Assembly (NCBI GenBank): GCA_008081045.1
Contig: VMDC01000001.1
Span: 124,001 to 188,000 of the forward strand
Direction: 5' to 3'
Origin: Gammaproteobacteria bacterium
Lineage (GTDB): Bacteria; Pseudomonadota; Gammaproteobacteria; Pseudomonadales; Pseudohongiellaceae
Length of the DNA stretch: 64,000 nucleotides
In this document: one piece after another, positions 1 to 64,000 of the stretch
Layout of the letters: every line of letters starts with the position of its first letter
Numbering within the stretch: the stretch's first letter is position 1
The notes under the pieces: generated by a model
Database searches by the model: none
Told to the model about the DNA's origin: nothing
Seen by the model: only the letters and a program-made list of their open reading frames with translations
Translations under genes and position numbers: made by a program

Positions 1-25
1 AGCCCGGAAGGGCCGTCGTTTCCTG

Positions 26-970
26 ATGCCTACTGTTATGCATGACAAACCACAGAAACCTCTTGCCGGCGCGCTGCTTTCACTGACCACGGCCGCACTT
101 TGGGGGGTGTTGCCGGTGGCCCTGAAAGAGCTGCTTTCCGTGATGGATGCGGGTACCGTCGTCTGGTACCGGTTTCTGGTTGCGTGGCTGGTCATTCTGG
201 TCTGGCTGGCAGCCAGACAGAATCTTCCGGATCTTCTTCGCGCATCGGTGAGAGTGCGGTGGATGATGCTTATCGCTGCGCTGGGGTTATGCGGTAACTA
301 TTATTTTTTCTCCCTGTCACTCAACTTTGTCAATGCCGAGACAAGCGAGGCAGTGATTCAGCTGACCACGCTGTTTTTGATACTCGGTGGCGTCTTCATC
401 TACAAAGAGCCCTTTGCAGGCATGCAGAAAGCGGGTACGGGCCTTATTCTTGCGGGCCTGCTGCTGTTTTTCCATGATCGGTTGGAAGTACTGAGTTCTT
501 TGGATAATGCAGAAACCCTGGGCGTGCTTATCGTCGTGGTGGCTGCGATTACCTGGACAATCTATGCACTGCTGCAGAAGCAGCTGCTGGGGACGTTCAG
601 TTCAGTACAGATTCTGTTTGTCATTTATGTGATTTCAGTGGTGGTGCTGATGCCATTTGTGTCGCCGGGCGCGCTGTTTCAGTTGACCGGTTTTCAATAC
701 GCGCTGTTGACCTTTTGCTGCCTGAACACTCTCATTGCCTACGGCTGTTTTGCTGAGGCACTCAACCTGTGGGATGCTTCGAAGGTCAGCGCGGTGCTGG
801 CACTGGCGCCGCTCTTCACTATCGCAACGCTTAAAGTCATTGTCATCATCAATCCGGATTATGCGTTTACCGATCGTCTGTCGAATCTTTCCGTGCTGGG
901 TGCGGTGCTGCTCATGGTGGGGTCAGCTTTGACTGCGCTGATGCCGATTCTGCAGCAGCGCCGTCAATAG
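26..970 (+). CDS. EamA/DMT-family transporter
   Basis: A 314-residue polytopic inner-membrane protein with about ten hydrophobic segments arranged as two EamA repeats (about residues 12-145 and 165-305), the usual size and layout of drug/metabolite transporters. The first helix carries the typical ALWGVLPV turn, and the family WYRF-like motif is seen at about residue 47 (VWYRFL). The substrate cannot be told; RarD-like or amino-acid/metabolite efflux is the usual role. The ATG at 26 is used; a second ATG at 38 is possible and the promoter region is cut by the window edge. It stands alone, about 140 bases before the next rightward gene. Confidence 0.85.
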   Translation: MPTVMHDKPQKPLAGALLSLTTAALWGVLPVALKELLSVMDAGTVVWYRFLVAWLVILVWLAARQNLPDLLRASVRVRWMMLIAALGLCGNYYFFSLSLNFVNAETSEAVIQLTTLFLILGGVFIYKEPFAGMQKAGTGLILAGLLLFFHDRLEVLSSLDNAETLGVLIVVVAAITWTIYALLQKQLLGTFSSVQILFVIYVISVVVLMPFVSPGALFQLTGFQYALLTFCCLNTLIAYGCFAEALNLWDASKVSAVLALAPLFTIATLKVIVIINPDYAFTDRLSNLSVLGAVLLMVGSALTALMPILQQRRQ

Positions 971-1110
971 TCATTGGTGGCAACCGATGACGAGGTGTGC
1001 GAGAGCAGAGATTGCAATCTGTGCGGCTGCTGACTAAATTTAAGTGACCGGTGCCTCATTCATCCGGTATCGAACACTATAAAAACAGGGGCCATCCCGG
1101 GAGTCTGTCC

Positions 1111-3105
1111 ATGCGAGTTGCAGGTTTCGCGCTTTTTCTTTCTACTTTAATACTGTCTCATTTCGCGGTTGCCCAGTTGAGTCGGGTGGAGATTACCTCG
1201 CGAGAGACCTTGTCTGACCCGAGCGTCCGGTTCAGCTATGAAAGGATCGAAGGGGTCATGCATTTTACGCTTGCTCCGGGTCTGAGGGCTAACCAGGCGA
1301 TCGTTGATCTTGAACATGCACCTTTGAACGAGTCTGGTCTGGTGGAGTATGCAGCGGATTTCCGGCTGCTGGTGCCCAGCGAAAATATCGCAAGCGACAC
1401 GCTGATCTACCACGTCAATAACCGGGGCAGGAGTACGACGCATCCGGAAATTTCCCTGCAGCACCCTCTGGCTTCACAGGGCTTCACGTATCTGGTGACA
1501 GGCTGGATTAATGAGTTAAGTTCCGCACCGGGGCGCCTTCGCCTGCACGCGCCCGTGGTCGGCTCTGAGGAGGGTCCCATCGTTGGGCCGGTCCGCTACG
1601 AGGTTTCAACAGGTCGGGCTACCGACAGCCTTGCTATTGCGGGTCCCGGGCATCTGGCTTATCCGCCGACTGACGCGGGACTGGCTGCGGCGACTCTTAC
1701 CCGTCGTCTGTATCAGTCTGACCCCAGAGACCCTGTAGAGCGATCCCAATTCGACCTGTCAGTTACCGAGCGCGAAGATTCTAATCAGGTTGACGTGGCT
1801 CTTGTGCTCGACGGGGGCTTTGAACCCGGTTACCTGTATGAGCTGATTTACGAAGCGCAGGACTCGGTTCTTGCCGGAGCAGGAATGTCCGCGATTCGGG
1901 ATGCTGTCGCGGCGATTCGCCACGATCAGGAATCCGATCTGCTGCAGGATCTCAACCTGCCTCAGATCCGACATACGATTGCTTACGGGGTCTCGCAAAG
2001 CGGTCGCTTGTTGCGCCAGTTTGTCTACGATGGCTTCAATGCCGATCTGAACGGTAATCGGGTGTTTGACGGTGTCATCCCGATCATCTCAGGCGGAGGT
2101 TTTGGCATGTTTAACATGCGCTTTGCCATGCCAACACGGACCAATGGCCATCATTCCAATCATCTTTATCCTAATGATCTGTTTCCGTTTACCTACGGAA
2201 ACAGTACAGATCCCCATACGGGCAGACAGGACGGGGTGCTTGCCAAAGCGCGGGTGGCGGGCGTTGAGCCAAAATTGATGCACATTCAGACGGTCAACGA
2301 GTACTGGCTGAGGGCGGGCTCTCTTACCCACACGACTGCGGACGGCCGTGCGGATGTCCTGATTCCTGACAATGTGCGCTTCTATACGATAGGAGGATCC
2401 CAGCACGGCTCTGGCAACGGTCGACCACGCGAAGCAAGCAGCGGACAACTGCCTCCGAATCCGAGCATGTGGTCGCCTATCAGCGATTCTCTGATCGTTG
2501 CCATGAGCCGCTGGATTGCAGATATGCAGGCCCCGCCCGCATCACGAATGCCGCGTATCGCCGATGGGACACTGTTGCCTTCCCACCTGAACGGCGAGAT
2601 CAACCCTGATGTCTGGCGGCCAATTGCCGGATATCGACATCCCTCTTCCATGTATCAGCCCAGCCTGAATGATTACGGAGAGCGCTGGTCAGATGGACGC
2701 GTCATTGACAGTCACCCTCAGCGCGCAAGCGGAGCTTACGTCGCTCTGGTTCCTGCGACGGATCAGCACAACAATGATCTGGCCTCCGCAACTGTGCTGC
2801 CGCCCACCGCCAAAGTGCCGCTCGCCACCTTTGTCAGTTGGAATTTGCGAGCGCCGGAGACCGGCGCCGAAAATTCCCTGGCGCGGTTGGCCGGGGGCTA
2901 TATCCCTTTCGCCAAAACCGCGGACGACGCTGCTGATGCCGGAGACCCCAGAAGTTCTCTGGAGGCACTATACGGCAGCTTTTCTGATTATCTGGCGCAG
3001 TATGAGGCCGCTACCGATGCACTTATCGCCGACGGTTTCCTGTTGTCCGGTTTCAAGGACGCCTATATGCAGATCGCACGCGACAATGCTGCGTTTTTTC
3101 CCTAG
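1111..3105 (+). CDS. Secreted alpha/beta hydrolase domain protein (Abhydrolase_10-like)
   Basis: A large exported protein of 664 residues from the ATG at 1111. That start gives a clean signal peptide (MRVAGFALFLSTLILS, cleaved after AVAQ) and follows a GGGAG-type ribosome site. The track start at 1051 is a GTG adding 20 residues that would spoil the signal, so I reject it. The nucleophile elbow GVSQSGRLLRQ lies near residue 295 and is followed by a long acidic/glycine region, as in alpha/beta hydrolases of the Abhydrolase_10 type found in proteobacteria and actinobacteria. Probable periplasmic or secreted esterase; substrate unknown. Confidence 0.8.
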   Translation: MRVAGFALFLSTLILSHFAVAQLSRVEITSRETLSDPSVRFSYERIEGVMHFTLAPGLRANQAIVDLEHAPLNESGLVEYAADFRLLVPSENIASDTLIYHVNNRGRSTTHPEISLQHPLASQGFTYLVTGWINELSSAPGRLRLHAPVVGSEEGPIVGPVRYEVSTGRATDSLAIAGPGHLAYPPTDAGLAAATLTRRLYQSDPRDPVERSQFDLSVTEREDSNQVDVALVLDGGFEPGYLYELIYEAQDSVLAGAGMSAIRDAVAAIRHDQESDLLQDLNLPQIRHTIAYGVSQSGRLLRQFVYDGFNADLNGNRVFDGVIPIISGGGFGMFNMRFAMPTRTNGHHSNHLYPNDLFPFTYGNSTDPHTGRQDGVLAKARVAGVEPKLMHIQTVNEYWLRAGSLTHTTADGRADVLIPDNVRFYTIGGSQHGSGNGRPREASSGQLPPNPSMWSPISDSLIVAMSRWIADMQAPPASRMPRIADGTLLPSHLNGEINPDVWRPIAGYRHPSSMYQPSLNDYGERWSDGRVIDSHPQRASGAYVALVPATDQHNNDLASATVLPPTAKVPLATFVSWNLRAPETGAENSLARLAGGYIPFAKTADDAADAGDPRSSLEALYGSFSDYLAQYEAATDALIADGFLLSGFKDAYMQIARDNAAFFP

Positions 3106-3219
3106 GCCAAGTCAGTGTGGCCTTGGTGATGCGCATCGGTCGCGCGTTTCGAAATCCCCTACAGGCTTGTCGCGGGTTTCGGGATTGGGGCCTGCCGCGG
3201 TCTCGGGGGCAGATCTGCG

Positions 3220-3681
3220 CTATTTCCTGAGGTCAATACCGTATTCAAGAAAGGCTTTCAGGCAGTTGAGCATGTCCTGCCAGCCGCCACAGTTATCATG
3301 TGAGCCTCTGTATCCTTCTTCATCCCGGTGCCATCCTGATTCGCTCACACGGACCAGTGTAGTGCGCTCATCGATCACTTCGAAGTCAAAGCTGACGAGC
3401 ACTTCGTAAGCCACGGCTGTTGTCTTCTGCCAGTTTTTTGAGTCGATGCCGAGTTCAATCGCTTCGTTTGCTACCAGCTTCTTCACGATGACTTCATTAC
3501 TGCCCCAGTGATCCCAGGTCCAGGTGATGGTTCTGCCTTCCGCCATGCTGGCGCTTGCAGCATCGACAAAATACAGCGTGAGTTTGCTGCGATCAGTGAT
3601 GGCGGAAAAGGTCTCGGAAATTGGCCGGTTAATTCGCTTACTGACGGTAAAGTTACATTCGGACATAGATCGCTGCGTCAT
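3220..3681 (-). CDS. SRPBCC/AHSA1-type domain protein
   Basis: A 153-residue cytoplasmic protein with the START-like SRPBCC fold pattern: an N-terminal strand (FTVSKRINRPISETFSAITD), the central tryptophan-rich strands (ITWTWDHWGS) and a long C-terminal helix (WQDMLNCLKAFLEYG), as in AHSA1/activator of Hsp90-like proteins. Such proteins bind hydrophobic ligands or act as minor regulators; no specific ligand can be assigned. A second in-frame ATG at 3666 (MSECNF) could be the real start. It lies convergent to the hydrolase gene, with about 115 bases between stops. Confidence 0.75.
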   Translation of the reverse strand: MTQRSMSECNFTVSKRINRPISETFSAITDRSKLTLYFVDAASASMAEGRTITWTWDHWGSNEVIVKKLVANEAIELGIDSKNWQKTTAVAYEVLVSFDFEVIDERTTLVRVSESGWHRDEEGYRGSHDNCGGWQDMLNCLKAFLEYGIDLRK

Positions 3682-3842
3682 AGTGCTTTTTTATGAGAGT
3701 GGCTGAGTCAGACAGCATGCAGGCTCCATCACTGTGAATGTCTGAGCATCCAGCCACGTGGCAGCAGCTCTGCAAGCAGCCACAACAGGGCTCTATTGCG
3801 TGCCGGCTCGGCGTCCGCTCCTTGCGTTTTCACAGTCCTCGT

Positions 3843-5069
3843 TCAGTCGTCTCCGGGTGAATCCAGCGCGAGTTTGATCGGCTCGAGTCTTGGCAGGCTG
3901 CAGGCGTGCGGTTCAGTGTCGGTGGATGTGTCCTCGGGATTGCCGGTTCCGCCCAGATTCAGGAAAGTTTGGGAGGGCGCTTCCCCCAGACAAATCAGAT
4001 TCTCAATGGACCCGCCGGCACGGATTAGCCCGCCCCACACGATGTCGGGAGAGTGGTTGCCAGTCGCCGCGTGCCACTTGGCCAGTAATGCGTGGGCCGG
4101 CTCAGTGCCACCGCCTTCATACTGATTGTCGTGGATATAGATCTGCTCCGGGTAAGGGTCGTAGCTCGGGTCGTCTATGGAGCGCCCGCCCAGCACAAAA
4201 CTGTAGACCATGAGATTGACGTTGTTGTTGTCCCTGAAAGTGTTCTCAAAGACTTCGATATTGTCGTTCGCCAGAATCAGCAATCCCGTGCCGGCCGGAA
4301 CATTCCCGACTATGGCCCCTTCGGGGGCAAAGTTTGCCGTATTGTTTTCATAGACCGTGTTATGGAACACCCGCGTACCCTGGCCGCCCTGGATTTCCAG
4401 ATTCGGTAAATCGAATACCAGAATACCGCCGGTATTGTTGGTGGCCACATTGTCATAGACATCGGCAAATGTTGAGTTTTCGATCTCGATACCGGCGACG
4501 TTATATTCGGCACGTGAATTGCGCACAATGATTTGGCTTGACTGACCGACATAGATGCCAGCATCGGCTGCCCCGATCGCTACGGAACTGTCAATGAGGA
4601 TGTGGCTGGACTGTACCGGATAGATCCCGTAGGCACCATTCTCCGGGTCCGGACCATTGGTCCACTCGGTGCGTACCCGACGAATAATGACGTTAGTGCT
4701 TTCATTGATTTTCAGCGCGTCTCCGATGGTGTCCTCAATCGCGAGATCTTCGATCACAAAATCGTCAGCCGTCACCAACAGGCCTTCTGCACCCTGCAGC
4801 TGGCCGCTGAATGACAGAATTGATCGGTCCATGCCGGCTCCACGAATGGTAACTCCCGGAACGGACAGCGACAGGCTGCGGGTCATCTCATGTCGGCCGG
4901 GTGGAATTTCGATCGTGTCGCCGGGCTGCGCTTCGATCAGCTGTAGCTGGAGAGATTCCTCGAAGTTTAATTCGGGTTGCGAAGCAGCGCCGGTGTCAGA
5001 GCGGTCATTGCAAGCATTCACTGACAGGGCCACGCTAAGCGCCAGGCCATACATTTTGGGGTTTCTCAT
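3843..5069 (-). CDS. Right-handed parallel beta-helix lipoprotein
   Basis: A 408-residue exported protein. The N-terminus has a short signal ending in a lipobox (SVNAC), so it is probably a lipoprotein. The body shows regular beta-helix coils rich in Asn/Ile/Val (for example NVIIRRVRTEW, HILIDSSVAIG, QIIVRNSRAEYN, NIEVFENTFRDN), and the N-terminal GDTIEIPPGRHEM is typical of pectate-lyase-like folds. It resembles the bacterial family of beta-helix-repeat proteins (TIGR03805-type) often annotated as conserved hypothetical. No catalytic residues can be assigned. The neighbouring upstream gene (5141-5659) ends 71 bases before it on the same strand, suggesting an operon. Confidence 0.8.
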   Translation of the reverse strand: MRNPKMYGLALSVALSVNACNDRSDTGAASQPELNFEESLQLQLIEAQPGDTIEIPPGRHEMTRSLSLSVPGVTIRGAGMDRSILSFSGQLQGAEGLLVTADDFVIEDLAIEDTIGDALKINESTNVIIRRVRTEWTNGPDPENGAYGIYPVQSSHILIDSSVAIGAADAGIYVGQSSQIIVRNSRAEYNVAGIEIENSTFADVYDNVATNNTGGILVFDLPNLEIQGGQGTRVFHNTVYENNTANFAPEGAIVGNVPAGTGLLILANDNIEVFENTFRDNNNVNLMVYSFVLGGRSIDDPSYDPYPEQIYIHDNQYEGGGTEPAHALLAKWHAATGNHSPDIVWGGLIRAGGSIENLICLGEAPSQTFLNLGGTGNPEDTSTDTEPHACSLPRLEPIKLALDSPGDD

Positions 5070-5140
5070 TGTTTTTATCCCTCGGTAGTCAGGTTTTCAG
5101 TGTTTTGTGGGCCCTTGTTCATCCGGATGAGGCAGCCGGC

Positions 5141-5659
5141 CTAGCGATCCACCACTTCGTACATCCACGTGTCGCCGCTGCGTATTGATTCATCGGAGGT
5201 AAAATCACCGTCGGCGCCACCGAAGTATTTGCGCGCAAATTCGGACAGCACCGGAACGACCTCCGGACCCTCCATGACGCGCTGCAGCCGCTGCTCGTAC
5301 AGCCTGCCATCGATACGCAGAATGATCCGGTCATCGCGGTCAAGATAATGCGGCCACTGCTTCCAGATGCCTCCGTAGCTGGTGTTCATGTAGCCGCTGA
5401 CGAGGAACAGTCGCTGGTCGTGCACACCAAGCCAGACTGTTCGCGACCGCGCCGGCTGCAGGGTCTGGAATTCAACCGTGTCACGGTCAGTCAGAAAACT
5501 CCAGTCATCAGGGGCCGCAGTGAGCTCTCCGGTGGTGAACGGGCCGCCTGAGAAGACCTCCAAAGGGCCGTCGCTGAACCGCATCAGAGCCAGGAACAAG
5601 CCGATCAGGCCAACAGCGAGTCCGAGCGTCACACCGATTGTTTTCGTCAACGTTTTCAT
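5141..5659 (-). CDS. Membrane-anchored protein of unknown function (DDWSF family, copy 1)
   Basis: I do not recognise a named family. The 172-residue protein has one N-terminal membrane segment (TIGVTLGLAVGLIGLFLAL) and a periplasmic domain with APDDWSFL, a strand pair RLFLVSG and a RIDGRLYEQRLQRV block. The same order of blocks occurs in the protein at 9239-9784 (VDDWSFAN, ELYLSCS, RLDGVTYPVVLNRV), so the two are paralogues. It probably heads a two-gene transcript with the beta-helix lipoprotein. The copy here lacks the cysteines of the second copy. Function unknown. Confidence 0.7.
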   Translation of the reverse strand: MKTLTKTIGVTLGLAVGLIGLFLALMRFSDGPLEVFSGGPFTTGELTAAPDDWSFLTDRDTVEFQTLQPARSRTVWLGVHDQRLFLVSGYMNTSYGGIWKQWPHYLDRDDRIILRIDGRLYEQRLQRVMEGPEVVPVLSEFARKYFGGADGDFTSDESIRSGDTWMYEVVDR

Positions 5660-5813
5660 GGCTAAGTCCCTGTACAGGTTTTTGAGCGAGTCTGTTCAGC
5701 GCAATCAGCTATTTCTGGTGCACCGGGTGCTGTTTGCGGTCATTTTTGCCTAATTTCCAGCCTTTTTTAAGAAAAACTTGATCTGAAACGCCAGTCGGCG
5801 CGTTTATCGCGAT

Positions 5814-5941
5814 AGGACTCTGCCCCATCCGGCTTGAATGCCCTTGGGGCTCAAGGCTGTTAGTCCCTACCTCGAGGCTACTGCATGCCTCTCTAAACCC
5901 TTAAATGCCTCTGTCGTCTAACCCGGCAGGGGCATTTTTTT
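5814..5941 (+). ncRNA. Candidate structured small RNA
   Basis: No ORF is present, yet the + strand shows nested complementary arms. GGACT at 5815 pairs with AGTCC at 5862, and GCCCC at 5822 pairs with GGGGC at 5846. GAGGC at 5874 pairs with GCCTC at 5887. A terminator-like stem follows (AAATGCC at 5903 with GGCATTT at 5931) ending in seven T. A weak promoter-like pair (TTGATC at 5778, TTTATC at 5803, 19-base spacing) would start RNA at the first arm. There is no + strand gene upstream for this terminator to serve. I recognise no known RNA family. Inference from structure only. Confidence 0.4.
5903..5941 (+). terminator. Orphan intrinsic terminator reading rightward
   Basis: AAATGCC and GGCATTT form the stem base, with inner pairing GTCG/CGGC, followed by a run of T to 5941. 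On the - strand the run of U would be missing, so it works only rightward, although both flanking genes run leftward. It fits the 3' end of the small RNA candidate. Confidence 0.55.
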
Positions 5942-6008
5942 GTCGGTTCCCCCGTATGGCGGCTCGAGCACCACCTCAGCGGCAATGCACCGCCCTCTGC
6001 TGGAGGAT

Positions 6009-7127
6009 TCAACCGGTTAAGCCGCTGATAGCGCGGATCCGATGGCTTTCGCTGTCGGTCACATAAACCACGCCGCGATGAACGCAGACTCCGTGCGGTC
6101 GGTTCAGTGAACAGCTCAGGGGGTCTCCATCCGGGCCGTCGCCCCGTTCACCGCTCCCCAAAACTGTACTGATCACGCCCGAGCTGAGTGAAAGGTGACG
6201 AATGACATGATTTTCCGTGTCAACGATGTACAGGCTGTTATCGGTGCTGGAATAGGCGATCCCTTTGGGTCCGTTAAACGTGGCGTCCAGACCGGGCCCG
6301 CCGTCTCCGGTATATCCACGCTGTCCGGTTCCGGCAATGCGCTGCAGCTGTCCGGCGTTGAGATCCAGTTTGAATACCGCGTTGCCTTCACGAAGCACCA
6401 AGTAGGCATTGCCGTCCCTGTCGCAGTCGATGGATCTTGGCCCGAGCAGCGGTGTTCCCGACAATGCTGCACTGTCCGGAGTTGCAGTGCGCTCACCGGT
6501 GCCGGACAAGGTGGAGATCATGCCGGTCTGACGGCTCACACTGCGTAAGCGATGGTTCCCGATGTCGCAGATCAGCAGATTGTTCCTCGAATCAAAAGCG
6601 ATGCTGTGAGGACGGCGCAGCTGGCTCAACACGGCTGAACCGCCATCTCCGGAAAAACCCTCTTCGCCGTTGCCGGCTACGGTACTTACGAGGCCGGTTC
6701 GGCCGGCGATGCGTCTTACCGTATGGTTGTCGCGCTCCACGACGAAAAGATTGCCCTCAACATCCCATCTGATTTCGTGGGGTGCGGAGAAAGCTGTCTC
6801 CAGTGGCCGCCGCGATTCGCTGCGATAACCCGGCTCGCCGGTGCCGGCAATGGTGGAAAGTCTCAAATTAGTCAGATCAATGCGCCGGATGCGGCCGGTG
6901 TCGACCTCACAGAAATAGAGTGCCCCATCGGGGCCGGGCACGACGCCGTAGGGATTGTTGATCGGGGCTTCTGTGGCAAGGCTGCCTCGCCTGCCTTCAG
7001 GTTCATATCCCGCCTCGCCGGTTCCGGCGACGGTATCCACCCTCGCGGTTTGTCCCCAAACGACTGACGGGAAGGCGCTCGCCACTGAGGTGAGTGCGAG
7101 TGTTTGGCCGAAGCGCCGGCGGTTCAT
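6009..7127 (-). CDS. Tat-exported NHL-repeat beta-propeller protein
   Basis: From the ATG at 7127 the product is 372 residues and starts with a twin-arginine signal (MNRRRFGQTLALTSVASAF, cleavage near VWGQ). The track start at 7298 would run into the divergent gene and is rejected; 7148 is also possible. The body has about five or six NHL-type blades with recurring GTGE.GY..DGG, A.FN.P.GI and VDT.NH.IR elements, as in NHL proteins of the teneurin/TRIM-NHL-like bacterial class. Propellers of this kind bind ligands or partner proteins in the periplasm; no enzyme residues are visible. Divergent from the dienelactone hydrolase gene, which is also a Tat substrate. Confidence 0.8.
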   Translation of the reverse strand: MNRRRFGQTLALTSVASAFPSVVWGQTARVDTVAGTGEAGYEPEGRRGSLATEAPINNPYGVVPGPDGALYFCEVDTGRIRRIDLTNLRLSTIAGTGEPGYRSESRRPLETAFSAPHEIRWDVEGNLFVVERDNHTVRRIAGRTGLVSTVAGNGEEGFSGDGGSAVLSQLRRPHSIAFDSRNNLLICDIGNHRLRSVSRQTGMISTLSGTGERTATPDSAALSGTPLLGPRSIDCDRDGNAYLVLREGNAVFKLDLNAGQLQRIAGTGQRGYTGDGGPGLDATFNGPKGIAYSSTDNSLYIVDTENHVIRHLSLSSGVISTVLGSGERGDGPDGDPLSCSLNRPHGVCVHRGVVYVTDSESHRIRAISGLTG

Positions 7128-7263
7128 TCTGTGAGTTACTCTGACCATGACAGGTTTCTTACGGTGAAGAATTCCCCGGACTGGGTGTTGTTTTTTTTGC
7201 CCGCCCCAAATACTCTCACATTCCAACCGTTTGAATAAGAACAAAAGCAGCAGGGGATTGACC

Positions 7264-8142
7264 ATGTGCGATTTTGAGACGCAAAAAGATGCAGACAATT
7301 ACTTGAAGACTCATTCGGAACTTTCCAGACGCGAGTTTACGACGCTGGCGACAGGGGCGGGCATGGCCATGATGATGCCATCAATCGCCAGTGCGCAGTC
7401 GATCTCCGAGCGGGACGTAGAAATCCGGACTCCGGATGGTGTGGCAGATTGCCATTTTGCGTATCCCTCAACCGGCAGCCACGCCGCGGTGCTGGTATGG
7501 CCGGATATTCTGGCGCTACGGCCCGCTTTCAGGGAAATGGGCCGCAGACTGGCGCGGGAAGGTTATGCAGTGCTGACGGTGAACCCTTTTTACCGTGACG
7601 CGCGTTCTCCGGTGGTTGGCCTGGGCGCCAGCTTTGGACAACCGGAAATCCGGAACCTGGTGCTTCCCATGGCCAGGAACCTTAACGCAGACACTCACTT
7701 CACTGATGCCAGGACGTTTACCGCTTGGCTCGATGAGCAGGATGAAGTGGACACCGGTAAGGGCATTGGTACCACCGGCTACTGCATGGGTGGACCGATG
7801 GTGATGCGCACCGTGGCCGCCGTTCCGGAACGCTTCGCCGCTGGCGCAACTTTTCATGGAGGAGGTCTGGCGACGGGCAATTCCGACAGTCCACATCTAC
7901 TTATTCCTGAGACCCGGGCGTCCATGCTGCATTGCGTTGCTGACAATGATGATCAGAATGATCCTCAGGCGAAAATGACGCTGCGGGAAGCCTACGATTC
8001 CGCAGGTATAGATGCTGAGATTGAAGTATATTCCGGCGCCCTTCATGGCTGGTGTGCGATTGATTCGCAGGTTTACCATCAGGATCAGGCTGAGAAAGCC
8101 TGGACCCGACTGCTGAATTTGTTCGCAACGAATCTGGCGTGA
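7264..8142 (+). CDS. Tat-exported dienelactone hydrolase-family protein
   Basis: A 292-residue protein from the ATG at 7264, preceded by CAGGGG; the track start at 7231 is a TTG without support. Residues about 25-50 hold a Tat signal (SRREFTTLATGAGM...ASAQ) after an unusually long hydrophilic leader. The hydrolase domain has the cysteine nucleophile elbow GYCMGG, an acid residue in VADNDD and the histidine in LHGW, the Cys-Asp-His triad of dienelactone hydrolases. Family members cleave lactone or ester bonds of small organics; the substrate here is unknown. It ends just before a bidirectional terminator. Confidence 0.85.
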   Translation: MCDFETQKDADNYLKTHSELSRREFTTLATGAGMAMMMPSIASAQSISERDVEIRTPDGVADCHFAYPSTGSHAAVLVWPDILALRPAFREMGRRLAREGYAVLTVNPFYRDARSPVVGLGASFGQPEIRNLVLPMARNLNADTHFTDARTFTAWLDEQDEVDTGKGIGTTGYCMGGPMVMRTVAAVPERFAAGATFHGGGLATGNSDSPHLLIPETRASMLHCVADNDDQNDPQAKMTLREAYDSAGIDAEIEVYSGALHGWCAIDSQVYHQDQAEKAWTRLLNLFATNLA

Positions 8143-8193
8143 TTTGATATTGCTGACTATCTGCGCTTTCTGTGCTCAGCCAGCGTCAGCAAT

Positions 8194-8221
8194 AAAAAAG
8201 CCCGGCATGCCGGGCTTTTTT
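8194..8221. terminator. Bidirectional intrinsic terminator
   Basis: A perfect 28-base palindrome (AAAAAAGCCCGGCAT and its complement) with A and T tracts on both sides, placed between the convergent dienelactone hydrolase and PD40 genes, so it can end both transcripts. Confidence 0.9.
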
Positions 8222-8236
8222 ATTGGTTGATTCCAG

Positions 8237-9187
8237 TCATTCTGGTTGTTGAATATTTAACTTACTGGTCCAGAAAATGTCCGCGTCGCCGAAACTGCTG
8301 TCCTGACGCGATGAAAACCAGGCCATAGTTTCGCCACCCGGTGGCAGAGCCGGGCACATGTCAGCGCCAGCGGTGTTGATCTTGGGCCCGAGATTATAGG
8401 CGGGTTCCCAGTCATTGGTGCCGGCAGAGGCCGCGCCGTAGATGTCCATGCTGCCAAAGCCGCCGGGGCGATTCGAGGTGAAATATACCTGGCCATCAAC
8501 ATCCTGTGTGAAGTGAAATTCTTCCGCTGCGGTATTGATGTTCGGGCCCTGGTTCACTGCATCTCCCCAGCCGCCTCTGCCGTCGGGTTTCACGCAGTAA
8601 ATGTCTGACCCCCCGTAGCCTCCGGCTCGACGCGAGGCAAAACAGAGTGTTTCACCGTCTTGCAGCACCGCCGGGCAATGTTCGTCACCCTCCGTGGTGC
8701 TGACGGGATAGCCGACCAGTTCGGGTGTTGACCACTGTCCGTTCACTTTTCTGGTGACAAACAGATCATGGTTATTTCGTGGACTGGTGGTGGCCAGCCG
8801 ATCTGAGCGGAAGTAGATGGTATTTCCGTCTGCGGTAATCCAGGGCTCACGATCGTCACCCAGGCGCAGGGGGTCTACGTCTGTCGCCGGCGGCTGATTG
8901 ACGGGGATGCCCATATTCACCGGAGTGTCCCAGGTGCCGGACTCTGGATTGAAATTTGCGATGTACAGATCCTTGGGGTCTCCGTCAGCAACGGCCATAT
9001 CCTGTCGGGCGCTGCAGTAAACCATGGTGCCGTCGTCAGCAAAGGACAATTCGCCTTCGGCCCACATGGTGTTGATCGGTGCCCCGAAATTGTGGACAGC
9101 CAGCTCTATCCAGTTGGCTTGCTGGGCGCTGGCGACATTGGCCAGTGTCGTTAAGGCCACTAGCATAAGAGTGCGATAGGTCGTCAT
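8237..9187 (-). CDS. Exported PD40 (WD40-like, TolB-type) beta-propeller protein
   Basis: A 316-residue protein with a Sec signal (MTTYRTLMLVALTTLANVASAQ). It has repeated PD40 blades: YFRSDRL, CFASRRAGGYGGSDIY, YFTSNRPGGFGSMDIY and WFSSRQDSSFGDADIFW. Such blades occur in TolB and in peptidoglycan-associated OmpA-type proteins, but no OmpA or Tol domain follows, so it is a stand-alone propeller, probably periplasmic. Last gene of a leftward group, 51 bases after the 9239-9784 gene, and followed by the bidirectional terminator. Confidence 0.85.
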   Translation of the reverse strand: MTTYRTLMLVALTTLANVASAQQANWIELAVHNFGAPINTMWAEGELSFADDGTMVYCSARQDMAVADGDPKDLYIANFNPESGTWDTPVNMGIPVNQPPATDVDPLRLGDDREPWITADGNTIYFRSDRLATTSPRNNHDLFVTRKVNGQWSTPELVGYPVSTTEGDEHCPAVLQDGETLCFASRRAGGYGGSDIYCVKPDGRGGWGDAVNQGPNINTAAEEFHFTQDVDGQVYFTSNRPGGFGSMDIYGAASAGTNDWEPAYNLGPKINTAGADMCPALPPGGETMAWFSSRQDSSFGDADIFWTSKLNIQQPE

Positions 9188-9238
9188 GTTGTTCCTCGTT
9201 TCAATCTTTCAGAATGATTCTTGGTGATACTGACCCGC

Positions 9239-9784
9239 TCAGGATCGGGATGTGACGTGAAACGTCCACCAGTGGTCGGGGCGTCTGGCGTTCGGGTCCG
9301 GTGTCGGATTGTTCGGCCCTCCGCCAAAGCTTTGCAGTTTGGTGATCCTCGCATTCCAGGCGGCATCCATCCGGGTGGCCTCTTCCACTCTGTTCAGCAC
9401 AACGGGATAGGTGACGCCATCCAGACGCATCACAGCGGGTTCGTTGGCATCAACACGTGCCGCCCAATATTTTTGTTCACATACCGAGCAGCTCAGGTAG
9501 AGCTCACCAGCCGGCGTGGACATGCAATTGAGATTGATTGAATGAGGACGGATACCGGCATAGATCTGCAACTGACAAAGCGGGACTTCATTGGCGAAAG
9601 ACCAGTCGTCTACCGGGCCGTCAGCGGCCGCACCGAACAGGAAGCCGCCCGGTGTGCGTTCGCAGGGACACACTGCAGAATAAATGAGAAAGCCAACAAT
9701 GCCCGCCGCGAGGGCGGAGGCGAGTGAAACTCCGATGATCCATTTGTGATTCGAGGTGTGCGGTTCAGCGACACTTTCGGACAT
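9239..9784 (-). CDS. Membrane-anchored protein of unknown function (DDWSF family, copy 2)
   Basis: A 181-residue protein with one N-terminal membrane segment (residues about 15-40) and a periplasmic domain. It shares its block order with the protein at 5141-5659: DDWSF, then ELYLSCS, then MRLDGVTYPVVLNRV, then a C-terminal W.F.V strand. Unlike copy 1 it has several cysteines (CPCE just after the membrane, LNCMS, SCSVCEQ), which could form disulfides or bind metal or heme-like cofactors; no CxxCH is present. Upstream of the PD40 gene in the same direction. Family not recognised. Confidence 0.7.
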   Translation of the reverse strand: MSESVAEPHTSNHKWIIGVSLASALAAGIVGFLIYSAVCPCERTPGGFLFGAAADGPVDDWSFANEVPLCQLQIYAGIRPHSINLNCMSTPAGELYLSCSVCEQKYWAARVDANEPAVMRLDGVTYPVVLNRVEEATRMDAAWNARITKLQSFGGGPNNPTPDPNARRPDHWWTFHVTSRS

Positions 9785-9887
9785 GACATTTCTCCTTTTT
9801 TAGACTTGTTATAAAGGATGCTCACAGACTACCGTATTCGTCAGTAAATCAACACATTTTTACTGAGCCTGCCGCCGCGAACTGCCG

Positions 9888-11054
9888 TCAGATGCTGCCG
9901 GTTTCCAGTTCAAATAATTGTCTGAGAATCCGCCGCCATTGAATATATTGCTCCGCCATGGTCCCACTCAGGCCATGTACCTGCTCATTCAGTTCGAGGA
10001 TGGCTGGTGCCAGTTCCTGGTTGAATCCGGCAGCCAGCTCCTGAAATTCCTGCCGGTAGATCTTGCTCCAGCGGTAGCGGTTGTAACGCTGTGTCATCGT
10101 GAGATAGCCGCTGCTGCTGCTGAAGAAATCCTGGCTAACAGGCTCCTGTTCGCGACTGACAAGTTGCTCCTGCTGATCGTAGGAGTGCCGACGCCACATG
10201 ATATAGGCCTGCACCATTTCATCGTGCAGGGCTCCGTAATATTCATCGACGGTATCGATGAACACATGGTGTCTGACGCGCATATCCTTTACCCGGGCGA
10301 GCATCGGGTCGTTTTCCGCAGGCAGACTGGCCGCCTCGAGAAGGCCCGCGTCATTGGTCGTGAGCATGTGTCCGAAGGACTCCGGTGACAGATCGTTTGC
10401 GTAGACTAAGGTTGAAACATCCCGAATTGTCTGCAGATCGCTGACAGACAGCTTGTCTCTGATGGTCACCAGGTCATTGCCAATATTCTCATAGAGATCC
10501 AGATAAGGCTCCTGATGCTCAGAGGGAATAAAGGGTCTGGAGGGAGTAAATCGAATGTCCTCCGGGTAATCTGACAGCATCGCCGCATCCCCGTAGATCG
10601 CGCTCAACCAGCTGCGACCAGTGCTGTCTGTTGCGTCGATCTGAAGGGCCAGTTCAGTGCCGCTGGAGCGGAGGATTTTCCCGCTGATCAGCAAATCCAC
10701 CGATGGGTCGGCTTCGGGCAGTACCCTCACGGCCCCCCATTGCTGTGACTCGATCAGCACCTTGCGCAGCAAAAATGGCAGATAACGAATCTCTTTCTCT
10801 CGCACTTCCGCAAAAACTCGATCGCCATAGGTTCGCGCTGCGGACTCGTCCTCGTCATTTTCGAACACGATGATGCCAATATCGAGCAGCTGATGCTGAG
10901 CGGGCTCGATTTCGGCAATGTTGAGACTGACTTCTCCGACCTGCGGATAGGCAACCGGTTCGACTGTCGGAGTGTTCAGTGCTGTGCAGGCAGCCAGCGG
11001 CAGTAGCAATACGACAGACAGCCTGCGGACCAGCCAGAAGGGATGCTCAGTCAT
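9888..11054 (-). CDS. Lipoprotein of unknown function
   Basis: A 388-residue protein with a signal and lipobox (LLPLAAC at about residues 17-23). The N-terminal half has alternating strands and a helix (GIIVFENDED, YLPFLLRKVLIES, DLLISGKILRSSGTELALQIDATD), a layout seen in periplasmic lipoproteins of the CsgG/LpoB/GNA1162 sort, though I cannot assign a family. The C-terminal half is helical with many aromatic and charged residues. Its ATG overlaps the stop of the preceding gene (ATGACTGA), so the two are translationally coupled and likely act together in the envelope. Confidence 0.65.
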   Translation of the reverse strand: MTEHPFWLVRRLSVVLLLPLAACTALNTPTVEPVAYPQVGEVSLNIAEIEPAQHQLLDIGIIVFENDEDESAARTYGDRVFAEVREKEIRYLPFLLRKVLIESQQWGAVRVLPEADPSVDLLISGKILRSSGTELALQIDATDSTGRSWLSAIYGDAAMLSDYPEDIRFTPSRPFIPSEHQEPYLDLYENIGNDLVTIRDKLSVSDLQTIRDVSTLVYANDLSPESFGHMLTTNDAGLLEAASLPAENDPMLARVKDMRVRHHVFIDTVDEYYGALHDEMVQAYIMWRRHSYDQQEQLVSREQEPVSQDFFSSSSGYLTMTQRYNRYRWSKIYRQEFQELAAGFNQELAPAILELNEQVHGLSGTMAEQYIQWRRILRQLFELETGSI

Positions 11055-11811
11055 TGGCTAATGGGGTCACCTGACTGCACACTCTGCCACGGGTTACGGT
11101 AAGCACACAGTTGAGGTTATCAGCGCCGGCATCATAACGATTGAATGCCTGGATCAGGTTAAAAGGAGCAGAGCCTTTGTGGGAAATGCTGGTCACCAGG
11201 CGCAGCTCGTCTCCTGCTGCCGCCACATCGAATCGGTGGCTGATCTCAAGCTGATCCGGCAGGTTGATGATAAAGACAAGCTGTTGACCGTCCCAGCCGC
11301 AATATTCCTTGCCATGCTCGCTGGCGAAGGTTTCTCTGAGTCCGTGATCGACTGTGCAGATCAGGGGAGCTTCTCCGCGGCGCTCGATGCGTACCTCGTT
11401 CCGGTCCTGCTCGATATGCATAGTTGTCTGTCTGCTGACGTATTCAGCCAATCGGGCAAGAGTGATAATACTGGTGCCCCGTCCACCCAGAGAGTTTAGA
11501 TTCAGATTGCCCAGTGAGGCGCGCGGCAGGTTCCGTACCGTGACTCCCGAGCGCTGTTGCGCGGCCCGTTCCTGGCGGATCGTCAACAGGCGGTTAAGCT
11601 CATCTTCCCAACGGTCGCTCCGGTTGAAGTCTTTCTCCCAATCGCCGGCGAAATTCAAGCGGATAGGACGGTTCAGATCAAGCAGCGGCAAAGAATCAGC
11701 ACTTCGGTCAGCCTGCGCCTGCACCATTTTCAGTGGCAGCAGGCCAAGTGCGATCAGCAGCGCACAGCGTCGTAAATCTGCGGGTTGGAATTGTCGTGTG
11801 TTCCGAGCCAT
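11047..11811 (-). CDS. Exported protein of unknown function, coupled to the lipoprotein gene
   Basis: A 254-residue protein with a Sec signal (CALLIALGLLPLKMVQAQA). No family is recognised. The mature part has a charged region with a short coiled stretch (EDELNRLLTIRQERAAQQRSG) and a C-terminal beta-rich domain with four cysteines (LICTVDHG, EYCGWDG, LNCVLTV, RVCSQV) that could pair as disulfides. It is the first gene of the leftward envelope operon and overlaps the lipoprotein gene by 8 bases. Confidence 0.6.
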   Translation of the reverse strand: MARNTRQFQPADLRRCALLIALGLLPLKMVQAQADRSADSLPLLDLNRPIRLNFAGDWEKDFNRSDRWEDELNRLLTIRQERAAQQRSGVTVRNLPRASLGNLNLNSLGGRGTSIITLARLAEYVSRQTTMHIEQDRNEVRIERRGEAPLICTVDHGLRETFASEHGKEYCGWDGQQLVFIINLPDQLEISHRFDVAAAGDELRLVTSISHKGSAPFNLIQAFNRYDAGADNLNCVLTVTRGRVCSQVTPLAND

Positions 11812-12029
11812 AACCGAACTGAACCCTTAGCCGAAACCTTTTCTGCGACTGCGGCACCCGAGAGATACCGGACTGTCCCGGGCGCGCATGCGTGAACAGA
11901 GTCTTTATCGTGATGCTACTTTAAACCAAAATCCTTTTAATTGCCTGCCCGGCAGCATGGACAAGTTCGGGTCAGGCTTTTATTCTCGAGTCATCCGGTT
12001 TTCTATCGCTATCCTATGAGGAGTACGCC

Positions 12030-12890
12030 ATGCTCAGGCATTTTACGCTTCTGGCTCTTTCAACTCTGGTTTGGTTCGTACCGCAGATGACGCTGGCCCA
12101 GCGTGATTTCAGTAACGTTGAAATCATCGCCCATCATGTCGCTGGCAGCGTGTATTACCTGGAGGGCGCGGGTGGCAACATCGGGCTTTCTGTCGGGGAA
12201 GACGGCGTGGTGATGATCGACGATCAGTATGCCCCGCTCACCGACAAGATTCTCGCGGCGATTCGTCAGCTTAATCAGGGCGAGATCAGGTTCCTGATCA
12301 ATACTCATGTGCATGGAGATCATACCGGCGGCAATGAGAATCTCGGGAAGATGGGTGTTCTTATCCTGGCCCGCGATGAGGTCAGGGTCAGGCTGGCAGC
12401 GCAGTCGCCGGCGGCCGCCCTGCCGGTGTTGACGTACAGTGACGCTATCACCATCCATCTGAACGGAGAGGAGGTTTACGCCTTCTCGGTTCCTCCTGCG
12501 CATACCGACGGCGACACGTTCATTCACTTTACGGAATCCGATGTGATTCACGCGGGTGACGTGTTCAGAACAACGGCGTTTCCTGTCATTGACACCAATA
12601 ATGGCGGCAGCCTCGAGGGATCGCTGCAGGCCCTGGGACTGCTGATCGGGGCCGCCGGACCGGACACCAAGATACTGCCCGGTCATGGCGAGATCTCATC
12701 GCGCTCGGATGTCATGGCCTTTCGCGACATGATCATTGACGTCAGCGGCCAGGTTGAAGACATGCTGGAGCAGGGGTTGAGCTATGAAGAGATCTCCGCG
12801 GCCAATCCGACTGAGGCTTACAATGGCCGATACGGCGATCCGGATCGATTTTTGCGGGCAGTCTTTACTGAGTTGGGCGGCGAATTCTAA
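12030..12890 (+). CDS. Exported metallo-beta-lactamase-fold hydrolase
   Basis: A 286-residue protein with a Sec signal (MLRHFTLLALSTLVWFVPQMTLAQ). The MBL zinc motif THVHGDHTGG is at about residue 92, with further ligands in VPPAHTDGDTF and the LPGHGE strand. The pattern matches periplasmic MBL proteins of the SoxH/quinoprotein-relay type rather than true carbapenemases, so a hydrolytic or thiol-ester activity is likely; the substrate is unknown. The ATG follows a GAGGAG site. It is the first of a rightward set running to the aldolase gene. Confidence 0.85.
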   Translation: MLRHFTLLALSTLVWFVPQMTLAQRDFSNVEIIAHHVAGSVYYLEGAGGNIGLSVGEDGVVMIDDQYAPLTDKILAAIRQLNQGEIRFLINTHVHGDHTGGNENLGKMGVLILARDEVRVRLAAQSPAAALPVLTYSDAITIHLNGEEVYAFSVPPAHTDGDTFIHFTESDVIHAGDVFRTTAFPVIDTNNGGSLEGSLQALGLLIGAAGPDTKILPGHGEISSRSDVMAFRDMIIDVSGQVEDMLEQGLSYEEISAANPTEAYNGRYGDPDRFLRAVFTELGGEF

Positions 12891-12959
12891 CTGCATGCTC
12901 TGGCACCGGGCTGGCTGTTATTCGGTACGGGAAACAGGTAATTAAGGAGTTGGTCAGTG

Positions 12960-14237
12960 ATGGCAGTAAGAAGATTATCAATCAGAGTGGGGTATCTGGT
13001 GCTTTGCCTGACTTGTCTGCTCGCTGCGCAGTCCCGTGCGCAGGAATCCGCGGATGCAGTTCCGGCAGATCAGACTTTCGCGAATCGTTTCTGGCAGGCA
13101 GACTCTGAAGTATCCAGACTGGCACTGAGTGAAGAACTCCTGTTGAGTCAGCCAGACCCTGCTGCGCTTTTTGAATTGCTTAAAGCGGGGCCAGTCTACT
13201 CGGATGAGGTCCCCCTTGGTGAGCACGTGCTGGCGAGAACGAACAACGCCGGGACGGAGTTTCCCTACATGATCAATATTCCCCAGGACTACGATCCGCA
13301 GAGGCAATGGCCCGTTGAGTTTGTTCTGCACGGCGGTGTCGGCCGGCCAAAGCCGGCAGCCGGAGAAAATTTCTGGCAACGAAGCTATAACAGAATAGGT
13401 CAGCCGGGACGCATTACTGTTGTGCCACTGGCCTGGTCCGGAGCTGTCTGGTGGCAGGATGAGCAGGCGGACAGCTTGCTTGCTATTCTCAACAGCCTGA
13501 AATCTACCTACAACATCGATGAGAATCGGGTATCTCTGACCGGCATATCCGATGGCGGCACGGGCGCTTATTTCTTCGCGTTCAAGCAGCCCACCCAGTG
13601 GGCATCTTTTCTTCCCTACATCGGACATCCAGGTGTGTTGCGCAATCCTCAAAGTGGAGGCGGTTACCGGCTTTATTTCGAAAATCTGATGAATAAACCG
13701 CTGTACATTGTGAACGGCGAGAATGACCGCCTGTACCCGGCAGCATCGCTGTCATCATTTATGGATATCCTCAAGGACGTCGGCGTTCCCCACACCTGGA
13801 CTGTCATTGCGGAAGGCGGGCATAACACGGAATGGCTGCCGGATTACCTGGATGAAGTCGAACAATTCAAATCCTCGAATCCGAGGGACCCTTTCCCGAG
13901 TGTTATTCAGTGGGTTGCAGACCGGACTGACCGCTACAATCGAAATCATTGGATTCAGATTGACGGAATCAATGGGGATGATCGGCCGGCCCTGTTGCAG
14001 GTGGATCGCAGCAACAATCTGATCTCGGTCGAGGCGCGAGGCATCGAGCAATTCAGGCTGTTGTTGAGCCCAGATTTCATTGATTTTGCCAGGCCTGTCC
14101 GGGTCGTGGTGAATGGTGAAAGCCAGTTTTATGACACGGTTGAGCAGAGCGCCGAATCACTGCTCAGATTAGCCTCACGCGATCTGGATCGTTCCATGCT
14201 GTTCACCGCTGAGCTGAGCATTTCACTGACGGATTAG
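12960..14237 (+). CDS. Secreted alpha/beta hydrolase, PHB-depolymerase/feruloyl esterase-like
   Basis: A 425-residue exported protein. The ATG at 12960 follows AAGGAG; the GTG one codon earlier is the track start. A signal peptide ends near QSRAQ. The catalytic core has the oxyanion stretch VEFVLHGGVG, the nucleophile elbow TGISDGGTGAYF near residue 200, an acid in NGENDRLYP, and the histidine in EGGHNTEW, giving a full Ser-Asp-His triad. A C-terminal beta domain follows (about residues 335-425). Probably cleaves a secreted or polymeric ester. 66 bases after the MBL gene. Confidence 0.8.
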   Translation: MAVRRLSIRVGYLVLCLTCLLAAQSRAQESADAVPADQTFANRFWQADSEVSRLALSEELLLSQPDPAALFELLKAGPVYSDEVPLGEHVLARTNNAGTEFPYMINIPQDYDPQRQWPVEFVLHGGVGRPKPAAGENFWQRSYNRIGQPGRITVVPLAWSGAVWWQDEQADSLLAILNSLKSTYNIDENRVSLTGISDGGTGAYFFAFKQPTQWASFLPYIGHPGVLRNPQSGGGYRLYFENLMNKPLYIVNGENDRLYPAASLSSFMDILKDVGVPHTWTVIAEGGHNTEWLPDYLDEVEQFKSSNPRDPFPSVIQWVADRTDRYNRNHWIQIDGINGDDRPALLQVDRSNNLISVEARGIEQFRLLLSPDFIDFARPVRVVVNGESQFYDTVEQSAESLLRLASRDLDRSMLFTAELSISLTD

Positions 14238-14308
14238 TATGCTGGGTCCTGATTTCTCAATCGCGCGTCACTGATGCGCTCTTTCACCGATAACGGGTAA
14301 TTGCTGCG

Positions 14309-16483
14309 ATGACTTATGTCCAGAGAGGCGGCCTGAGGGTCGACCCGATTCTTGCAGATTTTGTTGAGTCTGAGCTGCTGGCCCGTCTCCCGTTGACGCC
14401 TGACGTTTTCTGGATAAACGCAGAAGCCCTGTTCGAACAGTTTACCCCCCGCAATGCGGCTTTGCTGGCTCAGCGCCTGAGCCTGCAGGAACAAATTGAT
14501 GGCTGGCACCGGAAGCACCCCGGCAAGCCTGAACAGGCTGATTATCTGTCCTTCTTATCCCGTATCGGATACCTGACTGAGCCTGCCGGAGACTTTGTCA
14601 TTGAAACCGATCACGTAGACCGGGAAATCAGTCTGCAGGCCGGGCCGCAACTGGTGGTCCCGGTTAAGAACGCCCGCTTTGCCCTGAACGCAGCCAATGC
14701 CCGATGGGGCAGCCTGTACGATGCGCTGTATGGAACGGACGCGATTGACGAAGCAGATGGGGCACAAAAAGGGGGTGCCTACAACCCGATCCGCGGAGCA
14801 AAGGTCATCGCTTACGCCCGTGCAGTGCTGGATCAGGCCTGTCCGCTGCATTCTGCTTCCCATGCCGAAGCGGACGCTTATTTTATTGAGCAGGGGGAAT
14901 TGAGGGTTCGTACAGCAAGCGGTGTGACAGGGTTGTGTGATCCCACGCAATTCAAAGGATACACGGGGCCGGCTAAAGCGCCGGATGGCATCTTGCTGTG
15001 CAACAATAACTTGCATCTGGAAATCCAGATCGATCCCGCATCGGAGATTGGTCGCGATGATTCAGCAGGGATCAAAGATATCGTTCTTGAGGCGGCAGTG
15101 ACCACGATTCAGGATTGCGAGGACTCGGTTGCTGCAGTGGACGCTGAAGACAAAGTTGAGGTCTATCGCAACTGTCTCGGACTGATTACCGGCGAACTGG
15201 AAGAGACTTTCCAGAAGGGTGGCGTTCAGGTGACCCGGCGTCTCAGGGACAACCGGTCCTATCATGCGCCCGACGGTAGCCGGTTTGAGCTTCCCGGCCG
15301 GAGTCTGTTGCTGTTCCGTAACGTGGGACACCTGATGCGTAATCCAGCTATTCTCGATAAGCATGGCTGCGAAGTTTATGAAGGCTTACTCGATGCTCTG
15401 ATTACTGGCGCGATTGGTGCAATAGATATATTAGGTAAAGGTCCTCTGAGGAATTCTCGTGCTGGAAGTGTCTATATTGTCAAACCAAAAATGCACGGCC
15501 CGGAGGAAGTCAGATTTGCCTGCGATGTGTTCGCGGCAGTGGAAACGCTGCTGGGGCTTGAGCAGGGACGAATAAAACTGGGAATCATGGACGAGGAGCG
15601 CCGCACGACGGTGTCGCTGAAAGCCTGTATCAGGGAAGCAAAGAATCGTGTGGTTTTCATCAACACCGGGTTTCTCGATCGCACGGGAGATGAAATACAC
15701 ACAGCGATGGAGGCCGGGCCGATGGTGCCTAAGGCAGACATGAAAGCCTGTGCCTGGATCGCGGCGTACGAGCAGCACAATGTTCAGACGGGCCTGGCGT
15801 GCGGATTTCAGGGTCGCAGTCAGATCGGTAAGGGCATGTGGGCCATGCCGGATTTGATGGCCGCCATGCTTGAGCAGAAGCAGGCTCATCCCGAGGCCGG
15901 TGCCAACACAGCCTGGGTGCCTTCTCCGACAGCAGCCGTGCTGCATGCACTGCACTACCATCGCGTTGATGTGCACGAAGTGCAGGCGGCGCTGACAAAC
16001 CAGCCCCTCGCTGACAGGGAGGACATTCTCACGCTCCCGCTGCTCAGCGACCCCGGTGCGTTGACGAATGAGCAAATTCAGCGGGAGCTCGACAATAATG
16101 CTCAGAGTATTTTGGGTTACGTCGTGCGCTGGGTCGATCAGGGAATCGGCTGCTCTAAGGTGCCGGACATCAATAATGTCGGACTGATGGAGGACCGGGC
16201 GACGCTGAGAATTTCTTCACAGCACATCGCCAACTGGCTCCGGCACGAAATATGTACTGAACAACAGGTAAAGGAAACCTTGCTGCGAATGGCGGCCGTA
16301 GTGGATGAGCAAAACTGTCATGACCCACTGTATGAAGCCATGGCTCAGGATCCGGACCGGTCCATTGCCTTTCAGGCAGCCTGTGATCTGGTGTTTAAAG
16401 GGTGTGAACAGCCAAATGGTTACACCGAACCGTTACTGCATCGGGCCCGTCTGGCAAAAAAGGCAGAAAAACGCCGCTCTTAG
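14309..16483 (+). CDS. glcB: Malate synthase G
   Basis: The 724-residue length and sequence match malate synthase G, which condenses glyoxylate with acetyl-CoA to malate in the cytoplasm. Recognisable blocks are [24 protein letters not shown], the metal/glyoxylate-binding [11 protein letters not shown], the [13 protein letters not shown] segment, and [22 protein letters not shown] near the C-terminus. Malate synthase G serves glycolate, C2 and fatty acid growth. No isocitrate lyase or glycolate oxidase gene is adjacent. Starts 71 bases after the esterase stop. Confidence 0.97.
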
Positions 16484-16577
16484 GCGGATAATGCGGCGGG
16501 CATGCTATACCCGCAGCCGTGAATTTGTCATGATGGACGGCAGAAGGGAGCAAACAAAAAAACAAGAGGTATTCGTT

Positions 16578-17699
16578 ATGGCTCATTTGATCAGACTGAC
16601 TCTGATGCTGATTGGGGTTACGCTGACCGCGCAGGTACTGGCGCAGGGCAACGCCCGAGGGACTATCGGTGACAGCCCCTATACTGTGATCTCGGGGTGG
16701 GCAGATCCGTTTCAGGAAGAGGGCTTCGCCTTTGGCGGCAACTCCGGTGTCTGGGCAGAGTCTGAGGACAGAATCATCATTGCCCAGCGTGGTGAGACAC
16801 GCCTGCCTTACCCGGTTCCGGAAAATTTTCCCGGCTATGCCGGCTTTCTGGGTATCAACACTCTGCGAGAAACCAACCGGCGAACCTGGCAGAACTGCCT
16901 GTATGTCGTGAACGGTGACGGAGAGGTTCTGGAGATCTGGGACCATCTTGACTATCTTTGCGAGGGCTCTGATGGCCCCGGGCCGCACCGGGTACGCATC
17001 AGTCCCTACGACCCTGAGCAGCGTATCTGGCTGGTCAATGAGACCTTCCACCAGATCTATGTGCTGGCTAATGACGGCAGCGAAGTGCTCGCGACTTATG
17101 GCGAGAAACTGGTGCCCGGCAACGATGCGACCCACTTTGGACGCCCGCAAGATGTGGCCTTCATGCCTGATGGGCGTATCCTGGTCGCAGACGGCCTGGA
17201 CAATCACCGGGTCATTGTCTACGACAATGACATGAATTATCTGGGTGAGTTCGGGGGTTATGGTGACGGTCCCGGCCAGTTCAACACGATTCATGCACTG
17301 GGAATCGGGCCTGAAGGTCGCGTGTTTGTTCTGGACCGTTCCGGCGGAGAAGTGAATCTGTTCAGATCGACTGATGACCCGGCGGTGTTTGAATTTGAGC
17401 GTTCCATCGGTTCGCCGCTGACCTTGCCGCTGGACATCATCGTGAATGAAAACGATTTCTGGATCACCGATCTGGGGCCACTGCGGTTTCTGAACTTTGA
17501 TTTTGAGGGCAACCTGAAATACACCTGGCTCGTGCCTCTCGAGTTGCCGGACGGGTACATTGAAGTGCATACCTTCACAGTTGATCCAGCCGGCAACTTG
17601 ATCGGTGGCGACAATCAGTACGGCCGCTCACAGAAATTTGTGCCAAAGCCGGACGCCGATGCAGAATTGCTGATCGAGCCACCCTGGTACCAGCGGTAG
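16578..17699 (+). CDS. Exported NHL-repeat protein
   Basis: The true start is the ATG at 16578, after AAGAGGT, giving 373 residues with a signal peptide (LTLMLIGVTLTAQVLAQ); the track start at 16305 lies inside glcB. The body holds NHL blades (FGRPQDVAFMPDGRILVADGLDNHRVIVYD; FNTIHALGIGPEGRVFVLD), similar to the peptidyl-alpha-hydroxyglycine alpha-amidating lyase-like propellers. No metal-site signature is clear, so a binding role is as likely as catalysis. Followed by the exported aldolase gene in the same direction. Confidence 0.8.
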   Translation: MAHLIRLTLMLIGVTLTAQVLAQGNARGTIGDSPYTVISGWADPFQEEGFAFGGNSGVWAESEDRIIIAQRGETRLPYPVPENFPGYAGFLGINTLRETNRRTWQNCLYVVNGDGEVLEIWDHLDYLCEGSDGPGPHRVRISPYDPEQRIWLVNETFHQIYVLANDGSEVLATYGEKLVPGNDATHFGRPQDVAFMPDGRILVADGLDNHRVIVYDNDMNYLGEFGGYGDGPGQFNTIHALGIGPEGRVFVLDRSGGEVNLFRSTDDPAVFEFERSIGSPLTLPLDIIVNENDFWITDLGPLRFLNFDFEGNLKYTWLVPLELPDGYIEVHTFTVDPAGNLIGGDNQYGRSQKFVPKPDADAELLIEPPWYQR

Positions 17700-17756
17700 C
17701 AGCGCCCGGGAAACGGGTGCGCTTGCCGGTTCAGCCTCAGTTGAGGAGCGATGCTG

Positions 17757-18704
17757 ATGAACAGACTGCCTAAGCCAGTAACGCGCGCCATGCTGTGGCT
17801 GGCAGCCGCTTTGCTGTCTCTGTCAGCAGCCGCGCAGGACGAAACGGTCAGGCTGAATAAACTGATTGAGATGTTCCAGCGCGGTGAACCGGCATTTGGT
17901 CTCTTGTCGTTTGACTACTCGCTCAGCAATGCCAGATCACTCGCTTCGTCGGGACTGGATTTTGTACTGATTGATATGGAGCACGCGCCATTTGATGTCG
18001 AGCGTTTGCGCGCTTTCCTGCTGGGAATGACGAACAAGCGCGCCATCATGAAAAAGGGCAGTTTGCAACCGGATGTGGTGCCCTTCGTCAGAGTCCCGGC
18101 AACGGGTGGCGCAGATGAGCTGGTCGCCCAGGCTAAACAGGTGCTGGATGTTGGCGCGTTCGGCGTGATGTTTCCTGCAATACACAACCGCGAGCACGCA
18201 GAAATTGCGGTGCGCGCCACGCGTTATCCGCAAATCAACGGCGCGCAGGACTTCGAGCCGCCCGGTCTCAGAGGGCGCAATCCGTCAAACGCTGTCTGGT
18301 ACTGGGGCATACAGGACTATCACTCCCGCGCTGATGTGTGGCCTCTGGACGCAGAGGGCGAGCTGCTGGCCATCATGTTTATTGAATCCCCGGAAGGCGT
18401 CGCCAACATTGAGGAGATCATTACGGTCCCCGGAGTGGGCGGGATATTTATCGGCCCGTCCGATTTAAGCACTTCGATGGGCTACGCCAGTCCGTCAGAA
18501 CCGGCGGTCGAAGAAGCCATTCAGCAGGTGCTGGCGTCGTGTCTTGCCCATGACGTCCCGTGCGCGATTACCACCAATGCCCGCACGGTCGAGCAGCGCA
18601 TCAGTCAGGGCTTCCGGTTTGTTACCGTAGGTCTTGATTCGGGTTTGCCGGCCGGCGCGCGCAGCGCTCTGCAGCTTGGTCGGCAGGCAGCGGGACAGAA
18701 TTAG
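17757..18704 (+). CDS. Exported HpcH/HpaI-family aldolase-like protein
   Basis: A 315-residue protein of the HpcH/HpaI (2,4-dihydroxyhept-2-ene-1,7-dioate aldolase) family. It keeps the motifs LIDMEHAPFD (catalytic His region), VPFVRVP, the metal ligands in MFIESPEGV and FIGPSDLSTSMG. Unusually it carries a signal peptide (AMLWLAAALLSLSAAAQ), so it acts outside the cytoplasm. I prefer the ATG at 17757 over that at 17751 because the GAGGAG site lies at proper distance. It should cleave or form carbon-carbon bonds of a hydroxy-keto acid, using a divalent metal. Its stop overlaps the convergent serine-hydrolase gene by 4 bases. Confidence 0.85.
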   Translation: MNRLPKPVTRAMLWLAAALLSLSAAAQDETVRLNKLIEMFQRGEPAFGLLSFDYSLSNARSLASSGLDFVLIDMEHAPFDVERLRAFLLGMTNKRAIMKKGSLQPDVVPFVRVPATGGADELVAQAKQVLDVGAFGVMFPAIHNREHAEIAVRATRYPQINGAQDFEPPGLRGRNPSNAVWYWGIQDYHSRADVWPLDAEGELLAIMFIESPEGVANIEEIITVPGVGGIFIGPSDLSTSMGYASPSEPAVEEAIQQVLASCLAHDVPCAITTNARTVEQRISQGFRFVTVGLDSGLPAGARSALQLGRQAAGQN

Positions 18705-19834
18705 CCTCCCGCTGGCCTCTCACTTGTAATCAGGGCACGACCGAGCTCTGCCAGAAATGGCACGCCCAGCTCCTCATATTCATACTCGTCATCATTGAAG
18801 GTCTGATTGGCATTGACGTGGATACTCGCGCTGATGATGAACTCTCTTCCCGACCGCGTATCCCGGATATAGGCGGTGTCCGTCAGATAGCCATAGGCCC
18901 AGCCGGATTTATTGGCGATTTTGAGATGCGGCGGCGCAGGATCAACAGAATCCCCCAAAATCAGAAACTTTCCGTATCCGTCAGGATACTCTTGTGGATC
19001 AAAACCGGTTTCGCGTGGATATCGCTGCATGATGCTGAGTACAAACTGACGCTGCGCTTCAGAAAGGCTGAAGCGCTGGGCAGGTGTAAAGCGTTCCGGC
19101 AAGACCAGTCGGGTCAGCATGGCGTGCAGCGTTCGCAGCGGCAGAAAATTTTTCTCGCTGAAATCAAAAGGCGCTTCGATTCTTGAGCCGTTTTCGTAAT
19201 AGGCGATGCCCTTTTCCAGACCTGCAACATCCGGAATGGCTATGGGCCGACTCACCGTGGGCCCGACTCTGATTGGCGCGCCCGTTTCCTGAGAAAAATA
19301 GAGCGATTTGGTGGTCAGAGCGTCTGATTCGGGCACTGACAGGCGATGGGAGATTCTGGCGTTGAGGCGTTTATCTGCCAGTCTGGAGTTAATGTCGTCC
19401 TTGCCAAGAAATTCGAACAGCCGATTGTAGGCGTCGTTATCGCTGATTACGAACAGCTTAATCAATTCGTTAGTCACGCTGGTGCCGACGTTCTCGCCCT
19501 CCACAACAAAGCGGCTATAGCGATCTATGCGCGGATCTTCAAGCAGGCGTTCCAACGCCAGCAGCGCGACCGGAAACTTCACTGTGCTAGCGGGATAGTG
19601 ATAGCGCCCGTCGGCAACCTCAAATTCGTCTTCGATCAGCTCGATTTGGCCATCACTACCGCGAACAATTTCGGTAAAGAGTATCTGCACCTCGTGAGCA
19701 TCGGGATTATCCATTACCGCTCGGATTTGTGGTGCATCAGAGCGCAGCACCTGCTGAATAGGCCCGGCCTGACTGCCTCCGGCGAAGCAGCAGAAGCAAA
19801 AAGTGACCGTCATGAGCTGTTTAAGCGGGTTCAT
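18701..19834 (-). CDS. Exported class A beta-lactamase-fold serine hydrolase
   Basis: A 377-residue protein with a signal peptide (TVTFCFCCFAGGSQA). It has the three penicillin-interacting motifs: STVK (residues about 82-85), SDN (VISDNDAYN) and KSG (ANKSGWAYG). The omega-loop Glu of real class A lactamases is not evident and the protein is longer than a typical enzyme (about 290 residues), so a DD-peptidase-like or esterase role is likely. Resistance activity should not be assumed. Single leftward gene, convergent with the aldolase and divergent from the ABC importer. Confidence 0.8.
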   Translation of the reverse strand: MNPLKQLMTVTFCFCCFAGGSQAGPIQQVLRSDAPQIRAVMDNPDAHEVQILFTEIVRGSDGQIELIEDEFEVADGRYHYPASTVKFPVALLALERLLEDPRIDRYSRFVVEGENVGTSVTNELIKLFVISDNDAYNRLFEFLGKDDINSRLADKRLNARISHRLSVPESDALTTKSLYFSQETGAPIRVGPTVSRPIAIPDVAGLEKGIAYYENGSRIEAPFDFSEKNFLPLRTLHAMLTRLVLPERFTPAQRFSLSEAQRQFVLSIMQRYPRETGFDPQEYPDGYGKFLILGDSVDPAPPHLKIANKSGWAYGYLTDTAYIRDTRSGREFIISASIHVNANQTFNDDEYEYEELGVPFLAELGRALITSERPAGG

Positions 19835-19940
19835 CAGAGTTGATCTGCTTGAGTGCGTGACTACGAATTGATGGGCGACGCGTGCTTATCCGGTGCTGTC
19901 GCGGGACAGTCCTTGGCTGGCTTGTTAGTATGACGGAGCT

Positions 19941-20732
19941 ATGATTGAGTTGCAAAATGTCCGGAAATCTTACGATGGTGGCAAGACCTTTGCTGTCTCG
20001 GATGTCTCTTTTCGTGTTAGACGGGGAGAGTTGCTTGGCCTGATCGGAGAATCAGGCTGCGGCAAGACGTCTACGCTTAAGATGATAAACCGGCTTGAGC
20101 AGCCCAGCAGCGGCGAAATTCTGGTGAACGGTGAAAACGTTCGCCAGCAGAATGCGGAACAGCTACGGCGAAATATTGGCTATGTGTTTCAGGGCATTGG
20201 TCTGTTCCCCCATTACACCGTGGCGGAAAATGTGTGCACCGTGCCTGAGTTACTTGCATGGCCTCCGAGCGCCGTGCTCGAACGCTGCCGAGTCGTTCTG
20301 GAGCTGGTGGGCTTAGCCCCAGCGCAATTTGCAGACAGATTTCCTTCTCAGCTTTCCGGCGGGCAGCAGCAGCGGGTCGGTGTTGCCAGAGCCCTGGCCG
20401 CTCAACCGGAACTGGTATTGATGGACGAGCCCTTCGGGGCGCTTGATCCGATTACCAGGGCTGACCTGCAGGAAGAGTTCAAGAGTATCCAGCGCCAACT
20501 TGAGCTTACCGTTATCATGGTCACCCATGATATGACAGAAGCGCTGCTCATGGCCGATCGCATTGCCGTCATGAATCAGGGAAAAGTGCTTCAGATTGGC
20601 TCGCCCACAGAGTTGCTTAATGCGCCTTCTGACCCTTATGTCCGAAAGTTGATTGAAATGCCAAAGCGGCGTGCGGATCGTCTGGATCAGATTCTCGATG
20701 CTGACAGCCACCGGGCGGAACGACATGACTGA
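19941..20732 (+). CDS. ABC importer ATPase, glycine betaine/choline type
   Basis: A 263-residue ATPase with Walker A GESGCGKT (36-43), Q-loop VFQGIGLFP, signature LSGGQQQR, Walker B LVLMDEPFG and H-loop VTHDMTEALLMAD. The TEALLMADRIAVMNQGKVLQIG tail and the coupled permease mark it as an OpuCA/ProV-like quaternary-amine or osmoprotectant importer. It lacks C-terminal CBS domains, unlike longer OpuCA proteins. Its stop overlaps the permease ATG (ATGACTGA), so the two are translationally coupled. Confidence 0.9.
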   Translation: MIELQNVRKSYDGGKTFAVSDVSFRVRRGELLGLIGESGCGKTSTLKMINRLEQPSSGEILVNGENVRQQNAEQLRRNIGYVFQGIGLFPHYTVAENVCTVPELLAWPPSAVLERCRVVLELVGLAPAQFADRFPSQLSGGQQQRVGVARALAAQPELVLMDEPFGALDPITRADLQEEFKSIQRQLELTVIMVTHDMTEALLMADRIAVMNQGKVLQIGSPTELLNAPSDPYVRKLIEMPKRRADRLDQILDADSHRAERHD

Positions 20733-22248
20733 AAATCTGGCGGAACAGCTGGCACTGTTGCCTGAATATTTCAGGGGACACCTGGCACTGACATTAATCG
20801 CACTGGTTATCGGTATGGTGATCAGTATCCCGCTCGGGGTCTGGGCTGCACAGGCACCGCGGGTCAAGCGGCCCTTGTTAACTCTGGTGAGTATCATTCA
20901 GACTTTCCCCAGTGTGGCAATACTTGCTCTGGTGGTGGCCATGCTTGGCGGGCGTATCGGCTCGTTGCCTGCGATCATCGCTTTGGTGCTCTACAGTATG
21001 CTTCCGATTGTGCGCAATACTGTCACCGGCCTCGAAAACGTGGCTGAAGAGGTTGTGACTGCGGCCCGGGGTATCGGCATGTCGCCTCGTCAGATACTCA
21101 CCAAAGTGCGTATTCCTCTGGCGCTGCCGGTCATCATTGCCGGTATTCGCACGGCGGCAGTGTGGACGGTAGGTCTGGCGACCTTGTCGACGTTGGTGGG
21201 CGCCAGCAGTTTTGGAAACTATATTTTCACCGGATTGCAAACGCGGAATCTGCTCGCTGTCACCGTCGGCAGTCTGGCGGCGGCCTGTATGGCGGTGATT
21301 CTCGACAGTCTCATCGGAGGCATTCAGTGGCTTGCGGCCAATCGAAACACAGGCGCTCAGACGGCGCGGTACAGGGCAGTAAAAGTTCTGATAATGATCG
21401 GGCTCACTTCGGTGCTCGTCGTGTCGGGATACAGTTTGTTGCCTGACAGAAAAGTGGATCTTGTCATTGGTGGTAAGGGCTTTACCGAGCAATACATAGT
21501 CGCCGGTGCCGTTGAAGAGGTCCTACAGGAGGCCGGTTTCACCACTGAGCAGCGTCTTGGTCTCGGTTCTGAAGTGGTTTTTCAGGCTACGGCGAACAAC
21601 ACCATCGATGTCTATCTGGAATATTCCGGGACCGTGTGGAGTAACCTCATGAACAGAGAGGACAATCCGGGCAGAGAGGCGGTGATGTCGGAAGTAGAAG
21701 CGTACCTCGCGGCGGAGCACGGCATGGCGAATCTTGCCCGACTGGGTTTTCAGAATCTCTACGCGCTGGCGATGCGCCGCGAGCAGGCAGAGCGATTGGG
21801 AATACGCAGTATCAGTGACCTCAAGCCGTTTGCGGAAGGGTTGGTTGCCGGAGGGGATCTCGAGTTTTTTGGCCGGCCCGAATGGATCAGTCTTCGGGAC
21901 ACATACCGCATCGATTTTGCCGAAAAGCTCACTTTTGATACGACTCTGATGTACACCGCGATCGCGGAAGAGCAGGTCGATGTGATTGCCGCCTACACAA
22001 CAGACGGCAGGGTCGCTGAATTTGACCTGGTCATCCTGGAAGACCCGCTTAATGCGATTCCACCCTACGATGGGTTTCTGGCGGTATCGGGTGACGCTAT
22101 GGATAACCGTCTATTTGTTGAAACCTTATCCGCGCTGGCAGGCAAGATCAGTGATGAGGTCATGCGAAATGCCAACCGGCTTGTAGACGTGGAAAATCGC
22201 CCGGTTACCGATGGCGTGCGTTACATTCGCGAAGCGCTCACCGAATAG
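20725..22248 (+). CDS. Fused ABC permease and substrate-binding protein (osmoprotectant type)
   Basis: A 507-residue protein starting at the ATG at 20725; the track start at 20653 lies within the ATPase gene. Residues about 1-215 form a permease of six or so helices with the EAA-like loop (AARGIGMSPRQILTKVRIPLALP). A further helix (about 215-235) leads to an OpuAC/ProX-like binding domain (KVDLVIGGKGFTEQYIVAG, VYLEYSGTVW) facing the periplasm. Such fusions are known in Opu-type importers of betaine, choline or carnitine. With the ATPase it makes a complete two-gene importer for osmotic stress or quaternary-amine nutrition. Confidence 0.9.
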   Translation: MTENLAEQLALLPEYFRGHLALTLIALVIGMVISIPLGVWAAQAPRVKRPLLTLVSIIQTFPSVAILALVVAMLGGRIGSLPAIIALVLYSMLPIVRNTVTGLENVAEEVVTAARGIGMSPRQILTKVRIPLALPVIIAGIRTAAVWTVGLATLSTLVGASSFGNYIFTGLQTRNLLAVTVGSLAAACMAVILDSLIGGIQWLAANRNTGAQTARYRAVKVLIMIGLTSVLVVSGYSLLPDRKVDLVIGGKGFTEQYIVAGAVEEVLQEAGFTTEQRLGLGSEVVFQATANNTIDVYLEYSGTVWSNLMNREDNPGREAVMSEVEAYLAAEHGMANLARLGFQNLYALAMRREQAERLGIRSISDLKPFAEGLVAGGDLEFFGRPEWISLRDTYRIDFAEKLTFDTTLMYTAIAEEQVDVIAAYTTDGRVAEFDLVILEDPLNAIPPYDGFLAVSGDAMDNRLFVETLSALAGKISDEVMRNANRLVDVENRPVTDGVRYIREALTE

Positions 22249-22272
22249 GAGTGTGGTCTGCCCTGAAGTAGT

Positions 22273-24480
22273 CTACTCGATGGTAAACGGTATGCCGGTT
22301 GTCGAGTAAACAAACACGTCGGTACCGGGCACTGCGTAGGCGAAATACACGGTCAGATTTGCGCTGCTGACGTCCACACTGGAAGGCGTAAAGCCATCGA
22401 ACGCAATGAGCTCTTCGCTGACCTTGAGCGGTTGGGTGGTCGTGTAGCTCTGCAGGGTTCCCAGCTCTCCGTTCCACGCATGATAGCCACCGTCCGCGCT
22501 CCGGTAAAAAAGACCAATGCCCTCTACTGAGATCACGACATAGGTTTCTCCGATAATGCCCTGATGCTCGCTGGGAATGAAAAGCGTGGCCCGAACATCA
22601 ATGCTGTCGCTGGGGGCAAAACGAGAAACCGGCGTATTGAGGTCTTCACTGCGGCTGGCTGAGCCATACAGGATGAGGTTGGAGTTTTCCTGACCCAGGC
22701 TGGTAATCGGCAGAATTTTCGGTTCGCGATGTGTACTGATGGGTACTCGCGTCTGATTGATAGTAAACACGGCGTCGGCACTCTGTTCTGAATCCGCCCG
22801 ATCGACGCCACAGGCTAAGCCATTGCAGTCATTTAATAGCGGATTTGAGAACAGGGGCAATTCAACTGAACCGGGATAATCGTCCGGCGTTGCCATGATG
22901 GTGGCAAAGGAGCCGTCCACGCCGTGCCCGAAGGACCAGGAGTAGGTGCCTTGAGCTCCCGGCTCCCGGCGCGAATGCGCTAAACCATGATTATGACCCA
23001 GCTCGTGAGCCAGCGTCAGGTCATCACAGCCGGCACCGCCTTCTGCAGGAAACCCAGCGTTATACAGTGATGAGACAAGATCGCCGCCGGCGAGCAGCGG
23101 GTGAAAGATTTCGCCTTCGAAGCCAACACCCGGCAGGGTCCCGAGGCCACAGGCGCCACCCCCGGGAAAGAGACCGTCAATGAATACCGTGATATCGGCT
23201 CCCACCTTCTCGCGCAGTTCAGGAAGTTCACTGAATACGCCGGTTGCGTCACTCATTGCATCCATCACGCGGTTGAGGTCATTGCCGGTATCGTAATCTG
23301 CAAAGCCATAGAATACGGGTCTGAATCGGACCAGCGCGCCACTGTCGGCGTAATAGGTGTTGGTGACCTCGACCAGTTGATTGATATGGGTTTCAGGGCT
23401 GATATCGCCGATGGAATCCAGAAATCTCTGGGAATAGAAAAACATCAGATCAGTTTGCGCAATAAAGTCTGCGCCAACGCTGGACGCACTGTTTTGTGGA
23501 TCAGTCCCCAACAAAGATTCATTGACGTCAGAGATCCCGTCGCTGTCAGAATCTTTCAGCGTGTCTTTCACCACAAAAATAAAGGCATCATCCCGCACAC
23601 TCTGACCGAAGGCATCTCCGACAAAGACGCCACTTGCCAGCTGGGGGTAGGAGTCAGCGGTTGTTTCGACTGTGTACTCAAAGCTTGTCGTCGCGGCAGG
23701 GGCGAGGCTGCTGATCGTGCAGCTTAAGATGGTTTGCGGTCCCGAGTCGTCGACAGCGCAGGCGGGTGAGCTGTCGATAAACTCAGCGTCATCGAGAATG
23801 AAAAAGACGCTGACTGATTCGTTGCTCAGCGCGCTGGAGGTATTGTTAGTGACCGCTATGGATACCGTAACCTGATCGCCGATGACCGCAAATTCGCTGG
23901 ACAGAGATTGCTCGATACTGACGTCACTGCCGGTCAGGGCCAGCACGCCAGCCGGTTTGCGATAAGACGGTTCCAGCTGTGGCACAAACGCGCCGTCATC
24001 GATGCCCAGTCCACCGGTTTCCGCTGCAGTATGAGTAATCCAACCGATATACTGATCCGCATCCGGATCCGGTACTGCAGTAATCTTGTATTTGATTCCG
24101 TCAACCTGTGCGGTTGCGAGCAGGAGCGATTTGCTGAGTGTCAGCACCAGTGATTCGTTCCCGGCACCCCTGGCAACCCATGAATGGTCGCCGTTCAGGA
24201 ACGAACTGTCGTTTACCTTGCTGAGGGTTCTTTGCGTTCCGGGTGCGGTCTCGATCGAAAAACGCCCTGCGTCGGTCAGAAGTTGCAGCATAGACCCGGA
24301 TATGCGGATGCCCCGGCGATAGGACACCCGTCCTTTCACCAGCCTGTCCGGAATGTCGGACAGACTGTTTTCAGACAGATCCTGCCACAGGGCGGGCGCC
24401 GGCTGTGCCTGCGCGATCAGGCTGCTGAGCAGTCCGGCCAGAATGAGTGCGGCATGTGTAAACGTCGATCTGTTGAACAA
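22273..24480 (-). CDS. Secreted metzincin metalloprotease with thrombospondin type 3-like repeat
   Basis: About 735 residues from a TTG at 24480 that begins directly at the signal peptide (FTHAALILAGLLSSLIAQAQ); a GTG at 24528 gives 16 more residues. Domains in order: a lamin-like N-terminal region, a CARDB/DUF11-like beta domain (VTVSIAVTNNTSSALSN), a calcium-binding DSDSDGISDVNESLLGTDP repeat, and a reprolysin-like zinc protease with HELGHNHGLAH and the Met-turn TIMAT. A C-terminal beta domain follows. All catalytic residues are present. Probably an extracellular protease; the target is unknown. Convergent with the ABC importer. Confidence 0.8.
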   Translation of the reverse strand: MFNRSTFTHAALILAGLLSSLIAQAQPAPALWQDLSENSLSDIPDRLVKGRVSYRRGIRISGSMLQLLTDAGRFSIETAPGTQRTLSKVNDSSFLNGDHSWVARGAGNESLVLTLSKSLLLATAQVDGIKYKITAVPDPDADQYIGWITHTAAETGGLGIDDGAFVPQLEPSYRKPAGVLALTGSDVSIEQSLSSEFAVIGDQVTVSIAVTNNTSSALSNESVSVFFILDDAEFIDSSPACAVDDSGPQTILSCTISSLAPAATTSFEYTVETTADSYPQLASGVFVGDAFGQSVRDDAFIFVVKDTLKDSDSDGISDVNESLLGTDPQNSASSVGADFIAQTDLMFFYSQRFLDSIGDISPETHINQLVEVTNTYYADSGALVRFRPVFYGFADYDTGNDLNRVMDAMSDATGVFSELPELREKVGADITVFIDGLFPGGGACGLGTLPGVGFEGEIFHPLLAGGDLVSSLYNAGFPAEGGAGCDDLTLAHELGHNHGLAHSRREPGAQGTYSWSFGHGVDGSFATIMATPDDYPGSVELPLFSNPLLNDCNGLACGVDRADSEQSADAVFTINQTRVPISTHREPKILPITSLGQENSNLILYGSASRSEDLNTPVSRFAPSDSIDVRATLFIPSEHQGIIGETYVVISVEGIGLFYRSADGGYHAWNGELGTLQSYTTTQPLKVSEELIAFDGFTPSSVDVSSANLTVYFAYAVPGTDVFVYSTTGIPFTIE

Positions 24481-24649
24481 AATTTCTCGTTTCTCCGAGA
24501 CTGGCCGGTCAGTGCGTCGAGTCGGCACACCTGCTCAGGCCGGCCCTGCGCAGTCATGAGCGACTGCTCTCGCCGTGGTCAATGATCCGGTATCGCATAC
24601 AGTCAGGGCCCGAGGGATTCCCCCTACTCCTGAGCGCAGTGCTCTGCCC

Positions 24650-25897
24650 TTACTGATAAATCGCTGCGCGGGCGGCAGCATGGACCTGCAGTGAATAGAG
24701 AATATCATCGTTCTGAATCATCCCGATGAAGCCAATATTTTCCACCGGATCAATCCAGAACCAGGACCCCGCGATGCCCCACCACCAATGGGTTCCCTCC
24801 GAAGCACCCTGATAGGAATCGGAGTTTTCAACAATGGCAAAATCCAGCCCGAATACGTTACCCGGATACAGTTGACCGATATTCGCTACCGCCTCCGGCA
24901 GCTGATTCGCCCTCATTTGCGCAACGGCCGCCTCCGACAGAATCCGGACACCATTCAGCTCGCCGCCGCCCAGGTGCATTTGAACAAACCGCATGTAGTC
25001 TGCTGCGGTAGAGGTCAGCCCGCCGCCCCCGGATTCAAATTTGGGAGGACTGAGGAAATCAAAGTTCGCCAGACCCGGACGATTGTCGGTGCGGCGCAGA
25101 GTGCCGTCATTATTCGGTGCATACTGGCGGGACAGTCGGGCAGCGTTCTCCGGTTTGACTGAGAATCCGGTATCGACCATTCCCAGTGGCTGGAAAATCC
25201 GAGTCTCGAGAAATTCGCCAAAGCGCATGCCGGAAAGGCGCTCAACCATATAGCCCTGGACATCAACAGAGATGCTGTAAACCCATTGGCTCCCCGGCTG
25301 ATAAGACAGCGGGATATCTTTCAGAGCGGGCATGGATTCTGCCAGCGTGGCTCCCGTGAGGTTCATGATGCCGGCTTTGGCGTAGGCTTCGGCTACCGGT
25401 CCCTGGCTGAGCGGTGGCGTATAGACCAGCCCTCCGGTGTGACTCATCAGCTCTCGCACGGTCATGGGATGATCCGCGGGCTCGGTCACCCAGCTACCGT
25501 CTTCATTCTGCTCGACGAAGACCTGCATACCGGCCAATTCGGGCAGATGCATCTCAACCGGATCGTCGAGCTGGAATTTGCCTTCGTCCCATAACATCAT
25601 CAAGGCCGTGCCGGTGACGGGTTTGGTCATGGAGAAGATTCGAAAAATGGTGTCTTTGCTCATGGGTACCTGATCTTCAACATTCTGGTAGCCCATGGCT
25701 TCGTGCATCAGAACCTCTCCGTCCTGAGCCACCATCACCACCGCGCCAGACAGTTTGCCTTCGTCGATTCTGGCTTTCAGATCAGCGGCGACCGCATCCA
25801 GCCGTGCCTGCTCAACATCGGCCAGGATCTGCGCAGAAAAGAAAAGCGCCACCGCTGGCACAACAAGTCGCATTTTACTCAAGAGATTTGCTCTCAT
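24650..25897 (-). CDS. Exported class C beta-lactamase-family serine hydrolase
   Basis: A 415-residue protein with a signal peptide (MRLVVPAVALFFSAQILA). It has the SxxK motif SMTKPVTG near residue 95, a tyrosine region VYSISVDVQGYM and the glycine-rich GGGGLTSTAADYMRF. The overall pattern is that of family VIII esterases and EstB-like class C homologues, which cleave short esters or D-amino-acid peptides. A role in antibiotic resistance cannot be inferred. Start chosen at the ATG at 25897, after GAGGG. Confidence 0.85.
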   Translation of the reverse strand: MRANLLSKMRLVVPAVALFFSAQILADVEQARLDAVAADLKARIDEGKLSGAVVMVAQDGEVLMHEAMGYQNVEDQVPMSKDTIFRIFSMTKPVTGTALMMLWDEGKFQLDDPVEMHLPELAGMQVFVEQNEDGSWVTEPADHPMTVRELMSHTGGLVYTPPLSQGPVAEAYAKAGIMNLTGATLAESMPALKDIPLSYQPGSQWVYSISVDVQGYMVERLSGMRFGEFLETRIFQPLGMVDTGFSVKPENAARLSRQYAPNNDGTLRRTDNRPGLANFDFLSPPKFESGGGGLTSTAADYMRFVQMHLGGGELNGVRILSEAAVAQMRANQLPEAVANIGQLYPGNVFGLDFAIVENSDSYQGASEGTHWWWGIAGSWFWIDPVENIGFIGMIQNDDILYSLQVHAAARAAIYQ

Positions 25898-26096
25898 ATT
25901 ACCCTCTACATTGGCCGACCGGTGTCGGTGAAATCATTGCCCGGTGCTTCAACAGAAACCGCGGACAGGCCGTTGCAAGGCTGCGCTGATCGTGTGCGCG
26001 CATCCCGGTTTTCAGACGCTAAAGCTAACATGTTTTCCAAGCGAAGGCTCTAGATCAGCCGGGCCTTGAGGTCATGGGCACCGCGAAGCGCTGTGT

Positions 26097-27749
26097 TCAG
26101 CTGTTGGTTGCGCAGAGACTTTTGTCTTGATCACCGGCGTCGAGGAAAGGTCCGTCAACACAGAGTCGGCGGCCATCAGGGGCATCACAGGCGCCGCAGA
26201 TTCCCACGCCACATTTGGTCCAGTAATCAATCGCATTGAAAATCTGCTCCGGGCTGCAGAATCGTCGCTCAACGGCTTCAGCGGCCCGCACCATGGGCGC
26301 CGGTCCACAATTGTAGAAAACGAGATTGTCCAGTTCTTCTTCAGAGAGTTGCCCTAGCCGCGCTTCCAGCAGTTCGGTAATGACGCCGTGATGACCGCGG
26401 CTGCCATCATCGGTGGCGATGTGCAATTCACTGACCTGCTTGCTTTCCTCAAGGAAGTACAGTCGCTCTGCACTGCGCGCGCCGAAGAATATCTCGGTAT
26501 TCCCGAAATCCCGGGCTAACTGATAGACCGCTGCCAGACCAGTGCCCCCGGCAACAGCCATGATTTTGGCGCCGGGTGCCGGCTCCACCGCGTTGCCGTG
26601 AGGGCCTCTGACATAGGCTTCCGTTCCGGGTTCAAGCGTCATCAACGCTTCAGTGAATTCACCGAGATTGATTACTGCCAGCTGAAATGGGTCATCGGTG
26701 AGCGCGGAGAAGGGCTTCTCGCCCAGGCCCGGAATCCAGAGGAAGATGAATTGACCCGCTTCAATGTCGATTTTCCTGTCGAAGCGCAAAATGCAGATGT
26801 CATCGGTAATGCGTTTGTTGTCAACAAGCGTTACCGGCCTGAAACCCATATCGATGTCGTATCTGACCAGCGCTTCCGCTTGCTCGGATCCGTTCTCCAG
26901 ATCGCAGGTCAGGGTTCTGAAATAGTCGGCTATCTGGTTGGTTGTCATGCCGATCAGCGCAGACCCAATGCCAACAATTGAAGCGCCAGCCGCGAAGGCG
27001 TCACGCACGTTGCCGGCACTGCTGATGCCCCCACAGGCGATGATGGGCTTGTCAGTGATCGCGGCGATTTCGCGCACGCATTCCAGCGCTCTTGGCAGAA
27101 TGTCTTTGCCCGATACGCCGCCTTTGCCGTTGGTCAGAACAGGATGCCCGTGGCTCTCATAGCATTCGGGTCCCATGGTATTTATGGCGCACAAACCGTC
27201 GGCCCCGCCCTGAATGGCAGCAGCGGCAATGTCCGCAATATTCGGCACATTAGGGGTGAGCTTTGCGACAACAGGAATGTCCACTGCCGCTTTCACCGCA
27301 CGGACGATTTCTCTGACCAGGTCCGGATCCTGACCCATCGCCATACCGTAGCCTTTCGCATGTGGGCAGGACAGATTGAGTTCGAGCCCGTCTCCGTGGG
27401 GCGCAAGAATTTTTGCGACCTCTACGTATTCTGTGACGCTTCCCCCGAAAATCGAAATGAGCAGGAATTTGTCTTCAGGAACCTCCAATGCCCCCAGCAG
27501 CTCAGCCGAGCGCTCCGCGCCCGGATTCGTGAGACCGACCGCATTGGTGAAACTGCCCGGCTGATATTGGGTCAGAACAGGTTCTCGATACCCGAGCCTG
27601 GGTTCCGGCCCGATACTCTTGGTGGTCAGTACCCCCACTTCGGGTACCAGATCGAAGAATCGCTGAATGATATTAGCGGAGCAGGTCACTATGCCGGAGG
27701 GGATGGTAAAGGGACCCGAAACGGTTTTACCTAGGAACTCGGTATTCAA
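26097..27749 (-). CDS. Fused dihydroorotate dehydrogenase (PyrD class 1B) and electron-transfer subunit (PyrK)
   Basis: A 550-residue cytoplasmic fusion. Residues about 1-300 are a class 1 dihydroorotate dehydrogenase with the catalytic-cysteine strand ELNLSCPHAKG and the FMN-site segments CGGISSAGNVRDA and IVGIGSALIG. Residues about 315-550 are a PyrK-like ferredoxin-reductase domain with FAD/NAD regions (AGQFIFLWIPG, AVAGGTGLAAVY) and a 2Fe-2S site C-GVGI-CGAC-DAPDGRRLC. It should oxidise dihydroorotate and pass electrons to NAD+. In class 1B enzymes these are normally two subunits. It starts with TTG and shows no strong ribosome site; a dyad lies just upstream. Confidence 0.85.
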   Translation of the reverse strand: MNTEFLGKTVSGPFTIPSGIVTCSANIIQRFFDLVPEVGVLTTKSIGPEPRLGYREPVLTQYQPGSFTNAVGLTNPGAERSAELLGALEVPEDKFLLISIFGGSVTEYVEVAKILAPHGDGLELNLSCPHAKGYGMAMGQDPDLVREIVRAVKAAVDIPVVAKLTPNVPNIADIAAAAIQGGADGLCAINTMGPECYESHGHPVLTNGKGGVSGKDILPRALECVREIAAITDKPIIACGGISSAGNVRDAFAAGASIVGIGSALIGMTTNQIADYFRTLTCDLENGSEQAEALVRYDIDMGFRPVTLVDNKRITDDICILRFDRKIDIEAGQFIFLWIPGLGEKPFSALTDDPFQLAVINLGEFTEALMTLEPGTEAYVRGPHGNAVEPAPGAKIMAVAGGTGLAAVYQLARDFGNTEIFFGARSAERLYFLEESKQVSELHIATDDGSRGHHGVITELLEARLGQLSEEELDNLVFYNCGPAPMVRAAEAVERRFCSPEQIFNAIDYWTKCGVGICGACDAPDGRRLCVDGPFLDAGDQDKSLCATNS

Positions 27750-27764
27750 AAGAAGCGCTTACTC

Positions 27765-27789
27765 TTTGACAGTAAATGGGACAGTCAAA
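27765..27789 (-). promoter_or_regulatory. Inverted repeat upstream of the PyrD-PyrK gene
   Basis: TTTGAC and GTCAAA lie 13 bases apart, 16 bases before the TTG start. A TATACT -10-like box (- strand) is at about 27814-27809, so the dyad would fall in the leader just downstream of the start of transcription. It may be an operator or a weak hairpin; unproven. Confidence 0.35.
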
Positions 27790-27923
27790 AGGACTGCGAG
27801 CACGCTTAAGTATACCAAGAGAGGCTCTGCTCAGCACTTACCTTTTGCCAGTGAGCAGGGCAGAGCCTGGCGGATCGGGTTAAACCTGGCCGTATACCCG
27901 TCGATGAAGCTGCTGAAGGCTGA

Positions 27924-29408
27924 CTAGAGTAGCTCGTGCAGTGCTGGCTTGGTGACTTTACCCATCGCATTCCTTGGCAAAGCATCGACAATCTTCAGTG
28001 CTTTGGGAATTTTGTAGGACGACATTTTTCCTTCACACCAGTTTTTCAGCTGATCATAGTCGAGGCTGGAGGTCGGTTTGAGTGCGACGAATGCAGTCAC
28101 GGCTTCTCCCCAGGTGTCGTCTGCAACGCCGATAACGGCAACTTCAGCGATGGCTTCATGAGTGAGCAGAACACCTTCGATTTCAAGAGCAGAAAGCTTG
28201 TAGCCGCCTGACTTGATGATGTCTACGGATGAACGCCCCATGATGCGATAATAGCCATCTTCAAGGACCGCAACGTCGCCTGTGCAGAACCAGCCGTCCT
28301 TGAATGACTCCCCGGTTGCTTTGGGATTGTCCCAGTATTCGAGGAACACATTGTTACCCTGTATTCTGATTTCACCGGGTGTTTCCTCGGCTGTAATCGG
28401 AGAGTCATTCTCGTCAAAAAGCTGCACCTGTACACCGGGCAGTGGCTGACCAACGCAGCCAGCCCTGCGCTCGCCGGCATAAGGGTTTGAAATCCCCATG
28501 CCTATCTCCGTCATGCCGTACCGCTCAAGTAAAACCTGGCCGGTGAGCTCCTGCCATTGCTTGAACAGTTTTACCGGGCAGGCTGCCGAGCCAGAGATAT
28601 TTAGCCGCATGGCGTTGAAGCCGTCACAGATGGACCGGACCTGCTCTTGTTCGATGCTGTCAAAATACTGAATCAGTTTGACATAAATTGTGGGTACCGC
28701 CATGAAGACATTATAGGTGCCAGATGCCACTTGTTCTGTTATTCGGGGTATGTCGAATTTGGCAAATAGATGTACTGTGGCTCCTGCCCATAAGCCGCAG
28801 CTGAGGATATTCACAATACCGTGAATATGATGCAGTGGCAGAAATAGCGGAATGACATCCTCTTTGCTCCATTCCCAGGCTTCGATCAGAGTTGTAATCT
28901 GTGCCTTGATGGTCTTGTGAGTGCTGACCACGCCTTTAGGTTTGTTTGTGGTGCCGCTGGTAAAAAGCATCATCGCCCGGCGATCTTCCGGGATCTCAGG
29001 AAGCGCCGCAGCGGTTGTAGCCATGACCTCGTCAACGCTCAGTAACTTGATGTCCAGCTCTTGGCACAGGGGCGCCAGCGCTTCATGAGACTCGGGATTG
29101 GCGATTAATCGCGTGACGCTGGCGCAGCTGAGGTAGTGCTCCAGTTCCATAACAGCAGATGCAACGTTGAGCGGGACCGCAATACCGCCCGCGCGCCAGA
29201 CGCCGTGCATGGCGGTGACGTAGTTAATTGAGGCGGGCAGAAAAAACGCGATCCGCTCCTCATTCAGATCAGTCACGCCCGACAGCAGACCTGAAGCAAA
29301 CAGAGTGGCTAGTCGGTCTACTTCGGAATAGGTAAAAGTGCTTTCGCCTTCTACCAGAGCGATTTTACTGTTGTCAGGGTGCAGGTTTGGGAAGGCATCT
29401 CGTTTCAT
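27924..29408 (-). CDS. matB: Malonyl-CoA synthetase-like acyl-CoA ligase
   Basis: A 494-residue adenylate-forming enzyme with the AMP motif MLFTSGTTNKPKGVV, the FLPLHHIHGIVN loop, and the A5/A8 regions ERYGMTEIGMGISNPYAGERRAGCVGQPLPGV, GWFCTGDVA and SSVDIIKSGGYKLSALEIE, with the catalytic lysine in NAMGKVTK. The GERRAG..G.PLPGV block is characteristic of MatB/ACSF3-type malonyl-CoA synthetases. Placement directly after madM supports malonate as substrate. It would turn malonate, ATP and CoA into malonyl-CoA. No MatA decarboxylase is present in the window. Confidence 0.75.
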   Translation of the reverse strand: MKRDAFPNLHPDNSKIALVEGESTFTYSEVDRLATLFASGLLSGVTDLNEERIAFFLPASINYVTAMHGVWRAGGIAVPLNVASAVMELEHYLSCASVTRLIANPESHEALAPLCQELDIKLLSVDEVMATTAAALPEIPEDRRAMMLFTSGTTNKPKGVVSTHKTIKAQITTLIEAWEWSKEDVIPLFLPLHHIHGIVNILSCGLWAGATVHLFAKFDIPRITEQVASGTYNVFMAVPTIYVKLIQYFDSIEQEQVRSICDGFNAMRLNISGSAACPVKLFKQWQELTGQVLLERYGMTEIGMGISNPYAGERRAGCVGQPLPGVQVQLFDENDSPITAEETPGEIRIQGNNVFLEYWDNPKATGESFKDGWFCTGDVAVLEDGYYRIMGRSSVDIIKSGGYKLSALEIEGVLLTHEAIAEVAVIGVADDTWGEAVTAFVALKPTSSLDYDQLKNWCEGKMSSYKIPKALKIVDALPRNAMGKVTKPALHELL

Positions 29409-29447
29409 TGGTATCTACTTGAATCTCAGACGGGGGACAGTCAGCGG

Positions 29448-30206
29448 CTAAACCAGTGCGCTGACCAGGAAATACAGAACAGAGGGGCCCAGTAAACAGC
29501 CCACTCCGGTGTAGAATGTGGCTGTCATCGCGCCGTAGGGCACCAATTTGGGGTCGGTCGCCGCGAGGCCCGCCGCCACCCCGCTGGTGGTACCCATCAG
29601 ACCGCCGAACACCATAGCAGATTGCGGGTTATTCAGCCCAATCGCGCCCGCCACCACCGGTGTGCCGATCATGACCAGAATAGATTTCACCAACCCGGCT
29701 GCCACGCTGAGCGTGATAACGGCATCGCTGGCGCCGATGGCTTCGCCGGTGACCGGGCCGACGATATAGGTCACTGCACCGGCGCCGATGGTGGTAATGG
29801 CTGCCGGATCCGTATAGCCGAACAGTATGGCCACAGCGGCGCCAACGACAAACGACACCACGACGCCCGCAAAAATGGAAATGACGCCCGCCAGCCCTGC
29901 TTTTTTCAGTTCACCGAGCTGGACGCCGAAGGCTGTCGCCACGATCGCAAAGTCACGCATCATGCCGCCACCCATCAGGCCTATGCCGCCAAGCAGCGCG
30001 ATATCTGCGACACCGCGGGTGCCACCTGTGGCCACTCCGCCAAAATAGGCGGCGACGAGGCCGAGCGCGATGGCGATAGCTGAACCATGAATACGGCCAT
30101 GAGTGAGCTTGTCGGCAGCGAGGTAGGAGACCCAGATCGTGATGCCGACTACCGCGAAGGCGACGATAAGGTTATTGCGGAGAAATACCGACTCGATGAG
30201 TTCCAC
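29448..30206 (-). CDS. madM: Malonate transporter subunit MadM
   Basis: A 252-residue, very hydrophobic protein of about eight segments, matching the MadM subunit of the two-component sodium-dependent malonate carrier of Malonomonas/Pseudomonas type (GGIGLMGGGMMRDFAIVATAFG; ATGGTRGVADIALLG; FGGLMGTTSGVAAGLAATDP). It starts with a GTG that overlaps the madL stop by one base (TAGTG), so the two are translationally coupled. With MadL it imports malonate; the following ligase gene, 39 bases on, activates it. Confidence 0.92.
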   Translation of the reverse strand: MELIESVFLRNNLIVAFAVVGITIWVSYLAADKLTHGRIHGSAIAIALGLVAAYFGGVATGGTRGVADIALLGGIGLMGGGMMRDFAIVATAFGVQLGELKKAGLAGVISIFAGVVVSFVVGAAVAILFGYTDPAAITTIGAGAVTYIVGPVTGEAIGASDAVITLSVAAGLVKSILVMIGTPVVAGAIGLNNPQSAMVFGGLMGTTSGVAAGLAATDPKLVPYGAMTATFYTGVGCLLGPSVLYFLVSALV

Positions 30207-30595
30207 TAGCGTACCTCCTTCTCAGGGGCAGCCTCGTTGTCACTGCTGCCTAAGCGGCTTATAACAGGAACCAGAGCAAAACTGACGAGGACCGCCGCTA
30301 TTCCGGCGACAAGCGCCAGCATGCCTCCGTCTGCGGCGGCAGCAACATTCTGTCGGGCGGCCATTGCCACCACGATCGGGATGTACATGGCGCTCCAGAA
30401 TTTGATGCCCTCACCTGCGGCCCCTTCGGTCAGGGTTCTGAATGACGCTGAATTGCTGGCGAACACCAGAAACAGCATGGCAATGCCCACTCCGCCAACG
30501 TTGGCATCAACCCCCAACATCACGCCCAGCGCTTCGCCGATGAGCATGCCAAAGATCAGACTGACGGAAAGCAAGGCAACGCCGTAGATTATCAT
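30206..30595 (-). CDS. madL: Malonate transporter subunit MadL
   Basis: A 129-residue membrane protein of four helices with the MadL signature (MLIGEALGVMLGVDANVGGVGIAMLFLV; ASNSASFRTLTEGAAGEGIKFWSAMYIPIVVAM). It starts at an ATG after GAGGAAT and is the first gene of madL-madM-matB. MadL and MadM together form the malonate carrier; neither works alone in characterised systems. Confidence 0.92.
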   Translation of the reverse strand: MIIYGVALLSVSLIFGMLIGEALGVMLGVDANVGGVGIAMLFLVFASNSASFRTLTEGAAGEGIKFWSAMYIPIVVAMAARQNVAAAADGGMLALVAGIAAVLVSFALVPVISRLGSSDNEAAPEKEVR

Positions 30596-30795
30596 TGTTC
30601 TTATTCCTCTGAGGGCCTGCCGGTCAGAGGCAGACCCTTACGGGCTAATACGTCCAACGATGATATGACGGCAGACACAGTGGCGCAATTTACGCGTGCC
30701 GCACACGCCGTAGTGAAGCGGGATCGCTGACGTGGTCTGTTTGCAGAGATGTGAAAGCGGTACGGTCGGGCCGCGGGCAATCGGTGGTAAGAGCC

Positions 30796-30837
30796 CCCCA
30801 GCCGCTGCCTGCACACGCGAGTCAGGCAGCGGTGGGG
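30796..30837. repeat. Stem-loop in the malonate operon leader region
   Basis: CCGCTGCCTG (30802) pairs perfectly with CAGGCAGCGG (30823), with CCCC/GGGG extending the stem around a one-base mismatch and an 11-base loop. There is no T run on either strand, so it is not a simple terminator; it could be a leader element of the madL transcript. Confidence 0.45.
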
Positions 30838-31027
30838 ATCTCAAGGAGAGTCTGGGCACTGACTAAGAGGTGTGGAGGGGTGGCGCCCAGACAAATGCAA
30901 TACGACATTAAATCACTATGCTGTGTTGCAGGGTGGAAGTTAACACTACATGTAGGGATATGCAAGCAGTGACACAGATGTTTTTCTTTGCCACGCGCCA
31001 GGCACCCGATGCCGAAATTTATCAGCA

Positions 31028-31057
31028 ATAATAGTAAAGTAAATACTTTACTATTAT
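31028..31057. promoter_or_regulatory. Perfect AT-rich palindrome, probable operator
   Basis: Two 14-base arms (ATAATAGTAAAGTA and its complement) flank an AA spacer. The symmetry and AT content are typical of a dimeric regulator's operator (GntR, TetR or MarR type). It lies about 430 bases upstream of madL; no regulator gene is next to it. Confidence 0.5.
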
Positions 31058-31384
31058 GACGCCTGTTCCAACTGTTTTGCTGTTTTGCCAGCTTGGCAGG
31101 GGTATTGCCGAGAGTTCGTGGTACAGCCCGGGCCAGGTTGCCCACCGCCACTGGCTGAGGGCTGCAGTCTGAGGGTCACAGACGCAGGCTACGCAGCTCC
31201 CCCGGAAGCGCCGACTGGTGGGCAGGCGTTCCCGGGCCGTGGGCTATTCGGATTGGTAATCGCAGGCTGTGGGGGCTGCCCAGTGCCGGGTGGCTCTGCT
31301 CAGGCAGGATCATCTTCGGGTGCGTGCCGACCTGGCCGTCAGCGAGCAGTTTGCAGCAAGAGGGGTCGGCCGCGGTACGCGGCG

Positions 31385-32191
31385 TCAGTTTAGTGCGCCG
31401 GGAATGCAATCCGGGACAAGACCGTTGCTGAGTGCCCGCGTTCGGACGGCAAGGGCCTGATCCATTTGATTTCGCAGGCTGTTCATCCGCGTTTCAGGGG
31501 AAGGGTGAGTTGCAAGGAATTCCGGTGGCCTTGGGCCGGCATCGGCATTCATGTTTTCCCACAGCGCGATGGACTGTTCCGGGTCGAATCCGGCTCTCGC
31601 CATGAGCATCAGTCCGATTGCGTCCGCCTCACTTTCCTGAGCGCGGTCGAATGGCAGCTGCAGCCCCAGTTGAGAGCCATAATCGATGGCCTGCACGGTT
31701 CTGCTTGAGGCACCCAGCACACGTGCCGCCGCAATGCCTGCGCTGCGTAACGCTGACCTGCTGGCTCTTTCATTACCGTGTTGTGCAAGCACATGCCCCA
31801 CTTCGTGCGCCAGGACAGCGGCGAGCTGATCCTGGTTATAGGCCACATCAAATAGCCCCGTGTACACCCCAATTTTGCCGCCGGGTAAAGCAAAGGCGTT
31901 TGCTTGAGGGCTGTCGAACACGGTGACCTCCCAGCGATTGGCGGCCTGTTGGGTTGGCTCGAGGGCCGCAATCACGTGGTCCGCAACGCACTGGACGTAA
32001 GTGGTTTCGCGAGGGTCACTGCTCACCGTTAATTCAGATTGCATCTGCCGATAGGCGCCTTCCCCCTGTCTGGCCATCTCGGCTTCCGAATAGAGCACGA
32101 CTTGCCGGCGGTTGGTGGGTGAGGTTGTGCAGGCGGTCATTAAAGCCACGAGCAACAGGGCTGCACTTAGTTTGAACACAGTCTCAGACAC
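31385..32191 (-). CDS. M48-family zinc metalloprotease lipoprotein
   Basis: A 268-residue protein with a signal and lipobox (LVALMTAC), so it is anchored in the envelope. The M48 motif HEVGH is near residue 128, with the third zinc ligand in ESEADAIGL and the structural N-terminal FALPGGKIGVYTGLF. It resembles LoiP/YcaL and the protease half of BepA, which clear misfolded outer-membrane proteins. The C-terminal ATHPSPETRMNSLR matches the family. No TPR domain follows. It lies 194 bases after the 32409 gene. Confidence 0.88.
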   Translation of the reverse strand: MSETVFKLSAALLLVALMTACTTSPTNRRQVVLYSEAEMARQGEGAYRQMQSELTVSSDPRETTYVQCVADHVIAALEPTQQAANRWEVTVFDSPQANAFALPGGKIGVYTGLFDVAYNQDQLAAVLAHEVGHVLAQHGNERASRSALRSAGIAAARVLGASSRTVQAIDYGSQLGLQLPFDRAQESEADAIGLMLMARAGFDPEQSIALWENMNADAGPRPPEFLATHPSPETRMNSLRNQMDQALAVRTRALSNGLVPDCIPGALN

Positions 32192-32408
32192 TCCTTGCTT
32201 GCGTGAGAACCTTCTGACGACTGAACGCCATCGACTTTACCCAGCTTATCGGCCCCCGGCTTAACATGGCCAGAGAAAAAGCAGGGAGTACAGTATCCGC
32301 TGAGAAAGGGCATGGCACACCAAAAGCCCGGTTGCGATGCTCACAGTCTTGCTGCTCGGGAGAAGGCCGTGGCACGGAGTGTCTGGTTTGTCAGCTAAGC
32401 CGGTGTGT

Positions 32409-33011
32409 TCAGAATGCGCATTCAGCAGGATCCAGCTGAACCCTGAGCTCTTCGCCGGCGGTATTCCGTGTGCGCTCAAAACAGTTACCTTCGATGTCTC
32501 TGAGCAGCCTTCTGCCATTCTGATTGATCAGTGTGCTTCTTGGCCTGCTGCTCGAAATGACTGAGCGGGACCGAGCAGGCTGCCGAGTAGAGATGAGGGT
32601 GCGGGTACGCACTGGCGGGTTGCGGTAGACCACCTCCGTCGCGGGTCGGTTAGCGGTTGCTTGATTCAACAGGGAACCGAGCACAAGTCCACCTATCAGT
32701 GCCCCACCGTCGCTGCCTCCGAAACCGCCAAAGCCTCCGAAGGAACGGTACGGGGGATAAAAACCGTTGTAGGACAGATTCACAAAGCCCCGGCCGTTGC
32801 CCCACCTGTCCCATCGATGACGCCGGTTCCAGAGGCCGCTATCGTAATAGCCACTGTAGTTTGGACGATAAAAGCCTCCCCTGTAGTAATTGCCGCCAAA
32901 TTGGCTGCCTCCCCATGTTGTGAAGCCGGAGTTAAACCGGTGATCAGCGGCCGCAGAGTGGCTGAACAGGACAGCGCAAACGGCTGAAAGTAAGAAAATA
33001 GGGGTTCTCAT
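32409..33011 (-). CDS. Secreted Gly/Tyr/Arg-rich protein of unknown function
   Basis: A 200-residue protein with a signal peptide (MRTPIFLLSAVCAVLFSHSAAA). The mature N-terminus is rich in Gly, Tyr, Phe and Arg (GGNYYRGGFYRPNYSGYYDS), followed by a FGGFGGFGGSDGG stretch with a hydrophobic patch (ALIGGLVLGSLL), a basic Ser/Arg segment, and a C-terminal domain with two cysteines (GNCFERTR, PAECAF). This is the make-up of small envelope-surface proteins; I recognise no family. Single gene. Confidence 0.65.
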   Translation of the reverse strand: MRTPIFLLSAVCAVLFSHSAAADHRFNSGFTTWGGSQFGGNYYRGGFYRPNYSGYYDSGLWNRRHRWDRWGNGRGFVNLSYNGFYPPYRSFGGFGGFGGSDGGALIGGLVLGSLLNQATANRPATEVVYRNPPVRTRTLISTRQPARSRSVISSSRPRSTLINQNGRRLLRDIEGNCFERTRNTAGEELRVQLDPAECAF

Positions 33012-33220
33012 AGGCTTTGCCTGTCGAGTCGGGTTCGGTGTAAAAGACGCTTTTGGGAAGATAACCCTATCAGACTAAACTGAACAAGACCTGAATACGT
33101 TTGTTAGGCCGCCAAAGCAGGACAGTGAGTCTGATTGTTGGTTCTTACGCGGGCAGTTAGGCCAGATTACTGACTAGACAGAAGCGGGGAAGGAGAAGTG
33201 GGAAGGAAGGAGCGGGAAAG

Positions 33221-34072
33221 ATGACTCAGGAAAAGAGAGTAATACAGGAAGTTCTGAGCGCACAGTCAGCAAGTGATGGTGCTGGGGTGCGGCTTAAACG
33301 GGTGTTTGGCGGGCGAGACCTGGACCGTTTTGACCCTTTTCTCATGCTTGATGAATTCGGTAGTTTTGACGCTGCGGACTACATCGGAGGCTTTCCGTCG
33401 CATCCACACCGCGGATTTGAAACAGTGACCTATATGCTGGAGGGCTACATGGAGCACCGGGATCATATGGATAATCTTGGTCGCCTCGGCCCGGGTGACG
33501 TGCAGTGGATGAATGCCGGGTCAGGTGTCATTCATTCTGAAATGCCGCAGCAGAAAGAGGGGAGAATGCGGGGCTTCCAGCTCTGGATAAATTTGCCCGC
33601 AGCTGAAAAGATGACGCCTGCTTCCTATCAAGATATCGGAGCTCAGGATATTCCTCAGTATCAGATGGACCACATTGAAGTCAGAGCGATAGCAGGTCGC
33701 CTGATGGTAAATGAGCAGGAGGTGACTGGCGCTGTGACTCATCCAAGTACAGAGCCCGGATATCTGGACTTGCAGATAGCGTCCCCAGACGCGGTCCGGA
33801 TTCTGATTCCTGATGGTCATAATGCGCTGTTATACGTGTATGAGGGAAGCCTCACGGTTGGCGACCATGACTACCGCCTCGTAGCAGGCAAGATGGGCCG
33901 GCTCTCCCACCAAGGACTGCTTGTGCTGCAGGCAGAACCGGGAACCAGAGTTCTGGTTATCAGCGGAAAGCCCATCGGTGAACCAATCGTTCATTACGGC
34001 CCGTTCGTGATGAATACCATGGCCGAAATTAAACAGGCAGTCACTGATTATAATTCCGGAAAACTGGTGTAG
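33221..34072 (+). CDS. Pirin-family protein
   Basis: A 283-residue bicupin. The N-terminal cupin holds the metal ligands HPHRGFETVTYML and GSGVIHSEMP, the standard pirin site; bacterial pirins bind iron and some show quercetin 2,3-dioxygenase activity. The C-terminal cupin (VRILIPDGHNALLYVYEGSL) is complete. The ATG follows a polypurine tract of repeated AAGGAG-like sites from about 33180 on, so translation should be efficient. It stands between two leftward genes, with no evident operon partner. Confidence 0.93.
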   Translation: MTQEKRVIQEVLSAQSASDGAGVRLKRVFGGRDLDRFDPFLMLDEFGSFDAADYIGGFPSHPHRGFETVTYMLEGYMEHRDHMDNLGRLGPGDVQWMNAGSGVIHSEMPQQKEGRMRGFQLWINLPAAEKMTPASYQDIGAQDIPQYQMDHIEVRAIAGRLMVNEQEVTGAVTHPSTEPGYLDLQIASPDAVRILIPDGHNALLYVYEGSLTVGDHDYRLVAGKMGRLSHQGLLVLQAEPGTRVLVISGKPIGEPIVHYGPFVMNTMAEIKQAVTDYNSGKLV

Positions 34073-34122
34073 CGCACACTTTCACTCTGCCTGTCTTTCT
34101 GATCGCCCTCAGGTGAACGCGT

Positions 34123-35049
34123 TCACAGCGGCAGTCTGATGCCTTCCCGGGCGACATTGAAGCCTCGATTCTGTACGAGCCGACTGGCATCGCTGCCCGG
34201 GTCCAGAAGGGGATTCGACTGGTTCATATGTATAAACCAGATCTTATTGCGTACCTCCGCGCTGCTTTGCGCAAACAGCGCCATGGTTTCTGAAACGAAT
34301 GGATGCGGGATCTGCGACATATCACGATTGCCAAGTTCACCATCGGCAAAGAAAGAGGCATCAATCAGCGCATAGTCAACTGTTTCTAACACCTCAACAA
34401 TACTGACCTCCCAGTCTTCCCACTTATTGATGTCAGGAATAAAAAGCGCTGTTCGGTTAGGCCCTTCAATGCGATAGCCCACAGTTTCGGAATATTCGTC
34501 GCGATGAGGGACGAGAAACGGGATAACACTCAGCTCATTCAAACGAATGGGCGTGTCATGCTCGAGGCGCCTGAGATCGATGTTGCCGAGTGAAACGAGC
34601 TGGCTCCACGGACCATTGCTGGAGAGAAATTCAAGCATTCTTGGCATTGCGTAAACCGGGACGCCCTGCGTACCCATCGCTTCTCTGCCCAGATGCATCA
34701 GGCCGGTATAGTGGCCGATGTGTGCGTGGGTTAAAAAGATGCCCGTCAGAGGAAAAGGTGCTTCCCGCTGCAACCGGTAGAGCTGGTCGCGAAATTCGGG
34801 TGTTGCCTCAAACAGGTAGCTTGAGTCACTGGCGCGATCAATGACGGCGATGGCGGTCGGTTCCTGCCGCAGCGACATGTCTTCCCAGGCCGGCAGACAG
34901 CGGGGCTCATAGCAGCCAGCCTGCGGAAAGCTGGCATCCTGACCCACGCCCAGTACATAGACATAAGGGGATGTTTGGGTGGCGGCTGCCGTCGAGACGA
35001 GCAGCGCTACCGCGGCAACCAGCCGCCTAAGTAAAACGCTCAGAGTCAT
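34123..35049 (-). CDS. Exported PqqB-like metallo-hydrolase
   Basis: A 308-residue MBL-fold protein with a signal peptide (LVAAVALLVSTAAATQ). It shows PqqB-type features: LGVGQDASFPQAGC at the N-terminus, the altered zinc site FLTHAHIGHYTGL, a LIDASFF strand and the C-terminal IWFIHMNQSNPLLDPGS. True PqqB acts in the cytoplasm during PQQ cofactor synthesis, whereas this protein is exported and no other pqq genes are nearby, so it is probably a relative with a different periplasmic substrate. Single gene, 38 bases from the MOSC gene stop. Confidence 0.8.
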   Translation of the reverse strand: MTLSVLLRRLVAAVALLVSTAAATQTSPYVYVLGVGQDASFPQAGCYEPRCLPAWEDMSLRQEPTAIAVIDRASDSSYLFEATPEFRDQLYRLQREAPFPLTGIFLTHAHIGHYTGLMHLGREAMGTQGVPVYAMPRMLEFLSSNGPWSQLVSLGNIDLRRLEHDTPIRLNELSVIPFLVPHRDEYSETVGYRIEGPNRTALFIPDINKWEDWEVSIVEVLETVDYALIDASFFADGELGNRDMSQIPHPFVSETMALFAQSSAEVRNKIWFIHMNQSNPLLDPGSDASRLVQNRGFNVAREGIRLPL

Positions 35050-35087
35050 TAAGGTTTCCTGACAATCATGATTTTTGCGCCATGCTT

Positions 35088-35570
35088 TTAGCTTCTGGCG
35101 ACAGCAGATATCGCGCGTATTGAATCACCAGGCCGGATCTGCCCCGATCCTGTCACCGTCGCACGCAGGCCTGCGCTGAGCGCCAGATCAGGAAGTGCTG
35201 CAGGATGAATGATGCTGGCCAGATAGGCACAGGGAGCGCAAAGTTCGACGCCGAACAGTTCGGCCTCACCGAGTCTGAAATGCTGACCCACCAGCGCATT
35301 GAGGTCAATTCCCGAAGTGATAATGCTGCGCCGGAATTCTCCATAATCATAAGTCAGGTCATGGATTGATAAAAATTTGTCCAGCGCTTCCCGCTCTACC
35401 AGGCTGACATGGTTCTCCAGCACCGGCAATCCTCTGGCCAGATGCGTCTCAGCCAGCTTATGGTAGCGATCGCCCACCAGACCTTTTCCCGCTTCCAGGG
35501 TCGCCGTATCAACGCGCTCGACCGCCTGCCGTTTCGCTTTGGCCAGATAGATGTGCTCGAGTTTTCCCAT
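35088..35570 (-). CDS. MOSC-domain protein
   Basis: A 160-residue MOSC protein from the ATG at 35570, which has a GGAG site at good distance; the track start at 35594 has none. MOSC features are the GLVGDRYH motif, the central SIITSGIDLNALVGQHFRLGEAELFGVELCAPC block with the conserved cysteine, and the C-terminal GSGQIRPGDSIR. MOSC domains bind sulfur on a conserved cysteine in molybdenum-cofactor sulfuration or sulfur-transfer reactions. Third gene of a leftward set with the VOC and flavin-binding genes. Confidence 0.88.
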   Translation of the reverse strand: MGKLEHIYLAKAKRQAVERVDTATLEAGKGLVGDRYHKLAETHLARGLPVLENHVSLVEREALDKFLSIHDLTYDYGEFRRSIITSGIDLNALVGQHFRLGEAELFGVELCAPCAYLASIIHPAALPDLALSAGLRATVTGSGQIRPGDSIRAISAVARS

Positions 35571-35600
35571 CTCTTGCTCCCTCGGCTCCGTCATCAGACG

Positions 35601-36020
35601 TCAATCGGAAATGAGTGCGATAACGGCACCGTCAGGGTCTTGAATGACACAAAAATCGCTGCCTCCCATCCTCCTGGGCCCGTCCAGCACTTTGCCCTTT
35701 AATCGCTCAGCTTCGGCAGCGCTGGCGGCAACATCAGCGACTCTGACATACATCAGCCACTGGGCAGGCAGGTTGGCATTCATGCCCCGTGCGTGACAAA
35801 TGCCTGCCAAAGTTTCACCGCTGCCTGGCAGATTAAGATTGAAATCGGAGTAGGTGCCCATTTCTACGTCGGCTGACTTCCAGCCAATGACTTTGCAGTA
35901 GAAATCTTTGCTTCGCGCCGCATTGTCCACGCTGAGATCAACCCATTCGATACGGCCAATATGATCTTCTTCCGATCCTTCCGCCTTCGGCTTTGATTCG
36001 ATCGGGTTTTCTTCATTCAT
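35601..36020 (-). CDS. VOC-family (glyoxalase fold) protein
   Basis: A 139-residue protein from the ATG at 36020; the longer track ORF is a read-through of the overlapping frame. It has the VOC beta-alpha-beta-beta-beta repeat with IEWVDLSVDNAARSKDFYCKVIGW, and C-terminal GGSDFCVIQDPDGAVIALI. Family members bind a metal and act on small thiol or aromatic substrates or bind antibiotics; the substrate is unknown. Its start overlaps the stop of the PNPOx-like gene by 8 bases (ATGAATGA), so the genes are coupled. Confidence 0.85.
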   Translation of the reverse strand: MNEENPIESKPKAEGSEEDHIGRIEWVDLSVDNAARSKDFYCKVIGWKSADVEMGTYSDFNLNLPGSGETLAGICHARGMNANLPAQWLMYVRVADVAASAAEAERLKGKVLDGPRRMGGSDFCVIQDPDGAVIALISD

Positions 36021-36567
36021 GTTCTGGTCCAAGAATGTGAGTAGGCAAGCCGTCCAGACTGACGGCATTTTTCCGCCCCCAATACTCTTTGATGTCCTGG
36101 TCATTTTTGCTGCCCAGCCACTTGTCCATGTCGTCGCGCTCCTGCTGGAACTTGAACAGAGGTACGCCAAAACCGCAGGAGGTCTGCACCAGTTCAATGT
36201 GGAAATCCACCAGTTGCCTGGTGCTTGGGTGGGGCGTGAAAAGTGTATCAAGGGCTGCGAATTCTGCATCCCTTGCATGAAAGGCCTGCGCCTTCCCGTA
36301 CAGCCTGAGAATCTTCGGCCTGCCGTCAAAGGCGCAGAACATCAGTGTCATACGATTGTTCTGGGAGAGATGCGCAGCCGTTTCATTACCGCTGCCAGTG
36401 ACATTGCGCCAGACCAGTCTGTTGGCATCCATCAAGCGGAGAGAATCCCAGCCTTTTGGGGACACATTTATCTTGCCATCGTTGGCTGCGGTACCGACGA
36501 AAAATAGCTTTTGGGCTCTGATGAAATCGGCATGATCCTCCTGAAGAGATTGATAGCGCTTTCCCAT
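36013..36567 (-). CDS. Pyridoxamine 5'-phosphate oxidase-family flavin-binding protein
   Basis: A 184-residue split-barrel protein with FVGTAANDGKINVSPKGWDSLRLMD, the ETAAHLSQNNRMTLMFCAF strand and ILRLYGKAQAF, the typical pattern of the pyridoxamine oxidase-like/general stress FMN-binding family. Members reduce or bind flavins and heme breakdown products; true PdxH activity is unlikely given the divergence. First gene of the VOC-MOSC set. Confidence 0.85.
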   Translation of the reverse strand: MGKRYQSLQEDHADFIRAQKLFFVGTAANDGKINVSPKGWDSLRLMDANRLVWRNVTGSGNETAAHLSQNNRMTLMFCAFDGRPKILRLYGKAQAFHARDAEFAALDTLFTPHPSTRQLVDFHIELVQTSCGFGVPLFKFQQERDDMDKWLGSKNDQDIKEYWGRKNAVSLDGLPTHILGPEHE

Positions 36568-36712
36568 GGGTCATATCCTGCAGAGAGTGAACCCGCTGAG
36601 TCTAGCCTAAGATCCAGGCTGCGCAAAACCGGTCGACCGATAGCCGATATGCGGCAAGCGCTGCGTTGCGCTGGCGGGCAAAATTCGGCTACAGACAGCA
36701 CGGTTTGCGAGC

Positions 36713-37255
36713 TCAGCACATCTCGACATTAAAGCCTTCGCTCGGAGCAGGTTCCCGGAAATATTGAGTGACCTGTTGGAAAAACTGCTCATTATCAAAC
36801 CGCTGCCTGTCGGGTTGTTCCGCACGTCGCTTGCGCAATCGCTCCAGACAGATGGCGTCACTTACCTTCAGATACAGCAATTTTCCTTCAGCACCAGAGT
36901 CTTCATACAGGCACTTGAACCATGCTCTCTGCCGGATGGTGTTGGCCGGGAAGTCCAGCACGACAGTCGTTCCTGTCATGAGTAGGTTTTTGACGTGCCT
37001 CCCGACGACGGGCCTCAGTCGAGCGGAGTAGTGCAGGTAGTCATCCAGCGTTTTGATCTGTTCCGGGTACAGCATCTCGAGCCATTCGTCCTCAGAGATC
37101 AGCACGGCCTTTTCTGCTTCGGCGAGTCTCCGGGCGTGGGTCGATTTTCCTGCGCCCATCTTGCCGCAGAAAAAATACAGCGTTGTCTGGTTCAGCTCGG
37201 AACTCCGGAACACGGCTGCGTTGCTAATCCGGCAGCGAAAAAACGTAAATCGCAT
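36713..37255 (-). CDS. P-loop ATPase/kinase-like protein
   Basis: A protein of about 180 residues with a Walker A CGKMGAGKST right after LYFF, followed by a small-kinase/zeta-toxin-like core (DEWLEMLYPEQIKTLDDY, VVLDFPANTIRQRAWF). It probably phosphorylates or otherwise uses ATP on a small substrate; homologues are common as stand-alone AAA_33-type proteins. The start is unsure: the ATG at 37255 overlaps the dehydrogenase stop by 32 bases, while a GTG at 37213 would avoid the overlap and put the P-loop 14 residues from the start. The track start at 37321 is unlikely. Confidence 0.7.
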   Translation of the reverse strand: MRFTFFRCRISNAAVFRSSELNQTTLYFFCGKMGAGKSTHARRLAEAEKAVLISEDEWLEMLYPEQIKTLDDYLHYSARLRPVVGRHVKNLLMTGTTVVLDFPANTIRQRAWFKCLYEDSGAEGKLLYLKVSDAICLERLRKRRAEQPDRQRFDNEQFFQQVTQYFREPAPSEGFNVEMC

Positions 37256-39401
37256 TGCCCCAGCGCGGATAAGTGATCTCGGTGGCAATGACGCCGGGCA
37301 CGACCCGCGGACTGGTCCCACCGAGTGCCGAGGTCACGGCGATATACTGCTTACCGTCAATCGCGAAACTCACCGGGTGGCCCTGCACGGAAGTTCCCAG
37401 TCGGGTCTCCCAGAGAATGTCGCCCGTATCGACATCAAAAGCCTTGAAACGGCGGTCGAGATCCCCGACGAAGACCAGGCCTCCGGCAGTCGAAATCGTG
37501 CCGGTATGCAAAGAGGCGCGCTGTTGATGGCTCCAGACTTCTTCCATGGTGTCTGCGTGGTACGCACCCACCTTACCGAGGTTGCCATCGGTCCCCGGCA
37601 TTTCAAAGAACTTGCGACTTGCTGCCAGGCCGCCGCCCCCCTGTACCAGCGCGACTTCGCGCGCAGCGTTTTCTAGGCAGGTCTGGCTCAGCGGCGCGAT
37701 GATGAGGCCTGAAGGTGGATGGTAGGTCATGGAATGCCAGTCCTTGCCACCAGCGCTGGAGGGGCAGGCTGAAGTCCACTCGTTGAGTTGAGCATTCTGG
37801 ATGTCTTCCCGATAAGTGACTTCACCGGTTTCCGGGTCGATATGGGTAAAAGCATTCTGAAAGACCGTTTCTTTGAAGCCTCTGAACTTGCCGTTGACTC
37901 TGTCGTTTTTCCAGAGAATGCCGTATTTCCCGATCGAATAGACCAGTTTCTCGTCACCGCGGTTTACCAGCACCCGCTCAAACACTTCATCGAGATCAAG
38001 CGCTTCGGCCGGAACATGTTGGAAATACCAATCGAGCTCGCCACTGTCCGTACGCACCGCGACCGTGGAGTTGGTATAAAGCCCGACGTCATTGATGGTC
38101 ATATGTCGCGATACCGGTACCCAGGGTTTCTGCTGCGCAGTGCCCCAGTAGGTCAGTTTCAGGTCAGGGTCATAAGAGCCGGTAATCCAGGTTTCTCCGC
38201 CGGCCCGGAAGAGGTTGTCCAGACCGCCCCAGGTATCGCCGCCGGGCTCCCCCATTTCGGCAATGGTTTCAAATTGCCACAGGAGTGCGCCGTCGTCAGC
38301 GTTGTAAGCACTGATGTAGCAGTCCTCAGGGATATAGCGCGCGCAGCCGGCGAGGCCCACTATCACTTTACCATCGGCTACGATAGGGCCCGATGAGTTC
38401 GAGAAACCTTTGCTGTTGTCCGCAATGACCGTTTCCCATACCTGCTCGCCGGTGCGCGCGTCCAGTGCAACCAGACGGGCATCAGTTGTTGCCTGAATGA
38501 TTTTGTCGTCGTACATGGCAATGTTGCGCATATCCTGCCGGTTGGCCGGGCCGGTCCAGTGTTCCCAGATCAGTTCGCCGGTCTTGCCATCAAGCGCCTG
38601 TATGACATTGCCGGGGTTGATCAGATAAACAATGCCGTTATAGACCAGCGGAGCTGGCTCGGAATCCCCTTCGTGCATATTCCAGACCCATTCAAGGGTC
38701 AGGTTGCCCACATTTTCCTTGTTGATCTGATCAAGCGGACTGTAAGAATGCGCATAGTAATTACGCCGATGCATCGGCCAGTCATTCGGGCTGGGATCGC
38801 GCAGCATGGCATCGGTCAGGGGCACAAATGGAACGAAGTCTTCGGTGTTGCCTGCCACCGTCAGTCCTTCGGGAGCGGGAGGTTCAGGGCGCTGACGCCG
38901 GGCCACCACCGCCGAAATATTATCGGCAATTTCAAAATCGGTCTCCGGCGTAAGGGCGGTGATGACGCTGTCAACGCCATTCTGACTGAGGATGTGTGCA
39001 ACGAGGTTTAAATAGTCGACCTCTGTCAGATTCTCATTGCCTCCGGGCGGCATGTTGGCTCTGATGTTGCCCAGTAACAGGGCAGGACTCTGTTCCCCCC
39101 AGCGCTGGACAAAGCTGTTGCCTGTGAGCAAGGGACCAAGGGTTGTGCCTTCCAGGTTCGCGCCATGACATACAGCGCAGTTCATCTCGTAGGTTCGGGC
39201 GCCGGCATCCGCCTGCGTATCGAAAGTCACAGCACCGGGGGTTTCTGCCGGTGTCGCGCTCGGTGGCGGCGCGGTGGCGACCTCAATCGCGGTCGTTGAG
39301 GAAGAATCAGGCCCGCAGGCGCTTAATGCACCGAGAAAAATAATGGTTGTGAGCTGTTTGATGCCAGATTTCTCATAGTTGTGAATGTGCTTCATGGTCA
39401 C
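37224..39401 (-). CDS. Lipoprotein heme c-PQQ dehydrogenase fusion
   Basis: A 725-residue protein. A signal ends in a lipobox (LGALSAC), then an N-terminal cytochrome c domain (CAVCHG near residue 77, probable axial Met in NIRANMPPGG), then an eight-bladed PQQ dehydrogenase domain (WPMHRRNYYAHSYSPLDQIN; WITGSYDPDLKLTYWG; LDWYFQHVPAE). The usual methanol/ethanol dehydrogenase metal and catalytic positions differ: GTGNPxPW reads GTAQQKPW and the usual ...WD motif is replaced, and it has the GLAGC...EDC strand of a related quinoprotein subfamily. Oxidises an alcohol or similar compound and feeds electrons to the heme; the substrate is unknown. Confidence 0.85.
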   Translation of the reverse strand: MTMKHIHNYEKSGIKQLTTIIFLGALSACGPDSSSTTAIEVATAPPPSATPAETPGAVTFDTQADAGARTYEMNCAVCHGANLEGTTLGPLLTGNSFVQRWGEQSPALLLGNIRANMPPGGNENLTEVDYLNLVAHILSQNGVDSVITALTPETDFEIADNISAVVARRQRPEPPAPEGLTVAGNTEDFVPFVPLTDAMLRDPSPNDWPMHRRNYYAHSYSPLDQINKENVGNLTLEWVWNMHEGDSEPAPLVYNGIVYLINPGNVIQALDGKTGELIWEHWTGPANRQDMRNIAMYDDKIIQATTDARLVALDARTGEQVWETVIADNSKGFSNSSGPIVADGKVIVGLAGCARYIPEDCYISAYNADDGALLWQFETIAEMGEPGGDTWGGLDNLFRAGGETWITGSYDPDLKLTYWGTAQQKPWVPVSRHMTINDVGLYTNSTVAVRTDSGELDWYFQHVPAEALDLDEVFERVLVNRGDEKLVYSIGKYGILWKNDRVNGKFRGFKETVFQNAFTHIDPETGEVTYREDIQNAQLNEWTSACPSSAGGKDWHSMTYHPPSGLIIAPLSQTCLENAAREVALVQGGGGLAASRKFFEMPGTDGNLGKVGAYHADTMEEVWSHQQRASLHTGTISTAGGLVFVGDLDRRFKAFDVDTGDILWETRLGTSVQGHPVSFAIDGKQYIAVTSALGGTSPRVVPGVIATEITYPRWGNAIYVFSLPD

Positions 39402-39470
39402 TCTCTACTGATCAAGTCTGCTGTCGCACGGTGGCGTCAGATTAAGGTGAATGGTGAATTGCCGCCCTCG

Positions 39471-39920
39471 TCAGGAGCGGTCAAAATGGCTTCTGAGAAA
39501 GATCCATCCCCGCAGTTCACCGGCGGCGTTGGTTTCGCTGTGAACCTGAATATAGAGCGCATTGTTGCGCAGGGCAGTGAGCTGCTCATCGGTGAGTTCA
39601 AGAGTAGCGCGGATCTCGCCGTCGGTGGCCGCGTCAATCTCGAGAACCTGAACGACAGGTCCCGGCTGTGCGGGCGGGCCATTGTGAAGATGGGCGCTCG
39701 TTGCAGCTGAGCTCATGCCTGTGAAATGGCCGGCTACCTCCAACCGCTGGTCAGTCAGTGTCAGAAGCACTTCGCCCTCGCCAAGAATGTCATTAACTGT
39801 CTGAGGCGTTGTCGGCATGGGTGACAGGCGGGCCCGGAAGACTTCCTGAGCATATCCGCTTGAGCTGTGTCCCAGCATAAAAATGGAAAAAGTTAGCGCG
39901 AGGGCTTGGCCGAGTTTCAT
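39471..39920 (-). CDS. Exported CHRD-domain protein
   Basis: A 149-residue protein with a signal peptide (LALTFSIFMLGHSSSGYAQ) and a CHRD domain: FRARLSPMPTTPQTVNDILGEGEVLLTL, the histidine strand ATSAHLHNGPPAQPGPVV, and ALYIQVHSETNAAGELRGWI. CHRD domains are named after chordin; bacterial ones are short secreted proteins of unknown role, some with metal-binding histidines. Same direction as the heme c-PQQ dehydrogenase gene, 69 bases away. Confidence 0.85.
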   Translation of the reverse strand: MKLGQALALTFSIFMLGHSSSGYAQEVFRARLSPMPTTPQTVNDILGEGEVLLTLTDQRLEVAGHFTGMSSAATSAHLHNGPPAQPGPVVQVLEIDAATDGEIRATLELTDEQLTALRNNALYIQVHSETNAAGELRGWIFLRSHFDRS

Positions 39921-40058
39921 AAATACCTCTTGGCTCTTATTAATGAGACTGTCTTTCAGAAACCTAGCATTTCTCTCGGGGTATGCCTACGCCTTGAGCG
40001 CTGCCGGCTTGCTACGGGATGGGATTGTCAGATTCGTTCCCTCAGCAGGAAGCGCGCG

Positions 40059-41723
40059 CTACTGACACTGGAAGTTCTCTGCCCGCCAGTTATCGGGATT
40101 GTCAGCGCCACCGGCCGGCCCGATGTATCGGGCCTGCTGTGGGTAGACACACAGCGGTCTTTCATTATCAATTTGACCATCGGTACTGTGCGTGGCTGTG
40201 ATGCGCTCTGGTGCGACGCCGTTTTCCACCCAGTTTACCAGCGGGACCAGATTGTCCCAGGTGTCCGGTCCCGGGCCGCCCCGGCAATGCCCCATACCGG
40301 GCGCTAGGAACAGTCTGGCGTGATCCTGAGCCGCGTCCATACTGCCCGCAAACGTCTGATCGACCATGTCGTTGTAATAGTTGATGGTATCCGTAGCCAC
40401 AATGAGTGTGTCCACCAATCCATGATAAATCAGCATCTTGCCCCCGGCGTCGATCAAATAGCGAGACAAATCCGGGTCATTGGCATCGGTGATGGATTTC
40501 ATCAGATCACCCTTGCCGGAGAAGAAGTCGTCGATATCCCAGTCTATCCAATGAAATTCCGGTATCACGCCCTCGGTATTTGCCTGGTAGGTAACGTCAC
40601 GGACATCAGGCACTGTAACCCCCGGGTCTTCGTCGTAAAACAGATAGTTCATGTGATCGCCAGCGACACCCATGAGCTTTGAAGGACCCATGCTGTTGCC
40701 CTGCCAGGGGATGTAGTAACCCGCCCATCGCAGTTCGGAGCCGAACATTTTGCCGGGATAGACTGTCCTGCCCGATGAATCAGAGGGACCGTTGTACAGG
40801 TCGGTAATGGTTTGTAATTGAGCAGAGGTGAAGCAATCGCTTCCGGCTGTATCACTGGGGCACATCAGATCAGAAAGATCGGCCGATGGGTTGAAATCGC
40901 AGGCCAGCGGGTTATCGATGATGCCATCCTGCACCCCGTCCCTGGCGTCGCACTTCAGCAGCACTCTGTCGTGAAGCTTGTCGAGCAGTGCCAGACTGTC
41001 AGGACTGCCATCCCCGGTGCTGTCTACTGCCAGATTCCCCACCAGATTGTCCCGAAAAATACGCTGCAGGTTCCAGGTGCCGGCGGCATTAAGGCCCTGG
41101 TAATTGAATGCCGGCGCGCCGGCGATAATCCCATCGAAGTCTTGAGGGTAGCGCTGGGCAGACATGAAGGCCTGACGACCGCCCTGAGAGCAACCTTCAA
41201 AGTACGAGTATTCTGCGCTGTTTCCGTAATAGTCTCTGACCAGCCGTTTGCCCGCCATGACGGTCAGGTGTACCGCGCGATAGCCAAAATCGATTTCAGC
41301 CTGACGGTTGTTGAAGCCGAAAGAGGCGCCGGGCTCAACGCCGTTATCATGTCCCATGTTACTGTTAGTGACCGCATAGCCCTGTGCCAACCGGTGATTC
41401 GCAAAGTCCAGATCGCCGTCCTTACCGCCATCGCCCCATTGAAGAAAGCGCCCGTTCCAGTTTGCTGGCAGCGGCAATTGTGCATGAAAGTGAATCGCGG
41501 GACTGATGATGCCTCGCACATAGCAATAGGACGACCCATCCTCCGGATTTTCTGCGATTTCTGCTCGGGTCAGAGTCAGATTGCGGCTGTCCAGCAGGGC
41601 TTCACAGCGCAGCGTTTCTGTTGCTGTGACCTGAGCTGCGACGGAGTCAGTCGCCGACAAACACCACAGCGCAGTTAGCCCGGCCAGGCAAAGGGTCAGG
41701 TAGGAGGTTCGCACTTCTTGCAT
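40059..41723 (-). CDS. Secreted tannase/feruloyl esterase-family hydrolase
   Basis: A 554-residue exported enzyme with a signal peptide (LTLCLAGLTALWCLSATDSVAA). It has the tannase hallmark of a disulfide beside the catalytic residues: GCSQGGRQAF (Cys next to the nucleophile Ser, near residue 186) and GMGHCRGG (Cys next to the His), with an Asp in GLVDTLIV. The cap region contains a calcium-like DSTGDGSPDS loop. Family members hydrolyse gallate or ferulate esters of plant or algal phenolics; MHETase also belongs here. Exact substrate unknown. Confidence 0.88.
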   Translation of the reverse strand: MQEVRTSYLTLCLAGLTALWCLSATDSVAAQVTATETLRCEALLDSRNLTLTRAEIAENPEDGSSYCYVRGIISPAIHFHAQLPLPANWNGRFLQWGDGGKDGDLDFANHRLAQGYAVTNSNMGHDNGVEPGASFGFNNRQAEIDFGYRAVHLTVMAGKRLVRDYYGNSAEYSYFEGCSQGGRQAFMSAQRYPQDFDGIIAGAPAFNYQGLNAAGTWNLQRIFRDNLVGNLAVDSTGDGSPDSLALLDKLHDRVLLKCDARDGVQDGIIDNPLACDFNPSADLSDLMCPSDTAGSDCFTSAQLQTITDLYNGPSDSSGRTVYPGKMFGSELRWAGYYIPWQGNSMGPSKLMGVAGDHMNYLFYDEDPGVTVPDVRDVTYQANTEGVIPEFHWIDWDIDDFFSGKGDLMKSITDANDPDLSRYLIDAGGKMLIYHGLVDTLIVATDTINYYNDMVDQTFAGSMDAAQDHARLFLAPGMGHCRGGPGPDTWDNLVPLVNWVENGVAPERITATHSTDGQIDNERPLCVYPQQARYIGPAGGADNPDNWRAENFQCQ

Positions 41724-41828
41724 AGCGGTTCCCTTGTTGTTCTTATATAGGGCAGTTTTACGGGAAGTTTCAGCAGTTAAACCGGCGCTGATGCTGCCGA
41801 CTTTACTATTGCCCTGAGCGAAAAAGCA

Positions 41829-42518
41829 ATGTGCGGACGCTTTAATCTTATCGACAGCCCCGAGGTGCGCCTTCTGTGTGATTTACTCGGTGTTCAGATT
41901 CCGGACAGCTGCATCAGTCAGGATATTGCGCCCGGCGGACAAATCGCCATCATTCATGAAAGTCGTTCGGGCCTTGCGAGAGAGCGCAGTGTTTCACAGG
42001 CCATCTGGTGGTTGTTCCTTGATCGCAAAACGCTGAAACCCGATTACCGATACGCCAGCTTCAACTCCCGTTCTGACAAATTGCACAAGCCGCAGGGCAT
42101 TTCTTACACGCCCTTTCGGGAATCACGCTGTATCATTCCAGCAAGTGCTTTCGTTGAGGGTCTCGGTGACAAGAAGACCTATCACATGATCGAGCTGGAA
42201 GGCGCAGCCATTGCTTTCGGCGGGCTGTACCGGGAATATCTCGATCAGCAGACAGGAGAGTGTGTTTACGCAGCTTCGATCATCACTCTGCCCCCGCTGT
42301 CGCCACAGTGGGACAACATTCATCCGAAATCGATGCCTTTGATGCTCGACCTTACGGATGAGGATCTGATCGCAAAATGGCTTGATCCCGACTTTTCCGA
42401 TGTGGAACAGTTTGCCCGGTGTCTCGAGCCGGGTTTGCCCGGTGCCATGAGAGTGACCCGCATAGGAAAGCCGAGTCGCTGGAACCCGATCGAAGACGCT
42501 TTCATGATTGTGAGCTGA
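41829..42518 (+). CDS. SOS response-associated peptidase (SRAP/HMCES/YedK)
   Basis: A 229-residue SRAP protein starting MCGRF, where Cys2 forms the thiazolidine crosslink with abasic sites in single-stranded DNA. The FNSRSDKL segment matches the family, and the Glu is in the ASAFVEG strand. The usual HxRMP motif is changed to HPKSMP, a mild divergence near the active histidine. It shields abasic DNA from cleavage. Followed 39 bases later by the small SnoaL-like gene. Confidence 0.88.
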   Translation: MCGRFNLIDSPEVRLLCDLLGVQIPDSCISQDIAPGGQIAIIHESRSGLARERSVSQAIWWLFLDRKTLKPDYRYASFNSRSDKLHKPQGISYTPFRESRCIIPASAFVEGLGDKKTYHMIELEGAAIAFGGLYREYLDQQTGECVYAASIITLPPLSPQWDNIHPKSMPLMLDLTDEDLIAKWLDPDFSDVEQFARCLEPGLPGAMRVTRIGKPSRWNPIEDAFMIVS

Positions 42519-42557
42519 CATCCGGCCAACTGAATTTCACCCTTTGAGGACAAGAAG

Positions 42558-42932
42558 ATGGATAACCAGCAAATTGCCGCCGATCTTTTTTCGGCTTTTG
42601 AGACAGGAGACATGGATACTGTTCGACAGTTGTGTGCACCGCAGTTCAGGGCACGTCAGAATCTGAACAACGAGTTTGATGTCGAAACGCTTATCCAGTT
42701 TTCACAGGCCGTGAGCGCCATAGTCAAGGACTTCCGTTATGAAGATATCATCCGCAGCGCCACGGACAGCGGTTTCGTCGAGGAACACACAGTAAGGGGC
42801 ACGCTGCCCAACGGCAGCCAGCTGACGCTGGTTGCCTGTGTTGTTGCTGACATTGAGAATGGCAAGATCACGCGGCTCAGAGAGTACGTCGATACGGCGG
42901 CGGCGGCCGGGCTGTCCGCTGCGCTGGCCTGA
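42558..42932 (+). CDS. SnoaL-like/NTF2-fold protein
   Basis: A 124-residue NTF2-fold protein: an N-terminal helix (QQIAADLFSAFETGDMDTVRQLCAPQF), then strands ending KITRLREYVDTAAAAGL. This is the small SnoaL-like/limonene-epoxide-hydrolase-related family, whose members act as cyclases, isomerases or hydrolases; no catalytic pair can be assigned. Good GAGGAC site before the ATG; likely co-transcribed with the SRAP gene. Confidence 0.8.
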   Translation: MDNQQIAADLFSAFETGDMDTVRQLCAPQFRARQNLNNEFDVETLIQFSQAVSAIVKDFRYEDIIRSATDSGFVEEHTVRGTLPNGSQLTLVACVVADIENGKITRLREYVDTAAAAGLSAALA

Positions 42933-43066
42933 GCGTCGGCCACACTCCAAGCAGCCAAAAAAAGCTCTGGGAGCCACGGCGGCAAGCTTCCGGCCGGTTC
43001 ACCTGCCGTTCAGCTGACTGCGCCTATGCTTTCCTCCACAATGCAGTGCCATGGGAGGAAATCGCT

Positions 43067-43627
43067 GTGAAAAAAAGGCTTATTGCGCTAATCGTCCTGT
43101 TCACCATGACAACGGGATTACCGGCCGTGCAGGCGGATGACCGCGTTTACCGGCATTCTGACGGCCCTGCCAACTGGCGTCTGGGTGAACGCGTGCGCGA
43201 TGGGTTTGCGATCTACAGAAATGGCTACCGGGTACCCGGCTCTGCCATTGCGCTCGCCGATGGCTGGGCCTTGGGGAGCGCCCGGGAGAGTGGAGGCTTC
43301 GCCATTTATCGCTGGAATGGGCGGCACTGGGATCAGGCTCCCGGTGGCGCTGTCGAGATAGGCGGCACCTACCAGCGCCCCTGGGTAATCAACAATCGCG
43401 GCCAGCGCTATGTCTGGAACGGGTACGGTTGGGATCAGGATTTGGCTGCCCAGAATCGAGCGCAAGGGTTTAACTCGCGACGTTTCAATCAGAGGTCTGA
43501 CAATCCCTTTCGCAGTTGGGGATTCTCCGAAGGCGGTCGCAATTTCCGGTCTGACCGCTTCCGGCGACATACTGGCGGTCTAACCCACCGGCGCCAGCGA
43601 GGCAATCACCACTATCGCTCGTGGTAG
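43067..43627 (+). CDS. Secreted small protein of unknown function
   Basis: A 186-residue protein starting at a GTG at 43067, 6 bases after GGGAGGAA; the track start at 43046 includes the ribosome site itself and is wrong. A signal peptide (KRLIALIVLFTMTTGLPAVQA) leads to a domain with two related strands (DGFAIYRNGYRVP and GGFAIYRWNGRHWDQ) and WVINNRGQRYVWNGYGWDQ, like one or two beta-propeller-type (tectonin-like) blades. The C-terminus is strongly basic and Arg/Gly/Ser rich, which suggests a surface or polymer-binding role. No family assigned. Confidence 0.6.
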   Translation: MKKRLIALIVLFTMTTGLPAVQADDRVYRHSDGPANWRLGERVRDGFAIYRNGYRVPGSAIALADGWALGSARESGGFAIYRWNGRHWDQAPGGAVEIGGTYQRPWVINNRGQRYVWNGYGWDQDLAAQNRAQGFNSRRFNQRSDNPFRSWGFSEGGRNFRSDRFRRHTGGLTHRRQRGNHHYRSW

Positions 43628-43735
43628 CCTGCAGACGCCCGCTCTGAAAGGCTTGCGCCTTTCCCTGGGAAGACTCCTGCGGTATGGTGCCTTTTCAGAG
43701 ATTCGCCGCCATCACACTCACACCGGAAATTTGTC

Positions 43736-44596
43736 TTGCCCCTAGAAAAACTCTCCAGCGTCAGATGCTTCGGCGGCAGTCAGGAGCGCTACCGGCATTT
43801 TTCCACCAGCTGCATCTGTGAAATGACTTTTTCGATTTTCCTGCCGGAGCAGTTGGCTATGGGAGCCGATTTAAAGCTTCCTGTCCTGTATTGGTTGAGC
43901 GGACTCACCTGCACTGATGAAAATTTCGTGGAGAAATCAGGTGCGCAGCGAATGGCTTCCGAACTGGGCCTTGTGCTGGTGATGCCGGATACCAGCCCGC
44001 GCGGCGACGAAGTGCCTGACGATGAACAAAAAAGCTATGACTTTGGCCTGGGAGCGGGGTTTTACCTGAATGCGACGCAGGCGCCCTGGAGCCGGCACTA
44101 CAACATGTACGATTATGTGGTAGAGGAATTGCCCGCTCTGGTTGAGAAGCATTTTCCGGTGGACGGGAGCAAACAGAGTATCTTCGGGCATTCCATGGGC
44201 GGGCACGGCGCTCTGACGGTTGCCCTGAAGAACCCGGACAAGTACCGAAGCGTGTCCGCGTTTGCGCCGATCTGCTCGCCAATGCAGTGCCCTTGGGGAG
44301 TCAAAGCGCTGAGCGCTTACCTTGGCGACGATCAGAGCGAGTGGCTGGACTATGATGCGGTTGCTCTCGTTAAACGGGCGACGCGGCCCATTCCGATGCT
44401 GGTGGATCAAGGGTCGGAAGATCCCTTCCTGAAAGAACAGCTCAAGCCTGAATTGCTGGTCTCAGCCTGCCACAGCGCGGGGATGAACCTGGGGTTCAAT
44501 CAGCGTGAAGGCTATGACCACAGCTATTTGTTTGTCTCAAGCTTCATGGAAAACCACCTCCGCTTTCACCACGGTATTCTGAGCATGGTGGTTTGA
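43736..44596 (+). CDS. fghA: S-formylglutathione hydrolase
   Basis: A 286-residue esterase D-family enzyme that cleaves S-formylglutathione to formate and glutathione in formaldehyde detoxification. The family blocks are WLSGLTCTDENFVEKSGAQ, the PDTSPRG segment, GAGFYLNATQAPW and the nucleophile elbow GHSMGGHGAL near residue 155, with Asp and His in DQGSEDPFL and GYDHSYLF. It begins with TTG after a GGA site; no ATG is available, and the family's usual N-terminus fits this start. The partner alcohol dehydrogenase (adhC/frmA) is not adjacent. Confidence 0.95.
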   Translation: MPLEKLSSVRCFGGSQERYRHFSTSCICEMTFSIFLPEQLAMGADLKLPVLYWLSGLTCTDENFVEKSGAQRMASELGLVLVMPDTSPRGDEVPDDEQKSYDFGLGAGFYLNATQAPWSRHYNMYDYVVEELPALVEKHFPVDGSKQSIFGHSMGGHGALTVALKNPDKYRSVSAFAPICSPMQCPWGVKALSAYLGDDQSEWLDYDAVALVKRATRPIPMLVDQGSEDPFLKEQLKPELLVSACHSAGMNLGFNQREGYDHSYLFVSSFMENHLRFHHGILSMVV

Positions 44597-44663
44597 TGCA
44601 GCCGGCGCGCAGCCTTGAACGGGTTTTTCTGACGCTGGCGCTGCGTTCCTTTCAGCGGAATCA

Positions 44664-46097
44664 TCAGATGGCCAACCAGAGCACGACAAACATCAGCGCC
44701 GTAGCAACCTGACTCGGACGGTCTGACACTGCCAGCAGAACCGGGTCTTCATTCAGTGTGCCCTTTCGCGCTAACCACCAGGCTCTGAACAGGATCCCAC
44801 CCAGCAGCCCGGCAATCGGCCAGAGCCATTCCGGGGAGCGGTATAAAGCCCGGGTCTCATCTGCATAGATGTAAAAAATAAATATCAGCACGGAACAGGC
44901 GCAGGCGAAAAGGCCCTGCGCGGTGAGCGCGGTCAGATCGCCCCGGCTATAGGCCCGCCCCGGCAGTACTGCGGCATGGGTTGATTTGCTTAATTCGACA
45001 ACGCGCTTCAGTGCAGCCAGTCCGAAGAACAGAGTCATCGAAAACCCTAACAACCAAATCGAAGCATTGACCTGTGCTGCTTCCGCTCCGGCCTCGAGTC
45101 GCAGGGAATACAAGCTTGCCAGCGTGAGCAAGTCCAGGAAAAAAAGGCGTTTCAGCAGCAAACTGTAGAGTACGGTGAGCGTCCAGTACCCTAAAAGAAT
45201 GACCATGAATTCTCTGGGCTGCAGATGAGCAAGTGCAAACGCGGCCAGGAGCAGAACGATGGCTGCCACCATGCCGGTCTGAATCGGCAGGGTGCCCGCA
45301 GCCAGCGGTCTCGTTTTTTTTGTGCTGTGCAAGCGATCAGACTTCAGATCCAGCAGATCGTTGCTGAGATACACACTCGATGCCACCAGACAAAAACAGA
45401 CAAAGCCGATAACAGTGTGCAGCAGGCGGTGTGCGTCAGTAATCTGATGCGCCAGCGTGAGCGGAATAAACAACAACCCATTCTTCGCCCACTGATGTGG
45501 CCGCATGGCCTGCCACAAATAGCGGACCCGAGAGCCTGGCGGGTCAAAATCTCTGCTTGGCTTGGTGTCACAGAGGTCGCGGGCGAGTGAACTGCTGCAG
45601 TTTACGCGAATGACTTCGGCTGCAGCTTCCCAGACAGGGATATCAGCCTTTGAATTGCCGGCATAGCTGAACGGTTTGCCACGGGTAATTTCCTCGATAC
45701 GCTGGCGTTTGGCCGTGGCTTTCAGATTGATCTGCTCATCGCTGCCAACACAGGTTTCGAACAACTGAAGGGGTTCGGCGAATTTCTGAAGCGCTCGTTC
45801 ATTGGCAGCTGAAATCAGAACCAGCTGGCGCCCGTTTCGCTTTTCGCCGTTCAGGAAATCCAGAAACTCTTCATTGAAAGGCCAACCGCGGAAACTGAGG
45901 TCAACCCGTTCAGCCAGTCGTGCTTTCAGAGTCGCTTTACCTTTCAAAAGCCAGATGATCATGAGTACCAGATTGAGCGGGTTTCGCTTGAGCAGCACAC
46001 AAACCGACTCAAACATCAGATCGGTTTTGATCAGGGTGCCGTCCAGATCGACAAACAGAGGCAGGGCCTCGCGGTCTGTTGAAGTGAGTTCAGTCAA
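44664..46097 (-). CDS. HAD phosphatase-UbiA prenyltransferase fusion (polyprenyl-phosphate phosphoribosyltransferase-like)
   Basis: A 477-residue membrane fusion. Residues about 1-195 are a HAD phosphatase with the nucleophile FVDLDGTLIKTD and the ISAANE motif; residues about 195-477 are a UbiA prenyltransferase of eight or so helices with NDLLDLKSDRLHSTKKTRPLAAG, the aspartate-rich site. This is the layout of enzymes related to mycobacterial Rv3806c (decaprenyl-phosphate 5-phosphoribosyltransferase), with an attached phosphatase that could remove the 5-phosphate. Last gene of the GtrA-DprE1-DprE2-like operon, 3 bases after the DprE2-like gene. Inferred product: polyprenyl-phosphoryl ribose. 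Confidence 0.85.
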   Translation of the reverse strand: MTELTSTDREALPLFVDLDGTLIKTDLMFESVCVLLKRNPLNLVLMIIWLLKGKATLKARLAERVDLSFRGWPFNEEFLDFLNGEKRNGRQLVLISAANERALQKFAEPLQLFETCVGSDEQINLKATAKRQRIEEITRGKPFSYAGNSKADIPVWEAAAEVIRVNCSSSLARDLCDTKPSRDFDPPGSRVRYLWQAMRPHQWAKNGLLFIPLTLAHQITDAHRLLHTVIGFVCFCLVASSVYLSNDLLDLKSDRLHSTKKTRPLAAGTLPIQTGMVAAIVLLLAAFALAHLQPREFMVILLGYWTLTVLYSLLLKRLFFLDLLTLASLYSLRLEAGAEAAQVNASIWLLGFSMTLFFGLAALKRVVELSKSTHAAVLPGRAYSRGDLTALTAQGLFACACSVLIFIFYIYADETRALYRSPEWLWPIAGLLGGILFRAWWLARKGTLNEDPVLLAVSDRPSQVATALMFVVLWLAI

Positions 46098-46100
46098 GGC

Positions 46101-46841
46101 CTAGAACTTGAGCCGCTTGAAGACGGCCTCCGGTATTGATCGCACAACAGCCATGATCAGTCGCCAGTAGCCGGGAACGTAGACAGTGTGTCGTTTGCGC
46201 CTGATAGCCTTTTCGATCTGTCTGGCAACAAGTTCAGGGGAAGACCAGAGAAGGCCTTTGTCAAACTGCTGCGTCATCGGTGAATCTACCAGTCCGGGTC
46301 GGATGTCCAGTACGTCGACGCCGTAGGGTAGGAGCTTCCCCCGTAGACCCTGAAGGTAGGTTGAGACCAAGGCCTTGGCTGCACCGTAAACAAAATTGGG
46401 CTGCCTGCCACGGTCGCCAGCGACTGAGGTGACCACCGCCAGCATCCCACGACCTTGCGCTTTCAAGTAAGGTGTCAGCCGGGTAAGCAAAGAAATGACG
46501 CTCAAGCCATTGATGTCAATTTCACGCCGGGCAAGATCAAAATCCTGCTCTGCCGCCTCCTGATCCGGAAGCGAACCGTGACAGATCAGGACGAGGTCGA
46601 TGTCTTCCTCATCAAAGAATTCAGTCGCGGCATTAATCGCGGTTTCATATTCTTCATGATTCAACAGATCCAGCACACGGGTCCCGACCCGCGCTGCGCC
46701 TCGAACCAGGAGATCCTGCTGCTGCAGCGCCAATCGCGAGCCATTTCGTGCAATCAGAAACAGACTGCTGTGCTGTGCCGCATAGCGCCTGGCAACTGCA
46801 GTCGCGATTGCAGAACCAGCACCGATCAGAAGAATGTTCAT
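46101..46841 (-). CDS. dprE2: DprE2-like short-chain dehydrogenase
   Basis: A 246-residue SDR with the NAD(P) site LLIGAGSAIATAVARRY, the catalytic Tyr-Lys in NFVYGAAKALVSTYLQGLR and the tail GYWRLIMAVVRSIPEAVFKRLKF, which matches the mycobacterial DprE2 C-terminus closely. DprE2 reduces the 2-keto intermediate (decaprenyl-phosphoryl-2-keto-erythro-pentose) to decaprenyl-phosphoryl arabinose. It overlaps the DprE1-like stop by 4 bases (ATGA), so the two redox partners are coupled. Confidence 0.88.
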   Translation of the reverse strand: MNILLIGAGSAIATAVARRYAAQHSSLFLIARNGSRLALQQQDLLVRGAARVGTRVLDLLNHEEYETAINAATEFFDEEDIDLVLICHGSLPDQEAAEQDFDLARREIDINGLSVISLLTRLTPYLKAQGRGMLAVVTSVAGDRGRQPNFVYGAAKALVSTYLQGLRGKLLPYGVDVLDIRPGLVDSPMTQQFDKGLLWSSPELVARQIEKAIRRKRHTVYVPGYWRLIMAVVRSIPEAVFKRLKF

Positions 46842-48193
46842 CGCTGAGATGACCTCATGGCGGCTTGAGTGAGTCCAAGCCGATCCGACTGCAGTGAACC
46901 CAGTGTCCCTGCCGGATCAATCCGGTCTTTAAGGGCTTTGAATTGGTGCCAGTTGGGGTAACCCTGTCTGAATACTGCAGCACTCATGCGCGCATCTTTC
47001 GCCAGATAATGTCGTCCGCCCGCAGCCAGAACGATCTCGTCCAGTCGGTCCAGCAGCGGCAGCAGATCGGGCTCATATTTGAAATCAAGGGTCAGTGTGA
47101 CGCCCTCGCTGGGGAAGCTCAACCAGTTGGCATTGGCAGGCCCGAATCGCTTGAGCACGGCAAGAAAGGAGCCTTTTCCGGACCGACTTACGGTCTCCAG
47201 CGTTTCTCGCAGACCCGACTCTGCGGCGTCGTCTGGCAGAACGAACTGATACTGCAGAAACCCTTCAGACCCATAAAGCCGATTCCACCCTTTCAGACTG
47301 TCCAGTGGAAAGAAATAGTCGTCGTAGTAAACCGAGTTCACTGACTTTTTGAATCTGTGGCGGGCGTAGTACAGCTGGTTAAAGCCACCCATCGTGTAGC
47401 GATTGAGCAGAAACCCCGGCGTCGTAAAGGGCACAGAGAGCTTGCGCTTTGATCTGTGCTCCAGCTTTCCTGTCTCACTGTGACTGCCAAGGTGAATGAC
47501 CCCCCTGCCCAGCGCCGACGCTTTTGCCAGACAGTCCACCCACGCGACGACATACTGTTCGTCATTATGCTGTCGCAGCAGAGCCAGACTCTCCTCGAGA
47601 TTGGCCGCAGGAATTGACTGGGCGCTGATGAAGGCACTCGGCACCTTTTTCAAAGAGATGGTTGCATCCAGAATCATCCCGGTCAGTCCCATACCGCCGC
47701 AGGTGGCCTGAAAGTACTCTTTATTCTCGGTGGGAGAGCAGACTGCGGTCTCACCGCTGGGCAGAAGCAGGGTGAAACGTTCAATGTGATCACAGAAACT
47801 GCCATCGACGTGATGATTTTTGCCGTGAATGTCGGCCGCGATCGCACCACCTATGGTGACCGTCTTTGTGCCCGACAGCACCGGCAGGAACAGGCCCTGT
47901 GGCACACAGACACGCAGTATCTCGGCCAGGGTGGTGCCGGCGCCGCAGCGAATGGTCAGAGCACGCCGGTCAAGGCTGATAAAGTCGTCCAGATACCGGC
48001 TGCTTAACACCCTGGCTGCCAGGGCGCTGTCTCCGTAGCTGCGCCCCGCGCCCCGCGGGATCATTCGCGGTCCCTCGCCGTTCTTTAGAATTTGCGCTGT
48101 GGAGTCAGCATCTCTGGGCGCAAGCACGGACGCTTCTACGTAAGGATACCGACCCCAGCCCGAAAGACGCATTCTGCTATTGACCCCCGTCAT
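46838..48193 (-). CDS. dprE1: DprE1-like FAD-dependent oxidoreductase
   Basis: About 451 residues from the ATG at 48193; 48172 and the track start at 48247 are also in frame and the longer ones overlap gtrA. It matches DprE1 along its length: LSGWGRYPYVE, RGAGRSYGDSA, SGTKTVTIGGAIAADIHGKNHH (FAD-linkage region), the WNRLYGSEGFLQYQFVLP block and the active-site lysine YLAKDARM. It oxidises the 2-hydroxyl of polyprenyl-phosphoryl ribose. At the position of mycobacterial Cys387 it has Thr (GVTLTLDF versus GWNICVDF). Confidence 0.9.
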   Translation of the reverse strand: MTGVNSRMRLSGWGRYPYVEASVLAPRDADSTAQILKNGEGPRMIPRGAGRSYGDSALAARVLSSRYLDDFISLDRRALTIRCGAGTTLAEILRVCVPQGLFLPVLSGTKTVTIGGAIAADIHGKNHHVDGSFCDHIERFTLLLPSGETAVCSPTENKEYFQATCGGMGLTGMILDATISLKKVPSAFISAQSIPAANLEESLALLRQHNDEQYVVAWVDCLAKASALGRGVIHLGSHSETGKLEHRSKRKLSVPFTTPGFLLNRYTMGGFNQLYYARHRFKKSVNSVYYDDYFFPLDSLKGWNRLYGSEGFLQYQFVLPDDAAESGLRETLETVSRSGKGSFLAVLKRFGPANANWLSFPSEGVTLTLDFKYEPDLLPLLDRLDEIVLAAGGRHYLAKDARMSAAVFRQGYPNWHQFKALKDRIDPAGTLGSLQSDRLGLTQAAMRSSQR

Positions 48194-48638
48194 TCTGATT
48201 TTGACCGAATTGGCCATGGGCTGGATTGTTGCCGGCTGTTGAGACAAAAACCATCCGGCTGTCGAGTTGATACTTTACAACATATCCGATGGCCAGTCCG
48301 ATTGCAGCGCCGGAATAGCGCGCGGACTTGCCGCCAAACAAGAATTCGCAGCCCAGTTCGAAACTCCAGAATAAAACGGTAGTAAGTACTCCGGTCACAG
48401 CATAGGCGATGAATGTTCTGAGGTTGTGTCGCTGCGAACGGGTGACGAAGGCGAAGATGAATTTCTTGTCCAGGCAGTATTTACTGATCAGGCCTGTCAT
48501 TGTGCCAATCAGGAGGGCGACGTAGAGCGTGTAGCTACCCGCATAGATTCTGATCGTCAACTCCTGAGACGCCAGGTTGATTAGGGTGGCAATTATGGCG
48601 AAAACCCCATACTTTAGTGCCCGGTCGGCGGCAGTCAT
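48177..48638 (-). CDS. GtrA-family small membrane protein
   Basis: A 153-residue protein with four transmembrane helices (YGVFAIIATLINLASQEL; LYVALLIGTMTGLISKYCLDKKFIF; FIAYAVTGVLTTVLFW; YSGAAIGLAIGYVVKYQLDS) and the GtrA hallmark K(F/W)xF region. GtrA proteins help move or place polyprenyl-linked sugars at the membrane; in mycobacteria the counterpart Rv3789 sits beside dprE1/dprE2. First gene of the operon, overlapping the DprE1-like gene start. Divergent from the inositol-monophosphatase gene with 75 bases between starts. Confidence 0.88.
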   Translation of the reverse strand: MTAADRALKYGVFAIIATLINLASQELTIRIYAGSYTLYVALLIGTMTGLISKYCLDKKFIFAFVTRSQRHNLRTFIAYAVTGVLTTVLFWSFELGCEFLFGGKSARYSGAAIGLAIGYVVKYQLDSRMVFVSTAGNNPAHGQFGQNQNDGGQ

Positions 48639-48713
48639 ATCGAAGTTCTCGTCGGCTTAAATAGATCTCGCTGCGGCTGATGCCCAGCTACTGAGTCGGA
48701 ATAGGAAGCGGCA

Positions 48714-49508
48714 ATGACAGAGCTCATGAATTTTGCACAAAGCGTAGCGCGTGAAGCCGGTGAGCTGATTTTGTGCGAGCGCGAGCAGGCTGACCTTGTT
48801 CACGATTATAAAGGAGGAAATGAGCTGGTGACTAATGCCGACATCAAGGCAGACCAGCTAATCCGAACCCGGATTGAGCAGCGCTTCGCGGAACACCGGC
48901 TCCTGTCTGAAGAGTCTTCTCCTGAGTTGCAGCGGGTCTGGGAGTCTGAGGTGCCGGTTTGGATTGTTGACCCGATCGACGGCACCGTGAACTACGCCCA
49001 CGGCCACATTCAATCGGCCGTCTCCATTGCTTACTGCGAGCACGGACAAATAACCCTTGGCGTCGTCTACAACCCCTTCACCGACGAGCTTTTCAGCGCC
49101 GAATTGGGGCAGGGCGCGAAGCTGAACGGAGCGACGATCAGAGTGGCTGAGGAGACAAATTTGCGCAGAGCCATCATTGCCACAGGGTTTCCGTACATCA
49201 AAGAAGGAATTGACGACATGGTGGAGCGGGTCAGAAGTATTCTTCATCATTGTGCCGACATTCGGCGACTGGGCTCCGCTGCACTCGATATATGCTGGCT
49301 GGCGGCCGGTCGTCTTGACGGTTATTACGAAAGCCTCAGCCTGTGGGATTTCGCAGCGGCCAGACTGATAGCCGCGGAGGCTGGCGCCGTGTGTGGCCAT
49401 TTCGGTGCGGTGCCGGAAGATGTGGACCCCCAATTCTTTAATAAGAACCTCCTGATCGCGAATCCGGCCCTGTACCCCCAGCTGTTGGAGCTGCTGCAGC
49501 AATCCTGA
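48714..49508 (+). CDS. Inositol monophosphatase-family enzyme
   Basis: A 264-residue Mg2+-dependent phosphatase with the Li+-sensitive family motifs: the acid pair in LLSEESS, WIVDPIDGTVNYAHG, and the C-terminal WDFAAARLIAAEAGAVCG. Members hydrolyse myo-inositol monophosphate, fructose bisphosphate or 3'-phosphoadenosine phosphates; SuhB-like is the nearest class by size. Its place next to the arabinose-donor operon may mean it acts on a phosphosugar of that pathway, but this is only a guess. Confidence 0.88.
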   Translation: MTELMNFAQSVAREAGELILCEREQADLVHDYKGGNELVTNADIKADQLIRTRIEQRFAEHRLLSEESSPELQRVWESEVPVWIVDPIDGTVNYAHGHIQSAVSIAYCEHGQITLGVVYNPFTDELFSAELGQGAKLNGATIRVAEETNLRRAIIATGFPYIKEGIDDMVERVRSILHHCADIRRLGSAALDICWLAAGRLDGYYESLSLWDFAAARLIAAEAGAVCGHFGAVPEDVDPQFFNKNLLIANPALYPQLLELLQQS

Positions 49509-49707
49509 GCCCAAAAAATGCTGTGAAAGGCCTTTTTGGCAGGTTAAAGCGAAGTCAGGGCGATTGACGCATCCGGAATCCCTCTTTATTATTTACATTG
49601 GATTCAATGGCTTACAAGCGCGGTGCCGCGTTTCGTCAACCAAACCACAAATATTTGCGTTGTACACACTGAAACAGCAATCGCTGAACCTTTTTAAGGA
49701 GACAATT

Positions 49708-51417
49708 ATGGACAAGCCGGGCAAGCTGACACTGACGCTGATCGCCCTCGTTCTGACGCCGGTGCTGGCGCTGGCACAGGAGCGGGTCGGAGATTTTGCA
49801 CTGATCGACCAGAACGGCTACCACCACAGCATGAGCTATCTGGATGACCACGAAGCAGTGGCGTTTTTGGTGCAGGCTAACGGTAGCGAGGCAACTGAAG
49901 CGGCGCTATCCGGGTTTCTTGCGCTGCGAGATCAGTTTGACTCCAGAGGCATCGAGTTTTTGTTGATCAACCCGATGGGCCTCGAGAACCGCGCTGAAGT
50001 GGCGGCGGAGATGGACAGACTCGGCAGCGACCTCCCGGTGTTGATGGATGATCACCGGGTGATCTCCGAAGCGATGGGAATCTCCAATAGCGGCCAGATG
50101 CTGATCTTTGATCCGGCTCGCTTTACCGTAAAGTATCGGGGTTCCGTGTCCGGGGCTGAAACCGCGCTCAATGAGATTCTGGCCGGTGACCAGGTGTCGA
50201 CGCCTGAAATTGCAGTCAGCGGTGAGGCAGTGACCTACGAGGCAATGACCGAAGTCCCTTCCTATGTCGCGGACATTGCCCCGGTCCTGGCAGAAAACTG
50301 CGCAGCCTGCCATCGCGAGGGCGGCATTGCGCCTTTCGCTATGGACAGTCATGCCATGGTTCAGGGCTGGTCGCCGATGATCCGGGAAGTGCTGATGACC
50401 AAGCGCATGCCACCGGGTGCCATCGACGGCCACATCGGAGACTTCGTCAATAACCGACTGATTGAAGAGCAGGATGTCCGTAATATTATTGCCTGGGCGG
50501 AAGCAGGTGCCCCTAAAGATGGTGACGAAGATCCGCTGACCCAGCTGACCTGGCCAGAGTCCAAGTGGGCTTACGGTGAGCCGGACATGATTCTTGATAT
50601 TCCTGCAACCACTGTCCCGGCGACAGGCAATGGTGTTTTCGCCAATGTTGAAGTGGTTTTTGACATGCCGACTGACCGGTGGATGAAGGGCAGTCAGATT
50701 ATCGCCGGCGATCGCCAGGTACTGCATCACACGGTAAATCGACTGGATTTCCCGGGTGAAGAACCCCGACGTGGTTTCCTCGGAGGTTCTGGTAACCCCG
50801 ATAAAGCCAACATTGCGGCCTACATCCCTGGTTTCATCCAGGAAATGAACCCGGAGGGTACCGGAGGCCTCATCAAGGCCGGTTCGGTTCTACACCTGAA
50901 CATGCACTACACACCGTATGGCAAAGAGACGACTGATCGCAGCCAGGTTGGTGTGTGGTTCTACCCGGAAGGTGAGGAACCAGCCGAGAGGATGTCAGGT
51001 AACTGCGCCTGTATTTTTCCGTTTGGCTGGGACGATATCCCTCCTCATGATCCGGCGTTCGAGCAGGTGAAAAGCATCACGATAGACCGCGAGGCGCATC
51101 TGTACAGCTTTACACCGCACATGCATTTTCGCGGTAAATACATGCGTTTTTATGCTGACTACCCTGACGGTACCACTGAAGAGTTGATCAACGTTGCGAA
51201 ATACAACTACAACTGGCAGCTGAGCTACTTGTACAAAGAGCCCAAACTGGTGCCAGCCGGCACACAGATTCGTGTCGTAGGCGCGTTCGACAATTCCAGC
51301 CAAAATCCCGCGAATCCCGATCCTGAGCGGACGGTGCCCTGGGGCAACGAAAGTTGGGATGAGATGTTCTTTGGTGTCGTGAACTACAAGTTCACCAACC
51401 AGGGGGGAGACGATTAA
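49708..51417 (+). CDS. Thioredoxin-fold/cytochrome c/copper monooxygenase-like three-domain protein
   Basis: A 569-residue exported protein; the ATG at 49708 follows AAGGAG and begins a signal peptide (LTLTLIALVLTPVLALAQ), while the track start at 49564 lies in non-coding DNA. Residues about 22-150 have a thioredoxin/redoxin fold but no active cysteine. Residues about 180-260 hold a c-type heme (NCAACHREGG, then MTKRMPPGA as probable Met ligand). The rest looks like the type II copper monooxygenase (PHM/DBM) fold, with histidines in VLHHTVNR, HLNMHYTPYGK and FTPHMHFRGKYM. It may couple electron transfer from heme to an oxidation reaction. Followed by a strong terminator. Confidence 0.8.
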   Translation: MDKPGKLTLTLIALVLTPVLALAQERVGDFALIDQNGYHHSMSYLDDHEAVAFLVQANGSEATEAALSGFLALRDQFDSRGIEFLLINPMGLENRAEVAAEMDRLGSDLPVLMDDHRVISEAMGISNSGQMLIFDPARFTVKYRGSVSGAETALNEILAGDQVSTPEIAVSGEAVTYEAMTEVPSYVADIAPVLAENCAACHREGGIAPFAMDSHAMVQGWSPMIREVLMTKRMPPGAIDGHIGDFVNNRLIEEQDVRNIIAWAEAGAPKDGDEDPLTQLTWPESKWAYGEPDMILDIPATTVPATGNGVFANVEVVFDMPTDRWMKGSQIIAGDRQVLHHTVNRLDFPGEEPRRGFLGGSGNPDKANIAAYIPGFIQEMNPEGTGGLIKAGSVLHLNMHYTPYGKETTDRSQVGVWFYPEGEEPAERMSGNCACIFPFGWDDIPPHDPAFEQVKSITIDREAHLYSFTPHMHFRGKYMRFYADYPDGTTEELINVAKYNYNWQLSYLYKEPKLVPAGTQIRVVGAFDNSSQNPANPDPERTVPWGNESWDEMFFGVVNYKFTNQGGDD

Positions 51418-51437
51418 GTCCACTCTTTCTGAAAACC

Positions 51438-51466
51438 AAAAAGCCGGGCACTCCCCGGCTTTTTTG
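51438..51466 (+). terminator. Intrinsic terminator after the three-domain heme protein
   Basis: AAAAAGCCGGG and CCCGGCTTTTTT form a strong stem with a five-base loop and a T run, 20 bases after the stop. A run of A before the stem makes it partly active in the other direction too. Confidence 0.85.
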
Positions 51467-51706
51467 TCTCTGCGATTTAATCGAGGCGGCGAGTGTTCCG
51501 GGGTCACTATAACCTGCGCTCAGGCGCTCAATCCGCTGCAGATACCGTTTGGGTTGATTGCCCGCCCAGTGTCACGAGGGTCCCTGGGGCGTTTGCTTTA
51601 TCATGACAGCCCAAGGCGGCTTCAAAAAGCCCGGAAATGAGAGTAAGGTCGGATAGAAACGCGCTGCTGTCCCGTCATAATAAGACCAAAACCTCTGGAG
51701 GCAATT

Positions 51707-52693
51707 ATGAATCAGCGTCTCAACCTCTTGCTGGCCCTCGCATTTTTCCTGGCGTCTGAACCGCTTCTCGCTCAGTCGCCGGAGCCGCCTAGAACTGAAC
51801 ATGGGTATCCGGATCTGCAGGGCACCTATACGTTCCGCACAATCACCCCGCTGCAACGACCCGCTGAGCTGGCCGACAAGGCCACACTCACGGCTGAGGA
51901 AGCAGCGGAGTGGGCGGCCTATGAGAATCGACGCCAGAATCGTGATCTCATTATCGACTCGGTCGGAGGAGCGGGCTATCCACCCGGTGTTATTTCGTAC
52001 AATGAATTCTGGTATGAACGTGGTAATGATACTGTTTCGGATCGGCGTACTTCTCTGGTTTATGACCCGCCTAACGGCAGATTGCCGCCGCTGAACGCCA
52101 GCGGTCGTGAGCGTAATGCCCTTGTGCAACAGATGAGACGCGACAGTGCCGGCCCCGAGGCACGAACCTTGAACGATCGGTGTATTATCAACAATCGCAC
52201 GGGGCCGCCTCTCATCTCCGGCTCCTACAACAACAATATGCAGCTGGTTCAAACCCGCGAACATGTGATGATCATGACCGAAATGGTTCATCACGCCCGC
52301 ATTATCCCCTTCGCTGAAGATTTTGACGCGCCGTTTCCACAATGGGCGGGCCGTTCGATTGCCCGATGGGAGGGTGATACTCTGGTGATAACAAGCAAGC
52401 ATTTCTACCCTGAGTATGGCTGGCGCAATACTTCCCCGAATCTGCGCATCGAAGAGCGGTTTACCTGGATTGATGAGAATACACTGGATTACGACTTCAC
52501 CGTGGAAGACGCCGCCATGTGGGATCAGCCGTGGTCTGCCCGCTTGCCTATGCGCAGGATTGAAGAGCCGATCTATGAGTACGCCTGCCATGAAGGTAAT
52601 CATGGTTTGATGGGGATTCTGGCCGGCTGGAGGCGCTGGGAAGTGGAAGGGAAAAATCAGGGTCGTATTCCCAGTGTTGATGATGACGAATAA
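51707..52693 (+). CDS. Secreted protein of unknown function
   Basis: A 328-residue exported protein with a signal peptide (LNLLLALAFFLASEPLLAQ). It has a Trp/Tyr/Arg-rich beta domain with recurring elements (GYPDLQGTYTFRTITPL, QTREHVMIMTEMVHHARII, WEGDTLVITSKHF, FTWIDENTLDYDFTVED) and ends IYEYACHEGNHGLMGILAGWR, a signature of a widespread hypothetical family in acidobacteria and gammaproteobacteria. The fold suggests a lipocalin- or beta-clam-like ligand binder. Follows the terminator after its own GGAGG site. The track's 386-residue ORF on the other strand is a shadow. Confidence 0.75.
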   Translation: MNQRLNLLLALAFFLASEPLLAQSPEPPRTEHGYPDLQGTYTFRTITPLQRPAELADKATLTAEEAAEWAAYENRRQNRDLIIDSVGGAGYPPGVISYNEFWYERGNDTVSDRRTSLVYDPPNGRLPPLNASGRERNALVQQMRRDSAGPEARTLNDRCIINNRTGPPLISGSYNNNMQLVQTREHVMIMTEMVHHARIIPFAEDFDAPFPQWAGRSIARWEGDTLVITSKHFYPEYGWRNTSPNLRIEERFTWIDENTLDYDFTVEDAAMWDQPWSARLPMRRIEEPIYEYACHEGNHGLMGILAGWRRWEVEGKNQGRIPSVDDDE

Positions 52694-52709
52694 CGGAGGC
52701 CTGCGCTGA

Positions 52710-53087
52710 ATGGCAGCCACAGGAAAGACCACACCGGAGCATGATGCCAGGATCGCGTCTATGTCGTTCGGGGCTGTATATCCACATTACGTGACTAAAG
52801 TGGTCAGCAAAGGCAGGACCGAGCAGGAGTTGCAGACAGTGATTGGCTGGCTCACCGGTATTGAAGAAGCGGGGCTGCGACAGGCGATTGACGATGAGCT
52901 TTCTTTTGAGGCGTTCTTTGCAAATGCTGAGTTGAATCCGAAAGCCGCGCTGGTGAAGGGGGTGATTTGCGGCTACCGGGTTGAAGCCATAGAAACGCCT
53001 TTAACCCGGCAAGTGAGAATTCTTGACAAGCTGGTAGACGAGCTGGCGCGCGGTCGCCCCATCGACAAAATTCTCAGAACCGGATGA
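52710..53087 (+). CDS. DUF2200-family protein
   Basis: A 125-residue protein of the DUF2200 type: ARIASMSFGAVYPHYVTKVVSKGRTEQELQTVIGWLTG is the recognisable core, followed by FFANAELNPKAALVKGVICGYRVEAIE and a helical C-terminus. The family is of unknown function and small size; cytoplasmic. Overlaps the following RibD-like gene by 4 bases (ATGA), so the two are co-translated. Confidence 0.85.
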   Translation: MAATGKTTPEHDARIASMSFGAVYPHYVTKVVSKGRTEQELQTVIGWLTGIEEAGLRQAIDDELSFEAFFANAELNPKAALVKGVICGYRVEAIETPLTRQVRILDKLVDELARGRPIDKILRTG

Positions 53088-53629
53088 CTGGGCAGGCAGC
53101 AAGCCCGATGTTAAGGGTCACCTATTGCGCCGCGATGAGCGCCGACGAATTTATTGCTGCAGAGCATGGCGATGTGTCATGGCTGGACAAAGTGGAGAGC
53201 GACAGCTCGGACACCCATCTCGAGGCCTTGTTCAGCAGTATTGACTCTATTGTCATGGGCAGAGAAACCTATCGTTTTATCCAGCACCATGGATCCTGGC
53301 CCTATGAGGATAAACCTTCCTGGGTAATCAGCTCTGCCGATGTGGAGTCGATGCCGGGGTCGCAGCTGTCGTGCGTGCCTTCGATTGAGTGCTTCCTGAC
53401 GCAGGTGACTCAGAGCGGTCTTTCGCATGTCTGGTTGTTGGGCGGGGGTCAGCTTGCGTCAGGGTTTTTAGAAAAGGGCCTGATTACCGATCTGATTCTG
53501 TCTAAATTTCCGGTGTTCCTGGGTGGGGGCATATCACTGTTCAGTCGCCATATCTTGGCAGACATCCCGAGTAAATCCCGGCAGGAAGTTGAATTCAAAG
53601 CCCATCAGCGCATCGAGATTGCTCTTTGA
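53084..53629 (+). CDS. RibD C-terminal domain/dihydrofolate reductase-family protein
   Basis: A 181-residue NAD(P)H-dependent reductase-like protein with VTYCAAMSADEFIAAEHGDVSWL, the SIVMGRETYRFIQHHGSWPY segment and VWLLGGGQLASGFLEKGLITDLILS, the typical RibD_C/YyaP-like pattern. The substrate is unknown; paralogues outside the riboflavin pathway are common. Coupled to the DUF2200 gene upstream. Confidence 0.88.
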   Translation: MTGQAASPMLRVTYCAAMSADEFIAAEHGDVSWLDKVESDSSDTHLEALFSSIDSIVMGRETYRFIQHHGSWPYEDKPSWVISSADVESMPGSQLSCVPSIECFLTQVTQSGLSHVWLLGGGQLASGFLEKGLITDLILSKFPVFLGGGISLFSRHILADIPSKSRQEVEFKAHQRIEIAL

Positions 53630-53753
53630 ATGCTTGAGTGGCGGCAGCTGTCTGAGTCTGTACAGTGCTTTTATTTTGTGAGCCTTACGGGTGTGATGAG
53701 ACAATTGGGCCAATGATCGTAATTCCCGCTGTGAACGAATGCTGATCTGAACC

Positions 53754-54311
53754 ATGCCTCGATCCTATTGCCCACGCTGTGACTATCCGGAGCGCACCTG
53801 TCTGTGCCACGACATCGACCGGACCGGCTATTCCATCAAGCTCACGATTCTGCAGCATCCCACTGAAGCAGGGCACGCAAAAAATACCGCGCGGCTTATT
53901 ACCCTTGTAGCAGAGGGGGCAGAAGTTGCGGTCGGTGAGCAACCCGAAGATTTTGACGGGGTGCGGCATGCCTTGCTGTCGAATCCGGGCGTGGTGGTGC
54001 TCTTTCCAACCAGCATCAGCGTGCCCCTGTCTGAAGCGAATCAAACTTCACCGGTGCACAGGCTGGTCCTGATTGACGGAACCTGGCGCAAGGCCAAAAA
54101 AATCTGGATGTCCAATCCGTGGCTACAGCAACTGCGGGTCTGTCACATCAATGATGCATCGAGCCGGTACCGTATCCGGCGTGGCAGCGTACCCGGAGGT
54201 CTGGCGACGATTGAAGCGGCTGCAGCTGCCTTGGCACAGCTGGGAGAAGCGAACACAGAAGCCCTGCTGAATGCGTTCGAGGCTTTCCAGAAGAACTGGC
54301 CGAGCCCCTGA
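53754..54311 (+). CDS. DTW-domain protein, probable tRNA-uridine aminocarboxypropyltransferase
   Basis: A 185-residue protein with the zinc-binding cysteines YCPRCDYPERTCLCHD at the N-terminus and the DTW motif variant LVLIDGTWRKAKKIW, followed by LRVCHINDASSRYRIRR. DTW proteins such as E. coli TapT add a 3-amino-3-carboxypropyl group (acp3U) to tRNA, using S-adenosylmethionine. The presence of both motifs at normal spacing suggests an active enzyme. Stand-alone gene. Confidence 0.9.
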   Translation: MPRSYCPRCDYPERTCLCHDIDRTGYSIKLTILQHPTEAGHAKNTARLITLVAEGAEVAVGEQPEDFDGVRHALLSNPGVVVLFPTSISVPLSEANQTSPVHRLVLIDGTWRKAKKIWMSNPWLQQLRVCHINDASSRYRIRRGSVPGGLATIEAAAAALAQLGEANTEALLNAFEAFQKNWPSP

Positions 54312-54514
54312 TCTGCGAAAGCGCGTGTCAGCTTGCCGATTGGTCTGACCCGCATGGGTACCGCTGCTTGTCGCAGGGCGTTGCGTCGCGGGAGGTGCCA
54401 GCTGTTCCGTTGACTGGACAGGCTCTGTTGCGGTGAAGGTAAATTACTGGATTTCAACCGGCAGCTGAGCCATATTGAAGCCTTGATTCGTTCTTTTGGT
54501 GTTTGGAGAAACTC

Positions 54515-55102
54515 ATGAAAGCCCCGATTCGTCTTTTTCAATGTCTTATTTCCTCGGGATTGCTGATCGTCTCAGCTGCAGCGTCGGCGCAGTGGACGCT
54601 TAACAATGAAGCATCGACCTTAAGTTTTGTGACGGTCAAAGCCGATCATGTCGCTGAGGTTCATACCTTTGATGAACTTTCGGGAACCATCAAGGAGGAT
54701 GGCTCGGTGTCGATTGAGATTGCACTGGCCAGTGTGAATACCCTGGTTCCTATTCGCAATGAGCGTATGCAATCCATGTTGTTCGAAACAGAACTCTTCC
54801 CGCGCGGCACCATCACCGCGCGGATCAACAGCGGTCGACTTGCCAACATGGCTCCGGGCAGTAGCGAAGAAATGGGGATTGATTTCACTCTGGAATTGCG
54901 CGATCAGTCCCAAACCTACAACGCCACGGTTCTGGTCAGTCGTCAGGAAGCCGGGCTGATGGCCACGACTCTTAAGCCCATCGTGGTTAATGCGGAAAGC
55001 TTTGATCTGGTGGCGGGGGTGGAGGCGCTGCGCGAGGTCGCCGGCTTGCCGAGTATCAGTCGGGCAGTACCCGTATCCTTTACTGTGGTTTTTGAAGACT
55101 GA
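54515..55102 (+). CDS. YceI-family lipid-binding protein
   Basis: A 195-residue periplasmic protein. The ATG at 54515 follows TGGAG and starts a signal peptide (LISSGLLIVSAAASAQ); the TTG at 54503 is less likely. The YceI lipocalin-like fold is seen in WTLNNEASTLSFVTVKADHVAEVHTFDELSGTI, a central IEIALASVNT strand and RNERMQSMLFETELFPRGTIT. Members bind polyprenoid (isoprenoid quinone) lipids; nearby genes give no further hint. Convergent with the PaaI-like gene. Confidence 0.9.
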   Translation: MKAPIRLFQCLISSGLLIVSAAASAQWTLNNEASTLSFVTVKADHVAEVHTFDELSGTIKEDGSVSIEIALASVNTLVPIRNERMQSMLFETELFPRGTITARINSGRLANMAPGSSEEMGIDFTLELRDQSQTYNATVLVSRQEAGLMATTLKPIVVNAESFDLVAGVEALREVAGLPSISRAVPVSFTVVFED

Positions 55103-55128
55103 GGTCTGTCGCCAGCGTTCGCCAACTT

Positions 55129-55536
55129 TCAGCGGTCGGGGGGTATTGAGTAGGTTCCGGTGGCATGGGCAACCGGGGCCTCATCGCCCTCGGAACAGAT
55201 AGATACTTCCCCGACAGCGAGAGACTTACCCCGTTTTAACAGTCTGCATTCCGCCAGCAGATCCCGGTCAGCCACTGGCTTTCTCAGAAAATTGAAGTTG
55301 AGGCTGGTGGTGACCGCAAGCGGCACCAGACCGATTTCCCGCAAAAGTGCGACATACAGAGCGGTATCCGCCAGCGCCATCATGGTCGGGCCGGAGACCG
55401 TTCCACCCGGCCGTAAATCTTGCTCTCCCACCTGATGCCTCACCACAACCGAGTCATCGGTGAAATCCTCAATGACATAGCGCGCCTTGGGGAACTCACT
55501 CCGGAAGAAGGCAATCATTTCATCTTTGCTGACCAT
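55129..55536 (-). CDS. PaaI-family hotdog thioesterase
   Basis: A 135-residue hotdog-fold protein with GGTVSGPTMMALADTALYVALLREIG, the active-site helix of the PaaI/YbgC-type thioesterases, and the strand LAVTTSLNFNFLRKPVADRDLLAEC. It would hydrolyse an acyl-CoA or similar thioester in the cytoplasm. Downstream of the 773-residue RND exporter in the same direction, 13 bases apart, so co-transcribed. Confidence 0.87.
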   Translation of the reverse strand: MVSKDEMIAFFRSEFPKARYVIEDFTDDSVVVRHQVGEQDLRPGGTVSGPTMMALADTALYVALLREIGLVPLAVTTSLNFNFLRKPVADRDLLAECRLLKRGKSLAVGEVSICSEGDEAPVAHATGTYSIPPDR

Positions 55537-55549
55537 GCGTTACTCCAAT

Positions 55550-57871
55550 TCAGATATTAGTGCCAGAGTCGTTCGAGAATTTATTGTCGAAACGTTTCAG
55601 TATCGTCGGTAAGTAGACCAAGTCGAGCACCAGCGCCAGAATGACGATAGGTACAAGCAGTTTGGCTGACTGCTGGAAATAGATGGTGTTGGCGAAAATC
55701 AATATGGTGGTTCCCAGTGCCAGCACCAAGGTGGTGACCGTCAGCGCCGGACCGGCTATCTGTATCGAGTGAGCAACAGCCTCTGACTGAGAAACACCGC
55801 CGCGGCGACTCTCCAGATAGTGGCTGAGGATATGCACCGTGTCATCCACAACCAGACCGATGCTGATGCTGAACAGCATCATTACAAAGGGGTCCAGTTG
55901 TCCAACCAGAATGGCCCAAAAGCCAAAGACCATGGTTGCAGGAAGCAGATTGGGTAGCACGCTGAGAATCCCGAAGTAGGTGCTCCCGAAGCCAAGCACC
56001 AGAGTCAGCGTTATCAGCAGGAGACTGACGGAGTATCCCTGCAGCAACTCGGTGGTTACCAGTTCGTCCATTCTCGAGAACAGCAGCAGCCCGCTGCCAT
56101 GAATCAGTTCAGCATCGGTGAAAATTTCAGAAAATTTCTGGGTGATCTGAATGTCGAGATCCAGCACTTCCTGATTGGAGATTTGTGTTGCGTTGATGAA
56201 CACGGTCATGGCCGATAGATCATCACTGACGAAACCGCTTATGGGGAACTCTCTGCTGTTGACCAGCCTGAAAGCGTCCAGATAGTTTTCAACGGTTTCC
56301 TCAGTATCCGGTAGGTAAAAGTACTCCGGATTCTGGTCGTTGATGAATTGGTTAATTGTCTTGAGCACGTCGTTGAGGCTGGCGACCGACTCCACGCTTT
56401 CGAGACTGGCCAGCCATCCGGTAAACGCCTCTACCTCCTGTAAAAAGCCGATATCAACGATTCCGTTCTGGTCGGGCGTCTTGATTGCATAGGTCAGGGC
56501 AGGCCCGCGGTTCATTTTCTCTGCGACCTGATCATAGTACTCGCGTATATCACCATCATTGGCGATGAAATCGAGTCGATTAAAATCGGTTTCGTTGAGC
56601 GGAAGGAGTATTGCGGTGCCCAATGCCAGCCCCGAGAAGAGCAGAAAAATAGACTTGTCGTGTATGTTGGTGAAAGCGATGACACGGTCAAGCAGGCGCT
56701 GCATGAAGACGGTCTGATCCGGCACATCCTGTTTGCCGAGGGCGGTGAACCAGACCATGGTGGCGGGCAGCATGGTGAAGGTCAGGCCATAGGCGAAAAC
56801 GATTCCGACAGCCACGATCTGACCAAAATCCTGTATTGCAGGTGAGGAGGTCATATTGAGCGAAGAAAATCCGATCGCTGTGGTCAACGCTGCCAGAGAG
56901 ACCGGCTGAAAATTATAGGACAGGCTGTGCTCCATGGCCGAAAGCCTGCCCATGCCCGATGCGAGTGCCTGTTTGTAGATTGAAATGATATGCACGCTGT
57001 TGGCGACAGCGATGATGATTACCACTAACGGCGCAATGATAGAAATGTTGTTGAATGAAAAACCCAGATAATTGACTGTTCCAACCGTGCATGCAGCAGT
57101 TACCACCACATGAACCAGGATACAGGCGCCGAGAGTGAGTGAGCGAAAACAATAGCAGATTACCAGCACGCAGATGAGGATGACGATTGGCAACAGGCTG
57201 GTCAGGTCTTCGATCATTGCGCTCTGGCTGGACTGCTCCAGGATCATGTCCGAGCCGACATAAAGTTCGACGCCCGGATGACGCTGTCGAATGTCGTCCC
57301 GCAGCTGCTGAATTGCCGCGGCGATTTCTAACCTTTCGCTGGTGCTCGCATCTCTCGCGTCCAGTTCTAAATTTCCAAACGTCAGGCTGGCGTCCTGGTT
57401 CAACAAATTGTTGGTAAGCAGTCGATCCTGCACCGCCGATTGGGCCAGCTCGGCAAGTTCGAGTTCGCTGTACTCGTTGATACTCTTCGCGAACAGTCGA
57501 CGTTGGGTTTCGGGTGAAATCCAATTCAGGATGGTGGACAGATATCCGGCATGAGGTATCGCAGCATAACTCTCCCGAAGGTCATTGATAGCCCCCAGCG
57601 TCGCCTGAGTGAATACGGTCTGTCCCGGAGGTGCGACAAAGATAAATGCAGCCTCTGTAGGAATTGGAAACTCCTGGTCCATCAGCTCCAATTCATCGAG
57701 GTAGGGGTCACTTTGCGTGAGCAGCGCATTAAATGTGCCATCAAATCGGGTCGAGAGCAGTCCGCTGGCTAGCGCGCTGATTGCCACACAGCTCACGAGG
57801 AAAAAAAGCAGGCGAGACCTGACGCAACGTACTGCAAGTTTCTTCGCAAAGGCTGAAAAATCGACTGGCAT
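55550..57871 (-). CDS. RND/MMPL-type membrane exporter
   Basis: A 773-residue protein from the ATG at 57871 (MPVDFSAFAKK); the track start adds 20 unlikely residues. It has the MMPL architecture: one N-terminal helix, a periplasmic loop of about 200 residues (TQSDPYLDELELMDQEF), a five-helix bundle (LTSLLPIVILICVLVICYCF...), a second loop and a C-terminal bundle (VVDDTVHILSHYLESRRGG). The ligand may be a lipid, as in hopanoid or MmpL transporters; no partner adaptor is seen. Followed by the thioesterase gene. Confidence 0.85.
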   Translation of the reverse strand: MPVDFSAFAKKLAVRCVRSRLLFFLVSCVAISALASGLLSTRFDGTFNALLTQSDPYLDELELMDQEFPIPTEAAFIFVAPPGQTVFTQATLGAINDLRESYAAIPHAGYLSTILNWISPETQRRLFAKSINEYSELELAELAQSAVQDRLLTNNLLNQDASLTFGNLELDARDASTSERLEIAAAIQQLRDDIRQRHPGVELYVGSDMILEQSSQSAMIEDLTSLLPIVILICVLVICYCFRSLTLGACILVHVVVTAACTVGTVNYLGFSFNNISIIAPLVVIIIAVANSVHIISIYKQALASGMGRLSAMEHSLSYNFQPVSLAALTTAIGFSSLNMTSSPAIQDFGQIVAVGIVFAYGLTFTMLPATMVWFTALGKQDVPDQTVFMQRLLDRVIAFTNIHDKSIFLLFSGLALGTAILLPLNETDFNRLDFIANDGDIREYYDQVAEKMNRGPALTYAIKTPDQNGIVDIGFLQEVEAFTGWLASLESVESVASLNDVLKTINQFINDQNPEYFYLPDTEETVENYLDAFRLVNSREFPISGFVSDDLSAMTVFINATQISNQEVLDLDIQITQKFSEIFTDAELIHGSGLLLFSRMDELVTTELLQGYSVSLLLITLTLVLGFGSTYFGILSVLPNLLPATMVFGFWAILVGQLDPFVMMLFSISIGLVVDDTVHILSHYLESRRGGVSQSEAVAHSIQIAGPALTVTTLVLALGTTILIFANTIYFQQSAKLLVPIVILALVLDLVYLPTILKRFDNKFSNDSGTNI

Positions 57872-57931
57872 GGTTCGACGGATCGCGGTTTGAAAGTGAA
57901 ACGGTAATCTTAGACAACATCCGGTGCTCAC

Positions 57932-57959
57932 AAAAAAAGGAGGCAGAGCCTCCCTTTTT
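57932..57959 (-). terminator. Leftward intrinsic terminator of the redoxin gene
   Basis: On the - strand GGGAGGC-TCT-GCCTCC is followed by TTTTTTT, just after the redoxin stop at 57988. It separates that gene from the exporter gene on the same strand. Confidence 0.85.
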
Positions 57960-57987
57960 GGTATTGCGCGAAAACTGAAGGTGACGA

Positions 57988-58584
57988 CTAGGTGTCGAAG
58001 ATTGCTACCAGACAGCCCTTGGAATCGGGAATGTCATCCATGTTGACCACACCGCCGGCGAGTACAGTATTCAGGGCATCCTTCAGATAGTGCTCGCTGG
58101 CCTCATTCCGCTGAGTTTCGTAACCCAGCTGGTCGTTGATAGGGCCGCGAAACAACACCTCACGGGTGCGGGGATTGACGATAAACACCTCAGCCGTGCG
58201 CTCAACGCCGAGAGCCTTGGCCAGGTGCTGCCCTTCATCTTTCATAATGGGAAAGTCGATCCCGAACTCGCCCGCTTCTTTTGCGATTCTCGGGAGATTG
58301 TCCTGAATGTTCGAGTTAAACATGGTGAACTCAATGTTCCTGTCGGCGAACTCATCGCGAACGGCGCGGTAGTTTGGCAGGGCGATACGCGCGATCGGGC
58401 AACCCACGCCCTGCACATAAAACACGACGTAATCATAGGACTCATAGCTCTCCAGCGTATGAACCTCACCGAGATGATCAGTAAGCTCAAATTCCGGAAT
58501 AGACCGCAGCCACTCATCGCCCATTGAGGCGGCCGAAATGGTCGCAGCGGCGAGGGCAACGATTAACCTGTTCAACCAATTCAT
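57988..58584 (-). CDS. Exported redoxin/thioredoxin-fold protein
   Basis: A 198-residue protein from the ATG at 58584, after AGGAG; the track start is 22 codons too early. A signal peptide (NRLIVALAAATISAASMG) leads to a redoxin domain: FELTDHLGEVHTLESYESYDYVVFYVQGVGCPIARIALPNYRAVRDEF, with one cysteine in GVGCP where peroxiredoxins have the peroxidatic Cys, and a second one near the end (DSKGCLVAIFDT). The sequence resembles the N-terminal domain of the three-domain protein at 49708. A thiol-dependent oxidoreductase role is likely. Confidence 0.83.
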   Translation of the reverse strand: MNWLNRLIVALAAATISAASMGDEWLRSIPEFELTDHLGEVHTLESYESYDYVVFYVQGVGCPIARIALPNYRAVRDEFADRNIEFTMFNSNIQDNLPRIAKEAGEFGIDFPIMKDEGQHLAKALGVERTAEVFIVNPRTREVLFRGPINDQLGYETQRNEASEHYLKDALNTVLAGGVVNMDDIPDSKGCLVAIFDT

Positions 58585-59062
58585 CACTGACTCCTGGTCT
58601 CTGTTCAAGTTCACTTCTGTTAGGGCGTGGCTCCTGAATCCCCGTGCCAACCGGTGATCTCACAGTTGCTCGAAGGCTTACGCCAAGCAGGAGGCCTCCT
58701 AAACAAATTAAGGGCGATTTTAACAACTTTCAACCCGCCAGCCCAGTTTCAATCTGAGTCGCTGTTGCTGAAGCGAGGATGGCGACATAGATTTTCTTTT
58801 ATTCTATTAAAAACAATTACTTAAAATATACATGCTGAACAGGAAAACGCAGATCAGGCGTATACCACAGTGCCACGGTTCAGCCCGAGATTCTTCTGAA
58901 GACTTCCCGGCAGTGACATTCAGGCCTCAGCACCGGCGCACTGGCCGCTGCTGGCGGGCTGAAAACGGTGATCGTGCTTGGCACTATCGCCGGGTGGTGC
59001 CAATCGATAACTGAAGGGAAACAGCGTATAGTTTCAGCCGTACCAGCACAGTGCACAGAACT
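58585..59062. other. Intergenic region between redoxin and second exporter
   Basis: About 480 bases between divergent genes. It contains a markedly AT-rich stretch at about 58790-58830 (for example TTTTATTCTATTAAAAACAA) likely to hold promoter elements, but no clear -35/-10 pair. The 60-residue ORF at 58832 looks like chance. Confidence 0.5.
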
Positions 59063-61570
59063 ATGACTACGAAGATCGCCCGGCTCTATTCCCACTCTGT
59101 TTTTGAAAGGCCAAAGCTGGTCATTGTCATGCTGCTGGCGCTGGTGGTCTTTTTTGCCTGGCATGCGCAGAATTTCCGGCTGGATGCGTCTGCAGACTCC
59201 TTGCTGCTGGAAAATGACCCCGATCTTGAATTCTCAAGGGAGATCAACAACCGCTACGGCACGGCCGATTCGGTAACTGTTGCCTACTCTCCTGACGGTA
59301 ACTTATTTGACCCTGCCGAACTGCAGGTGCTCGAACGCCTCAGTGAAGATCTTCTGGCCATTGATCGGGTGGAATCTGTGAACAGTATTCTGACCGTGCC
59401 AATTTTTGGTGATACCCCACTCACCGGTATCTCTGAAGATTATCTGACCCTGCTGGCACCGGAAACCGATCTTGCTGCGGCGCAAGAGGAGATCATGACC
59501 AGTCCGGTTTTCCGCAATGCGCTGCTGAGTCCTGACGGTGAGACAGCCGGTATTCAGGTGAGCTTTGCCCTCGACGAAAAAGCCCGCTCGTTGGTTAATC
59601 GTCGCTCGGAGCTGAGGAATCTGAGCCGCGCCGGTGACGCCAGCCCTGAACAGTTGGCCGAGCTGAGTCAGGTTGAGGCGGAATACGCCAGTTACAGCGT
59701 GCAGGCGGCAGATCGGCAGCACGAATTGATCAGTGAAATACGGGCAACGCTCGATAGATATCGGGATGGCGCGGAGATTTATCTGGGCGGCGCACCAATG
59801 ATAGCCGACGATTTGGTGACCTTTGTGCAGGGCGATCTCAGTAGCTTCAGTATCGCCGTGGTTCTTCTTATTGTCTTTGCCCTCGGTCTTATTTTTCGCA
59901 AGTTACGATGGGTGGCAATACCGCTGGCCTGTTGCGCGGTTGCCGGCGTCATCATGGTCGGGGTCCTCGGACTGATGGACTGGCGTGTCACCGTTGTTTC
60001 TTCTAATTTTATTTCATTGCTGTTGATCATCACGATTTCACTCACCGTGCATCTGACCGTACGCTATCGGGAATTAAGGGCGACCCGACACCACAGTGAT
60101 CACGATAAGCTGCTCAGGCATGCGGTTCTCAGCATGTATCGCCCCTGCCTATACACGGCATTGACTACCCTGGTTGCGTTCGGTTCTCTGGTTGTGAGCG
60201 GGATTTTGCCAATAATCACGTTTGGCTGGATGATGATGATGGGTGTGGTGACCGCTTTACTGGTCGCCTTCACACTTTTTCCTTCTATCATGAGCTTGCT
60301 CAAGACCGACGAAAGCCAGCTCGGTACTGGCCTTCGTCTGAATTTGACCGGCTTTCTCGCCCGTGCGACAGACAGGTTGAACAACACCGTGCTGGTGATC
60401 TACGGTCTGATACTGCTGTTCAGCGTGATTGGACTGAGCCAGTTGAGGGTGGAAAACAGCTTCATCGATTACTTCAGAGAAAGCACAGAAATTTATCAGG
60501 GCATGAGCCTGTTTGATGAGAAGCTCGGTGGCACTCTGTCCTTTGATGTTGTGGTCGATCTGCCAGATGGCGGCGCGCCATTCGACGACGGATTTGATGA
60601 TGGATTCGACGACGGATTTGATGATGGATTCGATGACGGGTTTTCAGACAGCGGCAGTGATGACGCCTATTGGTTTACTGCCCCCAAAATGGCACAGATC
60701 AAAGCCATCCATGAATACCTTGATGCCGATCTGCAAACCGGCAAGGTGCTCTCGTTCGGCGCCATTGTGCAACTGGCTGAAAAACTCAATGGCAACCAGG
60801 AAGTAGACGGGTTTCTCTGGGCAATCCTGTACAACCGGATTCCCGAGGCGCTGAAGGATACTGTCCTGACCCCCTTTATCTCAGTCGCTGACAACCAGAC
60901 CCGATTCAATGTCCGGGTGATCGAATCGGCGCCCGATCTGAATCGCAATGAGCTGTTGCAGCGCATAGAGCGCGGCGTTGAAGAAGAGTTTGGTCTGGCG
61001 GACGAGGACGTGCGCGTTACCGGTATTCTGGTGATGTATAACAACGTCCTGCAGAGCCTGTTTCAATCACAGATTCTGACGCTCGGAGTGGTGATGCTGG
61101 CCATCATGCTGATGTTTCTCGCGCTTTTTCGCTCGCTCTCCATCGCGGTGATCTGCATTATCCCCAATGCCATTGCTGCCGCATTTGTCCTCGGCATCAT
61201 GGGTTGGGCAAACATTCCGCTGGATATCATGACCATCACAATCGCAGCGATTTCCGTTGGCATCGGCGTCGACAATACCATTCACTACATGCACCGGTTT
61301 AAGCGCGAATTTCCCCGCTTCGGTGATTACCGCGCAACCATGCATTTCTGTCACAACAGCATCGGGCGAGCTATGTATTTTACGTCGATGACTATTGTCG
61401 CCGGCTTTTCTATTCTGGCGCTGTCGAATTTCATTCCGACGATTGTATTCGGACTGTTGACCAGTCTTGCCATGCTGGTTGCCTTGACCGGCTCTCTGAC
61501 CCTGTTGCCCCAGCTGCTTATCTCTTTCAAACCTCTCGGTGCTGAGGAGGGTTCTGGTGGCCATGTCTGA
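59063..61570 (+). CDS. RND/MMPL-type membrane exporter with acidic tandem repeat
   Basis: An 835-residue protein from the ATG at 59063; a GTG at 59051 is the track start. MMPL layout: N-terminal helix (KLVIVMLLALVVFFAWHAQ), a periplasmic loop, a helix bundle (IAVVLLIVFALGLIFRKLR...), a second loop starting near VENSFIDYFRESTEIYQGM, and a C-terminal bundle with VGIGVDNTIHYMHRF. In the second loop there are five FDDG units in a row. Related to the 55550 exporter, but only distantly. Substrate unknown; possibly a lipid or hydrophobic compound. Confidence 0.85.
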   Translation: MTTKIARLYSHSVFERPKLVIVMLLALVVFFAWHAQNFRLDASADSLLLENDPDLEFSREINNRYGTADSVTVAYSPDGNLFDPAELQVLERLSEDLLAIDRVESVNSILTVPIFGDTPLTGISEDYLTLLAPETDLAAAQEEIMTSPVFRNALLSPDGETAGIQVSFALDEKARSLVNRRSELRNLSRAGDASPEQLAELSQVEAEYASYSVQAADRQHELISEIRATLDRYRDGAEIYLGGAPMIADDLVTFVQGDLSSFSIAVVLLIVFALGLIFRKLRWVAIPLACCAVAGVIMVGVLGLMDWRVTVVSSNFISLLLIITISLTVHLTVRYRELRATRHHSDHDKLLRHAVLSMYRPCLYTALTTLVAFGSLVVSGILPIITFGWMMMMGVVTALLVAFTLFPSIMSLLKTDESQLGTGLRLNLTGFLARATDRLNNTVLVIYGLILLFSVIGLSQLRVENSFIDYFRESTEIYQGMSLFDEKLGGTLSFDVVVDLPDGGAPFDDGFDDGFDDGFDDGFDDGFSDSGSDDAYWFTAPKMAQIKAIHEYLDADLQTGKVLSFGAIVQLAEKLNGNQEVDGFLWAILYNRIPEALKDTVLTPFISVADNQTRFNVRVIESAPDLNRNELLQRIERGVEEEFGLADEDVRVTGILVMYNNVLQSLFQSQILTLGVVMLAIMLMFLALFRSLSIAVICIIPNAIAAAFVLGIMGWANIPLDIMTITIAAISVGIGVDNTIHYMHRFKREFPRFGDYRATMHFCHNSIGRAMYFTSMTIVAGFSILALSNFIPTIVFGLLTSLAMLVALTGSLTLLPQLLISFKPLGAEEGSGGHV
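60581..60640 (+). repeat. In-frame 12-base tandem repeat coding (FDDG)5
   Basis: Five 12-base units encode FDDG in a row. They alternate between TTCGACGACGGA and TTTGATGATGGA, so the first four make two identical 24-base copies; the fifth differs slightly. It lies in the second periplasmic loop of the exporter. The unit length keeps the frame, so copy number can vary without breaking the gene. Confidence 0.9.
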
Positions 61571-61664
61571 GTGGCACTGCTGCAAGCGCAGATTAAGCGA
61601 TCACAAGGCCTCGCAAGGCGAGTAGAGATGCAGAAGCTGACACTCCGGATTTGATGAAACAATC

Positions 61665-62087
61665 ATGACAAGCGTCTCTTTCCCAATGATACGGGTCGGC
61701 TGGTGGCTTGGCAGCGCAATGTTGCTTGCGGCGTGCAACAGGACCGAGCCTGCGGCCGAAGCGCCGATGAGCCTGCTGGCCGCCTACATGCAGGATCCTG
61801 CGGCCGTTGAGCGCGGTGCCAGAATATACGACGGAACCTGTGCTCAGTTCTGTCACGAAGCAGAACCCCGCGTCGGGGAGGAAGTGAATCTGTTCGACTG
61901 TCAGTGGCGTTATGGCAATACCGCCGATGAGATTTTTCAGATAACAACATCAGGCATTCCGGGTACCCGGATGGTGGGTTATGGCAATAACTTTCCTGAA
62001 GGAAAACAGGACCTTTGGAAGTTGATTGCCTTCATAAAGACCAAGCAGCCTGAGTGTGAGACCAGTGAAATGCAAAAGATTCAATGA
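61665..62087 (+). CDS. Cytochrome c-like lipoprotein with a CX3CH heme motif
   Basis: A 140-residue protein with a signal and lipobox (MLLAAC). It carries a heme c-like motif CAQFCH (Cys, three residues, Cys-His), not the usual CxxCH; I checked the reading frame codon by codon. A later GTRMVGYG supplies a possible Met ligand. The rest is a class I cytochrome fold with helix ends. It could transfer electrons at the outer face of the membrane. The ClpP-like gene starts about at its stop, so both are on one transcript. Confidence 0.75.
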   Translation: MTSVSFPMIRVGWWLGSAMLLAACNRTEPAAEAPMSLLAAYMQDPAAVERGARIYDGTCAQFCHEAEPRVGEEVNLFDCQWRYGNTADEIFQITTSGIPGTRMVGYGNNFPEGKQDLWKLIAFIKTKQPECETSEMQKIQ

Positions 62088-62098
62088 GGAAGGAAACC

Positions 62099-62689
62099 AT
62101 GTACAGCACCCAGGAAGATGACAGTCCGGCCACTCGGACTCCAGCCAGATCCGGATTTATGGATGAGAAGCTGTTTAAGTCGCGCGCCATCACCCTATTC
62201 GGCAGTATTGATGACAAGCTTGCCCGATCGGTCACTGAGCGGCTTCTGGCACTGGCCTCAGACGGCGATGACCCGATCACGCTATACATCAGCTCGCCCG
62301 GCGGTCACGTTGAATCCGGCGATGTGATTTATGACATGATCAAATTCATTCAGCCGGTGGTCAAAGTGGTCGGCACGGGCTGGGTGGCCAGCGCGGCAAC
62401 AACGATCTATCTGGCCGCAGAGAAAGAAAATCGCTTTTCTTTGCCGAATACCCGCTTTCTGGTGCATCAGCCTTTGGGTGGTGCCCGTGGCGATGCGACC
62501 GATATCGCTATTCAGGCAGAGCAGATTGTCAAAATGAGAGCGCGGATTAATCAGCTGATCGCAAACGAAACGGGCCAGCCCCTTGATCGTGTTGCCCAGG
62601 ATACAGATCGCGATTACTGGATGACCGTGGAAGAGGCCGTTGAATATGGCATCGTAGGTAAAGTCATCAGCTCTGTTTCAGAGATCTAG
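62099..62689 (+). CDS. clpP: ClpP-family serine protease (paralogue)
   Basis: A 196-residue ClpP-like protease from the ATG at 62099, after GAGGAAGGA; the ATG at 62084 overlaps the cytochrome stop by 4 bases and is possible. The full catalytic triad is seen: Ser98 in WVASAATT, His123 in FLVHQPLGG and Asp172 in DTDRDYW, with the ITLYISSPGGHVESGDVIYDM strand. Sequence around the serine differs from standard ClpP (VASAA, not AASMG), marking it as a second, divergent copy. No clpX or tig is adjacent, so it may serve a special unfoldase or act alone. Confidence 0.85.
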   Translation: MYSTQEDDSPATRTPARSGFMDEKLFKSRAITLFGSIDDKLARSVTERLLALASDGDDPITLYISSPGGHVESGDVIYDMIKFIQPVVKVVGTGWVASAATTIYLAAEKENRFSLPNTRFLVHQPLGGARGDATDIAIQAEQIVKMRARINQLIANETGQPLDRVAQDTDRDYWMTVEEAVEYGIVGKVISSVSEI

Positions 62690-63105
62690 TTGTTCGAATC
62701 TGATGCCGCCTGGCCGGCGACTTTCCTGAAGATTGCCTGGCGGCCCTGCGACAGCGCGCACACGACCATGAATTCGGGCTGACAGCTGGCGGCGGACAGT
62801 ACGGCCGTCTTGGCGTCCAGTAATTCAGCCCGGATGACGCCGGTGGCGCCGGCGTATTCGACCTCTACGCGGGCAATATTACCGTCTATCTTGCCGTCTC
62901 CGCTGGACCAGATCTGCCCCATGGATTCTATCTGGGTGATCTTCAGCAACCCGTTGTCTGCTGTCACCCCGATTCTGAACAGGGTGCCCTCAGCGAGCCA
63001 TTCTCCTTCCCAGTCCGCGTTTGCTATCTGAGTCTGGGCCGTCACCGGCCCCTGCGTGGCGCTCAGAATCGTCAGCAGCAATGCCATCAAGCCTCGCCGT
63101 TGCAT
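62686..63105 (-). CDS. Secreted protein of unknown function
   Basis: A 139-residue protein from the ATG at 63105, with a signal peptide (LMALLLTILSATQGPVTAQ); the track start is a TTG overlapping the NnrU gene. The mature part is a small beta-rich domain (WEGEWLAEGTLFRIGV, LLKITQIESMGQIWSSGDG, GVIRAELLDAKTAVLSAASC) with two cysteines that may pair. No family is recognised. It overlaps the convergent ClpP stop by 4 bases. Confidence 0.6.
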   Translation of the reverse strand: MQRRGLMALLLTILSATQGPVTAQTQIANADWEGEWLAEGTLFRIGVTADNGLLKITQIESMGQIWSSGDGKIDGNIARVEVEYAGATGVIRAELLDAKTAVLSAASCQPEFMVVCALSQGRQAIFRKVAGQAASDSNN

Positions 63106-63166
63106 TGCCCGGCCGTGTGGTCGGGCAGATTGCCGCGTTCGCTTCTGCAGTAATCTCTGAATTGGC

Positions 63167-63727
63167 TTAAGCAAAGTTCAATCCCACGCCAAACAGTTGT
63201 CCATGAAACAGGGCCACCAGGGCGTACAAGAGCGATCCAAGCAGAATCGCGATTGCATCCCAAACAATATCCGGGGCGCGCGAGACAGGCCTCGCAGTTA
63301 CCCACATCGTAACAAACTTTAGCATGCTCCATATCGCGAAGCTGCCGAATAGCAGAATCGAAGCGAGATCGCCATTTGACCAGAGATGCGCAAGCCCCCA
63401 GATTCCGACCCCCAAAAGCATGGGATTGCGGGTTACTGCAGCGAGGTGAGAGAGAGGGATATTGCCGGCGGTCACCAGGATTATCCCCGGCAACATCAGA
63501 AAGTGACTGACCACACGCCACTCGAACGGTGGCTGCCAGACCATGAAAAAAGTGGCCTGGCTTTTGCCCAGCACAATCAGTCCGAGACCGATGGCAGTTG
63601 CCAGACTGAAGGTGCCTTTATAGGCAGCCTCTGAAGGCAGTTTGACAACCACGCGATCGCGTAATCCCGTCTCGCGCAGCAGGTGTGGGATAAAAAACAG
63701 CAGCAGGCCAACAACGAGAAGGGGCAT
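63167..63727 (-). CDS. NnrU-family membrane protein
   Basis: A 186-residue protein with about five helices and the NnrU family signatures RNPMLLGVGIWGLAHLWSNGDLASILLFG and FIPHLLRETG. NnrU proteins were found with nitric oxide metabolism in denitrifiers and also resemble methyltransferase-like/isoprenylcysteine-type membrane proteins. No denitrification genes are nearby, so a general membrane role is more likely here. Starts 7 bases after the molybdenum hydroxylase gene stop, suggesting one transcript. Confidence 0.88.
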   Translation of the reverse strand: MPLLVVGLLLFFIPHLLRETGLRDRVVVKLPSEAAYKGTFSLATAIGLGLIVLGKSQATFFMVWQPPFEWRVVSHFLMLPGIILVTAGNIPLSHLAAVTRNPMLLGVGIWGLAHLWSNGDLASILLFGSFAIWSMLKFVTMWVTARPVSRAPDIVWDAIAILLGSLLYALVALFHGQLFGVGLNFA

Positions 63728-63734
63728 GTGCCTG

Positions 63735-64000
63735 TTACGCTTTGGCCAGCGTGCTGTTCTGCCTGAAACTGTGCTTGCTGAGAGGAAGCTCCCTGATTCG
63801 CTGACCGGTCAGAATATAAATTGCATTCGTGACCGCCGCGGCGATCGGTGGCGTTGCGGGTTCACCCAGTCCACCGAGGCTGGCTCCTGACTCGATCAGA
63901 TGCACATCGATTTCCGGCGAAGTTGCCATTCGGACCATTTCATAATCAGGAAAGTTGTTCTGACTGACCCGACCCTCCTTTATCGTGATTTCGCCGTACA
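63735..64000 (-). CDS. Molybdopterin-binding aldehyde oxidase/xanthine dehydrogenase-type subunit (3' part)
   Basis: The gene runs off the right edge; its N-terminal part is missing. The last 87 codons, in the frame continuing from the window end, read YGEITIKEGRVSQNNFPDY then IDVHLIESGASLGGLGEPATPPIAAAVTNAIYILTGQRIR. The GEPATPPI block with the adjacent catalytic-Glu strand (GLGEP) matches the C-terminus of IorB/xanthine dehydrogenase molybdenum subunits. The small FeS subunit gene is expected upstream, outside the window. Possible role: oxidation of an N-heteroaromatic compound or aldehyde. Confidence 0.85.
   Translation of the reverse strand, partial: YGEITIKEGRVSQNNFPDYEMVRMATSPEIDVHLIESGASLGGLGEPATPPIAAAVTNAIYILTGQRIRELPLSKHSFRQNSTLAKA

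Follow-up and report, generated by a model that had tools for sequence, protein, structure and literature searches.

D-arabinofuranose is usually associated with mycobacteria, and drugs target its synthesis. Does a marine gammaproteobacterium encode the pathway to its lipid-linked donor, the form in which tuberculosis bacteria supply it to their cell wall? The question is raised by a tight four-gene operon (GtrA, DprE1, DprE2 and HAD-UbiA) on the minus strand at 44664-48638 of the window, the 64-kb stretch of DNA analysed here. Judged from the sequence, the operon very probably makes polyprenyl-phosphoryl-beta-D-arabinofuranose in the cytoplasmic membrane, a confidence that refers to the donor pathway. 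An earlier note had described a complete, mycobacterial-type module of four closely packed genes. All four ORFs were indeed in place (Table 1), with profile scores far over chance, and three of the residue blocks that it had singled out (IHGKNHH, NFVYGAAKA and the UbiA Asp motif) were found in the sequence.

Table 1. Features of the operon and its flank (window coordinates)
Feature	Coordinates	Strand	Basis
GtrA-like	48638-48177	minus	family match PF04138, NF037976
DprE1-like FAD oxidase	48247-46838 (as listed)	minus	NF053785, PDB DprE1
DprE2-like SDR reductase	46841-46101	minus	PDB DprE2, NF053786
HAD-UbiA fusion	46097-44664	minus	NF006088, Rv3806c relative, AF2 model
IMPase-family phosphatase	48714-49508	plus, divergent to the operon	PF00459, 204 bits
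75-bp divergent intergenic region (presumed operon promoter region)	48639-48713		gene layout

The DprE1 and DprE2 ORFs share 4 bp and DprE2 is separated from HAD-UbiA by 3 bp; the four genes overlap or almost touch, as those of a single transcript would. A promoter and terminator scan of the operon region, the 75-bp intergenic region included, gave no matches above chance. The listed start of DprE1 is doubtful, since it is a TTG lying within the GtrA gene; translation more likely begins at the ATG at 48217 or at one further downstream. Profile scans of the operon returned UbiA with HAD, adh_short, FAD_binding_4 with ALO, and GtrA, and an NCBIfam scan returned NF005489 at 277 bits, above its cut-off. 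The best solved relatives in the PDB were DprE1, DprE2 and Rv3806c of M. tuberculosis, each far ahead of the next functional class. The host genome is a draft of 2.75 Mb in 62 contigs, and because it is 96% complete, the absence of any gene from it is provisional.

The HAD-UbiA fusion matched NF006088 at 532.5 bits, over the cut-off, and the best PDB match of its UbiA part was Rv3806c (E 2.5e-21). Residues of Rv3806c have been given roles in binding Mg, the pyrophosphate of PRPP or the lipid phosphate (PMC10994848). Those that we checked (R22, K28, N73, D77, K87, R90, Y138, K143, Y157 and K191, Rv3806c numbering) are all retained, as is D81, which makes 11 active-site residues in all. The HAD domain scored over the PF12710 cut-off and carries the motif DLDGT; this DxDGT motif is retained wherever it could be located among 51 fusions, and both of its Asp residues are invariant in a 20-sequence alignment. 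An AlphaFold2 model built from 20 sequences (pLDDT 87.6, pTM 0.83) had donor-bound Rv3806c (8j8j, E 3.7e-11) as its top Foldseek match, while its N-terminal part matched HADs of the phosphoserine-phosphatase (SerB) type. The fusion accordingly shows two features of the three-component system known from Citrobacter, namely a PPPRS of the UbiA type with the PRPP, Mg and lipid-phosphate residues retained and a 5'-phosphatase domain with the catalytic DxD. From sequence and model, it is likely a polyprenyl-phosphate phosphoribosyltransferase (UbiA) joined to a 5'-phosphoribose phosphatase (HAD).

M. tuberculosis DprE1 was the top PDB match of the oxidase (E 5e-81, 275.8 bits), against 60.5 bits for xylitol oxidase; a grouping with unrelated sugar oxidases, which the earlier note had named as grounds for rejecting its reading, was thus not seen. 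On the PDB alignment, Y60, H132, K134, Q334, Q336, K367, Y415 and K418 are retained, and C387 and N385 are replaced by Thr and Y314 by Phe. C387 of M. tuberculosis DprE1 is the target of benzothiazinones, and the roles of the other aligned residues are likewise established. The protein has what defines the wider group of DprE1-like oxidases: FAD_binding_4 with a C-terminal domain, and H132, K134, Q336 and K418. Its predicted role is that of a polyprenyl-phosphoryl-ribose 2'-oxidase. The reductase matched M. tuberculosis DprE2 best (E 1e-26; next SDR 1.5e-12) and retains N119, S147, Y160 and K164, with the S-Y-K set intact; it is likely a 2'-keto-erythro-pentofuranosyl lipid reductase, as predicted from these matches. 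Both proteins score under the curated NCBIfam cut-offs (DprE1 404.7 bits, E 6e-121, to NF053785 with a cut-off of 500; DprE2 180.4 bits to NF053786 with a cut-off of 250) and are therefore homologues of the decaprenyl enzymes rather than NCBI-called equivalogs.

The earlier note had assigned the four genes to the steps from polyprenyl phosphate and PRPP to polyprenyl-phosphoryl-D-arabinofuranose, and the profile and PDB matches and the retained residues back this prediction. We infer the following reactions, lipid, flippase role and transferase. UbiA would transfer the 5-phosphoribose of PRPP to polyprenyl phosphate, probably undecaprenyl phosphate, giving polyprenyl-P-Ribf-5-P, from which the HAD domain would remove the 5-phosphate. 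DprE1 would oxidise C2 of the resulting polyprenyl-P-Ribf to a 2-keto intermediate, and DprE2 would reduce it again, changing ribo to arabino and yielding polyprenyl-P-Araf. GtrA would bring this lipid to the periplasm, where D-Araf would be placed on a surface glycan or protein by a GT-C enzyme from another locus, the likeliest being a PMT_2 protein encoded on contig C6.

The GtrA protein matched PF04138 at 30.9 bits and NF037976 at 154.8 bits (curated cut-off 50), and it is the sole PF04138 match genome-wide; on this basis we propose it as the putative flippase of polyprenyl-phosphoryl-arabinose. Among 123 DprE1 neighbourhoods, GtrA occurred in 28 and a PF03706-type membrane protein in 10, and the two were never found together (chance of zero overlap 0.07, for loci that are not independent). 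Membership of PF03706 was confirmed for four of these proteins (L044, L045, L047 and L079). That PF03706 proteins serve as an alternative flippase in other lineages without GtrA is a lead, not a result.

As the earlier note had remarked, no arabinosyltransferase lies within the window, so that its term "complete" holds for donor synthesis and flipping and fails for the transferase. The search of the rest of the genome for a GT-C enzyme, which it had advised, covered PMT_2 and GT87. GT87 gave no match genome-wide and PMT_2 a single one, a protein of 641 aa (G000:C6:16317-18239) that is unlinked to the operon and combines a GT-C-type N-terminus with a C-terminal tail. The PMT_2 family acts on many different sugars. 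No GtrB/ArnC-type donor synthase was recognised in the genome: its glycosyltransferase-2 matches had neither C-terminal membrane helices nor a match to a polyprenyl-P-sugar synthase equivalog. The PMT_2 protein and GtrA would therefore apparently be supplied with lipid-monophosphate sugar by the operon only. In addition, no Wzy_C ligase was matched in the genome.

Further evidence on the candidate came from other genomes. Of the other seven genera of the family, four have both DprE1 and a C6-type GT-C and three have neither (Fisher p 0.029); a C6-type GT-C was also present in four genomes that gave no DprE1 match (G036, G047, G078 and G117, the last also without HAD-UbiA). The candidate looks similar to Citrobacter ORF12 (GT136) in layout (GT-C with C-terminal tail, 641 versus 652 aa) and in an acidic DE pair close to the N-terminus. 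A PDB search with it gave just spurious GPCR matches. All in all, the C6 protein is our best candidate for the arabinosyltransferase of the pathway, and perhaps somewhat likelier right than wrong. That another GT-C, of an unrecognised family or lost in assembly gaps, transfers D-Araf is a substantial possibility that falls short of probable, and it concerns the transferase only, not the donor pathway. GT-C enzymes are strongly divergent, the draft is 96% complete and two of their families were searched genome-wide; moreover, G086 of the same family encodes beside DprE1 a multi-TM protein of 592 aa without any Pfam match. This gene was considered as a transferase marker and discarded, being absent from the host genome and its genus. 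Against another enzyme stand the single PMT_2 match with none for GT87, and the operons of two Campylobacterota (L070 and L072), in which a PMT_2 GT-C gene lies immediately 3' of DprE2; the C6 candidate is 21% identical to that of L072 over 462 columns.

The final sugar could in principle differ from D-Araf, with Ribf passing through, another epimer being formed or the pentose being modified. Kelly et al. 2024 (PMC11127046) demonstrated the HAD-UbiA step in Citrobacter youngae, where ORF15 turns PRPP into lipid-P-Ribf; in that organism HAD-UbiA alone leads to Ribf and a different SDR to Xylf (PMC11127046), and DprE1 and DprE2 of the operon are below their equivalog cut-offs. We nevertheless regard another sugar as improbable: both DprE partners are present with their catalytic residues retained, and in loci of known glycan structure DprE1/DprE2 homologues are reported where the glycan contains Araf and follow this sugar, not Xylf (PMC11127046).

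In the host genus, which is close to Pseudohongiella, the operon is syntenic and near-universal: 74 of 83 genomes, many of them incomplete, contained a DprE1 match. The mapping in related genomes that the earlier note had called for showed that GtrA-DprE1-DprE2-HAD-UbiA, with the IMPase gene divergent to it, is retained in this order in most genus members inspected, usually with an S-formylglutathione hydrolase gene next after the operon; an uncultured Pseudohongiella (L067, public record) has the same downstream genes. For some genus members, e.g. L033, L034 and L036, the script did not pick up GtrA. A degenerate or unrelated oxidoreductase and prenyltransferase cluster without a role in arabinose synthesis is highly improbable, for although UbiA, SDR and FAD_binding_4 are large and functionally varied families, order, packing and synteny are retained across the genus, the best solved match of each enzyme is a DPA enzyme by a wide margin, and the positively charged residues by which Rv3806c binds PRPP (PMC10994848) are retained.

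The flanking IMPase gene adjoins the operon in 24 of the 123 DprE1 neighbourhoods, all of them from the host family, Pseudohongiellaceae. The genome encodes two further IMPases, one of which adjoins an RNA methyltransferase-like gene, the usual suhB context, and this rules out the flanking gene, a third paralogue, as the housekeeping SuhB. The flanking IMPase was missing at E<=1e-40 from the nine family members without a DprE1 match that were searched for it, a joint absence that a gap across the whole locus in these drafts explains equally well. The linkage suggests that the IMPase may act together with the operon.

Beyond the family, a draw of 398 Pseudomonadota genomes included 70 with a DprE1 homologue (~18%), and at least 586 confirmed DprE1-homologue stretches were found in the genome collection, in many phyla; the best 80 of these came from Pseudomonadota, Bacteroidota, Acidobacteriota, Myxococcota, Planctomycetota, Campylobacterota, Chloroflexota, Actinomycetota and others. 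The view of the earlier note that D-arabinofuranose is rare in Gram-negatives is overstated in light of these numbers. DprE2 was nearby in 90 of the 123 neighbourhoods and UbiA in 83, of which 56 had it fused to HAD. In a 60-row DprE1 tree, the window grouped with its own genus and with G087 of its own family, and several other Pseudomonadales fell into a separate deep clade together with G086, likewise of the same family. On account of this separate clade, plain vertical inheritance throughout the order was rejected, and the order probably acquired the trait on more than one occasion.

Compared to the mycobacterial DPA pathway (Rv3806c, Rv3807c, DprE1, DprE2 and Rv3789), the predicted chemistry is the same, and UbiA, DprE1 and DprE2 are homologous with their active-site residues retained. 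The label "mycobacterial-type" is apt for these three and not for the phosphatase: here, as in Citrobacter ORF15, it is a HAD domain joined to UbiA, and Rv3807c of M. tuberculosis is a separate protein unrelated to the HAD family. The operon also differs in having no adjoining transferase gene, in the Thr at C387 of DprE1 and in its lipid, presumably C55. With the three-component system of Citrobacter youngae O1/O2 (PMC11127046) it shares a HAD-UbiA predicted to make polyprenyl-P-ribofuranose and one or more predicted epimerase steps; for the flippase and the periplasmic GT-C of that system, GtrA and the C6 protein are the candidates here. However, the proposed flippase is GtrA here in place of MATE there, the candidate GT-C gene lies outside the operon, and the locus is near-universal in a genus and not an O-antigen locus, in contrast to the serotype locus of Citrobacter. 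The pilin arabinosylation of Pseudomonas paraeruginosa PA7/Pa5196 (PSPA7_6245-6251, TfpW; PMC12369383) is likewise a D-Araf pathway of Pseudomonadales with a UbiA-type synthase and a transferase encoded elsewhere in the genome. There the trait sits on a genomic island, the acceptor is pilin (PMC12369383) and UbiA has no HAD domain (PMC11127046), whereas here the locus is near-universal in the genus and the domains are fused. Besides the pilin glycans named in the earlier note, O-antigen systems belong to the Gram-negative precedents. A literature search on the LPS of Pseudohongiella yielded nothing informative.

Gram-negatives already provide examples of such a pathway (PMC11127046), and it is widespread; what is new here is its near-universal conservation in a genus, together with the leads on transferase and flippase. 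On a wider and rather doubtful reading, marine bacteria of the Pseudohongiellaceae type that show no Wzy_C-type ligase would arabinosylate a core component of their envelope as a housekeeping trait. A new D-arabinofuranosyltransferase of the PMT_2 type, carrying a C-terminal tail domain, would do this together with an IMPase accessory specific to the family, and PF03706 membrane proteins would take the place of GtrA as flippase in other lineages. The retained gene pairings offer testable leads in the unlinked GT-C candidate and the alternative flippase family, as does the Thr that this DprE1 naturally has in place of the cysteine targeted by benzothiazinones. The genus-wide syntenic pathway and the presence of DprE1 homologues across the sampled Pseudomonadota suggest that D-arabinofuranose is commoner in Gram-negative envelopes than reported.

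In two genomes of the same order that also carry DprE1, homologues of the GT-C candidate, the putative arabinosyltransferase encoded away from the operon, lack its C-terminal tail; each is paired with a gene for a PAP2 phosphatase. G086 belongs to the same family as the window's genome, but its DprE1 falls in another clade; the 592-aa multi-TM protein encoded 3′ of it had no Pfam matches and is a candidate for another GT-C type.

Where GtrA, the operon's proposed flippase, is absent, PF03706-type (LPG_synthase_TM, flippase-like) proteins possibly serve as alternative polyprenyl-P-pentofuranose flippases; hosts of these loci are Gammaproteobacteria and one Bacillaceae MAG. The HAD-UbiA of G036 could come from a different lineage or from contaminating DNA, or it could belong to a ribose-only system.

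Coordinates of the features discussed
Feature	Position	Strand	Context
Tail-less GT-C homologue + PAP2 gene	L195:9108-11730		
Tail-less GT-C homologue + PAP2 gene	L196:3997-6595		
Region 3′ of G086 DprE1	L046:10393-14483		multi-TM protein, NAD-dependent epimerase-like gene, PRK07233 FAD oxidoreductase
PF03706-type protein	L044:5878-6873		beside UbiA/DprE genes
PF03706-type protein	L045:10890-11858		as L044
PF03706-type protein	L047:11028-11981		as L044
PF03706-type protein	L079:12309-13259		as L044
PF03706-type protein	L194:8356-9345		as L044
HAD-UbiA	L191 (G036:C217:1-12000)		unrelated genes, without DprE1
DprE1-like gene	window 46838-48247		
IMPase-family gene	window 48714-49508	+	adjoins operon
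Small glycan cluster	L174:13216-18284 (G000:C4)		near-cut-off rhamnosyltransferase, 1066-aa multi-domain glycosyltransferase

In the window's DprE1-like protein, Thr occupies the equivalents of both N385 and C387 of M. tuberculosis DprE1 (residues 384 and 386), so covalent benzothiazinone binding would not be expected from its sequence.

The small glycan cluster in the same genome is a possible source of an acceptor glycan. The IMPase-family gene is the genome's third paralogue, and its identity as housekeeping SuhB was rejected; its linkage to the operon is confined to the Pseudohongiellaceae.
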